From the NCBI GenBank assembly GCA_903828535.1, contig CAIKMN010000003.1, forward strand, positions 1 to 64,000: 64,000 nt of DNA. The letters are read 5' to 3'. Below, one piece after another: positions 1 to 64,000 of this stretch. The stretch is from an uncultured Curvibacter sp. (GTDB lineage: Bacteria > Pseudomonadota > Gammaproteobacteria > Burkholderiales > Burkholderiaceae_C). The number at the start of each line of letters is the position of its first letter. Within the stretch, counting starts at the first letter, position 1. The position numbers and the translations under genes were made by a program. The notes below the pieces were generated by a model. It saw only the letters and a list, made by a program, of their open reading frames with translations. It was not told where the DNA came from and did not search any database.

Positions 1-249
1 CTCGTCGCGCGTCTCAAAAGTCTGGATCGCCAGGTTTGACAACAGCTTTTCTACTTCCCGATCCGTCAGTTTGCTGCCCTCGATTCGGGTGGAAGATCCA
101 ATGCTTTCAATGGTGGCCACCCTGCGCAAGGCAATCAGACGGTCGGGCGCGAGGCTCCCAAGGGCACGCCAGGCACCTTTGAACTCGTCGATCCGAGCAA
201 TCAGGCGCAAAATCTCTGGCGAGATGTGGAAGGTATCGGTGCGGAACAT
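1..249 (-). CDS. Fic-family protein, N-terminal part (runs off the left edge)
   Basis: This is a partial gene: 83 codons from an ATG at 249 read leftwards out of the window with no stop. The residues match the N-terminal region of Fic-domain proteins, which transfer AMP or other nucleotide groups to target proteins. The segment SSTRIEGSKLTDREVEKLL contains STRIEG, which fits the inhibitory-helix motif [S/T]xxxE[G/N] of class II Fic proteins, where the Glu blocks the ATP gamma-phosphate site. The catalytic HPFxxGNG loop would lie outside the window, so activity cannot be judged. A perfect 10-bp tandem repeat lies 11 bases upstream of the start. The gene reads in the same direction as mcrC, 116 bases away. 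Confidence 0.75.
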   Translation of the reverse strand, partial: MFRTDTFHISPEILRLIARIDEFKGAWRALGSLAPDRLIALRRVATIESIGSSTRIEGSKLTDREVEKLLSNLAIQTFETRDE

Positions 250-260
250 GGAACCAATAA

Positions 261-280
261 TACACCCAATTACACCCAAT
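261..280. repeat. Two perfect copies of a 10-bp unit upstream of the Fic gene
   Basis: The unit TACACCCAAT occurs twice in direct tandem immediately upstream of the Fic start codon. Its position suggests a binding site for a regulator, or an accidental duplication; no regulator in the window can be tied to it. Confidence 0.5.
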
Positions 281-365
281 TAGAAGCCCGTATCCCGGCA
301 ATTACAAGGCGAAAATGGGCGTCAATGGGCGCTTTAATGGGATCAGCCTCTTGCCATGTCTTAAA

Positions 366-1745
366 TCAAGCAAGGTGGGTACCTGCGGCAACTATTCGGA
401 CCGCCTTCGCACCCTGCGTCTCTGCCTGCGGTCTATTACAGGAAAACAGCGCGTCGAGACTGCCGCAACGAGGCAAGATGAGCACGCGCTCAACCAAGCA
501 GAATGGCAGCACCCACAGGCGCAGGCCATTGGACTTAGGGAAATCGAACACAGGCAGTGCCTGGTCGAAGGTATCCGTCCTGGGGTAGATTAGCACCACA
601 TCGCCTTCGCCATCGAGGTAGCATTGGCCATAGGCGTGCAGTTGATAAAAGTCGCCTTGATCTAGCCCGTACTTTTTCGAGCCCGTGGATTTCTTGTCAT
701 CGAGCAGCTTCCATTTGGTATCCAGAACCAAGCAGTTCTCGCCCGATTTCTGAACGAGCAAATCCGGCTTTAGGCGAAACCAATCCTGCCCGAGATGGGT
801 GACGAGCGAGAAGCTGCGCGCCTGCGTCTTGAGCGTGAAAGGATGTGCCAGCTGCCACGCTAAATGCTTGGCGACGTACGCCTCGAAAACCGCCTCCATC
901 GGGAAAAGCAGAGAGGGCGCACGATGACCGCCCGCACCAGTTAGCGGTGATTCATCTCCCAGGATCAACCTCGCCCATGCCAGCGCATCAGCGTAGTGCC
1001 CCATGCCACGATCTAGCCGAACCTTGGAGAAGTCCATCTCTGCCTGTTCGGATTCGGGCACATCGGCGAACACGAAGCATAGCTCGCGCGCGAGTTGCTG
1101 GTTCGCCTGCGATGCCGCCCAAGCCAGCGCCCGGCGCAGTGCCGCGTGCAGCAATCGGTTCTCCGGACGATTGGTAGAGAACTCGTCAAACTCCGCAAAG
1201 AACCGATCCCGCCTGCACAAGTTCTGCCGCAGGTGCGTGGCGATCTGCAGCTTGCCGCGCAGCGCGAACACGTTGTCCCGCCTGAAAGCGTAGTCACTGC
1301 GCAGACCTTGTTTGACAATGTGCTCGACGGTGAGCAGGAATTCACCGATGAAGACTTCCAGCAATGGCATGCGCGTGGCCACGAGCTTGGCGCTGTCGGT
1401 CTGGACGTGTCGGAACCCGCCCAGGCATCGCAGCATATCGATCAGCAGTCGACGAGCCTGTGCATCGCCACCGCCGATCGCCTTGCCAACCTTCGGCAGC
1501 ACCTCGATCTGAAAACCGTCTGGCGACCGAATCACGCCGACGAAATTGGTGACCTGGGCGGCACGGTGACCACGCCGCTGCGTAAGGCGCAACCAAGCCG
1601 ACGCGCCGGCCTCGGCCGCCCGCAGCGCTTGCAGTTCCAACCAGTCGAATACGCCGGGCGGCACGACACGTTGACCGCCAACATCCGGCACGCCGGGTGC
1701 TGCTGCCACCAGCGCATCAAACTCGTAGATCGTGATGCCAGACAT
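366..1745 (-). CDS. mcrC: McrC family protein, nuclease subunit of a McrBC-type restriction system
   Basis: The 459-residue product matches the McrC family (PF10117). McrC carries the PD-(D/E)xK nuclease that cuts modified-cytosine DNA when driven by the McrB GTPase. The nuclease core is visible around residues 320-345 as KPDLLV followed by LVLDTKWKLL, giving the expected Asp...Asp-x-Lys set. The N-terminal part has the family pattern of a beta-rich segment (NFVGVIRSPDGFQIEVLPK). The chosen ATG at 1745 lies 16 bases after the mcrB stop; a 43-residue upstream extension overlaps mcrB and is not needed. The gene looks intact, but its partner mcrB is truncated, so the system is probably not functional as encoded here. 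Confidence 0.85.
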   Translation of the reverse strand: MSGITIYEFDALVAAAPGVPDVGGQRVVPPGVFDWLELQALRAAEAGASAWLRLTQRRGHRAAQVTNFVGVIRSPDGFQIEVLPKVGKAIGGGDAQARRLLIDMLRCLGGFRHVQTDSAKLVATRMPLLEVFIGEFLLTVEHIVKQGLRSDYAFRRDNVFALRGKLQIATHLRQNLCRRDRFFAEFDEFSTNRPENRLLHAALRRALAWAASQANQQLARELCFVFADVPESEQAEMDFSKVRLDRGMGHYADALAWARLILGDESPLTGAGGHRAPSLLFPMEAVFEAYVAKHLAWQLAHPFTLKTQARSFSLVTHLGQDWFRLKPDLLVQKSGENCLVLDTKWKLLDDKKSTGSKKYGLDQGDFYQLHAYGQCYLDGEGDVVLIYPRTDTFDQALPVFDFPKSNGLRLWVLPFCLVERVLILPRCGSLDALFSCNRPQAETQGAKAVRIVAAGTHLA

Positions 1746-1761
1746 CAGCACACTTCGGCCG

Positions 1762-2388
1762 TCAGGCCGGTGCCTGGTAGATGCGGATGTAGGCCTCCGG
1801 CCGTGAAAAGGCCGAATCCTGAACACTATAGCGACGTTTAGTGACGTAACTGTCCAACCCATGGTCAGTGCCAAACAGAGCCGTCAGATCCTGCTCGTGG
1901 TCCATGCTCTCGCGGATGAACTGAATCGCAGTGTCGCTCTTCTGGTTGTCCGCCAGCACCAATCGGATCTTTCGCCAATCCTCGAAAAAGTACTCCTCAA
2001 TCAGCGGCACGATGCGGTTGCGGAAGGTCGCAGCAAGCGCCCTGAAACGCAATGGCCCATCTTCCACGCTGGCCAGCCCGGTCAGATAAGCGTGACCGAT
2101 GCCGTGGTCACGGTCAAATAAGGCCTGGATGCGCTCGTTCATTCGAAGCAGCAGTAGCCGAACGTCGATCACGCCGACGTCCGTCGTAACCACCAGCTCG
2201 GCCAGCGGCGCACTGTCTTGGTCGGCAGGGTCTTTCTCGGCACGCGTATCGGGCATCAGGGGCACGAACTCGAAGCGGCGGCGCAGGGCCGTGTCGAGCA
2301 AGGCCAGAGATCGATCCGCCGTGTTCATCGTGCCAATGATGTCCACGTTGGCGGGCACGGAGAATTTCTCGCCCGAATAGGCCAAAGT
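1762..2388 (-). pseudogene. mcrB: mcrB, C-terminal fragment of the AAA+ GTPase
   Basis: About 209 codons at the 3' end of an mcrB gene remain. The fragment begins within the AAA+ core and carries the conserved stretch IIGTMNTADRSLALLDTALRRRF, followed by the arginine-rich lid and the C-terminal helices. The Walker A and B motifs and the DNA-recognition domain that should precede it are absent. Family resemblance stops close to position 2390, which is also where the DUF2924 gene begins on the opposite strand. The sequence on the far side of the cassette, around 4631-4700, does not continue mcrB. I read this as a gene cut by insertion with loss of its 5' part. Confidence 0.8.
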
Positions 2389-2835
2389 GTGACCACCCAA
2401 ATTGCAGCCCTGCCGACGCTCCCGATGGTCGATCTGTGGACGCTGTGGGATGCGCATTTCCCGCGTCGACCCAGCCATCGCAACCGCAGTTACGTCGAAT
2501 CCAGGCTTGCCTACAGGATTCAGGAACGGGCCTACGGCGCACTGCCTACTGCCATGCGCCGCATGCTGGTAGAAGCCGGACCCAAGCACTCCAAGATCAA
2601 GACCCAGATCGGGCAAAGTAGGCGCGGCATCCAAATGCATCTGATGCCAGGCACCACGTTGATCCGCGAGTGGGACGAGCGCCAGCATCGCGTGACGGTC
2701 ACCCGGGATGGTCTGTACGAGATCGACGGTCAGATGTTCAAGAGTCTGTCGGCAGCGGCGCGGCACATCACAGGCACGCAATGGAATGGCCCGAAGTTCT
2801 TTGGACTGCGTGATGACAAGGGGGCTGCCCAATGA
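2389..2835 (+). CDS. DUF2924 family protein
   Basis: The 148-residue product starts at a GTG (2389) and has the DUF2924 layout: an N-terminal TTQIAALPTLP and VDLWTLWDAHF stretch, then SRLAYRIQERAYG, then a C-terminal half with LIREWDERQHRVTVT, and IDGQMFKSLSAAARHITGT resembling a small DNA-binding fold. The reading frame stays open further upstream, but that part is antisense to mcrB and unlike the family. The function of DUF2924 is not established; such genes are often found beside large serine recombinases in phage-like DNA. The stop overlaps the recombinase start by 4 bases (ATGA), pointing to translational coupling. No clear ribosome-binding site precedes the GTG. Confidence 0.75.
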   Translation: MTTQIAALPTLPMVDLWTLWDAHFPRRPSHRNRSYVESRLAYRIQERAYGALPTAMRRMLVEAGPKHSKIKTQIGQSRRGIQMHLMPGTTLIREWDERQHRVTVTRDGLYEIDGQMFKSLSAAARHITGTQWNGPKFFGLRDDKGAAQ

Positions 2836-4181
2836 GCAGAGCCTTGACAACCCCAGCGGTGCCGCCCAAACGCTGCGCGGTCTACTGCCGCGTGTCCAGC
2901 GACGAACGCCTGGACCAGTCCTTCAATTCCATAGACGCTCAAAAAGAAGCTGGCCACGCATTCATCAAAAGCCAGACTCACGAAGGCTGGATCCCGGTGG
3001 CCGACGACTATGAGGACGGAGGATTCTCTGGCGGCAATATGGAGCGACCCGCCCTGCGCCGGTTAATGGCTGACATTGAGGCAGGACGGATCGACATCGT
3101 GGTGGTATACAAGATTGACCGCTTGTCCCGTTCACTGGCGGATTTCGCACGGATGGTGGATGTGTTTGACCGCTGTCGCGTTAGTTTCAGCGCGGTCACC
3201 CAGCAGATCAATTCAGCCACATCGATGGGGCGGTTGATGCTGAACATCCTGCTGTCTTTCGCGCAGTTCGAACGCGAGGTCACAGGCGAACGGATCCGCG
3301 ACAAGATTGCCGCCAGCAAGGCCAAGGGAATATGGATGGGTGGCCCTTTGTCATTGGGCTACGACGTGCGCAACCGCTTGTTGGTAGTCAATGAGGTTGA
3401 AGCTGCATTGGTGCGCCGAATCTTCAATGACTTCGTCACTGTTGGCTCCTCCACGATGATGGCGCGCATCTATGGTGCCGAAGGACTCACGAACAAGGGC
3501 GGCAAACCCTTTGCCAAGCAGATGATCTTCAAGTTGGTTTACAACCGGATGTACTTGGGCGAGATTGTTCACAAGGGGCAAAGCTATCCTGGTCAGCATA
3601 AGGCCATCATTACCCCGGCACAGTGGGATGCCGTGCACGCGCTGATTGCCAAGGATGCGGTGGAGCGTCGGCGAACGACCTACGATCGAGTTAAAGAACC
3701 CGTTCTGCTTCGCGGCCTGTTGTTCATGTCCGATGGCGAACGACTGGTGCCAAGCTACACCATCAAAGATGGCAGCACCTATCGGTACTACACGCCAGTC
3801 ACGCGCAGGCGCTTTGGCGCTTGGGCCAGCAAACATGTCCCGCTGCCAGCAGCGCCAATCGAAGAATTGGTCGTGCAGCAGATCGAGTCGGCATTATCAG
3901 CGCCGCATGTCGTGCAGTCCGTGTGGGATCGCGTACGGGAAATCCAACCAGCTATCACGGAGCCGGAAGTCGTCCTGCCCTTGCGCAGGCTGGCCACGGT
4001 GTGGCAGCAACTGTTTCCAATCGAGCAATGCCGATTGGCGCAATTACTGATCGAGCGCGTCGTGATTGCCAATGACGGACTGGAGGTCATTTGGCGCGAC
4101 CAGGGCTGGCAGAACCTAGCGGGTGAACTGATGCCCGGAGCCATCGGTGCGGAATTGCAGGAACTGGAGGAAGCCGTATGA
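2832..4181 (+). CDS. Large serine recombinase (resolvase/invertase family)
   Basis: The 449-residue product is a large serine recombinase that would catalyse site-specific DNA integration or excision. The catalytic domain covers about residues 15-165: YCRVSS places the nucleophilic Ser at 22 with Arg20, and KIDRLSR near residue 100 is the usual DRLSR motif. A recombinase domain (PF07508-like) follows to about residue 280. The C-terminal region, where many relatives have a Cys4 zinc ribbon, reads LRGLLFMSDGERLVPSYTIKD and has no Cys pairs. The gene overlaps its neighbours on both sides by 4 bases. Its attachment sites are not identifiable here. Confidence 0.88.
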   Translation: MSRALTTPAVPPKRCAVYCRVSSDERLDQSFNSIDAQKEAGHAFIKSQTHEGWIPVADDYEDGGFSGGNMERPALRRLMADIEAGRIDIVVVYKIDRLSRSLADFARMVDVFDRCRVSFSAVTQQINSATSMGRLMLNILLSFAQFEREVTGERIRDKIAASKAKGIWMGGPLSLGYDVRNRLLVVNEVEAALVRRIFNDFVTVGSSTMMARIYGAEGLTNKGGKPFAKQMIFKLVYNRMYLGEIVHKGQSYPGQHKAIITPAQWDAVHALIAKDAVERRRTTYDRVKEPVLLRGLLFMSDGERLVPSYTIKDGSTYRYYTPVTRRRFGAWASKHVPLPAAPIEELVVQQIESALSAPHVVQSVWDRVREIQPAITEPEVVLPLRRLATVWQQLFPIEQCRLAQLLIERVVIANDGLEVIWRDQGWQNLAGELMPGAIGAELQELEEAV

Positions 4182-4630
4182 GGGCGACGATCCATGTAAC
4201 GGGCGCCGCAGTCGCCCGGGAGCGCAAGGATGGCGCTCAGATCAAACTTTCCACCTTCATTCCGCTGAAGATCAAGAAGCGTGGCGGGAGCGCAGTGGTT
4301 GTGCGTCCGAATGGGGACGTGGGGACGCAGGTCCAAGTCGCGTCCCATCATGACCAGCCTCTGCAAGTGGCATTGACTCGCGCGTTCTATTGGCAGCAAC
4401 TGCTCGACGATGGCGTGGTGGCCAGTGGCAGTGACATCGCCAAGCGGGAAGGTTTGCACCACTCCACGGTCAACGAGCTGCTGCGGCTATGCCTGCTGGA
4501 CCCGGAGATTATTCAAACCATCCTCGCGGGGCAGCAGCCGCGTTGCATGAGCCTGTTGTGGTTCCAGCGGAACCCACTGCCGACCGATTGGATGGCGCAG
4601 CGGGAGGTGGTGGCGAGGTTTGATGCCTGA
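4178..4630 (+). CDS. Recombinase-associated HTH protein of unknown function
   Basis: The 150-residue product is coupled to the recombinase by a 4-base ATGA overlap. Its N-terminal half is basic (LKIKKRGGSAVVVRP). The second half contains a helix-turn-helix-like stretch, SDIAKREGLHHSTVNELLRL, then LLDPEIIQTILAGQQP, a pattern common in phage-derived companions of serine recombinases. It could be a directionality or regulatory factor for the recombinase; this is inferred from position and the HTH only. The cassette ends with this gene; the next gene is on the opposite strand 48 bases on. Confidence 0.65.
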   Translation: MRATIHVTGAAVARERKDGAQIKLSTFIPLKIKKRGGSAVVVRPNGDVGTQVQVASHHDQPLQVALTRAFYWQQLLDDGVVASGSDIAKREGLHHSTVNELLRLCLLDPEIIQTILAGQQPRCMSLLWFQRNPLPTDWMAQREVVARFDA

Positions 4631-4678
4631 AATCGCACCGCCTTTGTTCTGGCGAGCTACCAGTTTGAAACAAAACGG

Positions 4679-5044
4679 TCAGTCGGCTGCCTTTGGCAAC
4701 CACTTGATACCGGCGACACCCAAATTGTTCTGGTGAATGTGATCACTGAATAGGGGCACCAAGTTCCGTACATTGCCATCGAAACTGCTTCGCCACATGG
4801 CGTGTAGCTTTTTCAATGCGTTTTCATTTCGGTAAATACTGCCATCCCAGTCGATCACCATCATCGCGACATCACCGTCATCGGCCAATACACACAGCAG
4901 CGCGTCGTCGGCGTCCTTGTTCAGCGAATCTTTGAGCTCTTGTTCGTGGTCAGCCAGTGCTTCAACGTACAGATCAATGCTCAATAGCTTCTGCCCAGTC
5001 AAGGCTGAGTGCAGATCGCTGGCTATTTTCTTTTTGCTTGCCAT
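4679..5044 (-). CDS. Hypothetical acidic protein at the end of the toxin-antitoxin operon
   Basis: The 121-residue product was not recognised. It has a charged N-terminus (MASKKKIASDLHSALTG), an acidic stretch around residues 35-50 (LKDSLNKDADDALL), then a compact region with DGDVAMMVIDWDGSIYRNENALKKL. There is no signal peptide or membrane segment. It follows the small zinc-ribbon gene by 29 bases on the same strand, so it probably shares the promoter at 6128-6157. It may be an immunity-like or accessory factor, but nothing in the sequence shows this. Confidence 0.6.
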   Translation of the reverse strand: MASKKKIASDLHSALTGQKLLSIDLYVEALADHEQELKDSLNKDADDALLCVLADDGDVAMMVIDWDGSIYRNENALKKLHAMWRSSFDGNVRNLVPLFSDHIHQNNLGVAGIKWLPKAAD

Positions 5045-5073
5045 CGGTGTTCAGATTATTGGTCGGCAGGCAT

Positions 5074-5301
5074 TTACCCTGCTTCGATCAGCCGCGCCAC
5101 ATCACTGTGGCATTGAGCACACTTGCCTACCACCAGCAGGTCACCACCTTTGATGGTGCCGCTGAAATTGGTGATCGTAGTTTCGTGGCTGCAATGGCCG
5201 CACCAGACATTGGACAGCAACCGCTGACGGATTTCAGCGGGGATAGATTCCCAGTGCTGGCGCGCAGGCTTGGTGAAAGTCGGCAGTGATTCGATGGGCA
5301 T
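5074..5301 (-). CDS. Small zinc-ribbon protein
   Basis: The 75-residue product contains CGHC and CAQC about 25 residues apart, a pattern expected for one bound zinc ion in a rubredoxin-like ribbon. The segments between them (TTITNFSGTIKGGDLLVVG) are predicted as beta strands. It starts 3 bases after the stop of the GNAT gene, so it is very likely co-transcribed with the toxin-antitoxin pair. The molecular function is unknown; nucleic-acid or protein binding is typical of such ribbons. Confidence 0.65.
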   Translation of the reverse strand: MPIESLPTFTKPARQHWESIPAEIRQRLLSNVWCGHCSHETTITNFSGTIKGGDLLVVGKCAQCHSDVARLIEAG

Positions 5302-5304
5302 GGT

Positions 5305-5805
5305 TCAGCGGACCCAGCGACGGGCGTCCTTCAAGAGCAGCAGCAATTGCTGCTCGCGCAGCGGTGACGCGATGAACCCGAACCGGGTGTAGAACCTCGC
5401 CGCTTCTTCATCGATGGGGTGAGTCAGCATGGCACGGATGCCAGCCTGTTCGGCAATAAGCATCGTGCGGCGAATCGCATCCTGTAGCAGGCCAGAGCCA
5501 ATGCCTCGCCCCTGATCGTGAATTGAAACTGCCAGCCTCGCCAAGATCACCACTGGCAGCGGGTACTGCCCCATCCCCTTGCGGATGCGCTCCGACGCCT
5601 GCAGCGTATCGACTTGGCCCACGGTCAGGCTGAAGTAGCCTGCCACTGGTCCATCATCCTCGACAACGACGAATGTCTTGGCGGAGCCACTGCCCTGGGC
5701 TTGGCGGGCATGGCGCAACAGCCAGTCGTTCAACGCAGGCTTGCCGCAATCAAAGCCCTCAAGCCGATGCTGCGCGGCCAGAGGCTCCGGTGCGCGCAAC
5801 GTCAC
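5305..5805 (-). CDS. GNAT-family acetyltransferase toxin (TacT/AtaT-like)
   Basis: The 166-residue product matches toxins of the GNAT/DUF1778 type, which acetylate the amino group of aminoacyl-tRNA and block translation. It shows HRLEGFDCGKPALNDWL at the start, a long central acetyl-CoA binding region (LARLAVSIHDQGRGIGSGLL), and FYTRFGF near the end, where Tyr139 corresponds to the catalytic Tyr of TacT-type enzymes. The start codon overlaps the antitoxin stop by 4 bases, as is usual in these modules. Which tRNA is modified cannot be told from sequence. Confidence 0.85.
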   Translation of the reverse strand: MTLRAPEPLAAQHRLEGFDCGKPALNDWLLRHARQAQGSGSAKTFVVVEDDGPVAGYFSLTVGQVDTLQASERIRKGMGQYPLPVVILARLAVSIHDQGRGIGSGLLQDAIRRTMLIAEQAGIRAMLTHPIDEEAARFYTRFGFIASPLREQQLLLLLKDARRWVR

Positions 5806-6095
5806 TTTGCGTCCCAGGGGGCCTTGTGGGTAAACAGGTCACGCAAACCCTCATTGGCCTGTTCGGGGCGATCCAGCAGATCCATCAGAGCCTGATACTG
5901 ACTGCCAGAGACCATGAACAATCGTTGATCGAGCAGGGTCTGCTCGGCGGCCACGCACGCGCTGTCAAGAATGAAGTCGGTCAGCGACTTGTGGGCCACC
6001 TCGGCGGCACGACGCAGCACCACCTCCTGTTCAGGGGTGGCGCGCAGACCAAGTCGGGCAGAGCGGGCGGAAGGCGACGATGCAACGGCAGTCAT
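5802..6095 (-). CDS. DUF1778 antitoxin (TacA/AtaR-like)
   Basis: The 97-residue product is a DUF1778 antitoxin. The N-terminal part, SARLGLRATPEQEVVLRRAAE, is the ribbon-helix-helix DNA-binding region, and the C-terminal part, up to FTHKAPWDAK, is the toxin-binding tail. It lies directly before the GNAT toxin with a 4-base overlap. A strong consensus promoter containing an imperfect inverted repeat lies just upstream, which fits the usual conditional autorepression of such operons by the toxin-antitoxin complex. Confidence 0.85.
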   Translation of the reverse strand: MTAVASSPSARSARLGLRATPEQEVVLRRAAEVAHKSLTDFILDSACVAAEQTLLDQRLFMVSGSQYQALMDLLDRPEQANEGLRDLFTHKAPWDAK

Positions 6096-6127
6096 GGCAG
6101 TACCTTTTTTGTTAGATCAATTGGCGT

Positions 6128-6157
6128 AATGTTAGTACAAGAGACGTACATTGTCAA
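6128..6157 (-). promoter_or_regulatory. Promoter and probable operator of the toxin-antitoxin operon
   Basis: On the minus strand TTGACA (6157-6152) is followed after exactly 17 bases by TAACAT (6134-6129), a near-consensus sigma-70 promoter. The spacer holds two GTAC blocks (6135-6138 and 6146-6149), part of a larger imperfect inverted repeat AATGT...ACATT (6128-6152). This arrangement fits a site bound by the ribbon-helix-helix antitoxin. The antitoxin ATG lies 34 bases past the -10 element. Confidence 0.75.
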
Positions 6158-6367
6158 GTTGCAATGGTGACCGGTGTCCTTGGTTGACAACGAACCGGAG
6201 CTCGTAACGTGTTGATTTTGCAGAGCGGCCTTCTGCGCCCACCCGCAGGCCAAACAGAGATAAGAGACAGGTCTGGCGCTATTGGAGGTCAAGTTGGGCC
6301 AGTTTGGCAGGATGGCACCCGCAGTACCGCTGGCCGGAACCCCGCGCCACGCGGGGATTTCAAGCAG

Positions 6368-6396
6368 AAAAAAGGGCCCGGAGATTTTCCGAGCCC
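6368..6396 (-). terminator. Rho-independent terminator of the tmRNA gene
   Basis: On the minus strand GGGCTCGG (6396-6389) pairs with CCGGGCCC (6381-6374) around a 7-base loop, with one G-U pair, and is followed by six T residues (6373-6368). It starts 8 bases after the tmRNA CCA end. Confidence 0.85.
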
Positions 6397-6403
6397 TTGT
6401 GAA

Positions 6404-6780
6404 TGGTGGAGCTGGGGGGAATTGAACCCCCGTCCACAAGTCTTTTTCGTACAGTTCTACATGTGTAGTCGTCTGATTTGGGTCTCGTCTCTTGCGCCGC
6501 GCAGCGACACGCTGTGCAAGAAACCAGCATCCTTAAATCTCATTTGACGCCAAGGTGCCCGGCGCCAAACCAGCCAATGAAAATAACCTCACAGCCTGGA
6601 CGCCTTACGACACCCTTGCCCAGCCCATTGGCCTGCTGTTGTGAGGCTCACCGGTGTTTAAGCGGCGAGTGCGAAACGTTCGTCGTTTGCAGTTAGTTTT
6701 TTTGAATCAGTTTTACGAGCACATTCAGCTCGACATGCCCTGCCACGCGTCCGAACCCATGTCGAAACCAGTGCAGCCCC
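6404..6780 (-). ncRNA. ssrA: Transfer-messenger RNA (tmRNA)
   Basis: This 377-base gene rescues stalled ribosomes together with SmpB. The 5' end reads GGGGCTGCACTGGTTTCGAC and the 3' end GGGGTTCAATTCCCCCCAGC then TCCACCA, forming the tRNA-like domain with an encoded CCA. The tag frame ends in ANDERFALAA followed by TAA at about 6662-6660, the tag seen in many betaproteobacteria. A -10-like TAAAAT sits at 6796-6791, inside the last codons of the upstream gene, with no convincing -35. The island lies directly past the 3' end, which is a known integration target. Confidence 0.95.
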
Positions 6781-6788
6781 AAGAATCG

Positions 6789-7247
6789 TTATTTTAGTCT
6801 GCCCACGCCGAGCTTGGGGGTTTGGCTGTTGTCCACCTTTTGGTTGCAGGCGATTCCCCAGGCCACTTCGATGGCACTTTCTGGGGGCACTTGGTGCCAT
6901 TTGGCGTGGGCATAGGTTTTGTCGGAGACCGTTTTGCCGGTGCCTAAATGGTCGCTGAACAGGGTCAGTGAATTTTGTTTGTAGCGCATGTCCTTGCAGC
7001 TGAACAGGTAATCGCCCGCCAAGGACTGCACTTTCGAGCCCATGGGGTCTTGTTGCGCTTGGAAATAATCCATCATCAGGCTCATCTTGGCGCGGTTGCC
7101 ACTGCGCTCAATGGACTCCATGTCGGCGTAGGAGGCGCTCAGCTGATCGGTTGTGATTCTGGTCCAAGCGGCCATGGCCGCTGGGCTGGCGAAACCGCAG
7201 ACCATTAGGCAAGACAGGAGCAGGGCGCTGAAAAGGCGTTTTTGCAT
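6789..7247 (-). CDS. Exported small protein, surface-adhesin E-like
   Basis: The 152-residue product begins with a signal peptide (MQKRLFSALLLSCLMVCGFA, cleaved near ASPAAMA-A). The mature part has WTRITTD...ADMESIERSGNRAKMSLMMDYFQAQ and a conserved pair of Cys in YLFSCKDMRY and AWGIACNQK that may form a disulfide. Similar small secreted proteins of Burkholderiales are annotated as surface-adhesin E family; the function is not established. The start at 7247 replaces a longer open frame because the signal peptide begins there. Its stop lies 9 bases before the tmRNA 5' end. Confidence 0.7.
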   Translation of the reverse strand: MQKRLFSALLLSCLMVCGFASPAAMAAWTRITTDQLSASYADMESIERSGNRAKMSLMMDYFQAQQDPMGSKVQSLAGDYLFSCKDMRYKQNSLTLFSDHLGTGKTVSDKTYAHAKWHQVPPESAIEVAWGIACNQKVDNSQTPKLGVGRLK

Positions 7248-7267
7248 GGCTTGGGTTCGAAAAAACG

Positions 7268-8071
7268 TCAATTGTTTTTGAACTGGGCAGGGCGCTTGTT
7301 TACAAATGCGTCCATGCCTTCTTTTTGGTCTTGTGTGGCAAACAGCGCATGAAAGAGGCGGCGCTCGAACATGATGCCGTCGGCCAAGCTGCTCTCGAAG
7401 GCCCGGTTGACCGACTCTTTGTTGGCCATCACAGCGATTTGCGACAAGGCACAAATTTGCAGGGCCGCGCCCATGGCTTCATCCATCAATTTGTCCAAGG
7501 GCACCACGCGGCTCACCAAATTGGACCGTTCGGCTTCTTCGGCGTTCATCATGCGGCCGGTCAGGGCCATGTCCATGGCCTTGGATTTACCGACCGCTCT
7601 GGGCAAGCGTTGCGTGCCGCCTGCGCCGGGCATCACGCCAAGCTTGATTTCGGGTTGACCAAATTTGGCATTGTCTGCAGCGATGATGAAGTCGCACATC
7701 ATGGCGAGCTCGCAGCCCCCACCGAGAGCAAAGCCTGAAACGGCGGCAATGACGGGCTTGCGCACGGCTTTGATGCGTTCCCAATTGCGTGTGATGAAGT
7801 CGCCTTTATAGGCGTCCTGGAAAGAATAGGTGGCCATGGCGCCAATGTCGGCGCCTGCGGCAAAGGCTTTTTCGCTGCCGGTGACGATGATGCAGCCGAT
7901 GGCGGGGTCGGCATCGAAGGCCTGCAGGGCGTCGCCGAGCTCGGTCATGAGCTGGTCGTTCAACGCATTCAGTTGTTTGGGGCGGTTGAGGGTCACGATG
8001 CCCACTTTTTCTGCTTCGGTTCGGACCAAAATGGTTTCATAAGTTGGTGCGCTGGGGGTGGCTTGGGTCAT
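7268..8071 (-). CDS. Enoyl-CoA hydratase
   Basis: The 267-residue product is a crotonase-fold enzyme that hydrates 2-enoyl-CoA in fatty-acid or amino-acid breakdown. The oxyanion-hole segment [22 protein letters not shown] (first catalytic Glu) and [22 protein letters not shown] (second catalytic Glu) are all intact, so hydratase activity is expected. The C-terminus has [15 protein letters not shown], typical of the family. It is divergent from the PaaG-like gene, separated by 81 bases that could hold both promoters. Substrate chain length cannot be told from sequence. Confidence 0.9.
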
Positions 8072-8152
8072 GCGTCAAGTCTCTCAGTTAACAGAAGGTG
8101 GTTCACTATACCGAATCTTGCCTTCAAAATAGCAAAAAACAGGAGACCCACT

Positions 8153-9016
8153 ATGAGCACCCCATCCGCCACACCCGCTGCAACCCCGCACAGCACCGCA
8201 GCGTCTGAGCCCACGGTTTTGTATGAAAAGCGCCTGGGAGAGGATCCGTCCGGCCCCGCGGTGGCTTTGCTAACTTTGAACCGCCCGACTTTGTTGAACA
8301 GTTTTTCACCCGCCATGCACGAAGCCATTTGGCAGGCGCTCGATCAAGCCGAGGCCGACCCTTCGGTGCGGGCGGTGGTGATCACCGGCGCCGGTCGGGG
8401 GTTTTGTGCCGGCGCTGACTTGGGCGGTATCAGCTTCACTTCCAAAGAAGAGTTCATGCAAAAGTCCGATCCCGGTCCGATGATTGAGCGTTATTTCAAC
8501 ACCACGGCCCGTCGATTGCAGTCCTTGAAGCGCCCCACTTTGGCGGCCGTGAATGGCGTGGCAGCTGGGGCGGGTATGTCCTTGGTGATGAGCTGTGATG
8601 TGGCGATTGCGTCACCCCAGGCCAGCTTTATTCAGGCGTTCAGCAAAATTGGTTTGATACCAGATGCCGGCAGCACGTGGTTATTGCCTCGCCGCGTGGG
8701 GCTGGCGCGTGCCATGGTCTTGGCCATGACGGGCGACAAGCTGAGCGCTGCCAAAGCCTTGGAATGGGGTTTGTTGTGGGACGTTCAAGAAGACTTTTTA
8801 GGCGCGACCCTGGCCCTGGCGCACCGCTTGGCCGCGATGCCGACCCAAGCGCTGGTGGCCACGCGCCATTTGCTGCGCGATGGCACCGGCGTGGATTTGA
8901 ACACCCAACTGGACGCCGAGCGAGACGCTCAGTCTCGATTGGGCAAAACCAACGACCACTTCGAAGGCGTGGCGGCTTTTCTGCAAAAGCGACCCGCCGT
9001 TTTTAAGGGTCATTGA
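8153..9016 (+). CDS. Enoyl-CoA hydratase/isomerase, PaaG-like
   Basis: The 287-residue product is a crotonase-fold protein close to PaaG, the ring-opening isomerase of aerobic phenylacetate breakdown. FCAGADLGG forms the oxyanion hole. GAGMSLVMSCDVAIA lacks the first hydratase Glu, and FSKIGLIPDAGSTWLLPR carries Asp in place of the second, as in PaaG-type isomerases. An N-terminal Ala/Thr/Ser/Pro-rich stretch of about 20 residues precedes the fold. The ATG at 8153 follows AGGAGA by 6 bases, a good ribosome-binding site. No other phenylacetate genes are nearby, so the pathway is uncertain. Its stop overlaps the convergent M61 peptidase gene by 7 bases. Confidence 0.85.
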   Translation: MSTPSATPAATPHSTAASEPTVLYEKRLGEDPSGPAVALLTLNRPTLLNSFSPAMHEAIWQALDQAEADPSVRAVVITGAGRGFCAGADLGGISFTSKEEFMQKSDPGPMIERYFNTTARRLQSLKRPTLAAVNGVAAGAGMSLVMSCDVAIASPQASFIQAFSKIGLIPDAGSTWLLPRRVGLARAMVLAMTGDKLSAAKALEWGLLWDVQEDFLGATLALAHRLAAMPTQALVATRHLLRDGTGVDLNTQLDAERDAQSRLGKTNDHFEGVAAFLQKRPAVFKGH

Positions 9017-10905
9017 CCCTCAGTGACTTTTAGTGAACCTTGGCTTTGGGTCCAGGTGGCCATTTTGGCCGCGTCGGCCATTGCCAAGCGCACGGTGTTG
9101 ACCGTGGGCAGTCCCAAGGGCAGGCGCAACACCTGCTGGTCGCGAGCCACCCAAGCCACCCCTTTTTTGGCGGTGCCCATGTAGAGCGGCAAGTCTTCGA
9201 GCTGGTTCAACCGCCAAATTTTGGGGTTTTTTTTTGGGCCCACTTCGATGGCCAACCACTCGTCACCAGCGGCCATGCCGGCCTTTTCTGCTGCCCCACC
9301 GCGCAGCACCGATTTGAGACGCAGCGGGCTGCCGCTTTCCAGGCGCAAGCCCAAGCGTTGGGCCATTTGAGCAGGGTCTTCGTGCCAAACGATGCCGTGC
9401 TTTTCGAGCAAGGCCTTCAAAGGCAAGTCGGTCTTGCCGTGCACCCAGGCTTTGATTTCTTTGGCAAAAGAGCGGCCGCCCAGCTCGCTCAACACAGCGG
9501 CAAAGTCGGCCTCTGTGAGGGGGCCGCCGTCGACTGTTCCGGCCTTTGTGCGCTGCCAAAGGTGGCGCATGACTTGGTCTAAATGGGTCTTGCCTTCAGC
9601 CCGCAGGAGGAGGTCAAAGCACAGCGCCACCAAGGCCCCTTTGGTGTAGTAGCTGATGGTGGCGTTGGGGGTGTTTTCATCTTGGCGGTAGTACTTCACC
9701 CAAGCGTCAAAACTGGCCTCTGCCACGCTTTGCACCAAACGGCCGGGGGCTTGTAAAACTTGGTTCAGGGTTTTGTTGAGCAGCTTCAAATACGCGGCGT
9801 CGTCCAGCAAACTAGCGCGGCGCAACAACAAGTCGTCGTAGTAGCTGGTGAAGCCTTCAAAGAACCACAAGAGCTCGGTGTAATTTTCTTGGCTGTAGTC
9901 GTAGCGGGCGAATGCTTGCGGGCGCAGGCGTTTGACGTTCCAGCTGTGAAAGTATTCATGGCTGATCAAGCCCAGCAAGGTGTTGTAGCCTTCGGGTTGG
10001 CGCTTGGAGCCCAAGCCATCCGCCAGGCGAGGCAGGTCACGGCGGCCACAAATCAGCGCGGTGCTGGCGCGGTGTTCAAGGCCACCGTAGTTGTCGTCCA
10101 CCGCATTGAGCAGAAAAAGATAATTTTTAAAAGGCGGCGGGTTGACCTGTCCTTGGTCTGGGCCCTTTGTTGGCGTCCCTTCAGCCAGAGAGGGGTGCCA
10201 AAAACGGAGGGCGGTTTCGCAAATTTTTTGAGCGTCCGCCAGCAAACGGGCGCCGTCAAAAGAGGCGCTGGCCCCTGCCACGACAAAGCGATGTGGCACG
10301 CCGTGCGCTTCAAAAGCGCCTTCCCAAAAGTCACCCAGCTCGAAAGGTGAGTCGGCCAACTCGTCGTAATCAGCGGCCAGGTAAAGACCAAAACCACGCC
10401 GATCGACCTGGCGAGCGGGCAATGCCGTGGCGACGCGCCAAGGCATTTGAGGGGCCAGCAGGCGCAAGGCGTGCGGCCATTCCGTTTGGCCGTCCACGCG
10501 CAGGCACAAACTCGTGGCATTGAAAAAGCCACGTTGACTGTCTAGCCAGGCGGTGCGGACGGAGGCGTCATGGGCATAAATCTGGTAACGAATCACCAGC
10601 GGCACCTGCGGCTTGGCATCAACCACCCAAGTGCATTTATCGAGTTGTTCAAAGCGCACGGAGCGGCCGTTTTGTTGGGCGCTGAATCCCTGCAGGTTTT
10701 TGGAAAATTCACGCACCAAGTAGCTGCCCGGAATCCAAACCGGCAAGCTCAGCATTTGTTTGGCCTGGGGAGAAGAAACGGTCAGCGTGACGTCATAGAG
10801 ATGGGCTTCAAATTGGTCGCAATCAATTTGAAATTCAGGGCCACTGCGGGGGGCATCGTGTGGCTTTTTAACGGATTCGTTTTGGGATTCTTTTTTTGAG
10901 GCCAT
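9010..10905 (-). CDS. M61 family metallopeptidase with PDZ domain
   Basis: The 631-residue product resembles M61 glycyl aminopeptidases. It shows an N-terminal beta-rich domain (WIPGSYLVREFSKNLQGF), GGLEHR before the active site, the zinc motif SHEYFHSWNVKRLRP (HEYFH) with the downstream Glu in WFFEGFTSYY, and a C-terminal PDZ-like domain (SPLRLKSVLRGGAAEKAGMAAGDEW). No signal peptide is seen at the chosen ATG (10905), which begins with a Lys/Glu-rich stretch. An upstream in-frame extension overlaps the DUF3429 gene in another frame and is rejected. It is last in a four-gene operon with ubiH-like, dsbC and DUF3429 genes. Confidence 0.88.
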   Translation of the reverse strand: MASKKESQNESVKKPHDAPRSGPEFQIDCDQFEAHLYDVTLTVSSPQAKQMLSLPVWIPGSYLVREFSKNLQGFSAQQNGRSVRFEQLDKCTWVVDAKPQVPLVIRYQIYAHDASVRTAWLDSQRGFFNATSLCLRVDGQTEWPHALRLLAPQMPWRVATALPARQVDRRGFGLYLAADYDELADSPFELGDFWEGAFEAHGVPHRFVVAGASASFDGARLLADAQKICETALRFWHPSLAEGTPTKGPDQGQVNPPPFKNYLFLLNAVDDNYGGLEHRASTALICGRRDLPRLADGLGSKRQPEGYNTLLGLISHEYFHSWNVKRLRPQAFARYDYSQENYTELLWFFEGFTSYYDDLLLRRASLLDDAAYLKLLNKTLNQVLQAPGRLVQSVAEASFDAWVKYYRQDENTPNATISYYTKGALVALCFDLLLRAEGKTHLDQVMRHLWQRTKAGTVDGGPLTEADFAAVLSELGGRSFAKEIKAWVHGKTDLPLKALLEKHGIVWHEDPAQMAQRLGLRLESGSPLRLKSVLRGGAAEKAGMAAGDEWLAIEVGPKKNPKIWRLNQLEDLPLYMGTAKKGVAWVARDQQVLRLPLGLPTVNTVRLAMADAAKMATWTQSQGSLKVTEGQ

Positions 10906-10931
10906 GTTCAGGGTCAATCCATTTCTGTGAA

Positions 10932-11375
10932 TCAAGTCACGATGGCGCCCAACAAGCAACTCAGCACCGCGACCACGGTGGCGCGAAAGCGCAAGGTCAA
11001 CCAGGGTCGAAGTGCGGGGGAAAGCCAAGTGCGGCGATCGACTGCGTAGCAAACCGCCAAGAGCAACGCCAAAACAGGCAGCCCAGCAAAGGCGGGCATG
11101 ACCACAGCAATCCAAGCCACCAAGGCCGGAACCACACCCCAGACAAAGTGAAAGCCGGTGCCTCGGACCAAATGGCCGGGGTCGTCTTCTAGGAAAGCAA
11201 TGCCCCAATGAATGCCGCCCAAAAAGGAGCAAATGACGGCGGCATAAGCCGACAAACCAATCGCCACAAAGGGTTGAAATTCGGGGGCCACCAGCCACAT
11301 GAGGGACGAAAGGGCCACAAAAGGAATCAAGCCGGCATAGCCCAAGCGGTTGATGACAGAGGCGTGAGGGGACAT
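10932..11375 (-). CDS. DUF3429 membrane protein
   Basis: The 147-residue product has about four to five membrane segments (GLIPFVALSSLMWLV, FVAIGLSAYAAVICSFLGGI, GVVPALVAWIAVVMPAFAGLPVLALLLAVCY, and a C-terminal one) and the family stretch FLGGIHWGIA. DUF3429 has no assigned function. It starts 1 base after the dsbC stop and ends 26 bases before the M61 peptidase start, so the genes are probably one transcription unit. Confidence 0.8.
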   Translation of the reverse strand: MSPHASVINRLGYAGLIPFVALSSLMWLVAPEFQPFVAIGLSAYAAVICSFLGGIHWGIAFLEDDPGHLVRGTGFHFVWGVVPALVAWIAVVMPAFAGLPVLALLLAVCYAVDRRTWLSPALRPWLTLRFRATVVAVLSCLLGAIVT

Positions 11376-11376
11376 G

Positions 11377-12231
11377 TTATTTTTTGAAGTTGGCTAAATT
11401 GGCAGCGGCTTGGGCCAGCTGTTTTTCAATGGCTTCCGGCGGAATGGCCCCGGGCACGCGGCTGCCGTCGACAAAGAACAAGGTCGGGGTGCCGTTGATT
11501 TTGTGTGCTTTGCCAAATTCGACATTTCGCTTGAGGGCGTTGGTGTCGCAAGGCGTCAATGGCGCTGGGGTGGGTTTTTGCGCATGCATCCAATCATTCC
11601 AGGCGGCAGGCTTGTCCTTGGCGCACCAAAGGCGGCGGGATTTTTCGACCGAGTCTTCGCCCAATATGGGGTACAAAAACACGTGAACAGTGATGTTGTT
11701 GACCTTCAACAGCGACTGCTCGAAGCGTTTGCAATAGCCGCAGTTGGGGTCTTCGAAAACCGCTAATTTCCGTTCGCCATTGCCGCGCACCAAGGTAAAA
11801 GCGTCACCGAATGGGAGTTTGCTGAACTCAACCGTGTTGAGTTCGGCCACGCGCTCGGCACTCAAATTGCGCTGGGCCTTGGTGTCGATCAACTCGCCCT
11901 GAATCAGGTAGTTGCCTTGGGCATCGGTGTAAAAAAGATCGTTGCCGCTGCGCACTTCCCAAATGCCTGGCATGGGGGTTTTACGGACTTCGTCGATTTC
12001 TTGCAACTCGCTGAGGCGGCTGCTGAGGTTTTTTCGAATCAAAGCTTCCGGGCCGCCTGAGTTGATGCCAGTGCTGGCGGTTGTGCTTGTGCTTGTGCTT
12101 GTGCTCACCTCTGAGACAGCGGCCAAAGCGGTTGAAGGGGCCCCAAAACCAGCCAGGGCCAGTGTGGTCAGGCTCGTCAGGGTCGAGAAGGTGAGGGTCA
12201 ACCGGGTCATAAGCGGCAAGCTCAATTTCAT
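11377..12231 (-). CDS. dsbC: DsbC-like periplasmic disulfide isomerase
   Basis: The 284-residue product has a signal peptide (ends near STALA), a low-complexity STSTSTSTTAST linker made by a 6-bp repeat, a DsbC N-terminal dimerisation domain (ALIRKNLSSRLSE... up to about residue 115) and a thioredoxin-fold domain with active-site CGYC (VFEDPNCGYCKRFE) and the cis-Pro region NGTPTLFF. A second Cys pair (LWCAKDK...LTPCDT) matches the structural disulfide of DsbC. It shuffles wrong disulfides in exported proteins. The ATG at 12231 overlaps the ubiH-like stop by 4 bases and replaces a 10-residue upstream extension. Confidence 0.88.
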   Translation of the reverse strand: MKLSLPLMTRLTLTFSTLTSLTTLALAGFGAPSTALAAVSEVSTSTSTSTTASTGINSGGPEALIRKNLSSRLSELQEIDEVRKTPMPGIWEVRSGNDLFYTDAQGNYLIQGELIDTKAQRNLSAERVAELNTVEFSKLPFGDAFTLVRGNGERKLAVFEDPNCGYCKRFEQSLLKVNNITVHVFLYPILGEDSVEKSRRLWCAKDKPAAWNDWMHAQKPTPAPLTPCDTNALKRNVEFGKAHKINGTPTLFFVDGSRVPGAIPPEAIEKQLAQAAANLANFKK

Positions 12232-13442
12232 GTCAATCCCATGGCGATTTTGGTCGCCCATTGTTTCAGGGGGCCGCTGCGGTCAAAGGCGCTCAGGCCC
12301 CAGTTGCGAGCGGTTTGCAAAGGCGCTGGGCTCAACTCAAACAGCAACTGCAAGCCATCGGTGGTCCAGCTCATGGGCCAAATGCCGGCTTTTCGTTCGC
12401 GCTCATAAGCCCGCAATCCTTTTAGATCGGCCAGGCTGCGCCAATAGGGACGATCGCGCAAGCGGCGGGTCAAGGCCGCGGCGTCGGCCAAGCCAAGGTT
12501 CAAGCCTTGGCCGGCCAAGGGGTGCACCGTGTGGGCCGCATCACCGGCCAGCACCCAGGCGCTGGAAGGGGACTGGGTTTCAAGGGCAGCGCCACACCAG
12601 CGCACCGCTTGCGAAAAGTAAAGTGGCCAGCCCATGACGTCGCTGGTCAACGACAGGCCCCCCGGATTGCCAGACCCCGGGGCCCATTTTTCAAGAAGCT
12701 GGTTCAGGTGCGCGCTAAAGGCCTCGGCGCCCAAGGTTTGTAAAACCGCCGCTGGTGCATGAGGGGCTGACCACACCAAGGCATAGGTGTCGCCTTCAGG
12801 TCCGCCGGTGGGCAAAAGGGCCAAAATTTGGTTTTCAAAAAACCACTGGTGCGCCGTTTGTTGATGCGGTCGACTGGCATGCAAACGAGCGGCCAAGGCC
12901 GTTTGAGGGTAAGGCCGGCTGTTGAAAGGAACCCCCAATTCGGCCCGAGTGGCGCTTTGACGGCCTTCTGTGATCACGGTCAGTGTGGCGTGAATCGGCT
13001 CGTGGTGCGAATGAGCCCCTGCAGGTTCACCCTCGAGGCGGGTGATGCCCGGTTGGTAGCGAATGGCCTCTGAGAGCTGTTGTTCCAGCGCCGGTACTTT
13101 GACCATCCAAGCCAAGGCGCTTTGGTTGATCTCAGAAGCAGAAAAAGTCAAATGGCCCAAGGGGTTCTGGGTGGCAGGGTTGCCTGAATGGCTTTGTCCG
13201 CCATGCACCTTCATGCGGGCCATCGGGGTGACTGCCGAGCCCTCGGGCCAGGCGCGCAGGTCCAACAACAATTGGTGTGAAGCGGCGTTCAGCGCATAAG
13301 CACGAACATCTTGCTGGCTGGGCACGGCGGGCCCGCTGGAGCCGACCAGGGCGACCCGGAATTTCTCGCGCGCCAAGAGCAGGGCGAGGGTTTGGCCCAC
13401 AATGCCAGCGCCACGAACACAGATGTCAAAGCTTTGCGTCAT
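12228..13442 (-). CDS. UbiH/UbiF/Coq6-family FAD-dependent hydroxylase
   Basis: The 404-residue product is a flavin monooxygenase of the ubiquinone-biosynthesis type, expected to hydroxylate the quinone ring precursor. The N-terminal Rossmann motif GAGIVGQTLALLLAREKFRVALVG binds FAD, and VLAGDAAHTVHPLAGQGLNLGLADA is the second FAD motif of this family. The middle region is divergent. It begins a minus-strand operon with dsbC and is divergent from the large oxidoreductase gene; 76 bases separate the starts. Which ring carbon it acts on cannot be told from sequence. Confidence 0.85.
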   Translation of the reverse strand: MTQSFDICVRGAGIVGQTLALLLAREKFRVALVGSSGPAVPSQQDVRAYALNAASHQLLLDLRAWPEGSAVTPMARMKVHGGQSHSGNPATQNPLGHLTFSASEINQSALAWMVKVPALEQQLSEAIRYQPGITRLEGEPAGAHSHHEPIHATLTVITEGRQSATRAELGVPFNSRPYPQTALAARLHASRPHQQTAHQWFFENQILALLPTGGPEGDTYALVWSAPHAPAAVLQTLGAEAFSAHLNQLLEKWAPGSGNPGGLSLTSDVMGWPLYFSQAVRWCGAALETQSPSSAWVLAGDAAHTVHPLAGQGLNLGLADAAALTRRLRDRPYWRSLADLKGLRAYERERKAGIWPMSWTTDGLQLLFELSPAPLQTARNWGLSAFDRSGPLKQWATKIAMGLT

Positions 13443-13518
13443 GGGGGCATTCTAGAAGCCCAGCGCCATGACACGGGGGGCTGCCTTAAAATGGCCCCTT
13501 GACAACTCAGGTCCCTTC

Positions 13519-16500
13519 ATGAACGCCCCCACCGCGATCGCTGCCCTCATTGAACCCGCTCAAGTTTCGAACCGGCTGCGCGAAATTCCCTACAACTACA
13601 CCTCATTCTCGGACCGCGAAATCGTGATCCGATTGTTGGGTGAGCGCGGCTGGGCCTTGCTGAGTGAGTTGCGGGGTGAACGCCAAACGGGCCGCTCTTC
13701 GCGCATGTTGTATGAAGTGTTGGGCGACATTTGGGTGGTGCAGCGCAATCCCTATTTGCAAGACGACCTGCTCGACAACCCCAAACGGCGTGCCCAATTG
13801 GTGGAGGCCATGCGCCACCGATTGGCTGAAGTGTCCAAACGCCGACAACCTGCCGATAACCCCAAAGACCAAGACCGCGACGCCAAAGTGGTGGAGTTGC
13901 TGGGCATGGCGGAGAAAGCCGTGCAAGCCTTTGACGACCACTTTGCATGGGTCGCCACCTTGCGTCGTCAAACCACCAAAAAGTTGCGCCGTGTGACGGC
14001 CCACGACAACATCAAGTTTGATGGGCTCTCGCGCGTTTCGCATGTGACCGACGCCACCGATTGGCGCGTTGAATACCCCTTCGTCGTTTTGACGCCCGAC
14101 AGCGAAGCCGAGATGGCCGCCTTGGTGCGCGCCTCCATCGAATTGGGCCTGACCATCATCCCGCGTGGCGGCGGCACGGGTTACACCGGCGGCGCGATTC
14201 CCCTCACCTGGAAGAGCGTCGTCATCAACACCGAAAAGCTGGAGGCCATGACCGAGGTCGAGCTCGTCCAGTTGCCCGGCCTTGACGAACCTGTCGCGAC
14301 CATTTGGACCGAAGCCGGTGTGGTGACACAGCGGGTGGCAGATGCCGCCGAGCGCGGCGGTTTTGTGTTCGCAGTCGACCCCACTTCGGCCGAAGCTTCT
14401 TGCATTGGTGGCAACATTGCCATGAATGCGGGCGGTAAAAAAGCCGTGCTCTGGGGGACGGCCTTGGACAATTTAGCCAGCTGGCGCATGGTGACCCCCG
14501 ATTCGCAGTGGCTCGAAGTCACGCGTCTGAATCACAACTTGGGCAAGATTCACGACGCCGCAATGGCCAGCTTTGAGCTGCGCTACTTTGAAGCCGATGG
14601 CAAGACCCCGATCCGCACCGAGCGCCTGGACATTCCCGGTCCGTCCTTCCGAAAAGAGGGCTTGGGCAAAGACGTGACCGACAAGTTCTTGTCGGGTTTA
14701 CCAGGCATTCAAAAAGAAGGTTGTGATGGTCTGATCACCAGCGCCCGTTGGATCGTTCACCGCATGCCCGAGCACACCCGCACTGTTTGTCTGGAGTTTT
14801 TCGGCAACGCCAAAGACGCTGTGCCCAGCATTGTTGACATCAAAGACTTCATGTTTGCCGAGCAAAAGCGCAGTGGCGTGCTGTTGGCGGGCTTGGAGCA
14901 CTTGGACGACCGTTACCTCAAGGCTGTGGGCTACGCCACCAAGAGCAAAAAAGGCAACGGCGGACTGCCCAAAATGGTTTTGATTGGTGACATTGCCGGC
15001 GACAACGCCGACGATGTGGCCCGCATCACCTCGGAAGTGGTGCGACTGGCCAACACCCGCTCCGGAGAAGGCTTTATCGCCATCAGCGCCGAGGCGCGCA
15101 AGAAATTCTGGGCCGACCGCAAAAAAACCGCCGCCATCAGCCGCCACACCAACGCTTTCAAAATCAACGAAGACGTTGTGATTCCGTTGCCCCGGATGGC
15201 CGAGTACACCGATGGCATTGAGCGCATCAACATCGAGTTGAGCCTGCAAAACAAGATCGAGCTGACCGAGAAATTGTTGGCATTCTTTCAGGCGGGCCGA
15301 TTGCCGTTGGGTAAAACCGACGACGCCAGCGAGGTGCCTTCACCGGAACAGCTCGAAGACCGCGTGGCCCAAGCGGTTGAGGTTTTGGAAAACGTGCGGG
15401 CGCAATGGCAAGGCTGGTTACAAGGCATTGACGACCACTTTTTGGCCCTGCAAGACCACCGTTTGCGGGCCAGTTGGAAGACTCAAATTCGCGCGCCGCT
15501 GCAAGGCATTTTTGTCGGCACCGCCTACGCCCCGATTCTGAAAGAAGTCACGCAAATTCACCAAGAGGTGCTGCGTGGCCGGGTTTGGGCCGCCTTGCAC
15601 ATGCACGCGGGCGACGGCAACGTCCACACCAACCTGCCCGTCAACAGCGACAACTACGCCATGCTGCAAACAGCGCACGGCGCCGTGGCGCGCATCATGG
15701 CCCTGGCCCGGCGTTTGAACGGCGTCATCTCCGGCGAGCACGGCATTGGCATCACCAAACTCGAATTCTTAAGCGATGCCGAGCTGAAGCCCTTTGCCGA
15801 CTACAAAGCCAAGGTCGACCCGCATGGGCACTTCAACAAAGGCAAGTTGCTGCGGGATGGCGACGGCGTCGGCGATCTGACCAACGCCTACACCCCCAGC
15901 TTTGGGTTGATGGGCCACGAATCGCTCATCATGCAGCAGTCCGATATTGGGGCGATTGCCGACTCAGTCAAGGACTGTTTGCGTTGTGGCAAGTGCAAAC
16001 CCGTTTGCGCCACCCACGTGCCGCGCGCCAATTTGCTTTACAGCCCCCGCAACAAAATTTTGGCGACCAGCTTGTTGGTCGAGGCGTTTTTGTACGAAGA
16101 GCAAACCCGACGTGGCGTCTCGATCAAGCATTGGGAAGAGTTTGAAGACGTGTCGGACCACTGCACGGTTTGCCACAAATGCCTGAACCCCTGCCCGGTG
16201 AAAATCGACTTTGGCGATGTCACCATGAACATGCGCAACCTGCTGCGCAAGATGGGCCAAAAGTCCTTCCGTCCTGGCAATGCGGCGGCGATGTTCATGC
16301 TCAATGCCACCAACCCCGACACCATCAAGTTGGCGCGGACCTTGTTGGTCAACGTCGGCATGAAGGCGCAGCGCTTGGCCCACGATCTCTTCAAGCGAGC
16401 GGCCAAGGCCCAAACCAGCCATCCGCCGGCCACGTTCAAGGTGCCACCGTTGCGTGAAGAGGTGATTTTTTTCGTCAACAAAAAATTGCCCGGAAATTTG

Positions 16501-17418
16501 CCCAAGCGCACGGCACGTGCTTTGTTGGACATTGAAAACAAAGACTACGTGCCGATCATCCGCAACCCGAAGGGCACGACGTCCGACTCTGAGGCGGTGT
16601 TTTACTTCCCCGGTTGCGGCTCAGAACGCTTGTTCAGTCAAGTCGGATTGGCAACCCAAGCCATGCTGTGGCATGCCGGTGTTCAAACCGTATTGCCGCC
16701 GGGTTATTTGTGTTGCGGTTACCCGCAGCGCGGCAGCGGCCAGTTTGACAAGGCCGACAAAATCATCACCGACAATCGGGTCTTGTTCCACCGCGTCGCC
16801 AACACGCTGAACTACCTCGACATCAAAACGGTGGTGGTCAGTTGCGGCACGTGCTACGACCAGTTGCAAGGCTACGAATTTGACAAAATTTTCCCCGGTT
16901 GCCGCATCATCGACATCCATGAATTTTTGCTAGAAAAAGGCATCACGCTCGACGCGCACGATCAAGGTGCTTACCTGTATCACGACCCTTGCCATACCCC
17001 CATGAAGCTACAGGAGCCGATGAAAACGGTGCGCGCCTTGGTGGGGCCTGATGTGCTGAAGAGTGAGCGCTGCTGTGGCGAGTCAGGCACTTTGGGCGTG
17101 ACGCGCCCCGACATTGCCACCCAAGTGCGCTTTCGCAAAGAAGAAGAACTCCGCCAAGATGAAGTGGCTTTGCGCGAGCGCCAAAAGGTTGCTGGCCACA
17201 CAGATTTGAGCAAAAAAGGGCAAGACAACATCAAGATTTTGACCAGCTGCCCCAGCTGTTTGCAAGGCCTGAGCCGTTACCAAGACGACCTGCAAAACGG
17301 CCTGCTCGAAGCCGATTACATCGTGGTTGAAATGGCCCGCAAAATTTTGGGCGAGCAATGGATGCCCGAGTATGTGAAGGCGGCCAACAACGGTGGCATT
17401 GAGCGGGTGTTGGTGTGA
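13519..17418 (+). CDS. Large FAD-linked oxidoreductase with 4Fe-4S and CCG domains
   Basis: The 1,299-residue product fuses a D-2-hydroxyacid dehydrogenase-like flavoprotein with a GlpC/GlcF-like electron-transfer module. The FAD-binding domain (about residues 190-400) has [14 protein letters not shown]; the FAD-oxidase C-terminal domain follows to about residue 780 ([23 protein letters not shown]). Two 4Fe-4S motifs ([14 protein letters not shown] and [13 protein letters not shown]) lie near residues 820-895, and two CCG-type domains (YFPGCG...LCCGYPQ and SCGTCYDQL...DPCH...CCGESG) near 1030-1200. It probably oxidises a 2-hydroxyacid and passes electrons to the quinone pool; the substrate is unknown. 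The ATG at 13519 is chosen over an upstream extension. Its stop overlaps the DUF971 start. Confidence 0.85.
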
Positions 17419-17798
17419 GCGCTGTCACGCCAAACAACGCCCCAGCAGCGGTGCCCACCGACCTAACGGTCCACGCCCAATCGCAGGTCTTGGAAGTGAC
17501 CTTTGACGATGGCGCGGTGTTCAAGCTGCCTTTTGAGTTGATGCGTGTTTATTCACCCTCTGCCGAAGTGCAAGGCCACGGCCCGGGTCAGGCGGTGCTG
17601 CAAACCGGCAAGCGTGGCGTGACGCTGACGGCCTTGGAGCCGGTCGGTCACTACGCCGTGCGCCCGCGTTTCAGCGATGGGCACGACAGTGGCATCTTCA
17701 CCTGGCCCCTGCTTTATCAATTGGGTCGCGATCAAACCGCGCTGTGGGCCGATTACGAAGCGCGCTTGTCGGCAGCGGGCGCCAGCCGGGACGCTTAA
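17415..17798 (+). CDS. DUF971 (GBBH-like N-terminal domain) protein
   Basis: The 127-residue product matches DUF971, a small domain seen in gamma-butyrobetaine hydroxylase and in stand-alone proteins linked to Fe-S or ubiquinone genes. It has [27 protein letters not shown], then [28 protein letters not shown]. It starts at GTG with a 4-base overlap (GTGA) on the preceding oxidoreductase and stands 53 bases before ubiE, an arrangement common in betaproteobacteria. Its exact role is unknown. Confidence 0.82.
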
Positions 17799-17851
17799 GT
17801 CGAAGTTCAGCCAGGCGCTTCACCTCCGCTGACGTTTAAACTCCAAACATT

Positions 17852-18583
17852 ATGAGCACAACCCATTTTGGATTTCAGTCGGTCGATGAGACCGAAAAAG
17901 CCAGCCGCGTGCGCGGCGTTTTTGACTCTGTGGCTTCCAAATACGACGTCATGAATGACCTGATGTCCATGGGCTTGCACCGGGTCTGGAAGGCCTACAC
18001 CGTGATGGTGGCGAACTTGAAGCCCGGCCAACAAGTTTTGGACATTGCGGGGGGCACCGGTGACTTGGCCATGGCCTTTGCCAAGCAGGTCGGCGCCACT
18101 GGCCAAGTGGTGCACACCGACATCAACGAAGCCATGTTGCGCGTGGGTCGTGAGCGGTTGATCAACCACGGCTTGGCTTTGCCCACCTTGGTTTGCGACG
18201 CCGAAAAGTTGCCCTTTCCCGACGCGCACTTTGATTTGGTCAGTGTCGCCTTTGGCCTGCGCAACATGACGCACAAAGACGCGGCCTTGCGCGAAATGGC
18301 ACGGGTGCTGAAACCCCGTGGTCGCTTGCTGGTGTTGGAGTTTTCGAAAGTGGCCGAGCCTTTGCGCAAGCCCTATGACTGGTACTCTTTCAAAATCTTG
18401 CCGAAATTAGGTCAGCTCGTGGCCGGTGACGCCAACAGTTACCGTTACTTGGCTGAGTCGATTCGCATGCACCCCGATCAAAAAGAACTCAAGGCTTTGA
18501 TGAAAGCCAATGGCTTTGGCCATGTTGACGTGCACAACTTGACCGCCGGTGTCGTCGCCTTGCACGTGGGGGTCAAATGCTGA
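17852..18583 (+). CDS. ubiE: Ubiquinone/menaquinone C-methyltransferase UbiE
   Basis: The 243-residue product is the class I SAM-dependent methyltransferase that C-methylates the quinone ring. SAM-binding motif [17 protein letters not shown] and the family signatures [21 protein letters not shown] and [19 protein letters not shown] are intact, as is [18 protein letters not shown]. Length is normal. It overlaps the downstream ubiJ-like gene by 7 bases and heads the ubiE-ubiJ-ubiB cluster. Confidence 0.97.
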
Positions 18584-19077
18584 ACACCTTTTTAAAAAGT
18601 TTTCAGCCTCCCGCTTGGTTGCTGGCCGAAGCCCAGCAAAAAGCCTTGCTGTTGGTCAACCATGTTTTGATGCAAGAACCCGAAGCCATGACCCGCATTG
18701 CCCGCCATCAGGGGCGAAGCGTCCAGGTCGTTTGGCGTCAAATCACGGTGCCCTTAATGGCCACCCCGGCGGGTTTGTTTGATTGGATGGAAGCCCCTGT
18801 TGGCTCAACATTAACGCCCGATTTGACCCTGACGGTGGTGGAAGAAGCCCCTTTGAATTTGCTGCAAATCGCCTTGGCAGGTGAAAAACCCCAGGTCCGC
18901 ATTGAGGGTGATATTCAATGGGCGGCCGAGCTCAATTGGTTGGTCGACCATGTGCGCTGGGACTTGGAAGAAGACCTTTCTCGATGGATCGGGGATGCGC
19001 CAGCCCACACGCTGGTGAGCGGTGCAAAACAACTGGCCGATGCCTTGAGAGCCTTTGTGGCGCGGCGCACAGCATGA
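18577..19077 (+). CDS. ubiJ: UbiJ-like SCP2-domain protein
   Basis: The 166-residue product is in the conserved ubiJ position between ubiE and ubiB. UbiJ binds lipid and helps organise the ubiquinone-biosynthesis complex. The central region ([41 protein letters not shown]) fits an SCP2-like lipid-binding fold and the end ([20 protein letters not shown]) is helical. The identity rests mainly on position and overall pattern because the family is weakly conserved. It overlaps ubiE by 7 bases and ubiB by 4. Confidence 0.8.
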
Positions 19078-20639
19078 GCCGATTATTTCGAGGCGCTTTT
19101 ATTTTGTGCGTGGTTTGGCGCTTTGGGCTGGACCAAATTGTCCTGTCCAGTTTTGGTCCTGCTTGGCTGCGAGCATGGGCCCCGCGACTCTCCATGGGTC
19201 GTGACTTGTCCGCGCCGCGCGGTGCTCGATTGCGTCAAGCACTTGAGCAACTCGGCCCTATTTTTATTAAATTGGGGCAGGTCCTGTCGACGCGCCGTGA
19301 TTTGCTGGCCCCCGATTTGGCTGAAGAATTGGCCTACCTCCAAGAGCGGGTGCCACCGTTTCCGACCGAAGTCGCCGTGGCCACCATTGAGCGCGTCTTT
19401 AAAAAACCCATCGACGGTATTTTTGTTGAATTTGACCGCACTCCGATTGCCAGTGCCTCCATTGCGCAGGTGCATTTTGGGGTGATCCAAACCCCAAATG
19501 GCCTTCGAGATGTGGCCATCAAAGTGTTGCGCCCAGGCATGCTGAGTGTGATCGAAAAAGACTTGGCCTTGATGCGTTGGATGGCGGGTTGGGTCGAGCG
19601 TTTGAGCGCCGATGGCCGCCGCTTGCGACCCCGCGAAGTGGTGGCAGAGTTTGACAAATACCTGCACGACGAACTCGATTTGGTGCGCGAGGCTTCGAAT
19701 GCAGCGCAATTGCGCCGCAACATGACCGGCCTTGATTTGGTGATGATCCCTGAAATGTTCTGGGACTTTTGCTACGCCGAAGTGCTGGTCATGGAGCGCA
19801 TGAAAGGCGTGCCGATCAGTCAAATCGAAAAATTACGAGAGGCGGGGGTTGACATCCCTCAGTTGGCGCGCGACGGCGTCACCTTGTTTTTTACCCAGGT
19901 CTTCCGCGACGGCGTGTTCCATGCCGACATGCACCCCGGCAACATCCAAGTGAGCTTGGAGCCAGCCACTTTTGGCCGCTACATTTCGCTCGACTTTGGC
20001 ATTGTTGGCACGCTGACCTCGGTCGATAAAGAATACTTGGCGCAAAACTTCACCGCCTTTTTTCAGCGCGATTACAAGCGTGTGGCGGAGCTTCACGTGG
20101 AGAGCGGTTGGGTGCCCAGCAACACCCGCGTTGACGAGCTCGAGAGCGCCATTCGGTCGGTCTGCGAGCCTTACTTTGACCGGCCCTTAAAAGAAATTTC
20201 TTTGGGCATGGTGTTGCTTCGTTTGTTCCAGACCTCGCGCCGCTTCAATGTCGAAATTCAGCCTCAATTGGTGCTGCTGCAAAAGACCTTGCTGAACATC
20301 GAAGGATTGGGACGCCAACTCGATCCCGAACTCGATTTGTGGAGCACCGCCAAGCCGTTTTTAGAGACTTGGATGCTGGAGCAAATGGGGCCCAAGCGCT
20401 TGCTCAAACAACTGCGGGCGCAGTGGCCCAGCTACATCAAAATCTTGCCTGAGTTGCCCCGCTTGATGGCTGATTATTTGCAGGCCGGACACAAAACGGG
20501 CGCCGAACAGGGTTTGCTGGAATTGGTTGAAGAGCAAAAGCGCACGAACCGCTTGCTGCGCGGGATGGCTTGGGGTGCCGTGGCCTTTGGGGTCACTTTT
20601 TTGTTTTTGCAATGGCTGTTGCGCACCCGTTTTCACTGA
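19074..20639 (+). CDS. ubiB: Ubiquinone biosynthesis ATPase/kinase-like UbiB
   Basis: The 521-residue product is an atypical kinase-like protein needed for ubiquinone synthesis. It shows the KxGQ segment ([14 protein letters not shown]), the Ala-rich loop [11 protein letters not shown] in place of a glycine-rich loop, the [10 protein letters not shown] Lys, [10 protein letters not shown] and [10 protein letters not shown]-terminal membrane segment ([17 protein letters not shown]) is present. The ATG at 19074 overlaps the ubiJ stop; a 52-codon upstream extension lies in the ubiJ gene and is rejected. Confidence 0.95.
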
Positions 20640-20657
20640 CTTGAGGACATTGAAGCG

Positions 20658-22100
20658 ATGCTGTTGACCTTGGTAATTGCTTATTTGCTGGTGACGATTG
20701 CGATTGGATTGGTGGCGGCCAAGCGGGTCAAAACCACCGCCGACTTCGCCGTGGCCGGCCGACATTTGCCCTTGGCCATGATTGTGACCACCACCTTTGC
20801 GACCTGGTTTGGTTCCGAAACCGTCTTGGGCATCCCGGCGAAGTTCATTGGGGGCGGCTTGAACGGCGTGATCGAAGACCCCTTTGGAGCGGGTACCTGT
20901 TTGATTTTGGTGGGTGTGTTTTTTGCCGGCAAGCTTTACCGCATGAACCTCTTGACCATCAGTGACTATTACCGCGAACGCTTCGGGCGCCCAGTGGAAG
21001 TGGTGGCCTCGCTGATCATCATGCTGAGTTATTTAGGCTGGGTTTCGGCCCAGGTGACCGCCCTGGGCTTGGTTTTTAATGTGTTGTCAGGCGGCGCCAT
21101 TACGGTGCCGCTGGGCATGGTGATCGGGGTGGTTTCCATCTTGGCCTACACCTTGTTTGGCGGCATGTGGTCGGTGGCGATCACCGACTTTATGCAGATG
21201 ATTATTTTGGTTTCGGGCTTGGCCATTCTGGCTTTTTTTGCCGCACACCAAGCCGGTGGCGCAGACAAAGTCGTGGCCTTGGTGGTGAGCCGAGATTTGT
21301 TTCGTTTCCTACCCGAGCCGAACTTCAAAGAGGCGGTGTTCTTTTTGGCCGCGGCCATCACCATGATGCTCGGCTCGATTCCACAACAAGATGTGTTTCA
21401 GCGCGTCATGTCGGCCAACAACCTGTATTCAGCCACCCGGGGCCCCGTGATTGGAGGCCTTTGCTACATCGTCTTTGCCTTTGTGCCCATGTTCTTGGTG
21501 GCCAGCGCCTTGATCATCATGCCCGAGCGGGCACAAATGCTGCTCGAACAAGACCCGCAAAAAGTCCTTCCCACCTTGGTCTTGGAGCGCATGCCTTTTG
21601 TCATGCAAGTCTTGTTTTTTGGGGCCTTGTTATCGGCCATCAAATCAACGGCCTCAGCCACTTTGTTAGCGCCCAGTGTGACCTTCACTGAAAACATTTG
21701 GCGCCAGTTCCGACCCAAGCTGTCGGACCGACAAGAACTCAAAACCATGCGCATCACGGTTTTGGTGTTCAGCACCTTGGTGCTGATTTATGCCATTTCC
21801 ATGCAGGGCACTTCGATTTACGAAATGGTTTCTGGGGCCTACCAAGTCACCTTGGTGGGGGCGTTTGTGCCTTTGGTCGCTGGGCTTTACTGGTCCCGAG
21901 CCACGACGCAGGGCGCTGTTTTCTCCATCGTCCTTGGCATTTTGACTTGGCTCTTGTTCCTGGTGACCCCTGCGGGGGACGAGTTCCCGGCCCAGCTGGC
22001 GGGCTTGCTGGCCGCTGTGGTGGGCCTGTTGATCGGGTCTTTGGGCCCCCAGGCCTTGCCAGATCAGCGGGCCTCGCACCACAAATTGGTGGTGTCTTGA
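20658..22100 (+). CDS. Sodium:solute symporter (SSS) family protein
   Basis: The 480-residue product has about 12-13 membrane segments and fits the SSS family, which imports small solutes with Na+. Recognisable parts include GRHLPLAMIVTTTFATWFGSETVLGIP in the first helices, the YTLFGGMWSVAITDFMQM stretch, and SAIKSTASATLLAPSVTFTENI in the sodium-site helix. The solute is unknown. It follows ubiB by 18 bases on the same strand and may share its transcript; nothing links it to ubiquinone. Confidence 0.88.
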   Translation: MLLTLVIAYLLVTIAIGLVAAKRVKTTADFAVAGRHLPLAMIVTTTFATWFGSETVLGIPAKFIGGGLNGVIEDPFGAGTCLILVGVFFAGKLYRMNLLTISDYYRERFGRPVEVVASLIIMLSYLGWVSAQVTALGLVFNVLSGGAITVPLGMVIGVVSILAYTLFGGMWSVAITDFMQMIILVSGLAILAFFAAHQAGGADKVVALVVSRDLFRFLPEPNFKEAVFFLAAAITMMLGSIPQQDVFQRVMSANNLYSATRGPVIGGLCYIVFAFVPMFLVASALIIMPERAQMLLEQDPQKVLPTLVLERMPFVMQVLFFGALLSAIKSTASATLLAPSVTFTENIWRQFRPKLSDRQELKTMRITVLVFSTLVLIYAISMQGTSIYEMVSGAYQVTLVGAFVPLVAGLYWSRATTQGAVFSIVLGILTWLLFLVTPAGDEFPAQLAGLLAAVVGLLIGSLGPQALPDQRASHHKLVVS

Positions 22101-22137
22101 CCGCCCATTTCTGCCTTTGATGGCCAGTCGCCCCGCC

Positions 22138-22164
22138 TTGAAAAAGCACCGAGCGGCCTATAAT
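22138..22164 (+). promoter_or_regulatory. Probable promoter for the FmdB-like/DUF502/aspS genes
   Basis: TTGAAA (22138-22143) and a consensus TATAAT (22159-22164) are separated by 15 bases, slightly short. The transcript would start near 22171 and its leader contains TTAAGGG...CCCTTAA arms (22163-22196) that can form a hairpin just upstream of the ATG at 22210. Confidence 0.5.
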
Positions 22165-22209
22165 TAAGGGTTTCACCCCGGTTATAAAGCCCTTAATAAA
22201 CCAGTCACC

Positions 22210-22614
22210 ATGCCAATTTACGCCTACAAATGTCAATCATGCGGGCATAACAAAGATGTGCTCCAAAAAATGTCGGATGCGCCTTTGACGGTGTGTCCTG
22301 CCTGTGGCGCTGCCGCATTTGCCAAACAAGTCACTGCAGCCGGGTTTCAGTTGAAGGGCTCTGGTTGGTACGTGACCGACTTCCGAGGTGGCTCTGACGC
22401 CAAATCGGCACCTGCAACCGGCGTCCCAGGGGCCGCGTCAGCGAGCTCGGCGGCTGCCAGCGCAGGCGAAACTGGCGGAGCCGCTTCATCGGAGTCAGGC
22501 GGAAGCGCTGCTTCTGCTGCCACCGATTCGGGCCCTTCATCGACCTCTGCCTCTGCCCCTGCCTCCGCAACTGCTGCCTCGGCGTCTTGCGGTTCCGGTT
22601 GTGGCTGTCACTGA
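22210..22614 (+). CDS. FmdB-family zinc-ribbon protein
   Basis: The 134-residue product starts with the FmdB-type ribbon MPIYAYKCQSCGHNKDVLQK...CPACG, two CxxC pairs that bind zinc, then FQLKGSGWYVTDFRGGSD. The C-terminal half is a low-complexity Ala/Ser/Gly stretch ending in SCGSGCGCH, which adds three more Cys. Such proteins are often annotated as possible regulatory ribbons; the function is not established. It is the first gene of a run leading to aspS, a frequent arrangement in betaproteobacteria. Confidence 0.85.
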   Translation: MPIYAYKCQSCGHNKDVLQKMSDAPLTVCPACGAAAFAKQVTAAGFQLKGSGWYVTDFRGGSDAKSAPATGVPGAASASSAAASAGETGGAASSESGGSAASAATDSGPSSTSASAPASATAASASCGSGCGCH

Positions 22615-22623
22615 AAGAAAACC

Positions 22624-23265
22624 ATGATTTCGATGCGCAAATGGCTGATTTCAGGTTTGCTGGTGGTAGTACCCGTGGCCATCACGGTGTGGGTGCTTCG
22701 CTCCATCATTGGCGCGTTGGACCAAACGCTGTTGATTCTGCCCATTGACTGGCGTCCCACTGCTTTGCTGGGCCATGACATCCCTGGCTTTGGCGCGCTC
22801 CTGACCTTGTTTACCTTGTTGGTGGTGGGTGCCATAGCCAGCAATTTCATTGGCAAAAGTTTGGTTCGATGGGGCGACAAGGTGGTCAGCCGTATTCCTG
22901 TGGTGCGCTCCATTTATTCCAGCGTCAAGCAGGTGTCGGACACCTTATTTTCTGAAAACGGCAATGCCTTTCGCAAAGCCGTTTTGGTGCAATTCCCGCG
23001 TGAAGGGGTTTGGACGATTGCCTTTGTCACCGGCAACCCGGGCGGGGACGTGGCCACTTACCTCAAAGACGAATTTGTCAGTGTTTACGTGCCCACCACG
23101 CCGAATCCGACGGGCGGCTACTTTTTGATGTTGCGCCGTGCCGAGTGCATTGAACTCAACATGAGCGTGGACGAGGCTTTGAAATACATTGTGTCGATGG
23201 GCGTGGTGACACCGCCCGTCCACCCGTTGTCGGGTTCAGCGCCCGAGGAAGCGCAGTCCCCCTAA
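22624..23265 (+). CDS. DUF502 membrane protein
   Basis: The 213-residue product has two clear membrane segments, near residues 8-28 (LISGLLVVVPVAITVWVL) and 58-78 (FGALLTLFTLLVVGAIASNF), then a soluble domain with RIPVVRSIYSSVKQVSDTL and FPREGVWTIAFVTG, the DUF502 pattern. The function is unknown. It begins 9 bases after the FmdB-like gene and 72 bases before aspS, so co-transcription is likely. Confidence 0.85.
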   Translation: MISMRKWLISGLLVVVPVAITVWVLRSIIGALDQTLLILPIDWRPTALLGHDIPGFGALLTLFTLLVVGAIASNFIGKSLVRWGDKVVSRIPVVRSIYSSVKQVSDTLFSENGNAFRKAVLVQFPREGVWTIAFVTGNPGGDVATYLKDEFVSVYVPTTPNPTGGYFLMLRRAECIELNMSVDEALKYIVSMGVVTPPVHPLSGSAPEEAQSP

Positions 23266-23337
23266 AACAGCTTGGGGCCTGATCGGGCCGTTTTGCTTTA
23301 TTTTTTTCTTTTGAGCGCTCTGGCGCAGGTGTTTTTT

Positions 23338-25149
23338 ATGTCGATGCGTTCTCATTATTGTGGTTTGGTGACTGAAGCCCTGTTGGGCCAACCCGTGACT
23401 TTGGCTGGTTGGGTCAACCGCCGGCGTGACCACGGTGGCGTCATTTTCATTGACCTGCGCGACCGCGAAGGCTATGTGCAAGTGGTCTGTGACCCCGACC
23501 GCGCCGAGATGTTCAAAGTGGCCGAAGAAGTCCGCAATGAATTCTGTGTCCAAGTCAAAGGCATGGTGCGGGCGCGTCCCGCTGGCACCACCAACGACAA
23601 GCTGAAGAGCGGTCAAATTGAGGTCTTGTGCCACGAATTGACCGTGCTGAACCCATCGGTCACCCCGCCGTTCCAGATCGACGAAGACAACCTGTCTGAA
23701 ACCACCCGCCTCACGCACCGCGTGCTCGACCTGCGCCGTCCTTATATGCAAAACAACTTGATGCTGCGCTACCGCGTGTCAATGGAGGTGCGCAAGTTCT
23801 TGGACGCCAATGGGTTTGTCGACATCGAAACCCCGATGCTGACCAAGTCCACACCCGAAGGCGCCCGTGATTACTTGGTGCCCAGCCGGGTGCACGATGG
23901 CCACTTCTTCGCCTTGCCCCAGTCGCCCCAGTTGTTCAAGCAGCTTTTGATGGTGGCCGGTTTTGACCGTTACTACCAAATCACCAAGTGCTTCCGCGAC
24001 GAAGACTTGCGCGCCGACCGCCAGCCCGAATTCACGCAAATCGATATTGAGACCTCGTTCATGGACGAGCAAGAGATTCGCGACATGTTCCAAGGCATGA
24101 TCAAAACGGTGTTCCAAAACACCTTGGGCGTTGACTTGGGCGAATTCCCTGTCATGAGCTACCAAGAAGCCGCGCACCGTTTTGGCTCTGACAAGCCCGA
24201 CCTGCGCGTCAAGCTGGAGTTCACTGAATTGACCGATGTGATGGCCGATGTGGACTTCAAAGTCTTCTCGACCCCCGCCACCACCAAGGGCGGTCGCGTG
24301 GTCGCCTTGCGCGTGCCTGGTGGTGCCAAAGAAGGTTCGGGCCTGTCTCGGGGTGAAATCGACAGCTACACCGAGTTCGTCAAAATCTACGGTGCCAAGG
24401 GCTTGGCTTGGGTCAAGGTCAACGACCTGAGCAAGGGCCGTGACGGCTTGCAAAGCCCCATCGTCAAGAATCTGCACGACAAAGCCATTGCCGACATCCT
24501 GGCCCGTACCGGCGCGCAGGACGGTGACTTGTTGTTCTTCGGCGCTGATAAAGAAAAAATCGTCAACGACGCCATCGGTGCTTTGCGCATCAAAATTGGC
24601 CACAGTGAATTTGGCAAAAAGAACGGCTTGTTCGATGACCGTTGGGCCCCCTTGTGGGTGGTCGACTTCCCCATGTTCGAATTCGACGAAGACGGCCAAC
24701 GTTGGAACGCGGTGCACCACCCCTTCACAGCGCCCAAAGACGGCCATGAAGACTGGATGGTGACTGCGCCCGAAAAGTGCATTTCCAAGGGCTACGACAT
24801 GGTCCTGAACGGCTGGGAAATGGGGGGGGGCTCGGTCCGTATCCACCGCGCCGATGTGCAGCAAAAGGTGTTTGACGCGCTGAAAATCACGCCGGAAGAA
24901 GCCCAGCAAAAATTCGGCTTCTTGCTGGATGCCTTGCAATACGGCGCACCGCCGCACGGTGGTTTGGCCTTTGGCTTGGACCGCATCGTCACGCTGATGA
25001 CGGGCGCCGAGTCGATTCGTGACGTCATTGCCTTTCCCAAGACCCAACGCGCACAGTGCTTGTTGACCCAAGCGCCCAGCTTGGTTGACGAAAAACAGTT
25101 GCGCGAGTTGCACATCCGTTTGCGCAATCCAGCGGCCGCCGAGGCCTGA
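23338..25149 (+). CDS. aspS: Aspartate--tRNA ligase
   Basis: The 603-residue product is a bacterial-type class II AspRS. It has an N-terminal OB-fold anticodon domain ([26 protein letters not shown]), motif 2 ([17 protein letters not shown]), the bacterial insertion (GAD) domain, and motif 3 ([16 protein letters not shown]). The ATG at 23338 matches the usual N-terminus; an open extension upstream is not supported. Whether it also charges tRNA-Asn cannot be decided from this window. Confidence 0.97.
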
Positions 25150-25150
25150 G

Positions 25151-25894
25151 TTGCCCGATTTGCGGGTTGCCACCTGGAACATCCACAAAGGGGTGCGCGG
25201 GGTGGGTCCGCTCAAGCGGCTCGAGATCCACGGCATCGCCGAGCACCTGCCAGCGCTGCAGGCCGATTTGATTTTTTTGCAAGAGGTTCGCGCCGAACAC
25301 CGACGCGATGCCGCCCGTTTTGCCGCATGGCCCGGCCTTCCCCAAGCCGATTTTTTGGCCACCAAAGGCTATCACGCGGTTTACCGCACCAACGCCGTCA
25401 CCCGCCATGGGGAGCATGGCAACGCATTGCTTTCGCGGTGGCCGATTTTGCGGCACCAGCACGAGGACATGTCCGACCACCGCTTGGAGCAACGCGGTTT
25501 GCTGCATGTAGAACTCAATACGGGGCTCGAGCGGCTTGGCCATTTGCATGCCATCGTGGTTCACTTGGGGCTCATCCCGTCCAGCCGAACCCGCCAGTTG
25601 GCCCAACTCATGGCCTACATTCAGCGCCACATTCCGGCGCAAGATCCGGTCTTGGTGGCCGGTGACTTCAACGATTGGGGGGCACGTCAGCGCCAAAGCA
25701 TGGCCCAAAGTGGCTTGTTTGAATGTGAAGATGCTGGCAAAGGCAAGGGCCTGACTTTTCCCTCGGCGTTGCCTTTAGTCGCCTATGACCATGTCTATGT
25801 CAGGGGTTTGCGGCCCGATTCGGTTGAAGTCCCGCGCGGCCCCCCTTGGAGCCGTTTGTCTGACCATTTGCCCTTGATTGCCAACCTGATTTAA
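25151..25894 (+). CDS. Endonuclease/exonuclease/phosphatase family protein
   Basis: The 247-residue product has the EEP fold: RVATWNIHKG with the early Asn, LIFLQEVRAEH with the metal-binding Glu, LVAGDFNDW with the Asp/Asn pair, and the final LSDHLPLIANL Asp-His. It is expected to hydrolyse phosphodiester bonds; the true substrate is unknown. The best start is a TTG one base after the aspS stop, because the fold begins seven residues later. It may be co-transcribed with aspS. Confidence 0.8.
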   Translation: MPDLRVATWNIHKGVRGVGPLKRLEIHGIAEHLPALQADLIFLQEVRAEHRRDAARFAAWPGLPQADFLATKGYHAVYRTNAVTRHGEHGNALLSRWPILRHQHEDMSDHRLEQRGLLHVELNTGLERLGHLHAIVVHLGLIPSSRTRQLAQLMAYIQRHIPAQDPVLVAGDFNDWGARQRQSMAQSGLFECEDAGKGKGLTFPSALPLVAYDHVYVRGLRPDSVEVPRGPPWSRLSDHLPLIANLI

Positions 25895-25976
25895 CAAGGT
25901 CCTATCGCCAGTTTGAACAACATCAGAGATACTTAAGGGGTCTTTGACTCCTTTGCCCCTTCAGCACCTCCTTTCC

Positions 25977-26681
25977 ATGAACCCAAATTTGACCGACGAA
26001 GGCACCCCCGTCTCCGTCAAAATTCGAGAGCGCATTCAGGCCGCTCGTAAGCGTTTTCATGCCAATGACAACATTGCCGACTTCATTGAGCCCGGCGAGC
26101 TGAGTGCCTTGATCGACGAGGTCGAAGACAAAATGAAAGGCGTTTTGGAAAGCTTGGTGATCGACACCGAGGGCGATCACAACACGGGCGAAACAGCCCG
26201 GCGCGTGGCCAAAATGTATTTGACCGAGGTTTTCAAAGGCCGATACGTTGAGCAACCGCCTTTGACCGAATTTCCGAATGCGGAGCATTTGAACGAACTG
26301 ATGATCGTCGGCCCCTTGACCGTTCGCAGCGCTTGCAGCCACCATTTTTGCCCGGTCATCGGCCAAATTTGGATTGGTGTCATGCCCAACGAGCACACCA
26401 ACGTGATTGGTTTGTCGAAATACGCTCGCCTGGTCGATTGGATCATGGGGCGCCCTCAAATTCAAGAAGAGGCCGTGGTTCAGTTGGCCGATCTGATTCA
26501 AGAAAAAACCCAACCCGATGGTCTGGCCATTGTCATGGAAGCCAGCCATTTCTGCATGTCTTGGCGTGGCGTGCGCGAGATGAACAGCAAAATGCTCAAC
26601 TCGGTCATGCGGGGTGTCTTTTTGAAAGACCCCAACCTGCGCCGCGAATTCCTTGCCTTGATTCCTCGAACCTCTTCTTAA
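25977..26681 (+). CDS. folE: GTP cyclohydrolase I
   Basis: The 234-residue product is type IA GTP cyclohydrolase, which makes 7,8-dihydroneopterin triphosphate for folate and related pterins. Zinc ligands are visible in VRSACSHHFCPVIG (Cys, His) and ASHFCMSWRGV (second Cys). The motif HNTGETARRVAKMYLTEVF fits the family. The ATG at 25977 has no strong ribosome-binding site; a TTG at 25944 three bases after AAGGGG is an alternative that would add 11 residues. The BLUF gene follows after 7 bases. Confidence 0.93.
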   Translation: MNPNLTDEGTPVSVKIRERIQAARKRFHANDNIADFIEPGELSALIDEVEDKMKGVLESLVIDTEGDHNTGETARRVAKMYLTEVFKGRYVEQPPLTEFPNAEHLNELMIVGPLTVRSACSHHFCPVIGQIWIGVMPNEHTNVIGLSKYARLVDWIMGRPQIQEEAVVQLADLIQEKTQPDGLAIVMEASHFCMSWRGVREMNSKMLNSVMRGVFLKDPNLRREFLALIPRTSS

Positions 26682-26688
26682 GACCACT

Positions 26689-27397
<709 letters not shown>

Positions 27398-27403
27398 GTT
27401 GAC

Positions 27404-28237
27404 ATGTTGCTTACAAATACCTGGTTTAAATCTTATGTGGAATCCCTCCAAAGCTGGATGCTGCCGGCCGTGGACTGGCAGGGGGCGGGCGCTATGGTGG
27501 GGTCCGGTGCAACCGCAGGCGCTCTCGCCTCAAGATCAGGTTCAGGTTCAGGTTCAGGTTCAGGTTCAGGTTCAGGCTCAGGTTCTCGCATGAACCCCGC
27601 TCGGTCAAGCGCTGTCACGGTGCCCATGGTGGAGTTGGGCAGCGACAACCGTTCGGCCATTTTGGCCCACCTGCTCAATTTAGACGCCACTGACCGCTAC
27701 TTGCGCTTTGGCTACATGGCAAATGACGAACAAGTCACCCGTTATGTGAACGGCTTGGATTTCGAGCGTGACGATGTGTTCGGCATTTTCGACCGTGGCC
27801 TGAACTTGGTCGCTGTGGCGCATTTGGCCTTTGCCGAGGGGCAAAATCACGATTCTTGCGCCGAGTTTGGCGTCTCCGTTTTGAACGAAGCCCGTGGTCG
27901 CGGCTATGGCGGCTGGCTGTTTGAACGTGCCGCTCAGCACGCCCGCAACCAAGGGGTGTCGATGTTGTTCATCCACGCCTTGAGCGAAAACACCCCCATG
28001 CTCCGGATCGCCCGAAACGCCGGGGCGACGGTGGAGCGAGAGGGTTCTGAAGCGGAGGCTTATTTGAAGTTGCCACCCGCCAACTTGGACAGCCGCATGG
28101 CCGAAATCGTCGAGAACCGCATGGCTGAAATGGACTACAGCTTGAAGTTGCAGGCCAAACAGTTTTGGGACACCCTGGCCTCGTTGCAAAACCTTCGCCA
28201 AGGTGGGGGCAAGACGACCTTGACGACCTCAACTTGA
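27404..28237 (+). CDS. GNAT-family N-acetyltransferase with a Ser-Gly repeat linker
   Basis: The 277-residue product has a divergent N-terminal 44 residues, eight Ser-Gly pairs (residues 45-60) made by a hexanucleotide repeat, then a GNAT domain: LGSDNRSAILAHLL, then FGVSVLNEARGRGYGGWLFERA, the acetyl-CoA loop (RGRGYG), and MLFIHALSENTPMLRIARNAG. The end is a helical tail. It acetylates an unknown amine or protein. The ATG at 27404 lies at the predicted transcript start; ATG codon 63 (27590), just after the repeat, is an alternative start that would give only the catalytic part. Confidence 0.75.
   Translation: MLLTNTWFKSYVESLQSWMLPAVDWQGAGAMVGSGATAGALASRSGSGSGSGSGSGSGSGSRMNPARSSAVTVPMVELGSDNRSAILAHLLNLDATDRYLRFGYMANDEQVTRYVNGLDFERDDVFGIFDRGLNLVAVAHLAFAEGQNHDSCAEFGVSVLNEARGRGYGGWLFERAAQHARNQGVSMLFIHALSENTPMLRIARNAGATVEREGSEAEAYLKLPPANLDSRMAEIVENRMAEMDYSLKLQAKQFWDTLASLQNLRQGGGKTTLTTST
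27536..27583 (+). repeat. Eight copies of a 6-bp unit encoding Ser-Gly
   Basis: TCAGGT is repeated eight times, one copy being TCAGGC. As the unit is 6 bp, gain or loss of copies keeps the reading frame and only changes linker length. Confidence 0.95.
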
Positions 28238-28312
28238 TGTCACGAGAATCCGTTATCCTTGAGGCTTATTGACTCTCTCGCATGATCCGCCACGATCTGC
28301 GCTTAACAGGCT

Positions 28313-29143
28313 GTGTCCGACAAAGAAGAAAAACGCACGTTTTTCAAAAAACTCACCGAGCTGATCCGGCCCGGTCTTGAATCCCGAGAAGAACTCTTGG
28401 CCGCTTTGGCCGAAGCTGAAGAGCACGAACTCATTGGCGCCGATTCACGCGCCATGCTAGAGGGCGTGATCCGCATGGCCGACATGACCGCCGGCGACGT
28501 CATGGTGGCCGCCCCGCGCATGGACCTGCTCAACATCGATGCCCCGTTTGACGACTTGCTCTATACGGTGATCGACACCGGGCATTCGCGTTTCCCGGTT
28601 TACAGCGGCGAGCGCGAAAACATCATTGGCATTTTGATGGCCAAAGACCTGCTCAAACTGCAACGTGCCCCCGAGCTCAATTTAAGAACCCTGCTTCGAC
28701 CTGTTGTCTATGTGCCTGAGAGCAAAGGGTTGAATGACCTGTTGCGTGAGTTCCGCGCGAGTCGATACCACTTGGCGGTGGTGATTGATGAGTTTGGCCA
28801 AGTGGCCGGCCTGATCACCATTGAAGACGTGTTGGAGCAAATCGTCGGTGAAATCGAAGACGAATTCGACATTGAAGAAGACGCGGGCGATATTTTTGGC
28901 TTGGCCGACCAAACCTTCCGCGTCAGCGGCGACACAGACATCGAGCGGGTCAACGAAGCCTTTGACGTTCAGCTGGAGGCTTTGGCGCCCGATGAGACCT
29001 TTGACACCATCGGCGGCCTGGTCGCTCATTTGATGGGCCATGTGCCCAAACGGGGCGAGCGCTTCACGTTGGGCGGTCTGAACATTGTCGTGCTGCACAC
29101 CAAGGGCGGGGCGGTCAAGTGGTTCAAGGTGTCCAAGGCGTAA
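28313..29143 (+). CDS. corC: CorC-type CBS-domain protein
   Basis: The 276-residue product has two CBS domains (about residues 60-185, with HSRFPVYSGERENIIGILMAKDLL and YHLAVVIDEFGQVAGLITIEDVLEQIVGEIEDE) and a C-terminal CorC_HlyC domain (FDTIGGLVAHLMGHVPKRGERF). It matches CorC/YbeX, linked in other bacteria to Mg/Co efflux and to ribosome or rRNA metabolism. The start is a GTG. Its place directly before lnt is the same as in Escherichia coli and many proteobacteria. Confidence 0.88.
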   Translation: MSDKEEKRTFFKKLTELIRPGLESREELLAALAEAEEHELIGADSRAMLEGVIRMADMTAGDVMVAAPRMDLLNIDAPFDDLLYTVIDTGHSRFPVYSGERENIIGILMAKDLLKLQRAPELNLRTLLRPVVYVPESKGLNDLLREFRASRYHLAVVIDEFGQVAGLITIEDVLEQIVGEIEDEFDIEEDAGDIFGLADQTFRVSGDTDIERVNEAFDVQLEALAPDETFDTIGGLVAHLMGHVPKRGERFTLGGLNIVVLHTKGGAVKWFKVSKA

Positions 29144-29177
29144 GGGCCTCGGCGACTTGTTCAACAAGCCCCTTTTG

Positions 29178-31019
29178 ATGCGCATGCCCCCGAGCCCGCG
29201 CCCTGGCCCCCGCCCCCGCTTTAGTCACCAATTGCCCTCCCTCGCACCTGGCCACCTGACTTTCTTGGCAGCCATCCTCTTGGGCGGCTTGCAGGCCTTG
29301 TCCATGAACTTGCCGCTGAACTGGGGCGCCGCCGCAGCGCTGCTTCAGGGGCTCAGCTTGTGCGGTTTGGTGGTGCTGCTGAATGCGGTCGATCAACCGC
29401 TGCGCCCTGGGCGACGGGGTTTCTTTTTGGGCTGGGCTTTCGCCACGGCCTGGTTGTCCGGCAGCTTTTGGTGGCTCTTCATTTCCATGAATCGTTTTGG
29501 CGGCCTGGCCGCCCCGTTGGCGGCGTTGGCGGTGCTGGCGCTGGCCGCTGCGCTTTCGATTTATTCCGCCTTGGCGGCCGCGTTCTATACCCACTGGCGC
29601 GCTGCCAGTGCTCACCACTCTGCAGGTTCTGCAGGTTCTGCTCATTTGCCCCTTGCTGCCTCCACGGCGATTTTTGCTTTTACTTTTAGTCAGACCCGTC
29701 GAGCGCGCCACGCCCAGGGGCCACGCCACCCACTTTGGGCCGCTTTGGTGTTCGCCTCGGCTTGGACCTTGGCTGAACTGGCGCGGGGCACTTGGTTCAC
29801 TGGATTCCCTTGGGGCGCCGGGGGCTACGCCCAAGTCGATGGGCTGGCCCCTTTACTGGCCCCCTGGGTGGGGGTTTATGGTGTCGGCGCGGTGGTCGCG
29901 TTCTGGGCAGCGGGGATGGCCTTTGCCTTGGCCAATGGGTTCACCTCTCAAAAAGGGGGATGGGGATGGGGATGGGGGTGGGTGGGGCTCTTTCTGGTCT
30001 TTCTTGGCTGGGTCGTCATGGCGAGAATGGATGTTGCCTTTGCACACCCCAGCACCCCAGAAAAACCCAGCGCCCAAGAAAAACCCAGCGCCCAAGAAAA
30101 ACCCAGCGCCCATTTGGCCTTGACCTTGTTGCAAGGCGACATTCCCCAGGACGAAAAGTTTGAGGGCCACAGCGGCGTGCCACGGGCTTTGGCCTGGTAC
30201 CGAGATCAAATTCAAGCGGCCGTCACTTCGGCCGCCGCATTGGGCAAGCCCAGCTTGGTCATCACACCCGAAACGGCGGTGCCCTTGTTGCCGCAAGACT
30301 TGCCCGCTGGCTATTGGGAGGGCCTCACCACATTGCCCCCCAATCAAGCGCTTTTGCTGGGGCTTCCCTTGGGCGATTGGCAGCGGGGCTACAGCAATTC
30401 GGTGTTGGGTTTTCAGGGCGGTGCAATTTACCGCTACGACAAACACCACTTGGTGCCCTTTGGTGAGTTCATTCCTATCGGCTTTCGCTGGTTTACAGAC
30501 CTGCTGCACATTCCCATGGGCGACTTCAAACGAGGGGCCTTGTCGCAACCCCCATTCGATTGGCAAGGCCAGCGTTTGGCGCCCTTGATTTGCTATGAAG
30601 ATTTGTTCGGCGAAGAATTGGGGCCGCTTTTTGAAAGCGCAGCCCCTGAATCGGGTGACAAGGCCCCCACCATCTTGGTGAGCATGAGCAACCTGGCTTG
30701 GTTCGGCGACAGCACGGCCGTCACCCAACACCTACAAATTTCCCGCATGCGAGCGATGGAATTCGCGCGGCCGGTGGTGCGCGCCACCAACACCGGGGCG
30801 ACGGCGGTGATCGACGCGCAAGGGCAAGTGACCGACCTCTTGCCCCCCTTGACTCGGGGCCTCTTAAAAACCGAAGTGACCGGTGGCAACGGCCTGACGC
30901 CTTACGCTTGGTGGGTTTCGCGCTGGGGCTTGCTGCCTTTGGCGGGCTTGGCGCTGTTGATTTGTGGGGTGGCTTTCGGAACTCAGCGCGGCTTAAAATC
31001 ACAGATTCGCCCAATTTGA
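29178..31019 (+). CDS. lnt: Apolipoprotein N-acyltransferase
   Basis: The 613-residue product acylates the N-terminal Cys of lipoproteins in the inner membrane. Several N-terminal membrane segments come first (about residues 28-290), then a nitrilase-type domain with the full catalytic set: Glu in ITPETAVPL, Lys in YDKHHLVPFGEF and Cys in LICYEDLFGE. It is longer than usual because of two low-complexity inserts: an Ala/Ser/Gly-rich stretch near residues 140-160 and a three-fold EKPSAQ repeat near residue 295-311 at the start of the periplasmic domain. A run of GWGWGWGW lies in the last membrane segment. Confidence 0.92.
   Translation: MRMPPSPRPGPRPRFSHQLPSLAPGHLTFLAAILLGGLQALSMNLPLNWGAAAALLQGLSLCGLVVLLNAVDQPLRPGRRGFFLGWAFATAWLSGSFWWLFISMNRFGGLAAPLAALAVLALAAALSIYSALAAAFYTHWRAASAHHSAGSAGSAHLPLAASTAIFAFTFSQTRRARHAQGPRHPLWAALVFASAWTLAELARGTWFTGFPWGAGGYAQVDGLAPLLAPWVGVYGVGAVVAFWAAGMAFALANGFTSQKGGWGWGWGWVGLFLVFLGWVVMARMDVAFAHPSTPEKPSAQEKPSAQEKPSAHLALTLLQGDIPQDEKFEGHSGVPRALAWYRDQIQAAVTSAAALGKPSLVITPETAVPLLPQDLPAGYWEGLTTLPPNQALLLGLPLGDWQRGYSNSVLGFQGGAIYRYDKHHLVPFGEFIPIGFRWFTDLLHIPMGDFKRGALSQPPFDWQGQRLAPLICYEDLFGEELGPLFESAAPESGDKAPTILVSMSNLAWFGDSTAVTQHLQISRMRAMEFARPVVRATNTGATAVIDAQGQVTDLLPPLTRGLLKTEVTGGNGLTPYAWWVSRWGLLPLAGLALLICGVAFGTQRGLKSQIRPI
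30060..30112 (+). repeat. 18-bp unit repeated almost three times in lnt
   Basis: The unit GAAAAACCCAGCGCCCAA is present twice perfectly and a third time short of one base. It encodes EKPSAQ repeats in the linker between the membrane part and the catalytic domain of Lnt. Confidence 0.95.
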
Positions 31020-31088
31020 CTGTGAGAACAGCCTTGAGGCCTTTGTTTTTGGACCCCCCTGTGTGCCACCTTTTCCCTTGAAGACCCC

Positions 31089-32003
31089 ATGTTGACCTTC
31101 CAACAAATCATTTTGAAACTGCAGTCTTACTGGGACGCCCAGGGCTGCGCCTTGTTGCAGCCCTACGACATGGAGGTCGGCGCAGGCACCTCGCACACCG
31201 CCACCTTTTTGCGCGCCCTGGGCCCTGAGCCCTGGAAGGCGGCTTATGTCCAGCCCAGTCGCCGGCCCAAGGACGGGCGTTACGGCGAAAACCCAAACCG
31301 CTTGCAGCACTATTACCAATACCAAGTGGTCTTGAAGCCCGCACCCAGTAATATTTTGGAGTTGTACTTGGGCAGCCTCGAAGCCTTGGGCTTTGACTTG
31401 AAAAAGAACGACATCCGCTTCGTTGAAGACGATTGGGAAAATCCAACGCTCGGCGCTTGGGGCTTGGGTTGGGAAGTTTGGTTGAACGGCATGGAGGTGA
31501 CGCAGTTCACTTATTTCCAGCAAGTTGGCGGCATCGATTGCCGCCCCATCACCGGTGAAATCACCTACGGCCTAGAGCGCTTGGCCATGTACTTGCAGGG
31601 CGTCGACAACGTCTACGACTTGAAGTGGACGCAGACGCTCCATTACGGCGACGTCTATCATCAAAACGAAGTCGAGCAATCGACCTACAACTTCGAGCAC
31701 AGCGATGCGGCGTTCTTGTTCACCGCCTTTGGTGCGCATGAAAAGCAAGCCCAATACCTGATCGAGCAGCAACTCGCCTTGCCAGCCTACGAGCAAGTCC
31801 TGAAGGCCGCCCACACCTTCAATTTGTTGGATGCCCGTGGCGCCATTTCAGTGACCGAACGCGCTGCCTACATTGGCCGCATTCGCAACTTGGCGCGCGC
31901 CGTGGCGCAAGCTTATTTTGAGAGCCGTGAGCGGCTCGGCTTCCCCATGGCCCCGCGCGAGTGGGTTGAACAACTCACGCAGTTGGCAAAAAAAGCCGCC
32001 TGA
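31089..32003 (+). CDS. glyQ: Glycine--tRNA ligase alpha subunit
   Basis: The 304-residue product is the class II catalytic alpha chain of bacterial heterotetrameric GlyRS. The start [26 protein letters not shown] is typical of GlyQ, and [49 protein letters not shown] and [19 protein letters not shown] are conserved. Length is normal. glyS follows after 32 bases. Confidence 0.97.
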
Positions 32004-32035
32004 AACCAAGTTGCCAGAATCAAAGAGCACCCCCC

Positions 32036-34210
32036 ATGAGCGTACAAAATTTGTTGGTTGAATTGTTTGTCGAAGAACTGCCGCCCAAGGCGCTTAAGAA
32101 GTTAGGTGACGCCTTTGCCGGTGTCCTGGCCGAGCAACTCAAAGCGCAAGGCTTGGCCACGGACGCCAGTGTGGTCACGGCCTTTGCCTCGCCGAGACGT
32201 TTGGCGGCGCACGTCACGCAGGTGGCCGGCAAGGCCGCCGACAGGGCAGTTCAACAAAAACTCATGCCGGTGAGTGTCGGTCTGGATGCGGCAGGACAAG
32301 CCACCCCCGCCTTGCTGAAAAAGCTCGCCGCTTTGGGCGCAGACGCCACCGCGGTGCCCGGCCTCAAGCGCGCCATGGACGGCAAGGCCGAAGCCTTGTT
32401 TTACGACAGCGTGGCCAGTGGCGCCTCGCTCGAGGTGGGTTTACAAAAAGCCCTGGAAGAGTCGCTGGCCAAGCTGCCGATCCCCAAGGTCATGACCTAC
32501 CAGCTCGAAACCGATTGCGAATTGCCCGGCTGGAGCAGTGTGAATTTTGTGCGTCCCGCGCATGGCGTCTTGGCGCTGCACGGCAGCAGCGTGGTGCCGC
32601 TGAAGGTGTTGGGCTTGAAGTCTGGCAATACAACGACGGGTCACCGCTTTGAAGCCGCCCAGCCCGTCGTCACCGTGGCCCATGCCGACGACTATGCCGA
32701 CACCCTTCGCCGGGACGGTGCGGTCATTGCCAGCTTTGCAGAGCGCCGCGCTGAGATTGTTCGCCAACTCGCCGCGGCGGCCGCTCAGGTCGGCAACGGG
32801 GTGCGCCCGATCGATGACGAAGCCTTGCTCGACGAAGTCACGGCCTTGGTTGAACGCCCCAATGTGTTGATTTGTGAGTTCGAAAAGCAGTTCTTGGCGG
32901 TGCCGCAAGAGTGCCTGATTTTGACCATGAAGGCCAATCAAAAATACTTCCCCTTGCTGGATGAATCGGGCAAGTTGACGCACCAGTTTTTGGTCGTTAG
33001 CAACATCAGCCCTGCCGACGCCAGCGCGGTGATTGGCGGCAACGAGCGCGTGGTTCGTCCCCGCTTGGCCGATGCCAAATTCTTCTTCGACCAAGACCGT
33101 AAAAAACCCCTGCTTTCCCGTGTCGAAGGTCTGGGCAAAGTGGTTTATCACAACAAGTTGGGCACCCAAGGCGAGCGCGTGACTCGGGTTCGTGAGATCG
33201 CCAAGTCGATCGCCAACGCGTTGTCCACGCAAGGGGGTGAGTCCAATGGGGTCGAGCAAGTGGATCTGGCCGCACAGTTGGCAAAAACCGATTTGGTCAC
33301 TGACATGGTCGGTGAGTTCCCAGAACTCCAAGGCACCATGGGCCGCTATTACGCGCTGAACGACGGCTTGCCTGAATCGGTGGCCGATGCCATTGAAGAC
33401 CACTACAAACCCCGTTTTGCTGGCGACACTTTGCCGCGAGGCCGTGTCGGCGTGGTGGTGGCTTTGGCCGACAAACTCGAAACCCTCACCGGCATGTTCG
33501 GCATTGGCAACTTGCCCACCGGCGACAAAGACCCGTTTGCACTGCGTCGACACGCTTTGGGCGTGGTGCGTTTGCTGATCGAGAACCAATTGGACTTGGC
33601 CTTGCCCGCGTTGCTCCAAGCCGCGACGGCCGTCTTTGGCGACAAGATCACCGACCCGGCGCAGACCGTGCAAGCCTTGTCCGACTTCATTTTCGACCGC
33701 TTGGCTGTGAGTTTGCGTGACCCGCAACAAGCTGGCGGTTGCTTCACTGCGCAAGAGGTCGAGGCGGTGCTGGCGCTGCGTCCGGCACGATTGTCCTGGG
33801 TGTCTCAGCGCTTGGCCGCGGTCCGCGCCTTCTCGGCTTTGCCCGAAGCCCCGGCCTTGGCGGCGGCGAACAAGCGCATCGGTAACATCTTGAAAAAATC
33901 CGAAGAGGCCAGCGAGCGCCTGAAGGAATCGGGTTCAGTTCAAGCCAACCTCTTGCAAGAAGCCGCCGAAAAAGACCTTTTCGCGGCCCTGCAAAACACG
34001 GTGCCCTTGGCGAACCAACAATTCGACGCGGGTGAAGTCACCGCCTCTTTGCAAACCTTGGCCGCTTTGCGTGCGCCGGTCGATGCTTTCTTTGAGGGCG
34101 TGATGGTGAACGCACCTGACCCCGCGCTGCGGCGCAATCGTTTGGCCTTGTTGCAATCTTTGCACTTGGCGATGAATCGAGTGGCTGACTTGTCGCGCTT
34201 GGCCGCTTAA
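32036..34210 (+). CDS. glyS: Glycine--tRNA ligase beta subunit
   Basis: The 724-residue product is the beta chain that binds tRNA-Gly. Typical segments include LLVELFVEELPPKALKKLGDAF at the start, GHRFEAAQPV, and the HD-type region MVGEFPELQGTMGRYYALNDG...AIEDHYKPRFAGD, followed by an anticodon-binding C-terminal region rich in helices ending VMVNAPDPALRRNRLALLQSL. Length matches the family. It is co-transcribed with glyQ. Confidence 0.97.
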   Translation: MSVQNLLVELFVEELPPKALKKLGDAFAGVLAEQLKAQGLATDASVVTAFASPRRLAAHVTQVAGKAADRAVQQKLMPVSVGLDAAGQATPALLKKLAALGADATAVPGLKRAMDGKAEALFYDSVASGASLEVGLQKALEESLAKLPIPKVMTYQLETDCELPGWSSVNFVRPAHGVLALHGSSVVPLKVLGLKSGNTTTGHRFEAAQPVVTVAHADDYADTLRRDGAVIASFAERRAEIVRQLAAAAAQVGNGVRPIDDEALLDEVTALVERPNVLICEFEKQFLAVPQECLILTMKANQKYFPLLDESGKLTHQFLVVSNISPADASAVIGGNERVVRPRLADAKFFFDQDRKKPLLSRVEGLGKVVYHNKLGTQGERVTRVREIAKSIANALSTQGGESNGVEQVDLAAQLAKTDLVTDMVGEFPELQGTMGRYYALNDGLPESVADAIEDHYKPRFAGDTLPRGRVGVVVALADKLETLTGMFGIGNLPTGDKDPFALRRHALGVVRLLIENQLDLALPALLQAATAVFGDKITDPAQTVQALSDFIFDRLAVSLRDPQQAGGCFTAQEVEAVLALRPARLSWVSQRLAAVRAFSALPEAPALAAANKRIGNILKKSEEASERLKESGSVQANLLQEAAEKDLFAALQNTVPLANQQFDAGEVTASLQTLAALRAPVDAFFEGVMVNAPDPALRRNRLALLQSLHLAMNRVADLSRLAA

Positions 34211-34229
34211 ACTGGCCTAAGGAATTTTC

Positions 34230-34859
34230 ATGCCCATCAAACTCGTCATTCTGGACCGCGACGGCACCATCAATGAGGCCAGCGACGAGTTTGTCAAAAG
34301 CCCCGAAGAATGGCGTCCCTTGCCCGGGGCTTTGGAGGCCATAGCGCGCTTGAACCATGCAGGCTATCAGGTCGTCGTGGTCTCTAACCAAGCTGGCCTG
34401 GGACGGGGCTTGTTGGACATGGTGCAAATCAACGCCATGCACGCCAAGATGCACAAAATGTTGGCGGCCGTGGGTGGCCGCGTTGAGGCGATTTTTCTCT
34501 GTCCCCACACGCCTGAAGAGGCCTGCTCATGCCGCATGCCCGCGCCGGGTTTGTTTGAGCAAATTGCCGAGCGTTGGGGCCTTTCCCTCAAGGGGGTGCC
34601 TGTCTTGGGCGATCAACTTTGTGATGTGCAAGCCGGCAGCATGGCAGGTTGCGAGCCGCATTTGGTGTTGACAGGCCTTGGCGCCCAATGGCGCGATCAA
34701 CCCCTGGCGGTCGGATTTCCTCCAGAGACCCAGGTTCATCAAGACTTGCCCGCTTTTGTCGATGATTTCTTGGCCAAACAAGCCGTGCAGATCAAACAAA
34801 GCAAAGTGGCCAAAGACGCGCTGAAGGCCAAGGCGGCCCCATTGATCTCCTCTGATTGA
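34230..34859 (+). CDS. gmhB: D-glycero-beta-D-manno-heptose 1,7-bisphosphate 7-phosphatase
   Basis: The 209-residue HAD-family enzyme removes the 7-phosphate in ADP-heptose synthesis for lipopolysaccharide core. LVILDRDGTIN contains the two catalytic Asp, SNQAGLGRG is motif II, the zinc site CPHTPEEACSCRMP is characteristic of GmhB, and GDQLCDVQAG is motif IV. The C-terminus is about 20 residues longer than typical and rich in Lys/Ala. It is followed after 4 bases by plsC. Confidence 0.93.
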   Translation: MPIKLVILDRDGTINEASDEFVKSPEEWRPLPGALEAIARLNHAGYQVVVVSNQAGLGRGLLDMVQINAMHAKMHKMLAAVGGRVEAIFLCPHTPEEACSCRMPAPGLFEQIAERWGLSLKGVPVLGDQLCDVQAGSMAGCEPHLVLTGLGAQWRDQPLAVGFPPETQVHQDLPAFVDDFLAKQAVQIKQSKVAKDALKAKAAPLISSD

Positions 34860-34863
34860 CAAC

Positions 34864-35610
34864 ATGGCGACCGTTTTGGCTTGGGCCCGTTCCCTGTTGT
34901 TTGCGCTGTGGTTGGTGGTCACCGTGATCCCTTGGGCCCTCTATTTGTTGTCGGTTTCGTTGCGGATTCGAGGCACGCCTTTGTGGTGGGTCGCGGCGGG
35001 TTGGTTGTCGGTGGCGATTTGGGGGGCTCGTTTCATCTGTGGTGTCCGCGTGCGCATCAGTGGGCAAGAAAATTTGCCTTTGGGTGACATCAACCCCACC
35101 GTTTTGTTGCTCAAGCACCAGTCCACTTTTGAGACTTTTTTGATGCCGACCTTGATGCCGCATCCGTTGGCTTATGTCTTTAAAAAAGAGCTGCTGAGTG
35201 TGCCCTTTTTTGGTTGGGCCATGGGGCGTTTGGACATGATCCACATAGACCGCTCGCAAAGAACCCAAGCCTTCAACAAAGTGGTCGCCCAAGGCCGGCG
35301 TCTGTTGGCGCAAGGGGTATGGGTCATCATGTTCCCCGAAGGCACCCGCATTCCACGTGGCCAAAAAGGCCAATACAAATCGGGCGGCACGCGCTTGGCC
35401 ATAGAAACCGGCGCCCAGGTCGTGCCCATCGCCGTCACCTCCGCCAAATGCTGGCCCCTCAAATCGTTCATCTTGCGTCCGGGCGTGGTGGACGTGTCAA
35501 TTGGCTTGCCCATTCCTTCTGAAGGGCGCAAGCCCGACGAGATGATGCAGCAGGTCGAGACTTGGATAGAAGCGGAAATGCACCGCCTCGATCCAGAGGC
35601 CTACGCCTGA
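34864..35610 (+). CDS. plsC: 1-acyl-sn-glycerol-3-phosphate acyltransferase
   Basis: The 248-residue product acylates lysophosphatidate at sn-2. An N-terminal membrane segment (LLFALWLVVTVIPWALYLLSV) precedes LKHQSTFETF, where the usual HX4D acceptor motif reads HX4E, and FPEGTRIPRG, which binds the glycerol phosphate. VPIAVTS near residue 190 is also conserved. Its stop overlaps the next gene's ATG by 1 base (TGATG). Confidence 0.92.
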   Translation: MATVLAWARSLLFALWLVVTVIPWALYLLSVSLRIRGTPLWWVAAGWLSVAIWGARFICGVRVRISGQENLPLGDINPTVLLLKHQSTFETFLMPTLMPHPLAYVFKKELLSVPFFGWAMGRLDMIHIDRSQRTQAFNKVVAQGRRLLAQGVWVIMFPEGTRIPRGQKGQYKSGGTRLAIETGAQVVPIAVTSAKCWPLKSFILRPGVVDVSIGLPIPSEGRKPDEMMQQVETWIEAEMHRLDPEAYA

Positions 35611-36479
35611 TGCCAAGTTGGTGGCAGTTGACCCTCGACTGGTTCGGCCGGGATGCTCTTGCGCCAACCACCGCCCCTGCATTTAAAAACGGCCCTGGTT
35701 TTCAGCACCCACAAGCCAATCGAACGTTGGACTTGTCGGGGGTTCCGGTGGCCTACCGATTGGTGCGTTGTCAACGGCGCAGCATTGGTTTTGTGATTCG
35801 GGCCGAAGGCTTGGAAGTGCGGGCCCCGAAGTGGGTCACTTTGAGCCAAATGGAAGGGGCGTTGCGCGAACGAAGCCCCTGGATTTTGAAGAAGCTGCAA
35901 GAAACCCAGCAGCGGCAAACGGCCTCGCTAAACCAGGCCCAAAGCTGGGGACTGGGCACGGTCTTTCCATTGCACGGTCACCCCATCGTCTTGCGCGGCG
36001 AGCCTGCTGATTCGTCTGAACCCGCACCCCCCAAAAAGGGCGTTTTCACTGTATGGCCCACTTGGCAAGAGGCCTTGGCGTCTCGCGAATTGGTGTTGCC
36101 CAAGAACTGGGAGCGCAAAGCCAAAAAGACGGCTGAAGACCCCTTGCGTGAGGTGGTTTTAAATTGGGTTCGGGATCAATCGCAAGGCTACTTTGTTTCG
36201 CGCTTGAACCATTTCGCCCCTCAGTTGGCTGTCCGTTGGACGGCACTCAGCCTGTCGCAGGCCCGCACCCGTTGGGGGACGGCGCGTCAGGACGGTGCCA
36301 TTCGCCTGAATTGGCGCCTCATGCATTTGTCGCCCGATTTGATTGACTATGTCGTGGTGCACGAGTTGTCTCACCTGCGGGTCATGAACCACAGCCCGCA
36401 GTTTTGGGCCACCGTGGCCAGCGTGTTGCCCGATGTGCACCAATTGCGTCGCCGGTTGCGCGACAGCTCGGTGCCTTGA
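35610..36479 (+). CDS. YgjP-like (DUF45) zinc metalloprotease
   Basis: The 289-residue product has the M48-like DUF45 domain: SFGL is replaced by LSQARTRWGTARQDGAIRLNWRL, then YVVVHELSHLRVMNHSPQFW with the zinc motif HELSH and third His in the following helix. The N-terminal half (LVRCQRRSIGFVIRAEGLEVRAPKW) is the substrate-side region common to the family. Proteins of this type are predicted peptidases without a known target. The ATG overlaps the plsC stop. Confidence 0.85.
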   Translation: MPSWWQLTLDWFGRDALAPTTAPAFKNGPGFQHPQANRTLDLSGVPVAYRLVRCQRRSIGFVIRAEGLEVRAPKWVTLSQMEGALRERSPWILKKLQETQQRQTASLNQAQSWGLGTVFPLHGHPIVLRGEPADSSEPAPPKKGVFTVWPTWQEALASRELVLPKNWERKAKKTAEDPLREVVLNWVRDQSQGYFVSRLNHFAPQLAVRWTALSLSQARTRWGTARQDGAIRLNWRLMHLSPDLIDYVVVHELSHLRVMNHSPQFWATVASVLPDVHQLRRRLRDSSVP

Positions 36480-36508
36480 CCCTCTAAGATGAATGGAAGG
36501 AGTTTCCC

Positions 36509-36907
36509 ATGAGCTATGCCGGTGACATCACGGTTCAGACCGCTTTTGATTGGTGGCAATCGGGCGAAGCCGTGTTGGTGGATGTGCGCACCGATGCGGA
36601 GCGAGAGTATGTGGGCTTTGTGCCAGGTGCTGTCAACGTCGCTTGGAAACAATGGCCCGGCATGGCCATGAACCCCGTGTTTGACGCGCAAATTCTGGCC
36701 GCAGCGCAATCCCCAAAAGGGCGTCAAAAAGTCTTGTTGCTGTGCCGCAGCGGCGTGCGCTCGGTCGCCGCTGCCAAGCGCGCCACGGAACTCGGCCTAG
36801 AGGCTTACAACATTTTGCAAGGCTTTGAGGGCGATCTGGACGCAGAGGGCCACCGCGGCCAATTGGGCGGATGGCGACAGGCCTGCCTGCCTTGGCGTCA
36901 ACTTTGA
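36509..36907 (+). CDS. Rhodanese-like domain protein
   Basis: The 132-residue product is a single rhodanese domain. The active-site loop LLLCRSGVRS carries the sulfur-accepting Cys, and VLVDVRTDAEREYVGFVPGAVNVAW is the conserved CH2A-like start. It probably moves sulfur between carriers; the partners are unknown. A good ribosome-binding site (GGAAGGAG) precedes the ATG. Confidence 0.9.
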   Translation: MSYAGDITVQTAFDWWQSGEAVLVDVRTDAEREYVGFVPGAVNVAWKQWPGMAMNPVFDAQILAAAQSPKGRQKVLLLCRSGVRSVAAAKRATELGLEAYNILQGFEGDLDAEGHRGQLGGWRQACLPWRQL

Positions 36908-36933
36908 CCGACTGTGATTAACGTGGAGAATCC

Positions 36934-37704
36934 ATGGCATTTCTGACCATTGACATTGGCAACACGCGCTTGAAATGGGCGCTCTACGAAGGCGCGGAAC
37001 CTGGCGCCAATTTGATGGAACACGGTGCCGAATTTTTAGAGAACATCGACCGTTTGGCCGAGGGCGCCTGGGCTGACCTGCCGCCCCCCCGCGGCATGCT
37101 CGGATGCGTGGTGGCGGGTGAAGCCGTGCGCCGCCGTGTCGAGGCCCAAATGGAAATTTGGGACATCGTGCCGAATTGGGTGGTGCCACAGGCCGCTGAG
37201 GCGGGCGTTAAAAATGGCTACGACTTTCCGGGGCGCTTGGGGGCTGACCGTTGGGTGGCCGTGATTGGCGCGCGCCACCGTTTGTTGCGACGCGGCCAAA
37301 CCGGTCCTCTGGTGGTGGTCATGGTGGGCACCGCCGTCACGGTCGAGGCGGTGGATGCCGAGGGTCAATTTCTGGGGGGTCTTATTTTGCCCGGGCACGG
37401 CATCATGCTGAAGGCCTTGGAGTCGGGCACCTCGGGTCTGCATGTGCCGACGGGCGAGGTCGTGACCTTTCCCACCAACACCAGCGACGCGTTGACCAGT
37501 GGCGGCACTTTTGCCATTGCGGGGGCCGTCCACCGCATGGTGGCGCATCTGCGTGAGCACACTGGCCAAGAGCCGGTCTGCTTCATGACGGGCGGCGCGG
37601 GCTGGAAGATGGCGCCCAGCATGGGTTTGTCTTTCGAGTTGGTCGATCACCTGATTTTTGATGGCCTGCTTGACATCGCCCAAAGCCGCCAACTTCGGGT
37701 TTGA
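36934..37704 (+). CDS. coaX: Type III pantothenate kinase
   Basis: The 256-residue product phosphorylates pantothenate, the first step of CoA synthesis. [13 protein letters not shown] is the phosphate-binding start, [11 protein letters not shown] and [12 protein letters not shown] are characteristic, and [21 protein letters not shown] forms the base of the pocket. Length is usual. The gene ends next to the convergent TetR gene; a palindromic hairpin lies between them. Confidence 0.95.
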
Positions 37705-37710
37705 AATGGC

Positions 37711-37748
37711 TCAGGCCGTTCAGGCGGTTCAGGCCGTTCCGGCCTGAA
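37711..37748. terminator. GC-rich hairpin and 9-bp tandem repeats between coaX and the TetR gene
   Basis: Three 9-bp units (TCAGGCCGT, with one variant) lead into a perfect hairpin: TTCAGGCCG (37728-37736) and CGGCCTGAA (37740-37748) with a 3-base loop. The hairpin overlaps the TetR stop codon. It lacks a T run, so termination is only a possibility; its position between convergent genes fits. Confidence 0.4.
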
Positions 37749-38340
37749 AGGGCATTACCTGCTCTAACATCAAGCCCATGATCCGCGCTTGTGAAGACTC
37801 GGCTTGCTCGGGTTCCAGCGCTTGGCGAGGCGCTTGGATGTATTCTTCACTGATCCAATGAGTCAAAAGCAGGCTCATTACTTTGGCAATTTGACCCACC
37901 TGTTCAGCTTGAAGCTTTAAACAACCTTGCTCATGGAGGTTTTGCAAGCACTGGCTGAAAAAATCGGATTTCCCACGAATGAGTTTGGGAAATTCCAACT
38001 CAAGGTGCCGATTCTTACTCAGAAAATGACTTAAGTCGCGAAACAAAAATCGATAATCCCATATCTGTTTGACCAAAGCAAAGAATGTTGTTTTGGCCTC
38101 TTCTAAATTAGAAGGAAGCGCACTGTGAAGTAAGACCTCAAATCGGGTTTCAAAATGTTCAAAAAGAACATTAATTAATTCTTCTTTGGTCGGGAAATGG
38201 TAGTAAAGATTACCGGGGCTGATGCCCATTTGAGAGGCAATTAAGGTGGTGGTGACGTTCAGTTCACCAAACCGATTGAATAAGCTCAGGGTGGTTTCGA
38301 GAATGCGCTCGGCAGTTCGACGGGGTGCCTTTTTGGCCAT
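37729..38340 (-). CDS. TetR-family transcriptional regulator
   Basis: The 203-residue product has an N-terminal TetR HTH (AERILETTLSLFNRFGELNVTTTLIASQMGISPGNLYYHFPTKEELI) and a C-terminal helical ligand-binding domain. The resemblance of its C-terminal half to the PF13972-type TetR proteins is noted, but the ligand is unknown. A 15-bp palindrome at 38406-38420, just upstream of the start, is a good candidate operator. The gene lies between coaX and the metallo-beta-lactamase gene, which is transcribed in the same direction. Confidence 0.88.
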   Translation of the reverse strand: MAKKAPRRTAERILETTLSLFNRFGELNVTTTLIASQMGISPGNLYYHFPTKEELINVLFEHFETRFEVLLHSALPSNLEEAKTTFFALVKQIWDYRFLFRDLSHFLSKNRHLELEFPKLIRGKSDFFSQCLQNLHEQGCLKLQAEQVGQIAKVMSLLLTHWISEEYIQAPRQALEPEQAESSQARIMGLMLEQVMPFQAGTA

Positions 38341-38405
38341 TGATGATTGGACGCATCCGTGCAGAGGTAGAAGTCAAATTGTCTACGACCAAGACGGTGT
38401 TTGTG

Positions 38406-38420
38406 TGTCTTTTAAAGACA
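38406..38420. promoter_or_regulatory. Perfect 15-bp palindrome upstream of the TetR gene
   Basis: TGTCTTT-T-AAAGACA is a perfect inverted repeat around one base, 66 bases upstream of the TetR start. Its size and position fit a TetR autoregulatory operator; this is inferred. Confidence 0.5.
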
Positions 38421-38479
38421 ATCGGCCAATTTTAGGTTTTTGACTCTAAAAACTTCTTGGGTTTAAACCCCCTTCGGGT

Positions 38480-39532
38480 TCAGGCCGAAAAACGGTAAAT
38501 CCCATCGGGCCCCTTGGCTCTTTTCACCCGACCGCGGTACCAAAGCGCGTGCAAGTGGGCCACCGCTTCACCGAAAGCGAAAGTCATTTGGTGGTCGTCC
38601 AAGTTTCTTTTGAACAAAATCGGAATGGCGTCGATACCGCACAAGGCATTTTCTCGGCAAGCTTCTTCCAGCTCCGCCAAACGTTCTTGATGGTGCTCGT
38701 GAAGTTGCTCGATTCGGTGGTGCAAACCTTGAAAAGGCTTGCCATGCGCCGGCAAAGTGAGCGTCTCGGCTGATAAAGGTTTGAACAAGTCAATCGAGTC
38801 CAAAAATTGCTGAACCGGATTACTCAAGGGTTCCGTCTCATACACACTGACATTGGTGGAAATGCGCGGCAACATCATGTCACCGCCGATCAGCAAGTGC
38901 CTTGATTCGCAGGACAAAGCCATGTGTTCCGGAGAATGCCCAAAGCCAGGAATGCAACGCCAACGATCGCTGCCGATGGTGATCACATCGCCCGCGTGAA
39001 GGCGCACATACCGAGGCGGCACCCGAGGTGTTAGTTTCGAATAGAAGGCCGCGCGGTAATGCATGTGCTCCACGGCTTTTTGATTCGTCAGGCCGTTCTG
39101 GCTGCAAAAGTCGGTGGCGTTTTGTAGGCTGGCGGGTTCGGCTTTTTGGGTGGCTTTGGCGGCCGACAGGTACTCCGCGGCGCTGATCCAAAGGTTGACA
39201 CCCCAGCGTTCACAAAACCAATGCGCCAAACCCAGGTGGTCGGGGTGCATGTGGGTGGCAATGACGCGAAGAATCGGCAGGCCTTGGAGTTCGTTGTTGA
39301 AAATGGTTTCCCAATGCGCGCGGGTGGTGGGGTTGTCGATGCCGCAGTCCACCACCGTCCAACCTTTGACGCCGTCCATCTCATCGGCCAACAGCCACAA
39401 ATTGATGTGGTTCAGCTCGAACGGCAATGGCATGCGCAACCAACGCACGCCAGGCGCCACTTCGAAGGTCGTACCCGGCTCGGGCAGGGTTTCCTCAAAG
39501 GGGTAATGAAGTTCAGGTGTCAAAGTGTTCAT
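38480..39532 (-). CDS. Metallo-beta-lactamase fold hydrolase
   Basis: The 350-residue product has the MBL signature THMHPDHLGLAHWF, the later metal ligands IPGFGHSPEHMAL, GGDMMLPRI and PAHGKPF, and a C-terminal helical region (HHRIEQLHEHHQERLAELEEACRE) that resembles the winged-helix tail of LACTB2-like and related thioester or RNA hydrolases. The substrate is unknown. It is divergent from the liuR gene, and a palindromic LiuR-type site lies 13 bases from its start, so it may be co-regulated with leucine breakdown. Confidence 0.85.
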   Translation of the reverse strand: MNTLTPELHYPFEETLPEPGTTFEVAPGVRWLRMPLPFELNHINLWLLADEMDGVKGWTVVDCGIDNPTTRAHWETIFNNELQGLPILRVIATHMHPDHLGLAHWFCERWGVNLWISAAEYLSAAKATQKAEPASLQNATDFCSQNGLTNQKAVEHMHYRAAFYSKLTPRVPPRYVRLHAGDVITIGSDRWRCIPGFGHSPEHMALSCESRHLLIGGDMMLPRISTNVSVYETEPLSNPVQQFLDSIDLFKPLSAETLTLPAHGKPFQGLHHRIEQLHEHHQERLAELEEACRENALCGIDAIPILFKRNLDDHQMTFAFGEAVAHLHALWYRGRVKRAKGPDGIYRFSA

Positions 39533-39545
39533 CCGGCGATTATGA

Positions 39546-39561
39546 TTGACGTTAACGTCAA
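39546..39561. promoter_or_regulatory. LiuR-type operator between the MBL and liuR genes
   Basis: TTGACGTTAACGTCAA is a perfect 16-bp palindrome of the kind described for LiuR, the MerR regulator of branched-chain amino-acid breakdown in proteobacteria. It lies between the divergent starts at 39532 and 39595, immediately upstream of the liuR-like gene, so autoregulation and control of both directions are likely. Confidence 0.75.
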
Positions 39562-39594
39562 CGTCACCTCGTTTTCCGATTTTTCCCCCTTCCC

Positions 39595-40020
39595 ATGTCT
39601 CCTGTGTTGCCGACCCTTCAGTTTTCGATCAGCGAATTGGCGCAAGAATTCGATCTGACCACGCGGGCCATTCGTTTTTACGAAGACATGGGCCTGCTGC
39701 AACCGCACCGAACCGGCCCGGGTGGACGGACCCGGGTTTACAGCGCCCGTGACCGGGCTCGGCTCAAATTGACGTTGCGCGCCAAACGGCTCGGGTTGTC
39801 CTTGTTGGGCGCCAAGGCCATTTTGGACATGTACGACAGCCCGCGCGACACGGTGCCGCAGTTGGAGAAATTTGCCGAAATTTTGAGTCAGCACAAGCAA
39901 CAACTTCAAGCCCAAATGGCCGATCTTCAAGCCAACTTAGACGAAGTCAAGGCGCAGGAAAAAGAAGTGCTGGCCTTGTTGAACAAACACCTGAAAACCG
40001 CCAAAAGGAGACCTTCATGA
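39595..40020 (+). CDS. liuR: MerR-family regulator of leucine/isovalerate breakdown (LiuR-like)
   Basis: The 141-residue product has a MerR-type winged HTH ([48 protein letters not shown]) and a coiled-coil dimerisation region (residues 85-130) without the metal-binding Cys of metal sensors. Similar proteins regulate liu operons. The stop overlaps the isovaleryl-CoA dehydrogenase start by 4 bases, and a cognate palindrome lies upstream, which supports the name. Confidence 0.85.
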
Positions 40021-41231
40021 GCCATGCAGCCCCCAGCCAATTACCCGGCTTGAACTTCCAGTTGGGCGAAGAGGTCGACGCTTTGCGCGAGGCGGTGTTC
40101 GACTTTGCCCAAGCCGAAATAGCCCCGCGTGCCGCCGAGATCGACCGCCACGACCAGTTTCCCATGGACCTTTGGCGCAAGATGGGCGACTTGGGCTTAC
40201 TCGGCATCACCGTTTCTGAAGCCGACGGCGGGGCCAATATGGGCTACTTGGCCCACATGGTCGCGATGGAGGAAATCAGCCGTGCCAGCGCTTCAGTGGG
40301 TTTGTCCTACGGCGCGCACAGCAACCTGTGTGTGAACCAAATCAACCGCAATGGCACCGCAGCGCAAAAGGCCAAATACCTGCCCAAGCTGATTTCAGGT
40401 GAACACGTGGGCGCCTTGGCGATGAGCGAGCCGGGTGCAGGTTCAGACGTTATCAGCATGAAGCTGAAAGCCGAATGGAAAGAACCCAGCGCTTCAGGGG
40501 GCGGCTACTTCTTGCTGAATGGCAGCAAGATGTGGATCACCAACGGCCCTGACGCCGATACGCTGGTCGTCTACGCCAAGAGCGAGCCTGAACTCGGTGC
40601 CCGTGGCGTCACGGCCTTTTTGATTGAAAAGGGCATGAAAGGCTTTTCAATTGCGCAAAAGCTCGACAAGCTCGGCATGCGCGGCAGCCACACGGGCGAG
40701 TTGGTGTTTGACAACGTGGAGGTGCCCGCCGAGAACGTGTTGGGCGGCCTGAACATGGGTGCCAAGGTGCTCATGAGCGGCTTGGACTATGAGCGCGCCG
40801 TGCTCACTGGCGGGCCACTCGGCATCATGCAATCGGTGATGGACAACGTCATTCCCTACATCCACGACCGCAAACAATTTGGCCAGAGCATCGGTGAGTT
40901 TCAGCTCATCCAAGGCAAGGTGGCCGACCTTTACACCGTCCTCCAAGCCGGTCGCTCATTTGCTTACACCGTTGCTAAAAACCTGGATTTGCTCGGCACC
41001 GAGCATGTGCGTCAAGTGCGCAAAGACTGCGCCTCGGTCATTTTGTGGTGCGCCGAAAAAGCCACCTGGATGGCGGGCGAAGGCGTGCAAATTTTTGGCG
41101 GCAATGGCTACATCAACGACTACCCCTTGGGCCGTTTGTGGCGCGATGCCAAGTTGTACGAAATAGGCGCTGGCACCAGCGAAATTCGACGCATGTTGAT
41201 TGGGCGAGAGTTGTTTGCCGAGACGCTTTGA
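40017..41231 (+). CDS. Isovaleryl-CoA dehydrogenase
   Basis: The 404-residue product is an acyl-CoA dehydrogenase of the isovaleryl type, which oxidises isovaleryl-CoA in leucine breakdown. It has [31 protein letters not shown], the catalytic-Glu region [19 protein letters not shown] (Glu in the position used by isovaleryl-CoA dehydrogenases) and [35 protein letters not shown]. It directly follows liuR, an arrangement of liuA in many proteobacteria. Confidence 0.93.
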
Positions 41232-41289
41232 GACCCTGAAAAGGGGATGGTTTTTTAGAAAAAATGAGGGTGAAGCTAAACTCTTTTCC

Positions 41290-41940
41290 ATGACCACTAG
41301 CATCCAAAGTCTGATTCAAAACAACCGCGACTGGGCGGCCCGCATGGAGGCCGATCGTCCCGGGTTTTTTTACAAGCTCTCGCAGCAACAAACGCCCAAG
41401 TACTTGTGGATTGGTTGTGCCGACAGCCGCGTCCCCGCCAATGAAATCATTGGTCTCGATCCGGGTGAGATTTTTGTCCACAGAAACGTCGCCAACGTCG
41501 TGGTGCACTCTGATTTGAACGCCTTGTCGGTGATTCAATTCGCCGTCGATCATTTGAAGGTCGAGCACATCATTGTGGTCGGCCACTATGGCTGCGGCGG
41601 CGTCTTGGCAAGCTTGCGGGGGACACGTGTCGGCCTGGCCGACAACTGGTTGCGCCATGTGCACGACGTCAAAATTCGCCACCGCCAACGCTTGGACCAT
41701 TTGCCGGTCAAGGAACAAGAAGACGTGTTGTGCGAAATGAACGTGATTGAGCAAGTGGGCAACGTGGCCTTGTCCAATGTCATGCAAGACGCCTGGAGCC
41801 GGGGCCAAAAAGTCACGGTGCACGGTTGGTGTTATGGGTTGAAAGACGGTTTGGTGAACGACCTCAAAGTCAGCATGAGCCGCCCAGAAGAAGTCATGCC
41901 CGTTTTCCGCGCTGCGTTCAAGCGCTATCCGCGCGGTTAA
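41290..41940 (+). CDS. can: Beta-class carbonic anhydrase
   Basis: The 216-residue product interconverts CO2 and bicarbonate. The zinc site is visible as CADSRVP (Cys and Asp) and VVGHYGCGGV (His and Cys). Bicarbonate is needed by the biotin-dependent carboxylases of leucine breakdown, which would explain its place between isovaleryl-CoA dehydrogenase and thiolase genes; those carboxylase genes are not in this window. The ATG at 41290 is preferred over an open extension upstream. Confidence 0.93.
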   Translation: MTTSIQSLIQNNRDWAARMEADRPGFFYKLSQQQTPKYLWIGCADSRVPANEIIGLDPGEIFVHRNVANVVVHSDLNALSVIQFAVDHLKVEHIIVVGHYGCGGVLASLRGTRVGLADNWLRHVHDVKIRHRQRLDHLPVKEQEDVLCEMNVIEQVGNVALSNVMQDAWSRGQKVTVHGWCYGLKDGLVNDLKVSMSRPEEVMPVFRAAFKRYPRG

Positions 41941-41997
41941 GAACCGGCCGCTGCTGATCGATCGCAAACCCCCGCCCCACATCCGGAGATTTTTCCC

Positions 41998-43203
41998 ATG
42001 AGCACTGCCACTTCCCCCCTTCAAAATGACCCCATCGTCATCGTCAGCGCGGTGCGCACCCCCATGGGGTCTTTTCAGGGCGATTTTTCAGGCTTGGCAG
42101 CCCATGATTTGGGGGGCGCCGCCATCGGCGCGGCAGTCGCACGCGCTGGCATTTCTCCAGAAGACGTGGGGGAGGTTTTGTTTGGCAACTGCTTGATGGC
42201 TGGCCAAGGCCAAGCCCCAGCGCGCCAAGCGGCGTTCAAAGGCGGCTTGCCCAAAGAAGCGGGTGCGGTGACGTTGAGCAAAATGTGCGGCTCGGGCATG
42301 AAGGCCACGATGATGGCCCACGACATGATCTTGGCCGGCAGCCACGAGGTGATGATTTCAGGTGGCATGGAGAGCATGACCAACGCGCCTTATTTGCTGC
42401 AAAAAGGGCGGGGCGGTTACCGCATGGGCCACGACCGCATTTTTGACCACATGATGCTCGATGGTCTGGAAGACGCTTATGAGCCCGGCCGTTCGATGGG
42501 CACCTTTGGCGAAGATTGCGCGGCGAAATACAACTTCACCCGTGCCGATCAGGACGCCTTTGCCAGCACCAGCGTGACACGTGCGCGCGCGGCCATTGCG
42601 AGCGGGGCTTTTCAAGCTGAAATCACCCCCGTGACGGTCAAAGACCGCAGCGGTGAGCGCGTCGTGAGCACCGACGAAGGCCCTGGCAAGGTCAAGCTCG
42701 ACAAAATGACCAGCCTGAAACCCGCCTTCAAAAAGGACGGCACCATCACCGCCGCTTCAAGCTCGTCCATCAACGACGGCGCCGCCGCTTTGGTGCTCAT
42801 GCGTGCCAGCACCGCAGCCGCCAAAGGCCTGAAACCCTTGGCCAAAATTGTCAGCCATGCTACCCACGCTCAAGAACCCAATTGGTTTGCCACCGCGCCA
42901 TTGGGTGCCACGCAAAAGGCCTTGACCAAAGCCGGTTGGCAAGTGGGTGATGTCGATTTGTGGGAAATCAACGAGGCCTTTGCGGTCGTGCCCATGGCCT
43001 TGATGGCCGAGCTCAAATTACCCCACGAGATCGTCAATGTCAATGGCGGCGCTTGTGCTTTGGGGCACCCCATCGGCGCCTCGGGTGCCCGCATCATCGT
43101 GACCTTGATCCATGCTTTAAAAGCGCGCGGCTTGCGACGTGGCTTGGCCACCTTGTGCATCGGCGGCGGCGAAGCGACCGCGTTGGCGTTGGCGTTGGTT
43201 TAA
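41998..43203 (+). CDS. Thiolase, acetyl-CoA C-acyltransferase type
   Basis: The 401-residue product is a thiolase acting in beta-oxidation or acetoacetyl-CoA conversion. Active-site Cys97 lies in LSKMCGSGMKA, His in GGACALGHPIGASGARI and the second Cys in LCIGGGEATA. SAVRTPMGSF is the usual start. The last codons repeat a 6-bp unit giving ALALALV. A biosynthetic or degradative role cannot be told apart from sequence; its place after liuR-ivd suggests degradation. Confidence 0.93.
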   Translation: MSTATSPLQNDPIVIVSAVRTPMGSFQGDFSGLAAHDLGGAAIGAAVARAGISPEDVGEVLFGNCLMAGQGQAPARQAAFKGGLPKEAGAVTLSKMCGSGMKATMMAHDMILAGSHEVMISGGMESMTNAPYLLQKGRGGYRMGHDRIFDHMMLDGLEDAYEPGRSMGTFGEDCAAKYNFTRADQDAFASTSVTRARAAIASGAFQAEITPVTVKDRSGERVVSTDEGPGKVKLDKMTSLKPAFKKDGTITAASSSSINDGAAALVLMRASTAAAKGLKPLAKIVSHATHAQEPNWFATAPLGATQKALTKAGWQVGDVDLWEINEAFAVVPMALMAELKLPHEIVNVNGGACALGHPIGASGARIIVTLIHALKARGLRRGLATLCIGGGEATALALALV

Positions 43204-43229
43204 GCCGCATTCAAAATCAGGACGCGTGC

Positions 43230-43535
43230 TTGAAAACGCAGGTGCTGGTGCCAGAAACTTGGCGCATCGAATTGACCCCCAGCGGTGCGCATTGGGTCGC
43301 CAAAGCCGATACGCCCTTGCTCTTGAGCGCCGAGGCGGCCGGGATCGCATTGGCCAGTTCATGTCGCAACGGGACGTGCCGAACCTGCCTTTGCCGCCTG
43401 CGAACAGGTCAAGTGGCCTATGGCATTGAATGGCCTGGGCTCAGCGCCGAAGAAAAAAGCGAAGGCTGGATTCTGCCTTGTTTGGCCCTGCCGCGCAGCG
43501 ACTGCGTTCTGGAAGCACGACCGGTTTCGTTTTAA
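43230..43535 (+). CDS. Small plant-type 2Fe-2S ferredoxin
   Basis: The 101-residue product carries the 2Fe-2S motif: SSCRNGTCRTCLCRL followed by a fourth Cys in WILPCLA. The start is a TTG at 43230, preceded by AGGA, after the thiolase stop; an open frame reaching back into the thiolase gene is rejected because it is out of frame with a real gene. Its electron partner is unknown. The stop shares the TTTTAAAA sequence with the stop of the convergent efflux gene. Confidence 0.75.
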   Translation: MKTQVLVPETWRIELTPSGAHWVAKADTPLLLSAEAAGIALASSCRNGTCRTCLCRLRTGQVAYGIEWPGLSAEEKSEGWILPCLALPRSDCVLEARPVSF

Positions 43536-44989
43536 AAGCCGGACCAGCCTCCGCCCAACACCTTCACCAATTGAACGGTGTTGACGAGTTGTTGGCCTTG
43601 GTTTTGTAATAACTGGCGCTCGTAGCTCAGCCAGACTTGTTCGTTGGTCAAAGCGTCTAAATAGCTCGAGGCGCCTTGCTCGTAGCGGGCTTGGGTCAAT
43701 TCGTAAGCCTGACGGGCACTCTGGGCGCCCCGCTTTAAAGTGCTTTGACTGCGTGCCAAGGTGTCACGGGTATTGATCGCGTTTTGCACTTCTTCAAACG
43801 CGCTCAGCACCGTTTGTTGGTAAGCGCTCACGGTTTGTTGGTTGGCGGCTTTGGCGCTGCTGACATTGGCGTCTATGCGGCCACCGTCCAACAAGGTCAA
43901 GCCCGCATTCAGCCCCAGTGACCACAGCCCCGCCGGACCGGTGAACAGCAAAGGCGTTTTGTTGGCATCGGTGCCGAGCAAAGCACCCAAGGTCAAGCTG
44001 GGCAGGTAAGCGCTGCGGGCCACGCCGATGTGCGCGTTGGCCGCAGCGACTGCACGTTCGGCGCTCGCCACATCGGGGCGCCGTTCCAGCACGGCGGCAG
44101 GGCTGCCTAATGGCACGGGGGGCACGGCGGGCAACGATTCGGCGGGTGAGCCCCAAGTCGCTAACTCAAAGCGGGGGGCGGCTTGACCTGACACGGTGGC
44201 GATGGCATTTTGAAAGTGACTGCGCTGGTCTTGTGAATTCAGTATTTGGTTTTCAACCAAGGCGGTGAGCGCCTTTTGTTGTTCCAAATCCAGACCCGAA
44301 GTCAAACCTTGTTGATGGCGATCTTCCAGCAGGGCGATCAGCTTTTTCTGGTCGTGCAGGGTGCGGTTTAAAAGCGCCAGATCGGCATCCAAAGCGCGCA
44401 ATGAGAAATACGAAGTGGCCAGTTGGGCGGTCAGCAGCAGCCGAGTGTTTTCAAAATCAGCGCCGCTTTTGACTTCCAGCGCTTTGGCGTTGTCAATTTG
44501 GCTGCGCACGCGACCGCTCAAGTCAATTTCATACGACGTCGTGAAAGCCGCATTGAAATCATTTTGCGTGACCCGTTGATTGACCACGGCGTAATTGCCT
44601 TGAGGCCGAGCGGCCGAGGTTTCAAAACGAGAGGTGCCTGCAGCGACGCCGACCGTGGGGCTTTGAGCCCCCAGGGCCAAAGCGGTTTGCGCTTTGGCTT
44701 GGTCCAACCTGAATTGCGCTTGCGCCAGACTGGGGTTGTGCGCCAAAGTGGCTTCAGCCAAGGCGTTTAAAACAGGGTCATTGAAAATTTTCCACCAAGC
44801 CCCCTTGGCTTCACTGTCGCGCGGTTGAGCCGCTTGCCAGCCCGGCTCGGTGGCGGCCTCTTGCCAGTGAGCAGGTGCATTCGCTTTGGGCGCATGGTAC
44901 TCGGGCGCCAGCGAGCCGCAGGCGCACAAGGCAGCCAGCAGCCATGCCGCCAACCCGAGCGAACTCAGCTTGAAGGCCTGGCGCATCAC
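43532..44989 (-). CDS. RND outer-membrane efflux lipoprotein (NodT family)
   Basis: The 485-residue product is a TolC-like channel of the NodT family. The N-terminus, LGLAAWLLAALCACGSL, is a signal peptide with a likely lipobox (LCAC). The coiled-coil repeats DPVLNALAEATLAHNPSLAQAQFRLDQAKAQ and VLERRPDVASAERAVAAANAHIGVARSAYLPSL are typical. It is the third gene of an RND operon and overlaps the adaptor gene by 4 bases. Confidence 0.92.
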   Translation of the reverse strand: MMRQAFKLSSLGLAAWLLAALCACGSLAPEYHAPKANAPAHWQEAATEPGWQAAQPRDSEAKGAWWKIFNDPVLNALAEATLAHNPSLAQAQFRLDQAKAQTALALGAQSPTVGVAAGTSRFETSAARPQGNYAVVNQRVTQNDFNAAFTTSYEIDLSGRVRSQIDNAKALEVKSGADFENTRLLLTAQLATSYFSLRALDADLALLNRTLHDQKKLIALLEDRHQQGLTSGLDLEQQKALTALVENQILNSQDQRSHFQNAIATVSGQAAPRFELATWGSPAESLPAVPPVPLGSPAAVLERRPDVASAERAVAAANAHIGVARSAYLPSLTLGALLGTDANKTPLLFTGPAGLWSLGLNAGLTLLDGGRIDANVSSAKAANQQTVSAYQQTVLSAFEEVQNAINTRDTLARSQSTLKRGAQSARQAYELTQARYEQGASSYLDALTNEQVWLSYERQLLQNQGQQLVNTVQLVKVLGGGWSGF

Positions 44990-46242
44990 GAGGCCCCTCC
45001 CGCTTTGGCAGGCGGTGTACCCGGTGCTGCAGCGGGTGTTGGCGCCGCTTTGACCACGACCACATCGCCCTCGGTGATGGAGTCGGGGGGGTTGATGATG
45101 AAGGCATCGTCCGGTGTCAGGCCGCTGGCCACCTCCAAACGTTGGCCCATGTCGCGGCTGATTTTGATGGTTTGTAAATGCACCTTGTTGTCTTTCACCA
45201 AGGCCAATTGCGTGCCTTCGGGTCGGAACAGCAGGGCATTGTTGGGGATGGTCAACACCGTGGCGTCTACTTTCAAGCCTTTTAAGGTCACTTGCGCATA
45301 AGCGCCGGGCAAGAGTTGGCCCTTGGGGTTGGCCAAGTTGACTTCCACTGGCAACGTGCGGGTGCTGGTGTCAATGGCGCCGGCCGTGCGGACCACCTTT
45401 GCTTTGAAAACCTCGCCGGGCAATTCGCTGAGTCGGACCTCGGCCGGAATACCCACTTTGATCATTTGTGAGTAGGTTTGAGGCGCGGCGACAAAAATGC
45501 GGAGCTGGTCAATTTGAGCCAAGGTGTAGAGCGCCTTGGGGGCGCCCCCATTGCCAGCGTCAACCAAATGGCCGACATCCACCAGGCGCTTGGTCACGAT
45601 GCCACTGAAGGGCGCGGCGATGTGGTTGTAGCTCAGCAAATCTTCAAGCCGTTGCACATTGGCTTGGCTGGCATTCAAGCTGGCTTCGGCCGACTTCAAG
45701 GTGGTTTGACGCTCGTCCAATTCTTGTTGCGAAACGGCGTCTTTTTGACGCAGTGCTTTCCAGCGCTCAAAAGAGGTTCGGGCCAGTTGGACCGTTTGCT
45801 CAATTTGACGGCGCGTGGCGCGGGCTTCGGTCAGTTGTTGTTCAATTTCTGGCGTGGCAATGTCCAGCAAGGCATCCCCCTTCTTGACGGCTTGGCCCAA
45901 GTCTTTGTACCAATGCGTCACATAGCCTGAAGTGCGGGCAAAAATTGGGCTTTCGATGTAGCCTTGCAAGGTGCCGGGCAACTCAATGCCGTTCTGGCTT
46001 TTGGCGGTTTGAGGCTTGGCCACGACGACATAAATTTTGGCGCCTTCTGCCGTCACACCTTGAAGTTCTTTGGACTGCGCGGCTCGCTGCCCCAGGATGC
46101 TCAGAGCCCCTGCGCCAAGCAAGAGAACGCCAATCGCTGCAAATAAATGGGTGCGCTTGAGCAAAGTCAGGCGGCGCAAATGGTGAGCGGCCGCGTGGGA
46201 CTGCAGGCCGTGGATGCCAAGGGATTCATGACGGTTGGACAT
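44986..46242 (-). CDS. RND efflux periplasmic adaptor
   Basis: The 418-residue product is a membrane-fusion protein: an N-terminal anchor (LFAAIGVLLLGAGALSIL), then the lipoyl/hairpin region (GYVTHWYKDLGQAVKKGDALLDIATPEIEQQL) and the beta-barrel region (FSGIVTKRLVDVGHLVDAG) typical of AcrA-like proteins. The ATG at 46242 with GAGGA upstream is chosen over a TTG five codons earlier. It lies between the pump and channel genes. Confidence 0.92.
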   Translation of the reverse strand: MSNRHESLGIHGLQSHAAAHHLRRLTLLKRTHLFAAIGVLLLGAGALSILGQRAAQSKELQGVTAEGAKIYVVVAKPQTAKSQNGIELPGTLQGYIESPIFARTSGYVTHWYKDLGQAVKKGDALLDIATPEIEQQLTEARATRRQIEQTVQLARTSFERWKALRQKDAVSQQELDERQTTLKSAEASLNASQANVQRLEDLLSYNHIAAPFSGIVTKRLVDVGHLVDAGNGGAPKALYTLAQIDQLRIFVAAPQTYSQMIKVGIPAEVRLSELPGEVFKAKVVRTAGAIDTSTRTLPVEVNLANPKGQLLPGAYAQVTLKGLKVDATVLTIPNNALLFRPEGTQLALVKDNKVHLQTIKISRDMGQRLEVASGLTPDDAFIINPPDSITEGDVVVVKAAPTPAAAPGTPPAKAGGAS

Positions 46243-46260
46243 TGGACGATTCCTCAAATC

Positions 46261-49200
46261 TCAAGATGTTGTTGTTTTGAGTGCGCGGCCTGCTGGCTTC
46301 GCTTGCCGGTCTTTGCGTTCTTGGCGAAGTTGCAATCGGCGGTGAATCGAGGCAAAAACGAGCGGCACAAAGAACAAAGTCGACAAGGTGGCGAACAACA
46401 AGCCGCCGATCGTGGCACGACCCAGAGGCGCATTTTGTTCGCCCCCTTCGCCCATACCCAAGGCCATGGGCAGCATGCCGATGATCATGGCCAATGCCGT
46501 CATCAGGACGGGTCGTAATCGGGTGGTACCCGCTTCAAGGGCGGCGGCCAAGGGCGGCTCGCCGGCCAGTAACCGTTCTCGCGCAAAGGACACCATCAAA
46601 ATGCTGTTCGCCGTGGCCACCCCCATGGTCATGATGGCCCCGGTGAGGGCCGGTACCGACAAGGAGGTGCCCGTTAAGAACAGCATCCATGCAATCCCGG
46701 CCAGAGCGGCCGGCAAGGCGGTGATGATGATGAAGGGGTCAACCCAAGATTGGAAGTTCACCACGATCAGCAGGTAGACCAAGACAATCGCTATCGCCAA
46801 ACCCACGCCCAATCCGGTGAAGGAGGTTTGCATGGTTTTAACTTGACCCATCATGTTCACGCTGGTGCCGCGGGGCAGTTGGTCGCGAATTTTGTCGATG
46901 GCTTTTTCAACCTCGACGGCCACCGAACCCAGGTCTTTGCCCGACACGCTGACGTAAATGTCGACCGCAGGTTGGATGTTGTAGCGCGAAGCCACCGCTT
47001 GCTCGCGGCTGGGGGTGATCGTCACCAAATTGCCTGCCACTTGGGGTGTGGCCGTGGCGTTGCTAACTGGGGTTTGCAGGAGTTTGTCAACCGAATCCAC
47101 TTCGTATTGTGGCGTTTGAACGGTGATGTTGTAAACGATGTCGTTGCTCGGGTTCAGCCAGAACGCTGGCGCTGTTTGGAAGCTGCCCGACAGCGACACC
47201 AACAGGCTTTGCGCCAGGTCTTGGGCGCTCAAGCCCACTTGCTGCAAGCGACTGCGGTCCATGGTCAGCTTCTTGGTGGGTTGATCCAACCGTTGCTGAA
47301 TGTGAACATCCACCGCGCCGTCGATTTTTTTCAGTTCACGCTGGAGCAAAGCCGCCAGACGGAAATTGTCTTCGACCTTGTTGCCAGTGAACTTGATGTC
47401 AATCGCGGCGGGTTGGCCAAAGTTCAAAATCTGCGTGATGATGTCGGCGGGTTGAAAGAAAATTTCAACCCCTGGGAATTGGCCGGGCAATTCGGCCCGC
47501 AACCGTTTGATGTAGTCGTCGGTGGGGCGGTGGCCATCATTCAAAGCGATTTGGATTTCACCATCCAACGTACCGATCACGCCTGAATTGCTGTAAGACA
47601 AGTTCAGGCCGCTGTAGGGCACGCCTAAGTTGTCGAGCACGGTGCCAATTTCTTCCTTGGGAATGGTTTGCCGAATCGCCGCTTCAATGCCATCGGCCAA
47701 GCGGGCGGTTTCTTCGATGCGGGTGCCCGTGGGGGCCCGGAAGTGAAGCCGGATCAAACCCGCATCAACGGTCGGGAAAAAGTCACGGCCCATGACCGCG
47801 TAAAGACCGCAAGAGGCCAAGCAAAACGCCAAGAAGCCCGCCATGTAGCGTCCGCGCCGGGGCAATAAGGCGCTCAAGATGACCATGTAGCCGCCGCGCA
47901 TGCGCTCAAAGCCGGCGTCAAAAGCCAAGTAAATGCGCTTGAAAAAAGACACCTTGGCCGTGGGCGCTGATCCATATTCGTGTCCCGACATCATCAATTT
48001 GAACATGGTCGGTACCAAGGTCCGGGACAATACATAAGAGGCGAGCATGGCAAAAATGACCGCCTCGGCCAAAGGCACAAACAGGTAGCGCGCCACGCCC
48101 GTCAAGAAGAACATGGGCACGAACACAATACAAATACAAAGCGTTGAAACCAGCGCAGGAATGGCAATTTCACCGGCGCCGCTCAGAATGGATTCTTCCA
48201 AGGGCTTGCCCAGCTGCATGTAACGCTCGATGTTCTCTATCGTGACCGTGGCATCGTCCACCAAGATGCCCACCGCCAAGGCCAAGCCGCCCAGCGTCAT
48301 CAGATTGATGGTTTCACCCAGCGCAAACATGATCAAAATCGACGACAAAACCGACAGCGGAATCGACACCGCGATGATGACCGTGCTGCGCCAATTGCCC
48401 AAAAACAACAAAATCATCAGGGCCGTTAAAGCCGCCGCAATCAGGGCTTCATGCAGGACGCCGTTGATGGCCGATTTCACAAACAAAGACTGGTCAAACA
48501 GCGGGGTGATGGTCAAGTCTGGAGGCAAGGTCTTGGCCGCTTCGGGCAACATTTCACGCAGGGTTTTGACGATGTCCAAGGTCGACGCCCCGCCATTTTT
48601 TAGAACCGAGATCAACACGCCGCGCTGGCCATTGGTGCGGGCGATGTTGGTTTGGGGTGTAAAGCCATCGCGCACATGGGCGATGTCACCCAAATAACGC
48701 GTGGCGCCGTTGATGGTTTTGACGGGGATGCGGTTCAGCTCCTCAATCGAGTTGGGCGAGCCGTTTAATTTCACGGTGAACTCGGTCCCGCCGATCTTGG
48801 TGGTGCCGGAGGGCAGCGTCAGGTTTTGGGCGTTGATGGCGGCCACGATGTCGCCGGGCGCCAAGCCATTGGCTTGCAAGGCTTGGGTGTTCAGATCGAC
48901 CGAAATAGTGCGGCTTTTGCCTCCATAGGGATAAGGCACCGCGGCCCCCGGAATGGTGATGAGACGTGGTCTCAAGAAGTTGACGGCGGTGTCAAACAAG
49001 GTGGATTCTGAAAGCGTCGAGCTCGACAAGCCCAACTGAATCACCGGGATGCTGGATGCCGAGTACTTGATGATGAAGGGCGGCACGGTGCCGGTGGGCA
49101 TTTGGCGCAGTACCGCTTGCTCCACCGCGGTCACTTGGGCCAATGCCGTTTGGATGTTGGCGTTGGGCTGGAAGAACACCTTGATGACCGAAACCCCCGA

Positions 49201-49458
49201 CAACGATTGAGACTCAATGTGCTCGATGTCGTTGACCGTGGTTGTCAACGCCCGCTCGTTGACTGAGGTGATGCGGGCGCCCATCTCTTGGGCCGACAAG
49301 CCGGTGTAGTTCCAGACAATGCTGATGACCGGAATGTTGATGTCCGGAAAAATGTCGGTCGCCATGCGCATCAGCGCCAAAGGGGAGGCGAGCAAGATAA
49401 GGATCGCCATCACCACAAAGGTATACGGCCGACGCAAGGCTATGTTGACGATCCACAT
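46261..49458 (-). CDS. RND efflux permease
   Basis: The 1,065-residue product is a HAE1-type or related RND pump. It has two repeats each of six membrane segments with a large periplasmic loop; GGLALAVGILVDDATVTIENIER carries the two proton-relay Asp in TM4. The start, WIVNIALRRPYTFVVMAILILLASPLALMRMATDIFPDINIPV, is typical. The substrate is unknown. The gene is first in the operon; a 15-bp near-palindrome upstream could be an operator, and no regulator gene adjoins it. Confidence 0.92.
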   Translation of the reverse strand: MWIVNIALRRPYTFVVMAILILLASPLALMRMATDIFPDINIPVISIVWNYTGLSAQEMGARITSVNERALTTTVNDIEHIESQSLSGVSVIKVFFQPNANIQTALAQVTAVEQAVLRQMPTGTVPPFIIKYSASSIPVIQLGLSSSTLSESTLFDTAVNFLRPRLITIPGAAVPYPYGGKSRTISVDLNTQALQANGLAPGDIVAAINAQNLTLPSGTTKIGGTEFTVKLNGSPNSIEELNRIPVKTINGATRYLGDIAHVRDGFTPQTNIARTNGQRGVLISVLKNGGASTLDIVKTLREMLPEAAKTLPPDLTITPLFDQSLFVKSAINGVLHEALIAAALTALMILLFLGNWRSTVIIAVSIPLSVLSSILIMFALGETINLMTLGGLALAVGILVDDATVTIENIERYMQLGKPLEESILSGAGEIAIPALVSTLCICIVFVPMFFLTGVARYLFVPLAEAVIFAMLASYVLSRTLVPTMFKLMMSGHEYGSAPTAKVSFFKRIYLAFDAGFERMRGGYMVILSALLPRRGRYMAGFLAFCLASCGLYAVMGRDFFPTVDAGLIRLHFRAPTGTRIEETARLADGIEAAIRQTIPKEEIGTVLDNLGVPYSGLNLSYSNSGVIGTLDGEIQIALNDGHRPTDDYIKRLRAELPGQFPGVEIFFQPADIITQILNFGQPAAIDIKFTGNKVEDNFRLAALLQRELKKIDGAVDVHIQQRLDQPTKKLTMDRSRLQQVGLSAQDLAQSLLVSLSGSFQTAPAFWLNPSNDIVYNITVQTPQYEVDSVDKLLQTPVSNATATPQVAGNLVTITPSREQAVASRYNIQPAVDIYVSVSGKDLGSVAVEVEKAIDKIRDQLPRGTSVNMMGQVKTMQTSFTGLGVGLAIAIVLVYLLIVVNFQSWVDPFIIITALPAALAGIAWMLFLTGTSLSVPALTGAIMTMGVATANSILMVSFARERLLAGEPPLAAALEAGTTRLRPVLMTALAMIIGMLPMALGMGEGGEQNAPLGRATIGGLLFATLSTLFFVPLVFASIHRRLQLRQERKDRQAKPAGRALKTTTS

Positions 49459-49479
49459 GGGCTCAATATCCGCTTCAAA

Positions 49480-49494
49480 GACAAATTAATTGTC
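49480..49494. promoter_or_regulatory. Possible operator upstream of the RND operon
   Basis: GACAAATTAATTGTC is a near-palindrome 22 bases upstream of the permease ATG. No regulator can be assigned; it may be chance in an AT-rich stretch. Confidence 0.3.
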
Positions 49495-49540
49495 CATTTT
49501 CAACCATTTTGTGGGTCGCTCAGGTGTCCGGGTTGGCCCC

Positions 49541-49570
49541 TTGGTGACCTTCCACCACGAAAGTCACCAA
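49541..49570 (-). terminator. Hairpin just past the M13 peptidase gene
   Basis: TTGGTGAC (49541-49548) and GTCACCAA (49563-49570) can pair around a 14-base loop. There is no T run, so intrinsic termination is uncertain. The right arm is part of a 9-bp tandem repeat (AAAGTCACC) that reaches into the last codons of the peptidase gene. Confidence 0.4.
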
Positions 49571-49572
49571 AG

Positions 49573-51681
49573 TCACCAAAGTCGGATGCGCTCGCCAGGG
49601 GCTTTGTACATGCCGTCGCCAGGCTGGGTGCCAAAGGTTTGATGGAATCCATCGTGGTTCACGGCGGCGCCGTTGGCCCGGAAAGGCTCGGGCGAGTGGG
49701 GGTCCGAGGTCAGGCGTTGCAGCAAGCGCTCATCGCGGCTCTTGGAGCGCCAGACTTGTGCCCAGCCATAAAAGAAGCGTTGCTCCCCCGTGAGCCCGTC
49801 AATCACGGGGGCGGGTTGGCCCTTCAAAGACCGCACATAGGCTTTGTAGGCGATTTGCAAGCCCGACAAGTCGGCAATGTTTTCACCCAAAGTCAGTTTG
49901 CCGTTGAGGTGGGTGCCAGGCAAGGGCACATAGGCTTCGTATTGATTCACCAGTTGGGTGGTGAGGGCTTCAAAGGCTTGGCGATCTTCGGGGGTCCACC
50001 AATTGTTCAAAGCGCCGGTGCCATCGAACTGGCTGCCTTGGTCGTCAAAGCCGTGGCTGATTTCGTGGCCGATCACCGCGCCAATGCCACCGTAATTGAC
50101 CGCATCGTCGGCTTGGCTGTTGAAGAAAGGGGGCTCCAAAATGGCGGCAGGGAACACAATTTCGTTGGCCGACGGGTTGTAATAGGCGTTCACCGTTTGG
50201 GGTGTCATGTGCCACTCGGTTCGGTCTACCGGCTGGCCTAACTTGGCCGTGGTGCGGTTCCACAGGAAGGTGGCAGCACGCATTTCATTGCCCGCCGCTT
50301 CACCGGCCACCACCTGCAGCGGGCTGTAGTCGCGCCAGTGATTCGGGTAGCCAATTTTGATGCTGTATTGCGACAACTTTTCTTGCGCTTTGGCCTTGGT
50401 GGCGGGCGTCATCCAAGACAATTTGTCAATCGATTCTTTGTAGGCGGCCATCAAGTTGGCCACCAGTGATTCCATGCGGGTCTTGGATGACGCAGGAAAG
50501 TAACGTTCCACATAAAGCTGTCCCACCGCTTCACCCAGAGCCCCGTTCAAAGCGGCCGTGGCTTTTTGCCAACGCGGACGTTCTTCTTTGGCGCCCGACA
50601 AGGCGGTGCCATGGAAGGCAAAACTGGCCTCGCGCACCGGCTTGGGCAGGACGCTCGACAAACCATCCAGGGCGCGCAGCTGCAAATAAAGTCGCCAGTC
50701 TGCCAAGGGCACCTCGGCGGTGAGTTTGGCGGTGCCGGCCACTTCACTGGGCTGTGAGACGGACAGCGTGTCGATGCCTTTGAGCTGCGCTGCCTTAAAG
50801 AAAAGCGACCAATCCAGCTCAGGGGCCAAGCCTTGCAGCTGCTTCACGGTCATGGGGTTGTAGGTTTTGACCGGATCGCGGTTATCGACTTTGTCCCAAT
50901 GGGCTTGGGCTATTTTGAACTCAAGGGCCATCACCCGCTGGGCGGCTTGCTTCGCGTTTTGCCCAGGTGCCAGGTGGGCCCACTCGATGAGTTGGGTCAA
51001 ATAGGTTTCATAGGCAGAGCGGGCTTTGGCGAAGCGCTCGTTGTCGGTGATCAGGTAGTAATCCCGGTCGGGCAGCCCCAAGCCGCCTTGCCACGTTTGC
51101 GTAAGATTCTCCAAGGGGTGTTTGGGGTCGGCCTCGACGCCCACGCCCACAGGCGTGTTGATGAGCAGCCCTTGCGCCTTGCCCAGAAATTCTGATAACG
51201 CAGCCCGGGTTTTGATGGCTTCAATTTCAGCCAGCAAGGGTTGAATGGGCGCGGCGCCAAGGGCGTCTATTTTGTCGGTGTCCAGGTAGCTGGCATAAAA
51301 CAGGCTCACTTTTTGGGCCATGGTCTGAGGGGTCTTGGCTTTGTCGCTGGACGCCTTGTCGGAAGGGGCTGTTTGGGTGGCCAATTCGTCCAGCAGGGTT
51401 TTAACCCGCAAATCCGACTGATCGCGCAATTGAATGAAGGTGCCGAAGGTTGATTTGTCAGCAGGGATTTCGGTGTTTTTCAGCCAGGTGCCATTCACAC
51501 TGTTGAACAAATTGTCCTGCACCCGAACGCTGGGGTCAGCGGCGTTGGCTTCAATGCCTGAGCTCACGACCGAGGCCGCCTGAACGGTCTGAAGGGGGGT
51601 GAGCCAAAGGCCGCTGCAAAGGCCGCTGGAAAGGCCGGCACTGACCAGAAGGCGAAAAATAAGGCGTTGCTGAAATCGCAT
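49573..51681 (-). CDS. M13 (neprilysin-like) metallopeptidase
   Basis: The 702-residue product begins with a signal peptide (LLVSAGLSSGLCSGLWLTPLQTVQA) and is expected in the periplasm. It has NAYYNPSANEIVFPAAIL, the zinc motif VIGHEISHGFDDQG and the third ligand in GENIADLSGLQ, all intact. The C-terminus ends APGERIRLW, close to the usual RVW of the family. It cleaves peptides on the amino side of hydrophobic residues in known relatives; its natural target here is unknown. Confidence 0.92.
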   Translation of the reverse strand: MRFQQRLIFRLLVSAGLSSGLCSGLWLTPLQTVQAASVVSSGIEANAADPSVRVQDNLFNSVNGTWLKNTEIPADKSTFGTFIQLRDQSDLRVKTLLDELATQTAPSDKASSDKAKTPQTMAQKVSLFYASYLDTDKIDALGAAPIQPLLAEIEAIKTRAALSEFLGKAQGLLINTPVGVGVEADPKHPLENLTQTWQGGLGLPDRDYYLITDNERFAKARSAYETYLTQLIEWAHLAPGQNAKQAAQRVMALEFKIAQAHWDKVDNRDPVKTYNPMTVKQLQGLAPELDWSLFFKAAQLKGIDTLSVSQPSEVAGTAKLTAEVPLADWRLYLQLRALDGLSSVLPKPVREASFAFHGTALSGAKEERPRWQKATAALNGALGEAVGQLYVERYFPASSKTRMESLVANLMAAYKESIDKLSWMTPATKAKAQEKLSQYSIKIGYPNHWRDYSPLQVVAGEAAGNEMRAATFLWNRTTAKLGQPVDRTEWHMTPQTVNAYYNPSANEIVFPAAILEPPFFNSQADDAVNYGGIGAVIGHEISHGFDDQGSQFDGTGALNNWWTPEDRQAFEALTTQLVNQYEAYVPLPGTHLNGKLTLGENIADLSGLQIAYKAYVRSLKGQPAPVIDGLTGEQRFFYGWAQVWRSKSRDERLLQRLTSDPHSPEPFRANGAAVNHDGFHQTFGTQPGDGMYKAPGERIRLW

Positions 51682-51777
51682 GTGTGGGCGTCCCCGTTAG
51701 AAGGCATAAAGCATAAATAATAGTGCACCCATGCGCAATTCGAGATTTTCATGCCCCTGTCACGCAAAGGTGATTAG

Positions 51778-52443
51778 ATGTTTTCAAACGGCCAGCCCAT
51801 GAAAAGAACAAGATCCCCCTCGGTGAACAGTCAAGTCAATCGCCACGCGCCGTGGCCTGAAACTATTGGGGACTTGCGCGCCGTTTTCTGGCGGGCTTTA
51901 CCGCTGGCTGTGTGGCGCCTGCTGTTGTTGAAGTCGCTGACGTTGCTGGCGTTGCTGGCGATGCTGACAGTGATGCCAACCCAAGCCGTTGCCCAAAATG
52001 GGCCTCAATGGGTGGCACAAAGCGCCGCGAAACCCCCTGCAACCCCAGCGGAAGTTTTGGGTTTCCATGAATTTTTTCAAACACCCATCGGACCCCGTGG
52101 CTTGGCATTGAGCGCCAAAACCCGATCCCTTCAAGATCAACGGGTCAGCCTGACGGGTTACCGCGTCAAAACCGATGTCCCCACGGTGGGTTGGTTCTTG
52201 TTGGCCCCTTTGCCCAATCAGGTCAGCCCAGAAGAAGACGGTGACGCCAACGACTTGCCTGCCAACACCGTGCTGGTGACATTGGCCCCCTTGCAAAAGG
52301 GGGAAAAGGGGGTGTCGGTTTCGCCCACGCCAATCCTTGGTGAATCAGAGCGAATGACTTTAAAAGGCCGCTTCCATTGGGGCGCCGAACGGGCACCCGA
52401 TGGACAAACGTATTGGTTTTCTTTGCAATTGAATGAACCCTGA
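51778..52443 (+). CDS. Exported protein of unknown function
   Basis: The 221-residue product is not recognised. It has a hydrophobic stretch near residues 38-70 (WRALPLAVWRLLLLKSLTLLALLAMLTVMPTQAVA) that looks like a signal peptide with a long charged N-region; translation may instead begin at the internal ATG of codon 8 (51799). The mature part has FHEFFQTPIGPRGLALSAKTRSLQDQRVSLTGYRV and LVTLAPLQKGEKGVSV. It lies 14 bases before the alkaline phosphatase gene and is probably co-transcribed. Confidence 0.65.
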   Translation: MFSNGQPMKRTRSPSVNSQVNRHAPWPETIGDLRAVFWRALPLAVWRLLLLKSLTLLALLAMLTVMPTQAVAQNGPQWVAQSAAKPPATPAEVLGFHEFFQTPIGPRGLALSAKTRSLQDQRVSLTGYRVKTDVPTVGWFLLAPLPNQVSPEEDGDANDLPANTVLVTLAPLQKGEKGVSVSPTPILGESERMTLKGRFHWGAERAPDGQTYWFSLQLNEP

Positions 52444-52457
52444 ATTGAGGATTGAAC

Positions 52458-54593
52458 ATGTCTTTGGCCTTCCCCCCCCTTTTAGTCAACCCCCGTTTTG
52501 AACTCAGCCAACTGACCCTTGGCGCGTTGCTGATGTGCGCCAGTGCAGCGTCCTGGGCAGCGCCCAGCGTCACGCGACTCACGCCGCCGAGCGAGTTGTT
52601 CAGCCAAGGTCAGGGGCACACCCAGGTCGGTATCAACTCGAGTGCCCCTGTCGTTGCGCGTTTCTTGCCGGGGCAAAAATTTGACTTGCAAGCGACCCTG
52701 GTTCCTGATTCAGCGCAAGGGCAGATCTCCGATGTTCGCTTCCTGCTCGACGGTCAACCCCTCAAAGCCCCTACCAGCCTGCGTTCTTGTGAGGAAGGTT
52801 GTTTGGCCTCTGTGCCAAAAAACGCCACGATTGCCACCCTGCGCGCTTTGCAAGTTGAAAAGCCGGGCGTCCACAATTTTTCAGTGACCGCTCAGCAAAA
52901 CGACAGTCAAACCGTCACCGCACAAGGCCAGTTTGAAGTGGTGGCTTGGCAGGCGGTTGAATTGGGCAAGTTGGGGAATTCCGCAAAAGCCAAGGTCAAA
53001 AACGTGATCATTTTGCTGGGCGACGGCATGGGCGCAGCCCATCGAACCGCTGCCCGCATTGTGTCGGGCGGTTATGCGCAAGGCAAAGCCAACCAGCCTT
53101 TGGCGATGGATTTGTTGCCCATCACCGGCATGGTGAAAACCTCTTCTCTGAATGCGTTGGTGACCGACTCCTCACCTGGGATGTCAAGCTATGTCACCGG
53201 CAACAAGCACAACAACAACGAAGAAGGCGTTTTTCCGGACGACACCATCGACCCCTTTGACAACCCCCGCATGGAATATTTGAGCGAATACCTGCACCGC
53301 ACCCAAGGCAAGTCGCTGGGCTTGGTGACCACCGCCGATGTTTTTGACGCGACGCCCGCAGCCAATGCCGTGCACACCAGCAACCGCGGTGCCGGCACCG
53401 GCATCGTCGACCAGTATTTGGACGACAGCGGCTTAACGGGTCTGTCGGTGTTGATGGGCGGGGGGCGCAAATGGTTCTTGCCCGCCAGTGTGCCTGGCTC
53501 GGCGCGCGCTTTGAGCAACGACTATGCCTTTGCCACCGAGGCGAATCCCGCTTTGGCCCACACCGCCAATTTGGTGAAAGCCTGGGGCATCTCGCCCGGT
53601 CAACGCGACCCCGAGCGCGATTTGATTGCCGACTTTGAGCGCGCAGGCTTTGTCTACGCACCCGACAAGACGACATTGGACGCGATCTCCGTTGACAAAA
53701 CAGACCGCCTGTTGGGCCTGTTTTCCTACGCCAACATGAACGTTGCGCTGGACAAAATCAATGGCCGACGCGCTAAAACGACCGTTACAGCAGGGACGTC
53801 TGTGGGGGGCGGTCAAAGCGGCGCCAGCATTGTCGAGGAGTTTGGCTTCCCCGATCAGCCCATGTTGGACGAAATGACCACCAAGGCCCTGGCTGTTTTG
53901 GAGAAAAATAAAAAAGGCTTTGTATTGATGGTGGAAGGGGCGTCGATCGACAAGCAAGCCCACAACATGGATACCGAGCGTTGGATTCTGGAAACCCTCG
54001 AATTTGACAAAGCGGTGGGCGTGGCCCGTGCCTACGCGCTGAAGCATCCCGACACTTTGGTCATCGTCACCGCCGACCATGAGACCGCAGGCGCGTCGTT
54101 GATTGGCGCCTCCAAAGTGACGGATCAAAAACTGCAAGAACTCATCCAAGCGGGCGGCACTGAGAACGTTCGCGACAAAGTCGTGGGCGTTTATGAACAA
54201 GCCAAATTCCCACGCTACCACTTCTCGGCCGATGGCTATCCACAGACAGAAGACATCGATTTTCGCATTTTGGTCGGTTACGGCGCCAACGCCGATCGCT
54301 ATGAAGATTGGCGCACGAACCCACAACCCATCACCGATCCTCAGCAGCCCTTTGCGAATCAAGCGCCCCAATCCACTTATCCCAGCAACCCGCTGAAGCG
54401 GGATGTGGCTGGGCGGTATCTGGTGACCGGTCAAGTGCCCGGCAACAGCGCCGTCCACACGGCCACCGATGTGCCCTTGTCGGCCATGGGGCGAGGCGCT
54501 TGGGCGTTTACCGGCGTGATGGACAACACCGATGTCTTCTTCAAAATTGGCCAAGCCGTTAGCAAGGGTGTGCCGGTGTTCAAAGACCGCTAA
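52458..54593 (+). CDS. Alkaline phosphatase family protein
   Basis: The 711-residue product resembles alkaline phosphatases (PF00245). After a signal peptide (LLMCASAASWAAP) there is an N-terminal beta-rich domain (about residues 30-175), then the catalytic domain with NVIILLGDGMG (metal-binding Asp), VTDSSPGMSSYVTG (nucleophile Ser in the DS motif) and VIVTADHETAGAS (metal ligands). It is longer than the E. coli enzyme because of the added N-terminal domain and loops. It would release phosphate from esters in the periplasm. The ATG at 52458 is chosen over a TTG two codons earlier. Confidence 0.88.
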   Translation: MSLAFPPLLVNPRFELSQLTLGALLMCASAASWAAPSVTRLTPPSELFSQGQGHTQVGINSSAPVVARFLPGQKFDLQATLVPDSAQGQISDVRFLLDGQPLKAPTSLRSCEEGCLASVPKNATIATLRALQVEKPGVHNFSVTAQQNDSQTVTAQGQFEVVAWQAVELGKLGNSAKAKVKNVIILLGDGMGAAHRTAARIVSGGYAQGKANQPLAMDLLPITGMVKTSSLNALVTDSSPGMSSYVTGNKHNNNEEGVFPDDTIDPFDNPRMEYLSEYLHRTQGKSLGLVTTADVFDATPAANAVHTSNRGAGTGIVDQYLDDSGLTGLSVLMGGGRKWFLPASVPGSARALSNDYAFATEANPALAHTANLVKAWGISPGQRDPERDLIADFERAGFVYAPDKTTLDAISVDKTDRLLGLFSYANMNVALDKINGRRAKTTVTAGTSVGGGQSGASIVEEFGFPDQPMLDEMTTKALAVLEKNKKGFVLMVEGASIDKQAHNMDTERWILETLEFDKAVGVARAYALKHPDTLVIVTADHETAGASLIGASKVTDQKLQELIQAGGTENVRDKVVGVYEQAKFPRYHFSADGYPQTEDIDFRILVGYGANADRYEDWRTNPQPITDPQQPFANQAPQSTYPSNPLKRDVAGRYLVTGQVPGNSAVHTATDVPLSAMGRGAWAFTGVMDNTDVFFKIGQAVSKGVPVFKDR

Positions 54594-54596
54594 CAG

Positions 54597-54620
54597 AAAG
54601 AAAGAAAGAAAGAAAGAAAG
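54597..54620. repeat. Six copies of AAAG between convergent genes
   Basis: AAAG is repeated six times right after the alkaline phosphatase stop and 14 bases before the stop of the convergent SDR gene. Tetranucleotide repeats are prone to length change; here they lie outside coding sequence. Confidence 0.95.
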
Positions 54621-54633
54621 AACCAGAACCCCC

Positions 54634-55338
54634 TTACCAGGGAATCGTTCCGTTCTCGCCGATGTAGGCCTTGTTGAGTCGCCCTTGGCGGCACAAGCGG
54701 GCGGCTTCGAGCACGATGGCCGCCCCTTGCTCTGGCGATTTGCCGTCGGCGCGGCCCATGGAGGTCCTCATCCAACCGGGTGAAGGCATGCAAATCTGGA
54801 TGCCCAGGGGCGTCAACACACGAGACCATTGCAAGCTGAGCATGTTGAGGGCTGCTTTAGAAGTGCAATAGCAAAGCGCGTCCATGTGTTGCACGGCATT
54901 GAGCGCCAACGAGCCATAGCCAGAGGAGACATTCACCACAGCCGGGTTTTGACCCAGTTGCAACCAAGGAAAGGCGGCTTGAATGACCGAATGTACCCCG
55001 CCGACGTTGACGGCGAGGGTGTCCATGAGGAGGGACTCAGGCTGGGTTTGGGGGTACTCATCACCCGACGGGTAAATGCCGGCGTTGTTGATCAGCAAGT
55101 CCAGTTTGTCATCTGCCAGCGCCACCACTTGCAGGGCTTTCTTGACTGAATCGGGCACCGTGACGTCCATTTCCACCACCGCCACTTCGCCGGGCAGGCG
55201 CTGAGCCAAAGCGCGTCCGGCCGCTGTGTCTCGACAGGCCATCCAAACTTTGAAGCCCTCTTGGGCCAATTGTTTGCACAGGGCCAAGCCCAAACCTCGG
55301 CTTCCGCCGGTTACCAGGGCATTTGATTGAGTCGTCAT
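54634..55338 (-). CDS. Short-chain dehydrogenase/reductase
   Basis: The 234-residue product is an SDR: ALVTGGSRGLGLALCKQL binds NAD(P), LLINNAGIY is conserved, Ser is in VVNVSSGYGS and the catalytic Tyr-Lys pair is in CYCTSKAALN. The substrate is unknown. It is convergent with the alkaline phosphatase gene, and its 340-bp upstream region holds two sets of tandem repeats. Confidence 0.88.
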   Translation of the reverse strand: MTTQSNALVTGGSRGLGLALCKQLAQEGFKVWMACRDTAAGRALAQRLPGEVAVVEMDVTVPDSVKKALQVVALADDKLDLLINNAGIYPSGDEYPQTQPESLLMDTLAVNVGGVHSVIQAAFPWLQLGQNPAVVNVSSGYGSLALNAVQHMDALCYCTSKAALNMLSLQWSRVLTPLGIQICMPSPGWMRTSMGRADGKSPEQGAAIVLEAARLCRQGRLNKAYIGENGTIPW

Positions 55339-55678
55339 CGGTCGATTCCTTTCGGTGGATTGCGTTGTTTAACGCTTTAACGCGCCCATGATGAGCGCAT
55401 GGGTGCGCGTACGCTGGATCCAAATGACTGATGGCGCTTTTCGATGCACCAAGCCGAGCCGCCGATTTAATAAGACGCGATAAACGTATTGCTCATAAGT
55501 AATCAGGACACCCGTTCAGGACATCAGTCCATGACATCGGTCCATGACATCGGTCGGTCCGTTTTTCCGTTTTGTGATAGCCGCTCGACCCCGCATTGCC
55601 TTAACGATTGCCTTACCCATTGCCTTAACGGCAGGCCAAGCCTTTGAGTGGGGGTTGGTTTTGAGCGTTTTTGTTGAA
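55339..55678. other. Non-coding 340 bp with two sets of tandem repeats
   Basis: No supported gene lies here. It contains an imperfect hairpin (CGCGCCCATG...CATGGGTGCGCG, about 55380-55409), three 13-bp units (55515-55553, two of them perfect TCCATGACATCGG) and three 12-bp units (55595-55630, ATTGCCTTAACG twice). It must hold the SDR promoter and the 3' end of the tRNA-Ser transcript, but I see no strong promoter or T-run terminator. Confidence 0.7.
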
Positions 55679-55768
55679 TGGCGGAAGCGGTGAGATTCGA
55701 ACTCACGGACGTCGTAAAACGTCGCCGGTTTTCAAGACCGGTGCATTCAACCGCTCTGCCACGCTTCC
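55679..55768 (-). tRNA. tRNA-Ser(UGA)
   Basis: The 90-base gene reads GGAAGCG at the 5' end pairing with CGCTTCC at the 3' end, then G and an encoded CCA. The anticodon loop CTTGAAA gives UGA. A long variable arm, GCGACGTTTTACGACGTC, and the T-loop GTTCGAATC fit serine tRNAs. Confidence 0.95.
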
Positions 55769-55804
55769 TTGGGTCGGCATTGTAGCCGCTGGCGTGCTGC
55801 GTTT

Positions 55805-56503
55805 TTAGCAGCCCAGTTGATCGGCCAAATCTAAAAAGCTTTTGGCATGAAAGTCGTTGCCGGCTTGCGGTGAAACGTCTTTGGCGTGGTGGGGGCCGTA
55901 TTCCAGCGGCCGCTCAATATAGGCGGTGACCAAGCCGCAGGCGCGGGCGGCGGCGAGGTCGTCGTGGTGAGCGGCGACCAAAGCCGTTTGCGCTGGTTTG
56001 ACATTGAAAACATCGGCCACGCCCAAGTAAGTGGCGGGGTCGGGCTTGTAGGCGCGAAAAACTTCGGCGCTCAATAAACAGTCCCAGGGCAATTGGCCGT
56101 GTTTGGACAAGGCCGTCAACAAGCCCAGATTGCCGTTCGACAAGGTGCACAAGGTGTATTGGGTTTTCAGCCGATGCAGGCCCGCCACCACATCGGGCCA
56201 AGGGTCAAGTCGGTGCCAGGCCCTGTTCAGGTTTTGGCGTTCCGCTTGCGTCAAATGGGTGAGCCCGAAAGTGGGCAACAAGGTTTCCAGAATGAGTCGA
56301 TGCAAGTCGTCAATGCGGGTCCAGCCCAACTCGCCCGAGCGCACACGCTGCATAGCAGGCACATAACCAGCGCGCCAAGCGAGGGCGAAGGCGTCACCAT
56401 CGATTTGAGGCCAGTGGGCATTCACCTCGCGCTGAATGCTGCCGTGCCAATCGACCACCGTGCCAAAGACATCAAAGGCCAAAATTTTCAGGTTCTCACG
56501 CAT
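55805..56503 (-). CDS. HAD-type haloacid dehalogenase-like hydrolase
   Basis: The 232-residue product matches the L-2-haloacid dehalogenase type: the nucleophile in ILAFDVFGTVVDW, Ser/Asn in LCTLSNGN, Lys in AYKPDPATY, and HHDDLAAARACG as motif IV. Length is usual. Dehalogenation is possible but other small phosphatase or dehalogenase activities in the family are not excluded. The ATG at 56503 has GAGG 6 bases upstream and is preferred to the ATG at 56515. Confidence 0.85.
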   Translation of the reverse strand: MRENLKILAFDVFGTVVDWHGSIQREVNAHWPQIDGDAFALAWRAGYVPAMQRVRSGELGWTRIDDLHRLILETLLPTFGLTHLTQAERQNLNRAWHRLDPWPDVVAGLHRLKTQYTLCTLSNGNLGLLTALSKHGQLPWDCLLSAEVFRAYKPDPATYLGVADVFNVKPAQTALVAAHHDDLAAARACGLVTAYIERPLEYGPHHAKDVSPQAGNDFHAKSFLDLADQLGC

Positions 56504-56536
56504 GGGGGGCCTCATTTTTTCTGCCGATAGGCTTCT

Positions 56537-57376
56537 TCAGCTCAAAAGCCCAGGGGTCTTGCAAGCTTTGCAAGCCACTTGGTACAGACGCGGATTTTCC
56601 GTGCCGATTTCGCAAGCACTTAAATGGCCTCCCCACACGCAGCCGGTGTCCATGCTGATGAGGTCAGGGCGGTTCAACCAGCCCAAGCGCGACCAGTGCC
56701 CAAAGGCCACAGTGGTGTTTGCGGTTTGGCGGTTAAGGGCTTCAAACCAAGGCACGTAGCCCGAAGGGGCACTGGCGGCCGACTCCGTGCTGTCAAATTC
56801 CATGGCGCCTTGCGGGGTGCAAAAGCGCAAGCGCGTCAAGGCGTTCACGATGACCCGCAGGCGGTCTGGGCCGGTCAGGTGTTCGTGCCATGCGTTGGGC
56901 AGGTTGCCGTACATCTGACGCAAAAAGTGGGGCAAAGCAGAACTGCTGAGGGCTTCTTGAACTTCTTTGGCCAGCGACAGGGTTTGCACCACATCCCAGC
57001 TGGGTAAAACGCCGGCATGAACCATCAAAACCTGGTGCTCATAACGGGCCAAAGGTTGTTGAGCCAACCAACCCAAGACGCTTTGGCGAATGGCTTTGGG
57101 CGCGCTGAGCACGTCTTGAAAAGTGTCTTTGGCGCTGGGTTTGCGCACCCCTTCCGAGGCAGCCAACAAGTGGAAATCGTGATTGCCGAGAACACAACGG
57201 GCGGCGTCGCCCAGGGCCATCAGTCGCTTCAAGACCGCCAAAGAAGCGGGCCCCCGATTGACCAAGTCGCCCAGGAAATAGGCCACATCTCGGCTCGGTG
57301 AGAAGTCGATTTTTTGCAAAAGATCGCCCAAAGCGGTGTCGCAACCTTGAACGTCACCAATCAAGTAAAGTGACAT
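56537..57376 (-). CDS. apaH: Symmetrical bis(5'-nucleosyl)-tetraphosphatase ApaH
   Basis: The 279-residue product cleaves Ap4A to two ADP and can also act on capped RNA ends. The metallophosphatase motifs are present: YLIGDVQGCDTAL, YFLGDLVNRGPAS, CVLGNHDFHLL, and VHAGVLPSWD. The ATG at 57376 gives the normal length; an upstream open frame opposite the next gene is a shadow. Its start lies 24 bases from the divergent CNNM gene start. Confidence 0.95.
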   Translation of the reverse strand: MSLYLIGDVQGCDTALGDLLQKIDFSPSRDVAYFLGDLVNRGPASLAVLKRLMALGDAARCVLGNHDFHLLAASEGVRKPSAKDTFQDVLSAPKAIRQSVLGWLAQQPLARYEHQVLMVHAGVLPSWDVVQTLSLAKEVQEALSSSALPHFLRQMYGNLPNAWHEHLTGPDRLRVIVNALTRLRFCTPQGAMEFDSTESAASAPSGYVPWFEALNRQTANTTVAFGHWSRLGWLNRPDLISMDTGCVWGGHLSACEIGTENPRLYQVACKACKTPGLLS

Positions 57377-57400
57377 GCCTCTATTTTGCCGGTTGAATTC

Positions 57401-58702
57401 ATGGAATTTTTGCTCATCACTTTGCTGACCTTGCTCAACGCGGCATTTGCCATGTCTGAGTTGGCCTTGGCATCCAGCCGAAAAACCCGGCTCACGGCCA
57501 TGGCGGAGGCCGGTGATGGCGGGGCCCAAGCCGCCTTGAAGTTGCTCGAAACCCCGACAGAGTTTTTGTCTTCGGTGCAAGTTGGCATTACCTCGATAGG
57601 CATGTTGAACGGCATTTTGGGGGAGGCAGCTTATAGCGAAGGCGTCGCCAAAAGCCTCCAAGCCATGGGGGTGCCCAGCTCGGTGGCGGGTTGGCTGGCC
57701 ACGGTTTTGGTGGTGACCCTGATCACCTACATCACCATTGTTTTCGGAGAACTCGTGCCCAAGCGGATTGGACAGATGTACCCCGAAATGGTGGCGCGTT
57801 GGGTGTCGCGCCCCATGGTCTGGGTGGCCAAAGTGGCCAGGCCCTTTGTGCGCATGCTCACCTGGAGTACAGAAACCACGTTGCGCCTCATGCGCTTGGA
57901 CAAACAAGATGGGCAGGTGGTGACCGAAGCAGAGATCAGCGCGAGTCTGGAGGAGGGCTTGGATGCGGGGGTGATCGAGGAGCATGAGCACCAAATGGTG
58001 CACAACGTCTTTCGTCTCGATGACCGCACCTTGACGTCTTTGATGCTGCCCCGGACTGAAATTCAGTGGCTGGAGGCTTCCTACACCGCCGCGGTTTGTT
58101 TGAAAAAAATCAGCGATGCCGAACTCAACTCGCAGCCGACTTTTAGCCATTCTTGGTACCCCGTTTGCCGAGGCTCATTGGACGAAGTGGTGGGCTTGAT
58201 CAGTGTGGCGCGTTTGTTGGCTCTGGACCCCAAGGGCGAGGAGCCCATTGAAGCGCATACCGTGCCAGCGGCTTTTCTGCCAGAGACCTTGACGGGGATG
58301 GAATTGCTGGAGCAGTTTCGCGGGGCGGCGGCGCGCATGGTTTTGGTGGTGGACGAATATGGGGTGGTCCAAGGGTTGATGACCCCACGCGATTTGTTGG
58401 AGGCCATCACTGGTGAATTACAGCCCGCTGAACAGACCGAAGCTTGGGCCCTGCCATTGCCGCATGGTTGTTGGGAATTGGACGGTTTGATGCCCATTGA
58501 AGAACTCAAGTCGCGTTTGGATATTGAGCAGCTACCCGAAGAAGATAAAGGCCGCTACAACACCTTGGCGGGGTTATTGATGTTTGAAACAGGGCACTTG
58601 CCTGTGCCCGAAGAGAAAATACTCTGTGTGGGTTGGTCTTTTGAGGTTTTGAGTTTGGAAGGCCGCCGAATTGATAAAGTGTTGGCAACGCCACTGAATT
58701 AG
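57401..58702 (+). CDS. CNNM/CorC-type membrane protein (hemolysin family)
   Basis: The 433-residue product has an N-terminal CNNM membrane domain (residues 1-180; ELALASSRKTRL, YITIVFGELVPKRIG), two CBS domains (about 205-330; DDRTLTSLMLPRTEI and LVVDEYGVVQGLMTPRDLLEAI) and a C-terminal CorC_HlyC domain (GRYNTLAGLLMFETGHLPV). Such proteins are linked to Mg2+ or other divalent cation export. The ATG at 57401 is chosen over an upstream TTG. Confidence 0.9.
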   Translation: MEFLLITLLTLLNAAFAMSELALASSRKTRLTAMAEAGDGGAQAALKLLETPTEFLSSVQVGITSIGMLNGILGEAAYSEGVAKSLQAMGVPSSVAGWLATVLVVTLITYITIVFGELVPKRIGQMYPEMVARWVSRPMVWVAKVARPFVRMLTWSTETTLRLMRLDKQDGQVVTEAEISASLEEGLDAGVIEEHEHQMVHNVFRLDDRTLTSLMLPRTEIQWLEASYTAAVCLKKISDAELNSQPTFSHSWYPVCRGSLDEVVGLISVARLLALDPKGEEPIEAHTVPAAFLPETLTGMELLEQFRGAAARMVLVVDEYGVVQGLMTPRDLLEAITGELQPAEQTEAWALPLPHGCWELDGLMPIEELKSRLDIEQLPEEDKGRYNTLAGLLMFETGHLPVPEEKILCVGWSFEVLSLEGRRIDKVLATPLN

Positions 58703-58723
58703 AACTCGGTTACTTATTTGCAA

Positions 58724-58757
58724 GAACTTACAATAAGTTCCCAATTAACCGTATAAT
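58724..58757 (+). promoter_or_regulatory. Palindrome and -10 element upstream of the H-NS-like gene
   Basis: GAACTTA-CAA-TAAGTTC (58724-58740) is a perfect inverted repeat, and a consensus TATAAT (58752-58757) follows 11 bases later with only a weak -35 overlapping the palindrome. The arrangement suggests a promoter whose -35 region is covered by a regulator site. The leader to the ATG at 58878 is about 115 bases and AT-rich. Confidence 0.5.
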
Positions 58758-58877
58758 CTTTGTTGTATTCGATTAATATTCAACCTCGCCGCAGACATTC
58801 AAATTGTCTGGTGTGCAAGATTCAATTGAACTCACTTGATTTCAATTTTTCATTTTATTATCTTAAAGGCAATCAAC

Positions 58878-59180
58878 ATGACCAATTCTTATAAAGACCT
58901 GCTGCAACAGCGTGAGGCGTTGGAGAAACAAATTGCGGAAGCCCGTCGCAACGAAACTTCTGCTGCAGTGGCCCAAATCCGCGCTTTGGTGGCTGAATTT
59001 GGTTTAACGGTCAATGACGTTTTCACTTCGGGTCGTGCACCCCGCGGTGCGGCTTCTAGCCTGGGTTCTAAGGTGGCCCCCAAATACCGCAACGCCGCTA
59101 CTGGCGAAACCTGGACTGGCCGAGGCAAAGCACCTAAGTGGATTGCCGGCCAAGACCGCAGCAAGTTCCTGATCGCTTAA
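58878..59180 (+). CDS. H-NS family nucleoid protein
   Basis: The 100-residue product is a short H-NS-like protein. The N-terminal part (YKDLLQQREALEKQIAEARRNETSAAVAQIRALVAEF) is a dimerising coiled coil, and the C-terminal part (PKYRNAATGETWTGRGKAPKWIAG) is the DNA-binding domain with the typical TGETWTGRGKAPKW core. H-NS proteins silence AT-rich and foreign genes. The gene stands alone with its own terminator and an AT-rich upstream region that may allow autoregulation. Confidence 0.92.
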   Translation: MTNSYKDLLQQREALEKQIAEARRNETSAAVAQIRALVAEFGLTVNDVFTSGRAPRGAASSLGSKVAPKYRNAATGETWTGRGKAPKWIAGQDRSKFLIA

Positions 59181-59246
59181 GTTAACATCCTATTCGCCAG
59201 ATCACGTCAAAACCTGAATCACCAGATTGTTTGATCTTTCGAAACC

Positions 59247-59278
59247 AGCCCTGCTTTGTGTTCACGGCAGGGCTTTTT
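59247..59278 (+). terminator. Rho-independent terminator of the H-NS-like gene
   Basis: AGCCCTGC (59247-59254) pairs with GCAGGGCT (59267-59274) around a 12-base loop, followed by TTTT. It ends just before the next gene. Confidence 0.88.
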
Positions 59279-59289
59279 AATTGGGCACT

Positions 59290-60486
59290 GTGAATTCTGA
59301 TTTAAGGGTCGTGGGTGCGGGTATTGGTGGCTTGTCCTTGGCCTTGGCCCATATTCGTCCCCCTCGCGGGCTCGGGCGTGATGAGCGTCGCCTTGTTATT
59401 CAAGAGAAAACCCCTGTCTTGAGTGAAGTGGGGGCTGGTCTGCAACTCGGCCCCAATGCCGTTCGGCATTTGTTTTCTTGGGGTTTGGCATCTGCATTGC
59501 GGTCAGTGGCATTTGAGCCTCAACGTTTAATCATTCACTCGTTTTTGAATGGCCAGATATTGGCTCAACTGCCATTGGCTGAGCAGGGTCGTATTCTGAA
59601 TCAGTATGGCGCCCCTTATCTCACCCTGCGCCGAGCGGATTTACAGCAGATATTGTTACAAGCAGTTAATGAAACCGGCGCAGTAGAGCTCCAACTGAAT
59701 CAAGCCTGGCAGCCAGAATCTGGGGTCGGGTCAGGGCCTTGCGTGATCGGTGGGGACGGACTTTGGAGTGCAGTTCGAGCCTCGGTATGGCCCGAGGCTC
59801 AAGCGCCAAAGGCCACGGGCCACGTGGCTTGGCGGGCTTTGGTGAGTCAAAAGGCGCTGCCCGCCGCGTGGCGTAGTGATTCGGTTCGGGTTTGGCTCGG
59901 ACCGAGGTGTCATGTGGTGGCCTATCCGGTGGCGGCGGGTGAGCAACTGAACCTGGTGGCGATTGCCAATCAAAAGGACTTGCAAGCCATCGCCTCAACG
60001 ACCGCCAATTGGGATCAAGAGGCCGATTTGAATGGGGTCAGGACCCTTCTTTTGCCGCAAGCGCCTGCCGCGCTGCGCGCCCTTTTGGAAGCGGTGCCGG
60101 CGTGGCGTCAATGGCCTTTGTTTGATCGGCCTCTGGTTCGGTCGGCCGCCGACATGGCGCGGGGACGCGTGGCTTTGTTGGGGGATGCGGCCCACCCGAT
60201 GCGCCCCTATTTTGCGCAAGGAGCCGCCATGGCCATCGAAGATGCCTCCGAATTGGCCGCCGCCTTATCGGAATGTCCTACCGAGTTGGCCTTGTCTCGT
60301 TATGCAGAACGTCGCTGGCAACGCTGTGCGCGCGTGCAGTTTGCCTCAGTGCGCAACGGGCGGATTTTTCATGCCAATGGACCTTTTGGCTGGGTCCAAA
60401 AAGCCCGAGATGCTTCGCTGCGCCTGTTCGGGCCCCAGCTGCTGGATCCCGCTTGGTTGTATGGCGGTGGCCCGCCATTGAGTTGA
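59290..60486 (+). CDS. FAD-dependent monooxygenase (salicylate-hydroxylase-like)
   Basis: The 398-residue product is a class A flavin monooxygenase: VVGAGIGGLSLALAH binds FAD and VALLGDAAHPMRPYFAQGAAMAIEDASEL is the second FAD motif. The middle part (TLRRADLQQILLQAV) fits the family. The substrate is unknown. The GTG at 59290 puts the Rossmann motif six residues from the start; a TTG three codons earlier is possible. A terminator ends 12 bases upstream, so it must have its own promoter, which I did not locate, or rely on read-through. Confidence 0.85.
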   Translation: MNSDLRVVGAGIGGLSLALAHIRPPRGLGRDERRLVIQEKTPVLSEVGAGLQLGPNAVRHLFSWGLASALRSVAFEPQRLIIHSFLNGQILAQLPLAEQGRILNQYGAPYLTLRRADLQQILLQAVNETGAVELQLNQAWQPESGVGSGPCVIGGDGLWSAVRASVWPEAQAPKATGHVAWRALVSQKALPAAWRSDSVRVWLGPRCHVVAYPVAAGEQLNLVAIANQKDLQAIASTTANWDQEADLNGVRTLLLPQAPAALRALLEAVPAWRQWPLFDRPLVRSAADMARGRVALLGDAAHPMRPYFAQGAAMAIEDASELAAALSECPTELALSRYAERRWQRCARVQFASVRNGRIFHANGPFGWVQKARDASLRLFGPQLLDPAWLYGGGPPLS

Positions 60487-60495
60487 CCGAGTCAT

Positions 60496-60945
60496 TTACT
60501 GAGAAATTTCGCGAGCCGCTTCAACTTGAGACTCAAAATACCGTTGGGCTGAATACACCACGCTCGACATCAAGACCACGGTGCCCATCAAAAGCGCCAC
60601 CACAATGGCACCGATCGTGCCCCAGTGGGTGTTGCCAGCCGATGCATCCAAAGCGCTTTGCGGATTGAAGCGCGCGTTCCATTTTTCTGGCGTTTGCAGA
60701 CCATACAAAATGGCCATGAAAGCGCTGCTGGCCAAAGCGATGCCAAAGAGGGGCAACAAAAACCAACTCACCGGGTCGTCAAGTCCGTACTCATTAACGC
60801 GGCGCACCCCCAAAAGTCCCATCAAAGTGGGCAGCCAGAGTGCATATCCCAAGGGGTCGCGAAGGCCATGCAGGTAAAAACGGTGCAGTCCGAAGCCACC
60901 CCCCAAAAGGGCCAACCAAGCTGCGGTGGTTTTGTTTTTGATCAC
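60496..60945 (-). CDS. TM2-domain membrane protein
   Basis: The 149-residue product begins at GTG with IKNKTTAAWLALLGGGFGLHRFYLHG, the usual start of TM2-domain proteins, and has two to three further membrane segments (PVSWFLLPLFGIALASSAFMAIL and GTIGAIVVALLMGTVVLMSSVVY). Its function is unknown. An ATG at 61014 would add 23 residues, but those codons would include the TATAAT of the divergent rpsP promoter and look unlike the family, so the GTG is preferred. The stop lies 10 bases from the convergent monooxygenase stop. Confidence 0.7.
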   Translation of the reverse strand: MIKNKTTAAWLALLGGGFGLHRFYLHGLRDPLGYALWLPTLMGLLGVRRVNEYGLDDPVSWFLLPLFGIALASSAFMAILYGLQTPEKWNARFNPQSALDASAGNTHWGTIGAIVVALLMGTVVLMSSVVYSAQRYFESQVEAAREISQ

Positions 60946-60949
60946 GTTG

Positions 60950-60977
60950 TTGAGTTCCCGTTGAGAGGCGTTATAAT
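60950..60977 (+). promoter_or_regulatory. Promoter of the rpsP operon
   Basis: TTGAGT (60950-60955) and TATAAT (60972-60977) are 16 bases apart, about 100 bases before the rpsP start. It overlaps the possible N-terminal extension of the divergent TM2 gene. Confidence 0.75.
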
Positions 60978-61074
60978 AGTGGGCTTTTCTGCGTGTCGCT
61001 GGCCGGGTGGCCATGTCGCGTGTCTCAAACGCTAGAAAAATTACGGAAGCAATTCCACCACCCAAGGATAAATC

Positions 61075-61326
61075 ATGGTCGTCATTCGACTTTCTCGCGG
61101 CGGCTCCAAAGCACGCCCTTTTTACAACATCGTCGTCGCCGACAAGCGCGAGCGCCGTGACGGCCGTTTCATCGAGCGTCTGGGTTATTACAACCCCGGT
61201 GCCAAGGCCACTGAAGAAGGTCTGCGCATTGCCCAAGACCGTTTGACCTACTGGCAAGGTGTGGGTGCCCAAGCGTCTGACACCGTGACCCGCTTGGTCA
61301 AGCAATTGGCTGCCAAAGCCGCTTGA
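61075..61326 (+). CDS. rpsP: 30S ribosomal protein S16
   Basis: The 83-residue product is S16: [41 protein letters not shown] is fully conserved. It is first in the rpsP-rimM-trmD-rplS cluster and overlaps rimM by 4 bases. Confidence 0.98.
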
Positions 61327-61904
61327 GCGACACGCCCGAATTTCCCCGCTTAGACGCGGTGGAATTGCCCGCCGACGCCATCGAAGTGGCTCGCATCGGC
61401 GAGGCCTGGGGCATCAAGGGATGGTTCAAAGTCATCCCATTCAGCGCCCAACCCGAGGCGCTTTTTTCTTCAAAACGCTGGTATTTGCAGCCCCCTGAAC
61501 GAGGCGCCAAGCCCTTCAATGGCACTGTTTTGTTGCCTATCAAAGAAGCCAAAGACCATTCTGGGTCGGTGGTGGCTTGCGCCCATGAGGTAGCCGATCG
61601 CACCGCTGCTGAGCTGCTCAAGGGCGCTCGCGTGTGGGTGGCTCGCTCCAGTTTTCCAACCGCTGCCACCGATGAATATTATTGGGTTGACCTGATCGGC
61701 TTGTCCGTCGTCAACCGCGAGGGCGTTGATTTGGGGGTCGTCTCTGAATTGTTATCGACGGGCCCACAAACCGTATTGGTGATTCAATATGCGGGCCCGG
61801 AAGGCAAAACCTCGGAGCGCATGATTCCTTTCGTTGCCGCGTTCATCGACGAAGTCGAGCTGGCAAAACGGCAAATTCGGGTCGATTGGCAACCTGATTA
61901 TTGA
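61323..61904 (+). CDS. rimM: Ribosome maturation factor RimM
   Basis: The 193-residue product helps mature the 30S head. It has the RimM N-terminal domain ([19 protein letters not shown]) and the PRC-barrel ([36 protein letters not shown], then [24 protein letters not shown]). It starts at TTG, overlapping the rpsP stop (TTGA). Confidence 0.95.
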
Positions 61905-61917
61905 CCTGACAGTCCCC

Positions 61918-62778
61918 GTGCGCTTTGACGTCATCACTTTATTCCCCGAGCTGTTTGAGCCCTTTTTGACCTTGGGCGTGACCCGTCGCGCCTTTGCCTC
62001 GGGTGAGATGGACGTGCGTTTGTGGAACCTGAGAGATTTTGCGGAGGGCGCCTACCGAAGGGTGGACGACCGGCCCTTTGGCGGCGGGCCGGGGATGGTG
62101 TTGATGCCTGAGCCCCTGAGCCGGTGCGTGGCCCATATTCGCGCCGATCGTTCTGAACATGCTGATCCCTACCGCCGTCAAGCGCCTTTGTGGTTGTTTT
62201 CTCCCTTGGGCCGTTTGATCGACCATGCGTTTGTGGCGTCTTTGGCGAACCCCCAACGCACTGAGTCGCCTGAAGCGGCTTCTCTTGCGGCGAAGGACCC
62301 GGGGGCATTGCTGCTTTGTGGCCGCTATGAGGGCGTTGACCAGCGCTTCATCGACAGCCAAGTCGACGGCCAACTCAGTTTGGGCGACTTCGTCTTGTCG
62401 GGCGGTGAAATTGCCGCGCTGGCTTTGTTGGATGCGGTTGCCCGATTGCGTCCTGGCGTGCTCAATGACCCCGAGAGCCACCACCAAGACAGTTTTAATC
62501 CAGCGCTCGATGGCTTGCTCGACAGTCCTCACTACACCCGCCCCGAGGTCTGGACCAATCCCGCTGGCGAAGCCATGGCGGTCCCACCCGCCCTGATGTC
62601 CGGCCACCACGCCCAAATTGAGGCGTGGCGTCGCGCGCAAAGCCTTCGCTTGAGCGCTGAATTGCGCCCCGACCTGATTGCCAAGGCCAGATCGGCTGGG
62701 CGTTTGACGCCACAAGAGGAGCTACAACTGGCCAAGCCTACTGAACCCGGCTTGGCAAACAGCAAAGACTTGCTATAA
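61918..62778 (+). CDS. trmD: tRNA (guanine-N1)-methyltransferase TrmD
   Basis: The 286-residue product methylates G37 of tRNAs. RFDVITLFPELFEPFLTLGVTRRA is the usual start, and GGGPGMVLMPEPL, LLCGRYEGVDQRFID and GDFVLSGGEIAALALLDAVARLRPGVL form the knotted SAM site. It starts at GTG, 13 bases after rimM. A C-terminal extension of about 30 residues is seen. The stop codon lies within the -10 element of the rplS promoter. Confidence 0.96.
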   Translation: MRFDVITLFPELFEPFLTLGVTRRAFASGEMDVRLWNLRDFAEGAYRRVDDRPFGGGPGMVLMPEPLSRCVAHIRADRSEHADPYRRQAPLWLFSPLGRLIDHAFVASLANPQRTESPEAASLAAKDPGALLLCGRYEGVDQRFIDSQVDGQLSLGDFVLSGGEIAALALLDAVARLRPGVLNDPESHHQDSFNPALDGLLDSPHYTRPEVWTNPAGEAMAVPPALMSGHHAQIEAWRRAQSLRLSAELRPDLIAKARSAGRLTPQEELQLAKPTEPGLANSKDLL

Positions 62779-62779
62779 T
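62752..62779 (+). promoter_or_regulatory. Internal promoter for rplS
   Basis: TTGGCA (62752-62757) and TATAAT (62774-62779) are 16 bases apart at the end of trmD; the TAA stop of trmD is part of the -10. The leader before rplS would be about 105 bases. Confidence 0.75.
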
Positions 62780-62890
62780 CGCTGGCTCTGCTGATCCTCT
62801 ACCCGGCCGTTGCCAGACCAATTCCGTTCTGGCCGAATTTCAGCCATCTTGGCGCGGGCAAGAACAGAACAGAAAAACAGGTAGCTTGAA

Positions 62891-63274
62891 ATGAACCTCA
62901 TTCAAATCCTTGAGCAAGAAGAAATTGCTCGTCTGAACAAAACCGTTCCCGACTTTTCCCCTGGCGACACCGTGATCGTGAGCGTCAACGTGGTTGAAGG
63001 TAACCGCAAGCGCGTTCAAGCGTTCGAAGGCGTCGTGATTGCCAAGCGCAACCGCGGTCTGAACAGCGGCTTCATCGTTCGCAAGATGTCCAGCGGCGAA
63101 GGCGTTGAACGTACTTTCCAAACCTACAGCCCTTTGATCGCCAGCATCGAAGTCAAGCGCCGTGGTGACGTGCGCCGTGCCAAGTTGTACTACCTGCGTG
63201 AACGCAGCGGCAAGTCGGCCCGTATCAAAGAAAAACTGCCTTCACGCGCCAAGGTGGCTGCTGTCGCCGCTTAA
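62891..63274 (+). CDS. rplS: 50S ribosomal protein L19
   Basis: The 127-residue product is L19: [44 protein letters not shown] and [44 protein letters not shown] are conserved. It ends the operon, followed by a strong terminator. Confidence 0.98.
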
Positions 63275-63315
63275 CAGCGTCTTCCCCAAGCCTCCAGCCT
63301 CAAAAAGGCCTCAAA

Positions 63316-63353
63316 AAACCGCTGCAGCCCCTCGCTTGCAGCGGTTTTTTTTT
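63316..63353 (+). terminator. Rho-independent terminator of the rplS operon
   Basis: AAACCGCTGCA (63316-63326) pairs with TGCAGCGGTTT (63337-63347) around a 10-base loop, followed by a run of T to 63353. Confidence 0.93.
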
Positions 63354-63409
63354 GGTCTTTCATTTTCTTTGTCCAATCGCTCATTTCAAATCACCAATCG
63401 CCTTAAACC

Positions 63410-64000
63410 ATGGATGCTCGTCACGTTCCCAGTCAAGGTCGAGACCACCATCTGCCGGCCGTGGCGGCCGCTGCGTTGAACCCCTCGGCCTTGCGGCAAC
63501 GATTCTTGACCCCCCCCGCGTGGTCGCCGGAGGTGCGAAAAGAGCCTCCGTACTTGAACCGACCCATGGCTTTGGCGTCGGTTTTGGTTCCCATACTGAC
63601 CCGTTCTGAGCCGACTGTGTTGTTGACCGAGCGCACCGCGCACTTGTCAACGCACTCGGGTCAAGTCGCCTTTCCTGGCGGGCGGCAAGACGAGCAAGAC
63701 ACGGATGCGGTGGCCGCCGCCCTGCGCGAGGCGCAGGAAGAGGTGGGCTTAGAACCCTCGGCTGTGCAGGTCCTGGGTCAGTTGCCGATTTACCAAACCG
63801 GCTCCGCCTACCAGGTCACTCCGGTGGTGGCCTTGGTCGATCCCTTGGCCACTTTAAGACCCAATCCCCATGAAGTGGCGCGCGTCTTTGAAGTGCCACT
63901 GGCCTTTTTGATGAACCCCGCCAACCACCACCGGCATCAGCTGCTCAGCGAGGGGGGGCAGCGAGATTGGTTTTCCATGCCTTACCAAAACGAGGGCCAA
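63410..64000 (+). CDS. Nudix hydrolase, CoA pyrophosphatase type (runs off the right edge)
   Basis: The open frame from ATG 63410 has 197 codons and no stop before the window ends. It matches the NudL/YeaB group, which hydrolyses CoA and related dinucleotides: VLLTERTAHLSTHSGQVAFPGGRQDEQDTDAVAAALREAQEEVGL joins the UPF0035 motif and the Nudix box with REAQEE. The strand QVLGQLPIYQTGSAYQVTPVVALVDP follows as usual. Only the last part of the protein is missing. Confidence 0.88.
   Translation, partial: MDARHVPSQGRDHHLPAVAAAALNPSALRQRFLTPPAWSPEVRKEPPYLNRPMALASVLVPILTRSEPTVLLTERTAHLSTHSGQVAFPGGRQDEQDTDAVAAALREAQEEVGLEPSAVQVLGQLPIYQTGSAYQVTPVVALVDPLATLRPNPHEVARVFEVPLAFLMNPANHHRHQLLSEGGQRDWFSMPYQNEGQ

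Follow-up and report, generated by a model that had tools for sequence, protein, structure and literature searches.

The window analysed here, 64,000 nt of DNA that start at base 1 of contig C3 of the source genome (2.34 Mb in 36 contigs), carries a restriction locus in which mcrB breaks off at the point where a DUF2924 gene starts on the other strand. We explain this arrangement, with a probability of about 0.83, as a deletion scar in a genomic island at ssrA, in which one later deletion joined mcrB codon ~641 to the 5′ end of the DUF2924 gene. The junction truncates both genes, the module family to which the DUF2924 gene belongs sits at ssrA, a congener carries the same site without island, and relatives preserve the undeleted layout. 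That a single event led to this state is the most likely course. The locus is a case of ordinary island decay and not a new kind of system. Throughout, L-numbers denote related loci, G-numbers other genomes and C-numbers contigs.

Results

A complete mcrC next to the 3′ end of mcrB

The mcrC gene (366–1745, minus strand) is intact, as the initial annotation had stated: its product covers positions 2–318 of 318 of the Pfam profile PF10117 (E 3.8e-98), it provides the one PF10117 match in the whole source genome, and it is 88% identical to its counterpart in L011. The neighbouring mcrB is reduced to its last 208 codons plus stop (1762–2388, minus strand), in line with the ~209 codons reported initially, and encodes the end of the AAA+ domain and the C-terminus. 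This remnant is 88.5% identical to codons 642–849 of the L011 mcrB, which encodes an 849-residue protein. It begins downstream of Walker A, so that this nucleotide-binding part is absent, and its AAA_5 match in Pfam, below cut-off, spans profile positions 100–139 of 139 only. The N-terminal DNA-recognition part of McrB is absent from the window and was not found in the assembled genome. When the missing 641 codons were queried against the assembled source genome, in a run without positive control, no match was obtained at E 0.01 or better; this genome is a near-complete draft (99.99%) in which the island is partly assembled and an mcrB copy in a gap is possible. The missing codons do not lie on the far side of the module in the window either, as had been noted at the outset. 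With the Walker A part and the N-terminal half gone, and with no second mcrB 5′ part in the assembled genome, the earlier suggestion of a disarmed restriction system is supported.

Cargo adjoining mcrC is represented by the N-terminal part of a gene cut by the contig end (1–249, minus strand), which we take to be Fic-like from its sequence pattern. A PADLOC search with this piece gave no match; over 83 aa it is 79.5% identical to a 349-aa open frame behind the mcrC fragment of L051.

The frames of remnant and mcrC are both open. Silent and amino-acid changes specific to the window, derived from three references, amount to 12:4 in the remnant and 40:8 in mcrC (Fisher p 0.48); the same counts with two references are 18:5 versus 46:8 and, in the other set, 16:4 versus 46:12. 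As far as can be judged from substitutions, the mcrB remnant appears to show no decay yet, which would mean either that the deletion is young compared to the divergence from the closest relatives or that the pieces are still in use. We consider a recent deletion far more likely. A long-standing pseudogene was rejected, as the substitution counts do not support it.

We compared the locus with 43 related mcrC loci, of which 42 contain this McrB part; L051, where McrB is absent and mcrC is reduced to its last ~120 codons, was left out, and the remaining 42 were scored for McrB. Alignment to complete mcrBC loci, a check proposed with the initial annotation, shows a sharp break beyond which the McrB frame runs on for at least 229 codons in 41 of the 42, the exception (L037) starting at a contig edge. 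The Walker A motif is present in 39. The three loci without it are L037, L028, where the contig stops short of the motif, and the 5′-truncated L013. In L013, McrB homology starts at ~codon 405, comprises 235 codons more than the window remnant and forms a continuous reading frame with an unrelated one. The McrB frame of L027 is interrupted inside, and the first ~35 McrB codons of L231 lie in another frame. In 399 genomes of the family, the other McrC loci have McrB on both sides of the break in 12 of 12 instances, with McrC identities to the window of 88% for one and 38–74% for the others. The same short McrB form was seen in none of the 42 relatives and 12 other family loci.

Two genes are truncated at one junction

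Similarity to mcrB DNA ends at 2382 (L231), 2384 (L011) or 2388 (L047) and similarity to DUF2924 relatives starts at ~2389–2404. We assign the deletion junction to positions 2382–2399 (no strand), the exact base not being fixable because the parent sequences are absent. Since the DUF2924 gene (2389–2835, plus strand; PF11149, E 2.8e-43) can start at GTG 2389, the initial observation that mcrB similarity stops where DUF2924 begins is borne out.

The DUF2924 gene is itself clipped. In relatives it starts 5 to 11 or more codons farther upstream, and comparison of 5′ ends reveals that the window gene is devoid of the usual start codons, ribosome-binding site and upstream DNA. The present start may be GTG 2389, where most close relatives have a codon for valine or isoleucine. 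A conserved leader pattern, with one mismatch allowed, is found no more than 150 bases upstream of DUF2924 in 60 of 77 relatives. In controls it occurs in 2 of 78 stretches after shuffling and in 3 of 77 that lie 850–1000 bases upstream; the latter set contains the window, with one relative left out. Three loci (L084, L187 and L203) have no leader pattern and instead an open frame that ends just before the DUF2924 start. A pattern match counted in the window is taken as chance because the DNA at this place is derived from mcrB. As DUF2924 is clipped as well as mcrB, we regard the junction as a deletion scar and not as an insertion point. A search for the junction 22-mer in viral contigs, which are not the expected place for a copy, gave no match.

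The DUF2924 gene belongs to a conserved integration module

DUF2924 is followed on the same strand by a large serine recombinase of 449 aa (2832–4181) and by a third module gene that encodes a small HTH-like protein (4178–4630; ParB-HTH match below cut-off). The recombinase contains PF00239 (131.5 bits) and PF07508 (47.3 bits) above cut-off and a zinc ribbon (16.4 bits) below it. Its nearest NCBIfam model is CcrB, at 136 bits versus a cut-off of 900.

We fetched 78 stretches around relatives of (i) the recombinase, from a family search, and (ii) DUF2924, from an order search. The set derives from 34 recombinase and 71 DUF2924 places, where weak, partial and contig-edge ones and the window were mostly left out; exclusion of L217, which is without DUF2924, leaves 77 relatives. 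The order DUF2924, recombinase, third gene is maintained on one strand in 75 of them. Of the two exceptions, L086 ends at a contig edge and in L177 the third gene was not detected. Two modules lie ~22 kb apart on contig G562:C10.

A full tmRNA gene is present in 26 of the 77 stretches, located downstream and convergent as in the window in 24 and upstream in 2, at an estimated chance of ~0.5% per 19 kb stretch if one tmRNA gene is assumed per ~3.5 Mb genome. The other 51 stretches have no full tmRNA gene, and some of these end at contig edges; part of them have tRNA genes near the module, others no RNA gene nearby. The 77 stretches further contain 22 tRNA genes (7 tRNA-Ala, 9 tRNA-Phe, 6 others), five of them in one L185 cluster, where ~20 are expected by chance for 1.39 Mb in total at an estimated ~50 tRNA genes per 3.5 Mb; that they are mostly of two kinds is suggestive. 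L098, without tmRNA gene, holds a stretch that matches the tmRNA 3′ end in 33 of 35 bases ~2,970 bases downstream of the DUF2924 start, which is where an attachment repeat would be expected. Another, composite tmRNA-like 35-mer is shared by L084, L092, L187 and L199 at 3.0–4.2 kb; it agrees with the window tmRNA end in 22–23 of 35 bases, hardly above background.

The island is integrated at ssrA

In the window, the module is separated from the tmRNA gene (ssrA; 6404–6780, minus strand; ARAGORN, tag ANDERFALAA), the integration gene of the island, by (i) a small gene (4679–5044, minus strand) with homologues at the same place in L088 (74%) and L217 (80%) and (ii) a GNAT acetyltransferase and a TacA1-like antitoxin (5305–6095, minus strand; PF13508 and PF08681), a pair of toxin-antitoxin type by family that recurs with 93–95% identity in L085 and L187.

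Identity between the window and the congener G204 starts at 6404 and amounts to 94% over 6404–10169. Beyond its tmRNA end, G204 continues with a different gene, and the 3.2 kb up to the end of its contig are free of the island. This flank is located in the source genome at C19:1087–4252 (93% identical), and we therefore assign C3:1–6403 and C19:1–1086 to inserted DNA. Foreign DNA that sets in at the tmRNA 3′ end thus coincides with an island-free site in a close relative, as expected for an island integrated at ssrA.

At the far boundary, the best candidate for a displaced repeat of the tmRNA 3′ end within C19:1–8000 matches 19 of 35 bases, which is background level. When the genome was searched with the 131 bases that surround the tmRNA 3′ end, the matches besides itself were of 21 and 15 bases only. 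With no tmRNA repeat found on the C19 side, the boundary there has either been worn or has another structure. C3 and C19 both end inside the island, whose middle is therefore unseen. A connection of the two contigs via one Fic gene was rejected, since the Fic-like protein of L051 matches the window piece and not C19; a Pfam search of the C19 piece gave no match. A plasmid search with window positions 1–6400 gave no match, and a distant search with 2380–5300 only partial matches of 60–80% in 12 records.

Relatives preserve the undeleted layout

In L047 (Plasticicumulans acidivorans), the DUF2924–recombinase pair diverges from an intact mcrBC that encodes an 847-residue McrB with Walker A present, and 4.1 kb lie between the two positions that correspond to the break. 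On G562:C10, leftward mcrC and mcrB (837-residue McrB) are followed by rightward DUF2924, recombinase and third gene and by a leftward tmRNA gene. Here the break positions are 12.9 kb apart, with ~11 kb that code for a DNA methylase and a member of the ResIII family, among others. Where it was compared, the Sulfuricellaceae MAG L024 does not differ in sequence from G562:C10. Removal of such a stretch in one deletion would give the arrangement in the window.

Modules and mcrBC loci are eroded elsewhere, too. In L088, a cargo ORF reads in frame into DUF2924, the recombinase is short of ~60 internal residues and the third gene is frame-broken; L217 has lost DUF2924 as well as the 180 N-terminal residues of the recombinase, and the third gene is kept with a tmRNA gene nearby. 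Together with the shortened mcrBC of L013 and L051, the differing end points argue for random erosion without a preferred site. Site-specific breakage at the DUF2924 start, an idea derived from L088, was rejected because the break of L217 falls within the recombinase and that of L013 at another mcrB position.

Alternative origins of the junction

The initial annotation treated the module as a separate serine recombinase cassette, which would have jumped into mcrB with the distal mcrB half lost later. The position of the junction at the first usable DUF2924 codon and a recombinase of the mobile-element type are in line with such an event. However, the module neighbours tmRNA in 26 of 77 relatives, the DNA on its other side is without mcrB sequence, and the loss of its own 5′ end and leader is not caused by an insertion. 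We rejected the cassette and consider this course very improbable, as the clipped DUF2924 gene and a module family at tmRNA identify the module as the tmRNA-proximal integration module of the island. An end-to-end recombination of two islands, in which the module of one met the cargo of the other without a single ancestor that held both, is unlikely. Two modules do occur on G562:C10, and mcrBC and the module have their closest relatives in different genomes. Moreover, the direct parent is absent: the nearest mcrBC loci (L011, L231) are 86–87% identical in DNA, and no module genes were found in the stretches around them. Nevertheless, L047 and G562 show this order and orientation without the deletion, which makes an internal deletion the more parsimonious course.

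An assembly chimera that joins two unrelated fragments at the junction might be suspected in a draft of 36 contigs of which two, C3 and C19, end inside the island, but cargo and module have the same orientation in independent genomes, and similarly clipped modules occur in other genomes, which makes an artefact about as improbable as the cassette. We give hardly any credence to the proposal that McrC and the C-terminal McrB piece form a functional reduced system, or that the piece regulates McrC, another role of the kind considered initially. The open frames, amino-acid change in the remnant that is not significantly faster than in mcrC, and the one other 5′-truncated McrB with an open frame (L013) would agree with it; against it, the short form is absent from all 42 + 12 other loci, L013 breaks elsewhere and retains its 235 additional codons, and McrC depends on the McrB GTPase ring for cleavage.

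Discussion

The deletion scar can be integrated into the following sequence of events. The first part of the window would belong to a genomic island at ssrA, of which it holds the tmRNA-proximal end, with an integration module of DUF2924, large serine recombinase and small HTH-like protein and with cargo that includes a divergent mcrBC. Later, one deletion by illegitimate recombination would have removed the DNA from the 5′ end of DUF2924 through mcrB codon ~641. McrB would thereby have lost its N-terminal DNA-binding half and its nucleotide-binding part, and mcrC its upstream gene and presumably its promoter. McrC needs the GTPase ring of McrB to cut. Since it cuts only with this ring, the McrBC locus should be inactive, and we regard restriction here as most likely dead. 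The module would have lost its usual start codon and leader, which may have silenced the recombinase operon and fixed the island in place.

The reference for the cargo is the McrBC type IV restriction system of E. coli K-12. The window shares with it a member of the McrC family and the C-terminal end of McrB in the usual order; it differs in that the nucleotide-binding part and the N-terminal half of McrB are deleted. For the recombinase, the CcrA/B/C proteins of SCC cassettes provide the nearest curated NCBIfam models (CcrB and CcrC), but the scores are far below the cut-offs and the target gene is another one.

Among the matches listed, the closest described system are the ssrA islands of Dehalococcoides (PMC3146451). 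These islands also use the 3′ end of ssrA and carry a conserved serine-recombinase module at one end, and diverse cargo, tandem arrays and a sharp border between module and cargo are further shared features (PMC3146451). The Dsi module, however, consists of six genes (two recombinases and RecF-like, ParB-like, Mom-like and large proteins), and a 20 bp ssrA repeat marks the far end of those islands (PMC3146451). Three genes with one recombinase are present here, and no such repeat was found for the island of the window. The DUF2924 literature that we found consists entirely of Wolbachia papers, in which phage WO shares DUF2924 beside a large serine recombinase (PMC11376236) or recombinase (PMC10299305). 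Phage WO is a prophage with structural genes, unlike a defence-cargo island at tmRNA. DUF2924 has partly been equated with the RAMA DNA-binding domain (PMC11342252). None of the titles among the matches listed names the three-gene module.

The apparent oddity of a restriction gene that stops sharply at a recombinase module is thus resolved as island erosion, where the sharp edge marks the stop of a deletion and not a point of insertion. A DUF2924–recombinase pair beside a cut gene should in the first place be taken for an island's integration module. The part worth following is the module family. Tentatively, and with odds below even, it may constitute a new family of islands across the bacterial order, defined by the three-gene module (RAMA-like DUF2924, large serine recombinase, small HTH-like protein) and the conserved DNA element in front of it. 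Such islands would be directed to RNA genes at their 3′ end, with tmRNA as the target in some branches and perhaps tRNA-Phe and tRNA-Ala in others, and carry defence genes such as McrBC; DUF2924 would serve the recombinase as a partner that determines in which direction or when it acts, and an island would become locked in place once the 5′ end of this gene is clipped. We lowered these odds somewhat, as tRNA genes near the modules are hardly more numerous than expected by chance. If confirmed, the module family would extend the described serine-recombinase islands by a set at RNA genes in Proteobacteria.

Truncated and fused genes

A second 5′-truncated McrB is encoded at L013:4253-5989 (L-numbers denote DNA stretches fetched around relatives of the module genes or of mcrC), where homology runs from about codon 405 on, past the Walker A position, and the open frame ahead of this point encodes the beginning of a different protein, probably ParB-like, that continues in frame into McrB. 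No DUF2924 or recombinase match was found in the fetched stretch around this truncated McrB; its far edge carries a weak match resembling the third module gene. In L051:5335-7608, mcrC is reduced to its last ~120 codons and followed by a Fic-like gene, ~590 bases past a tRNA-Ala gene. At L088:10535-11533, a clipped DUF2924 gene is joined in frame to a cargo ORF, giving a 332-residue open frame.

The far end of the window's own island lies on another contig of the same genome (G000:C19:1-1086, L159). A 67-residue open frame terminates there directly before the chromosomal flank; its sequence pattern presumably resembles a Fic C-terminus, and the frame has no Pfam match. In genome G562, a single contig (C10) holds two modules of different branches (L170, L234), ~22 kb apart with mcrBC between them, an arrangement that is a tandem island array. 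The window's GNAT and TacA1-like pair (5305-6095) recurs in two other islands (L085:7389-8176 and L187:11243-12030) at 93–95% identity, whereas the recombinases of L085 and L187 are only 78 and 81% identical to the window's.

Conserved element and candidate attachment sites

A conserved DNA-level element, laid out as CTTGGCTTC ... CAGCGCGTTCAT .. AACCC, precedes the DUF2924 operon in 60 of the 77 relatives with DUF2924 (e.g. L090, L097, L174), and is kept even where the proteins share only ~50% identity with those of the window. It may be an operator, a leader or a recombination site.

Four relatives (L084, L092, L187, L199) share a 35-mer ~3.0–4.2 kb downstream of DUF2924, at the expected tmRNA position; it partially resembles the tmRNA 3′ end, differs by one base near the end in L084, and is possibly an attachment site variant. 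The total of tRNA genes in the module stretches is near chance level, but 16 of the 22 are tRNA-Ala (L102, L174, L176, L181, L190, L204, L216) or tRNA-Phe (L100, L185, L186, L189, L192, L193, L195, L205, L215), which are possibly branch-specific attachment genes of other modules.
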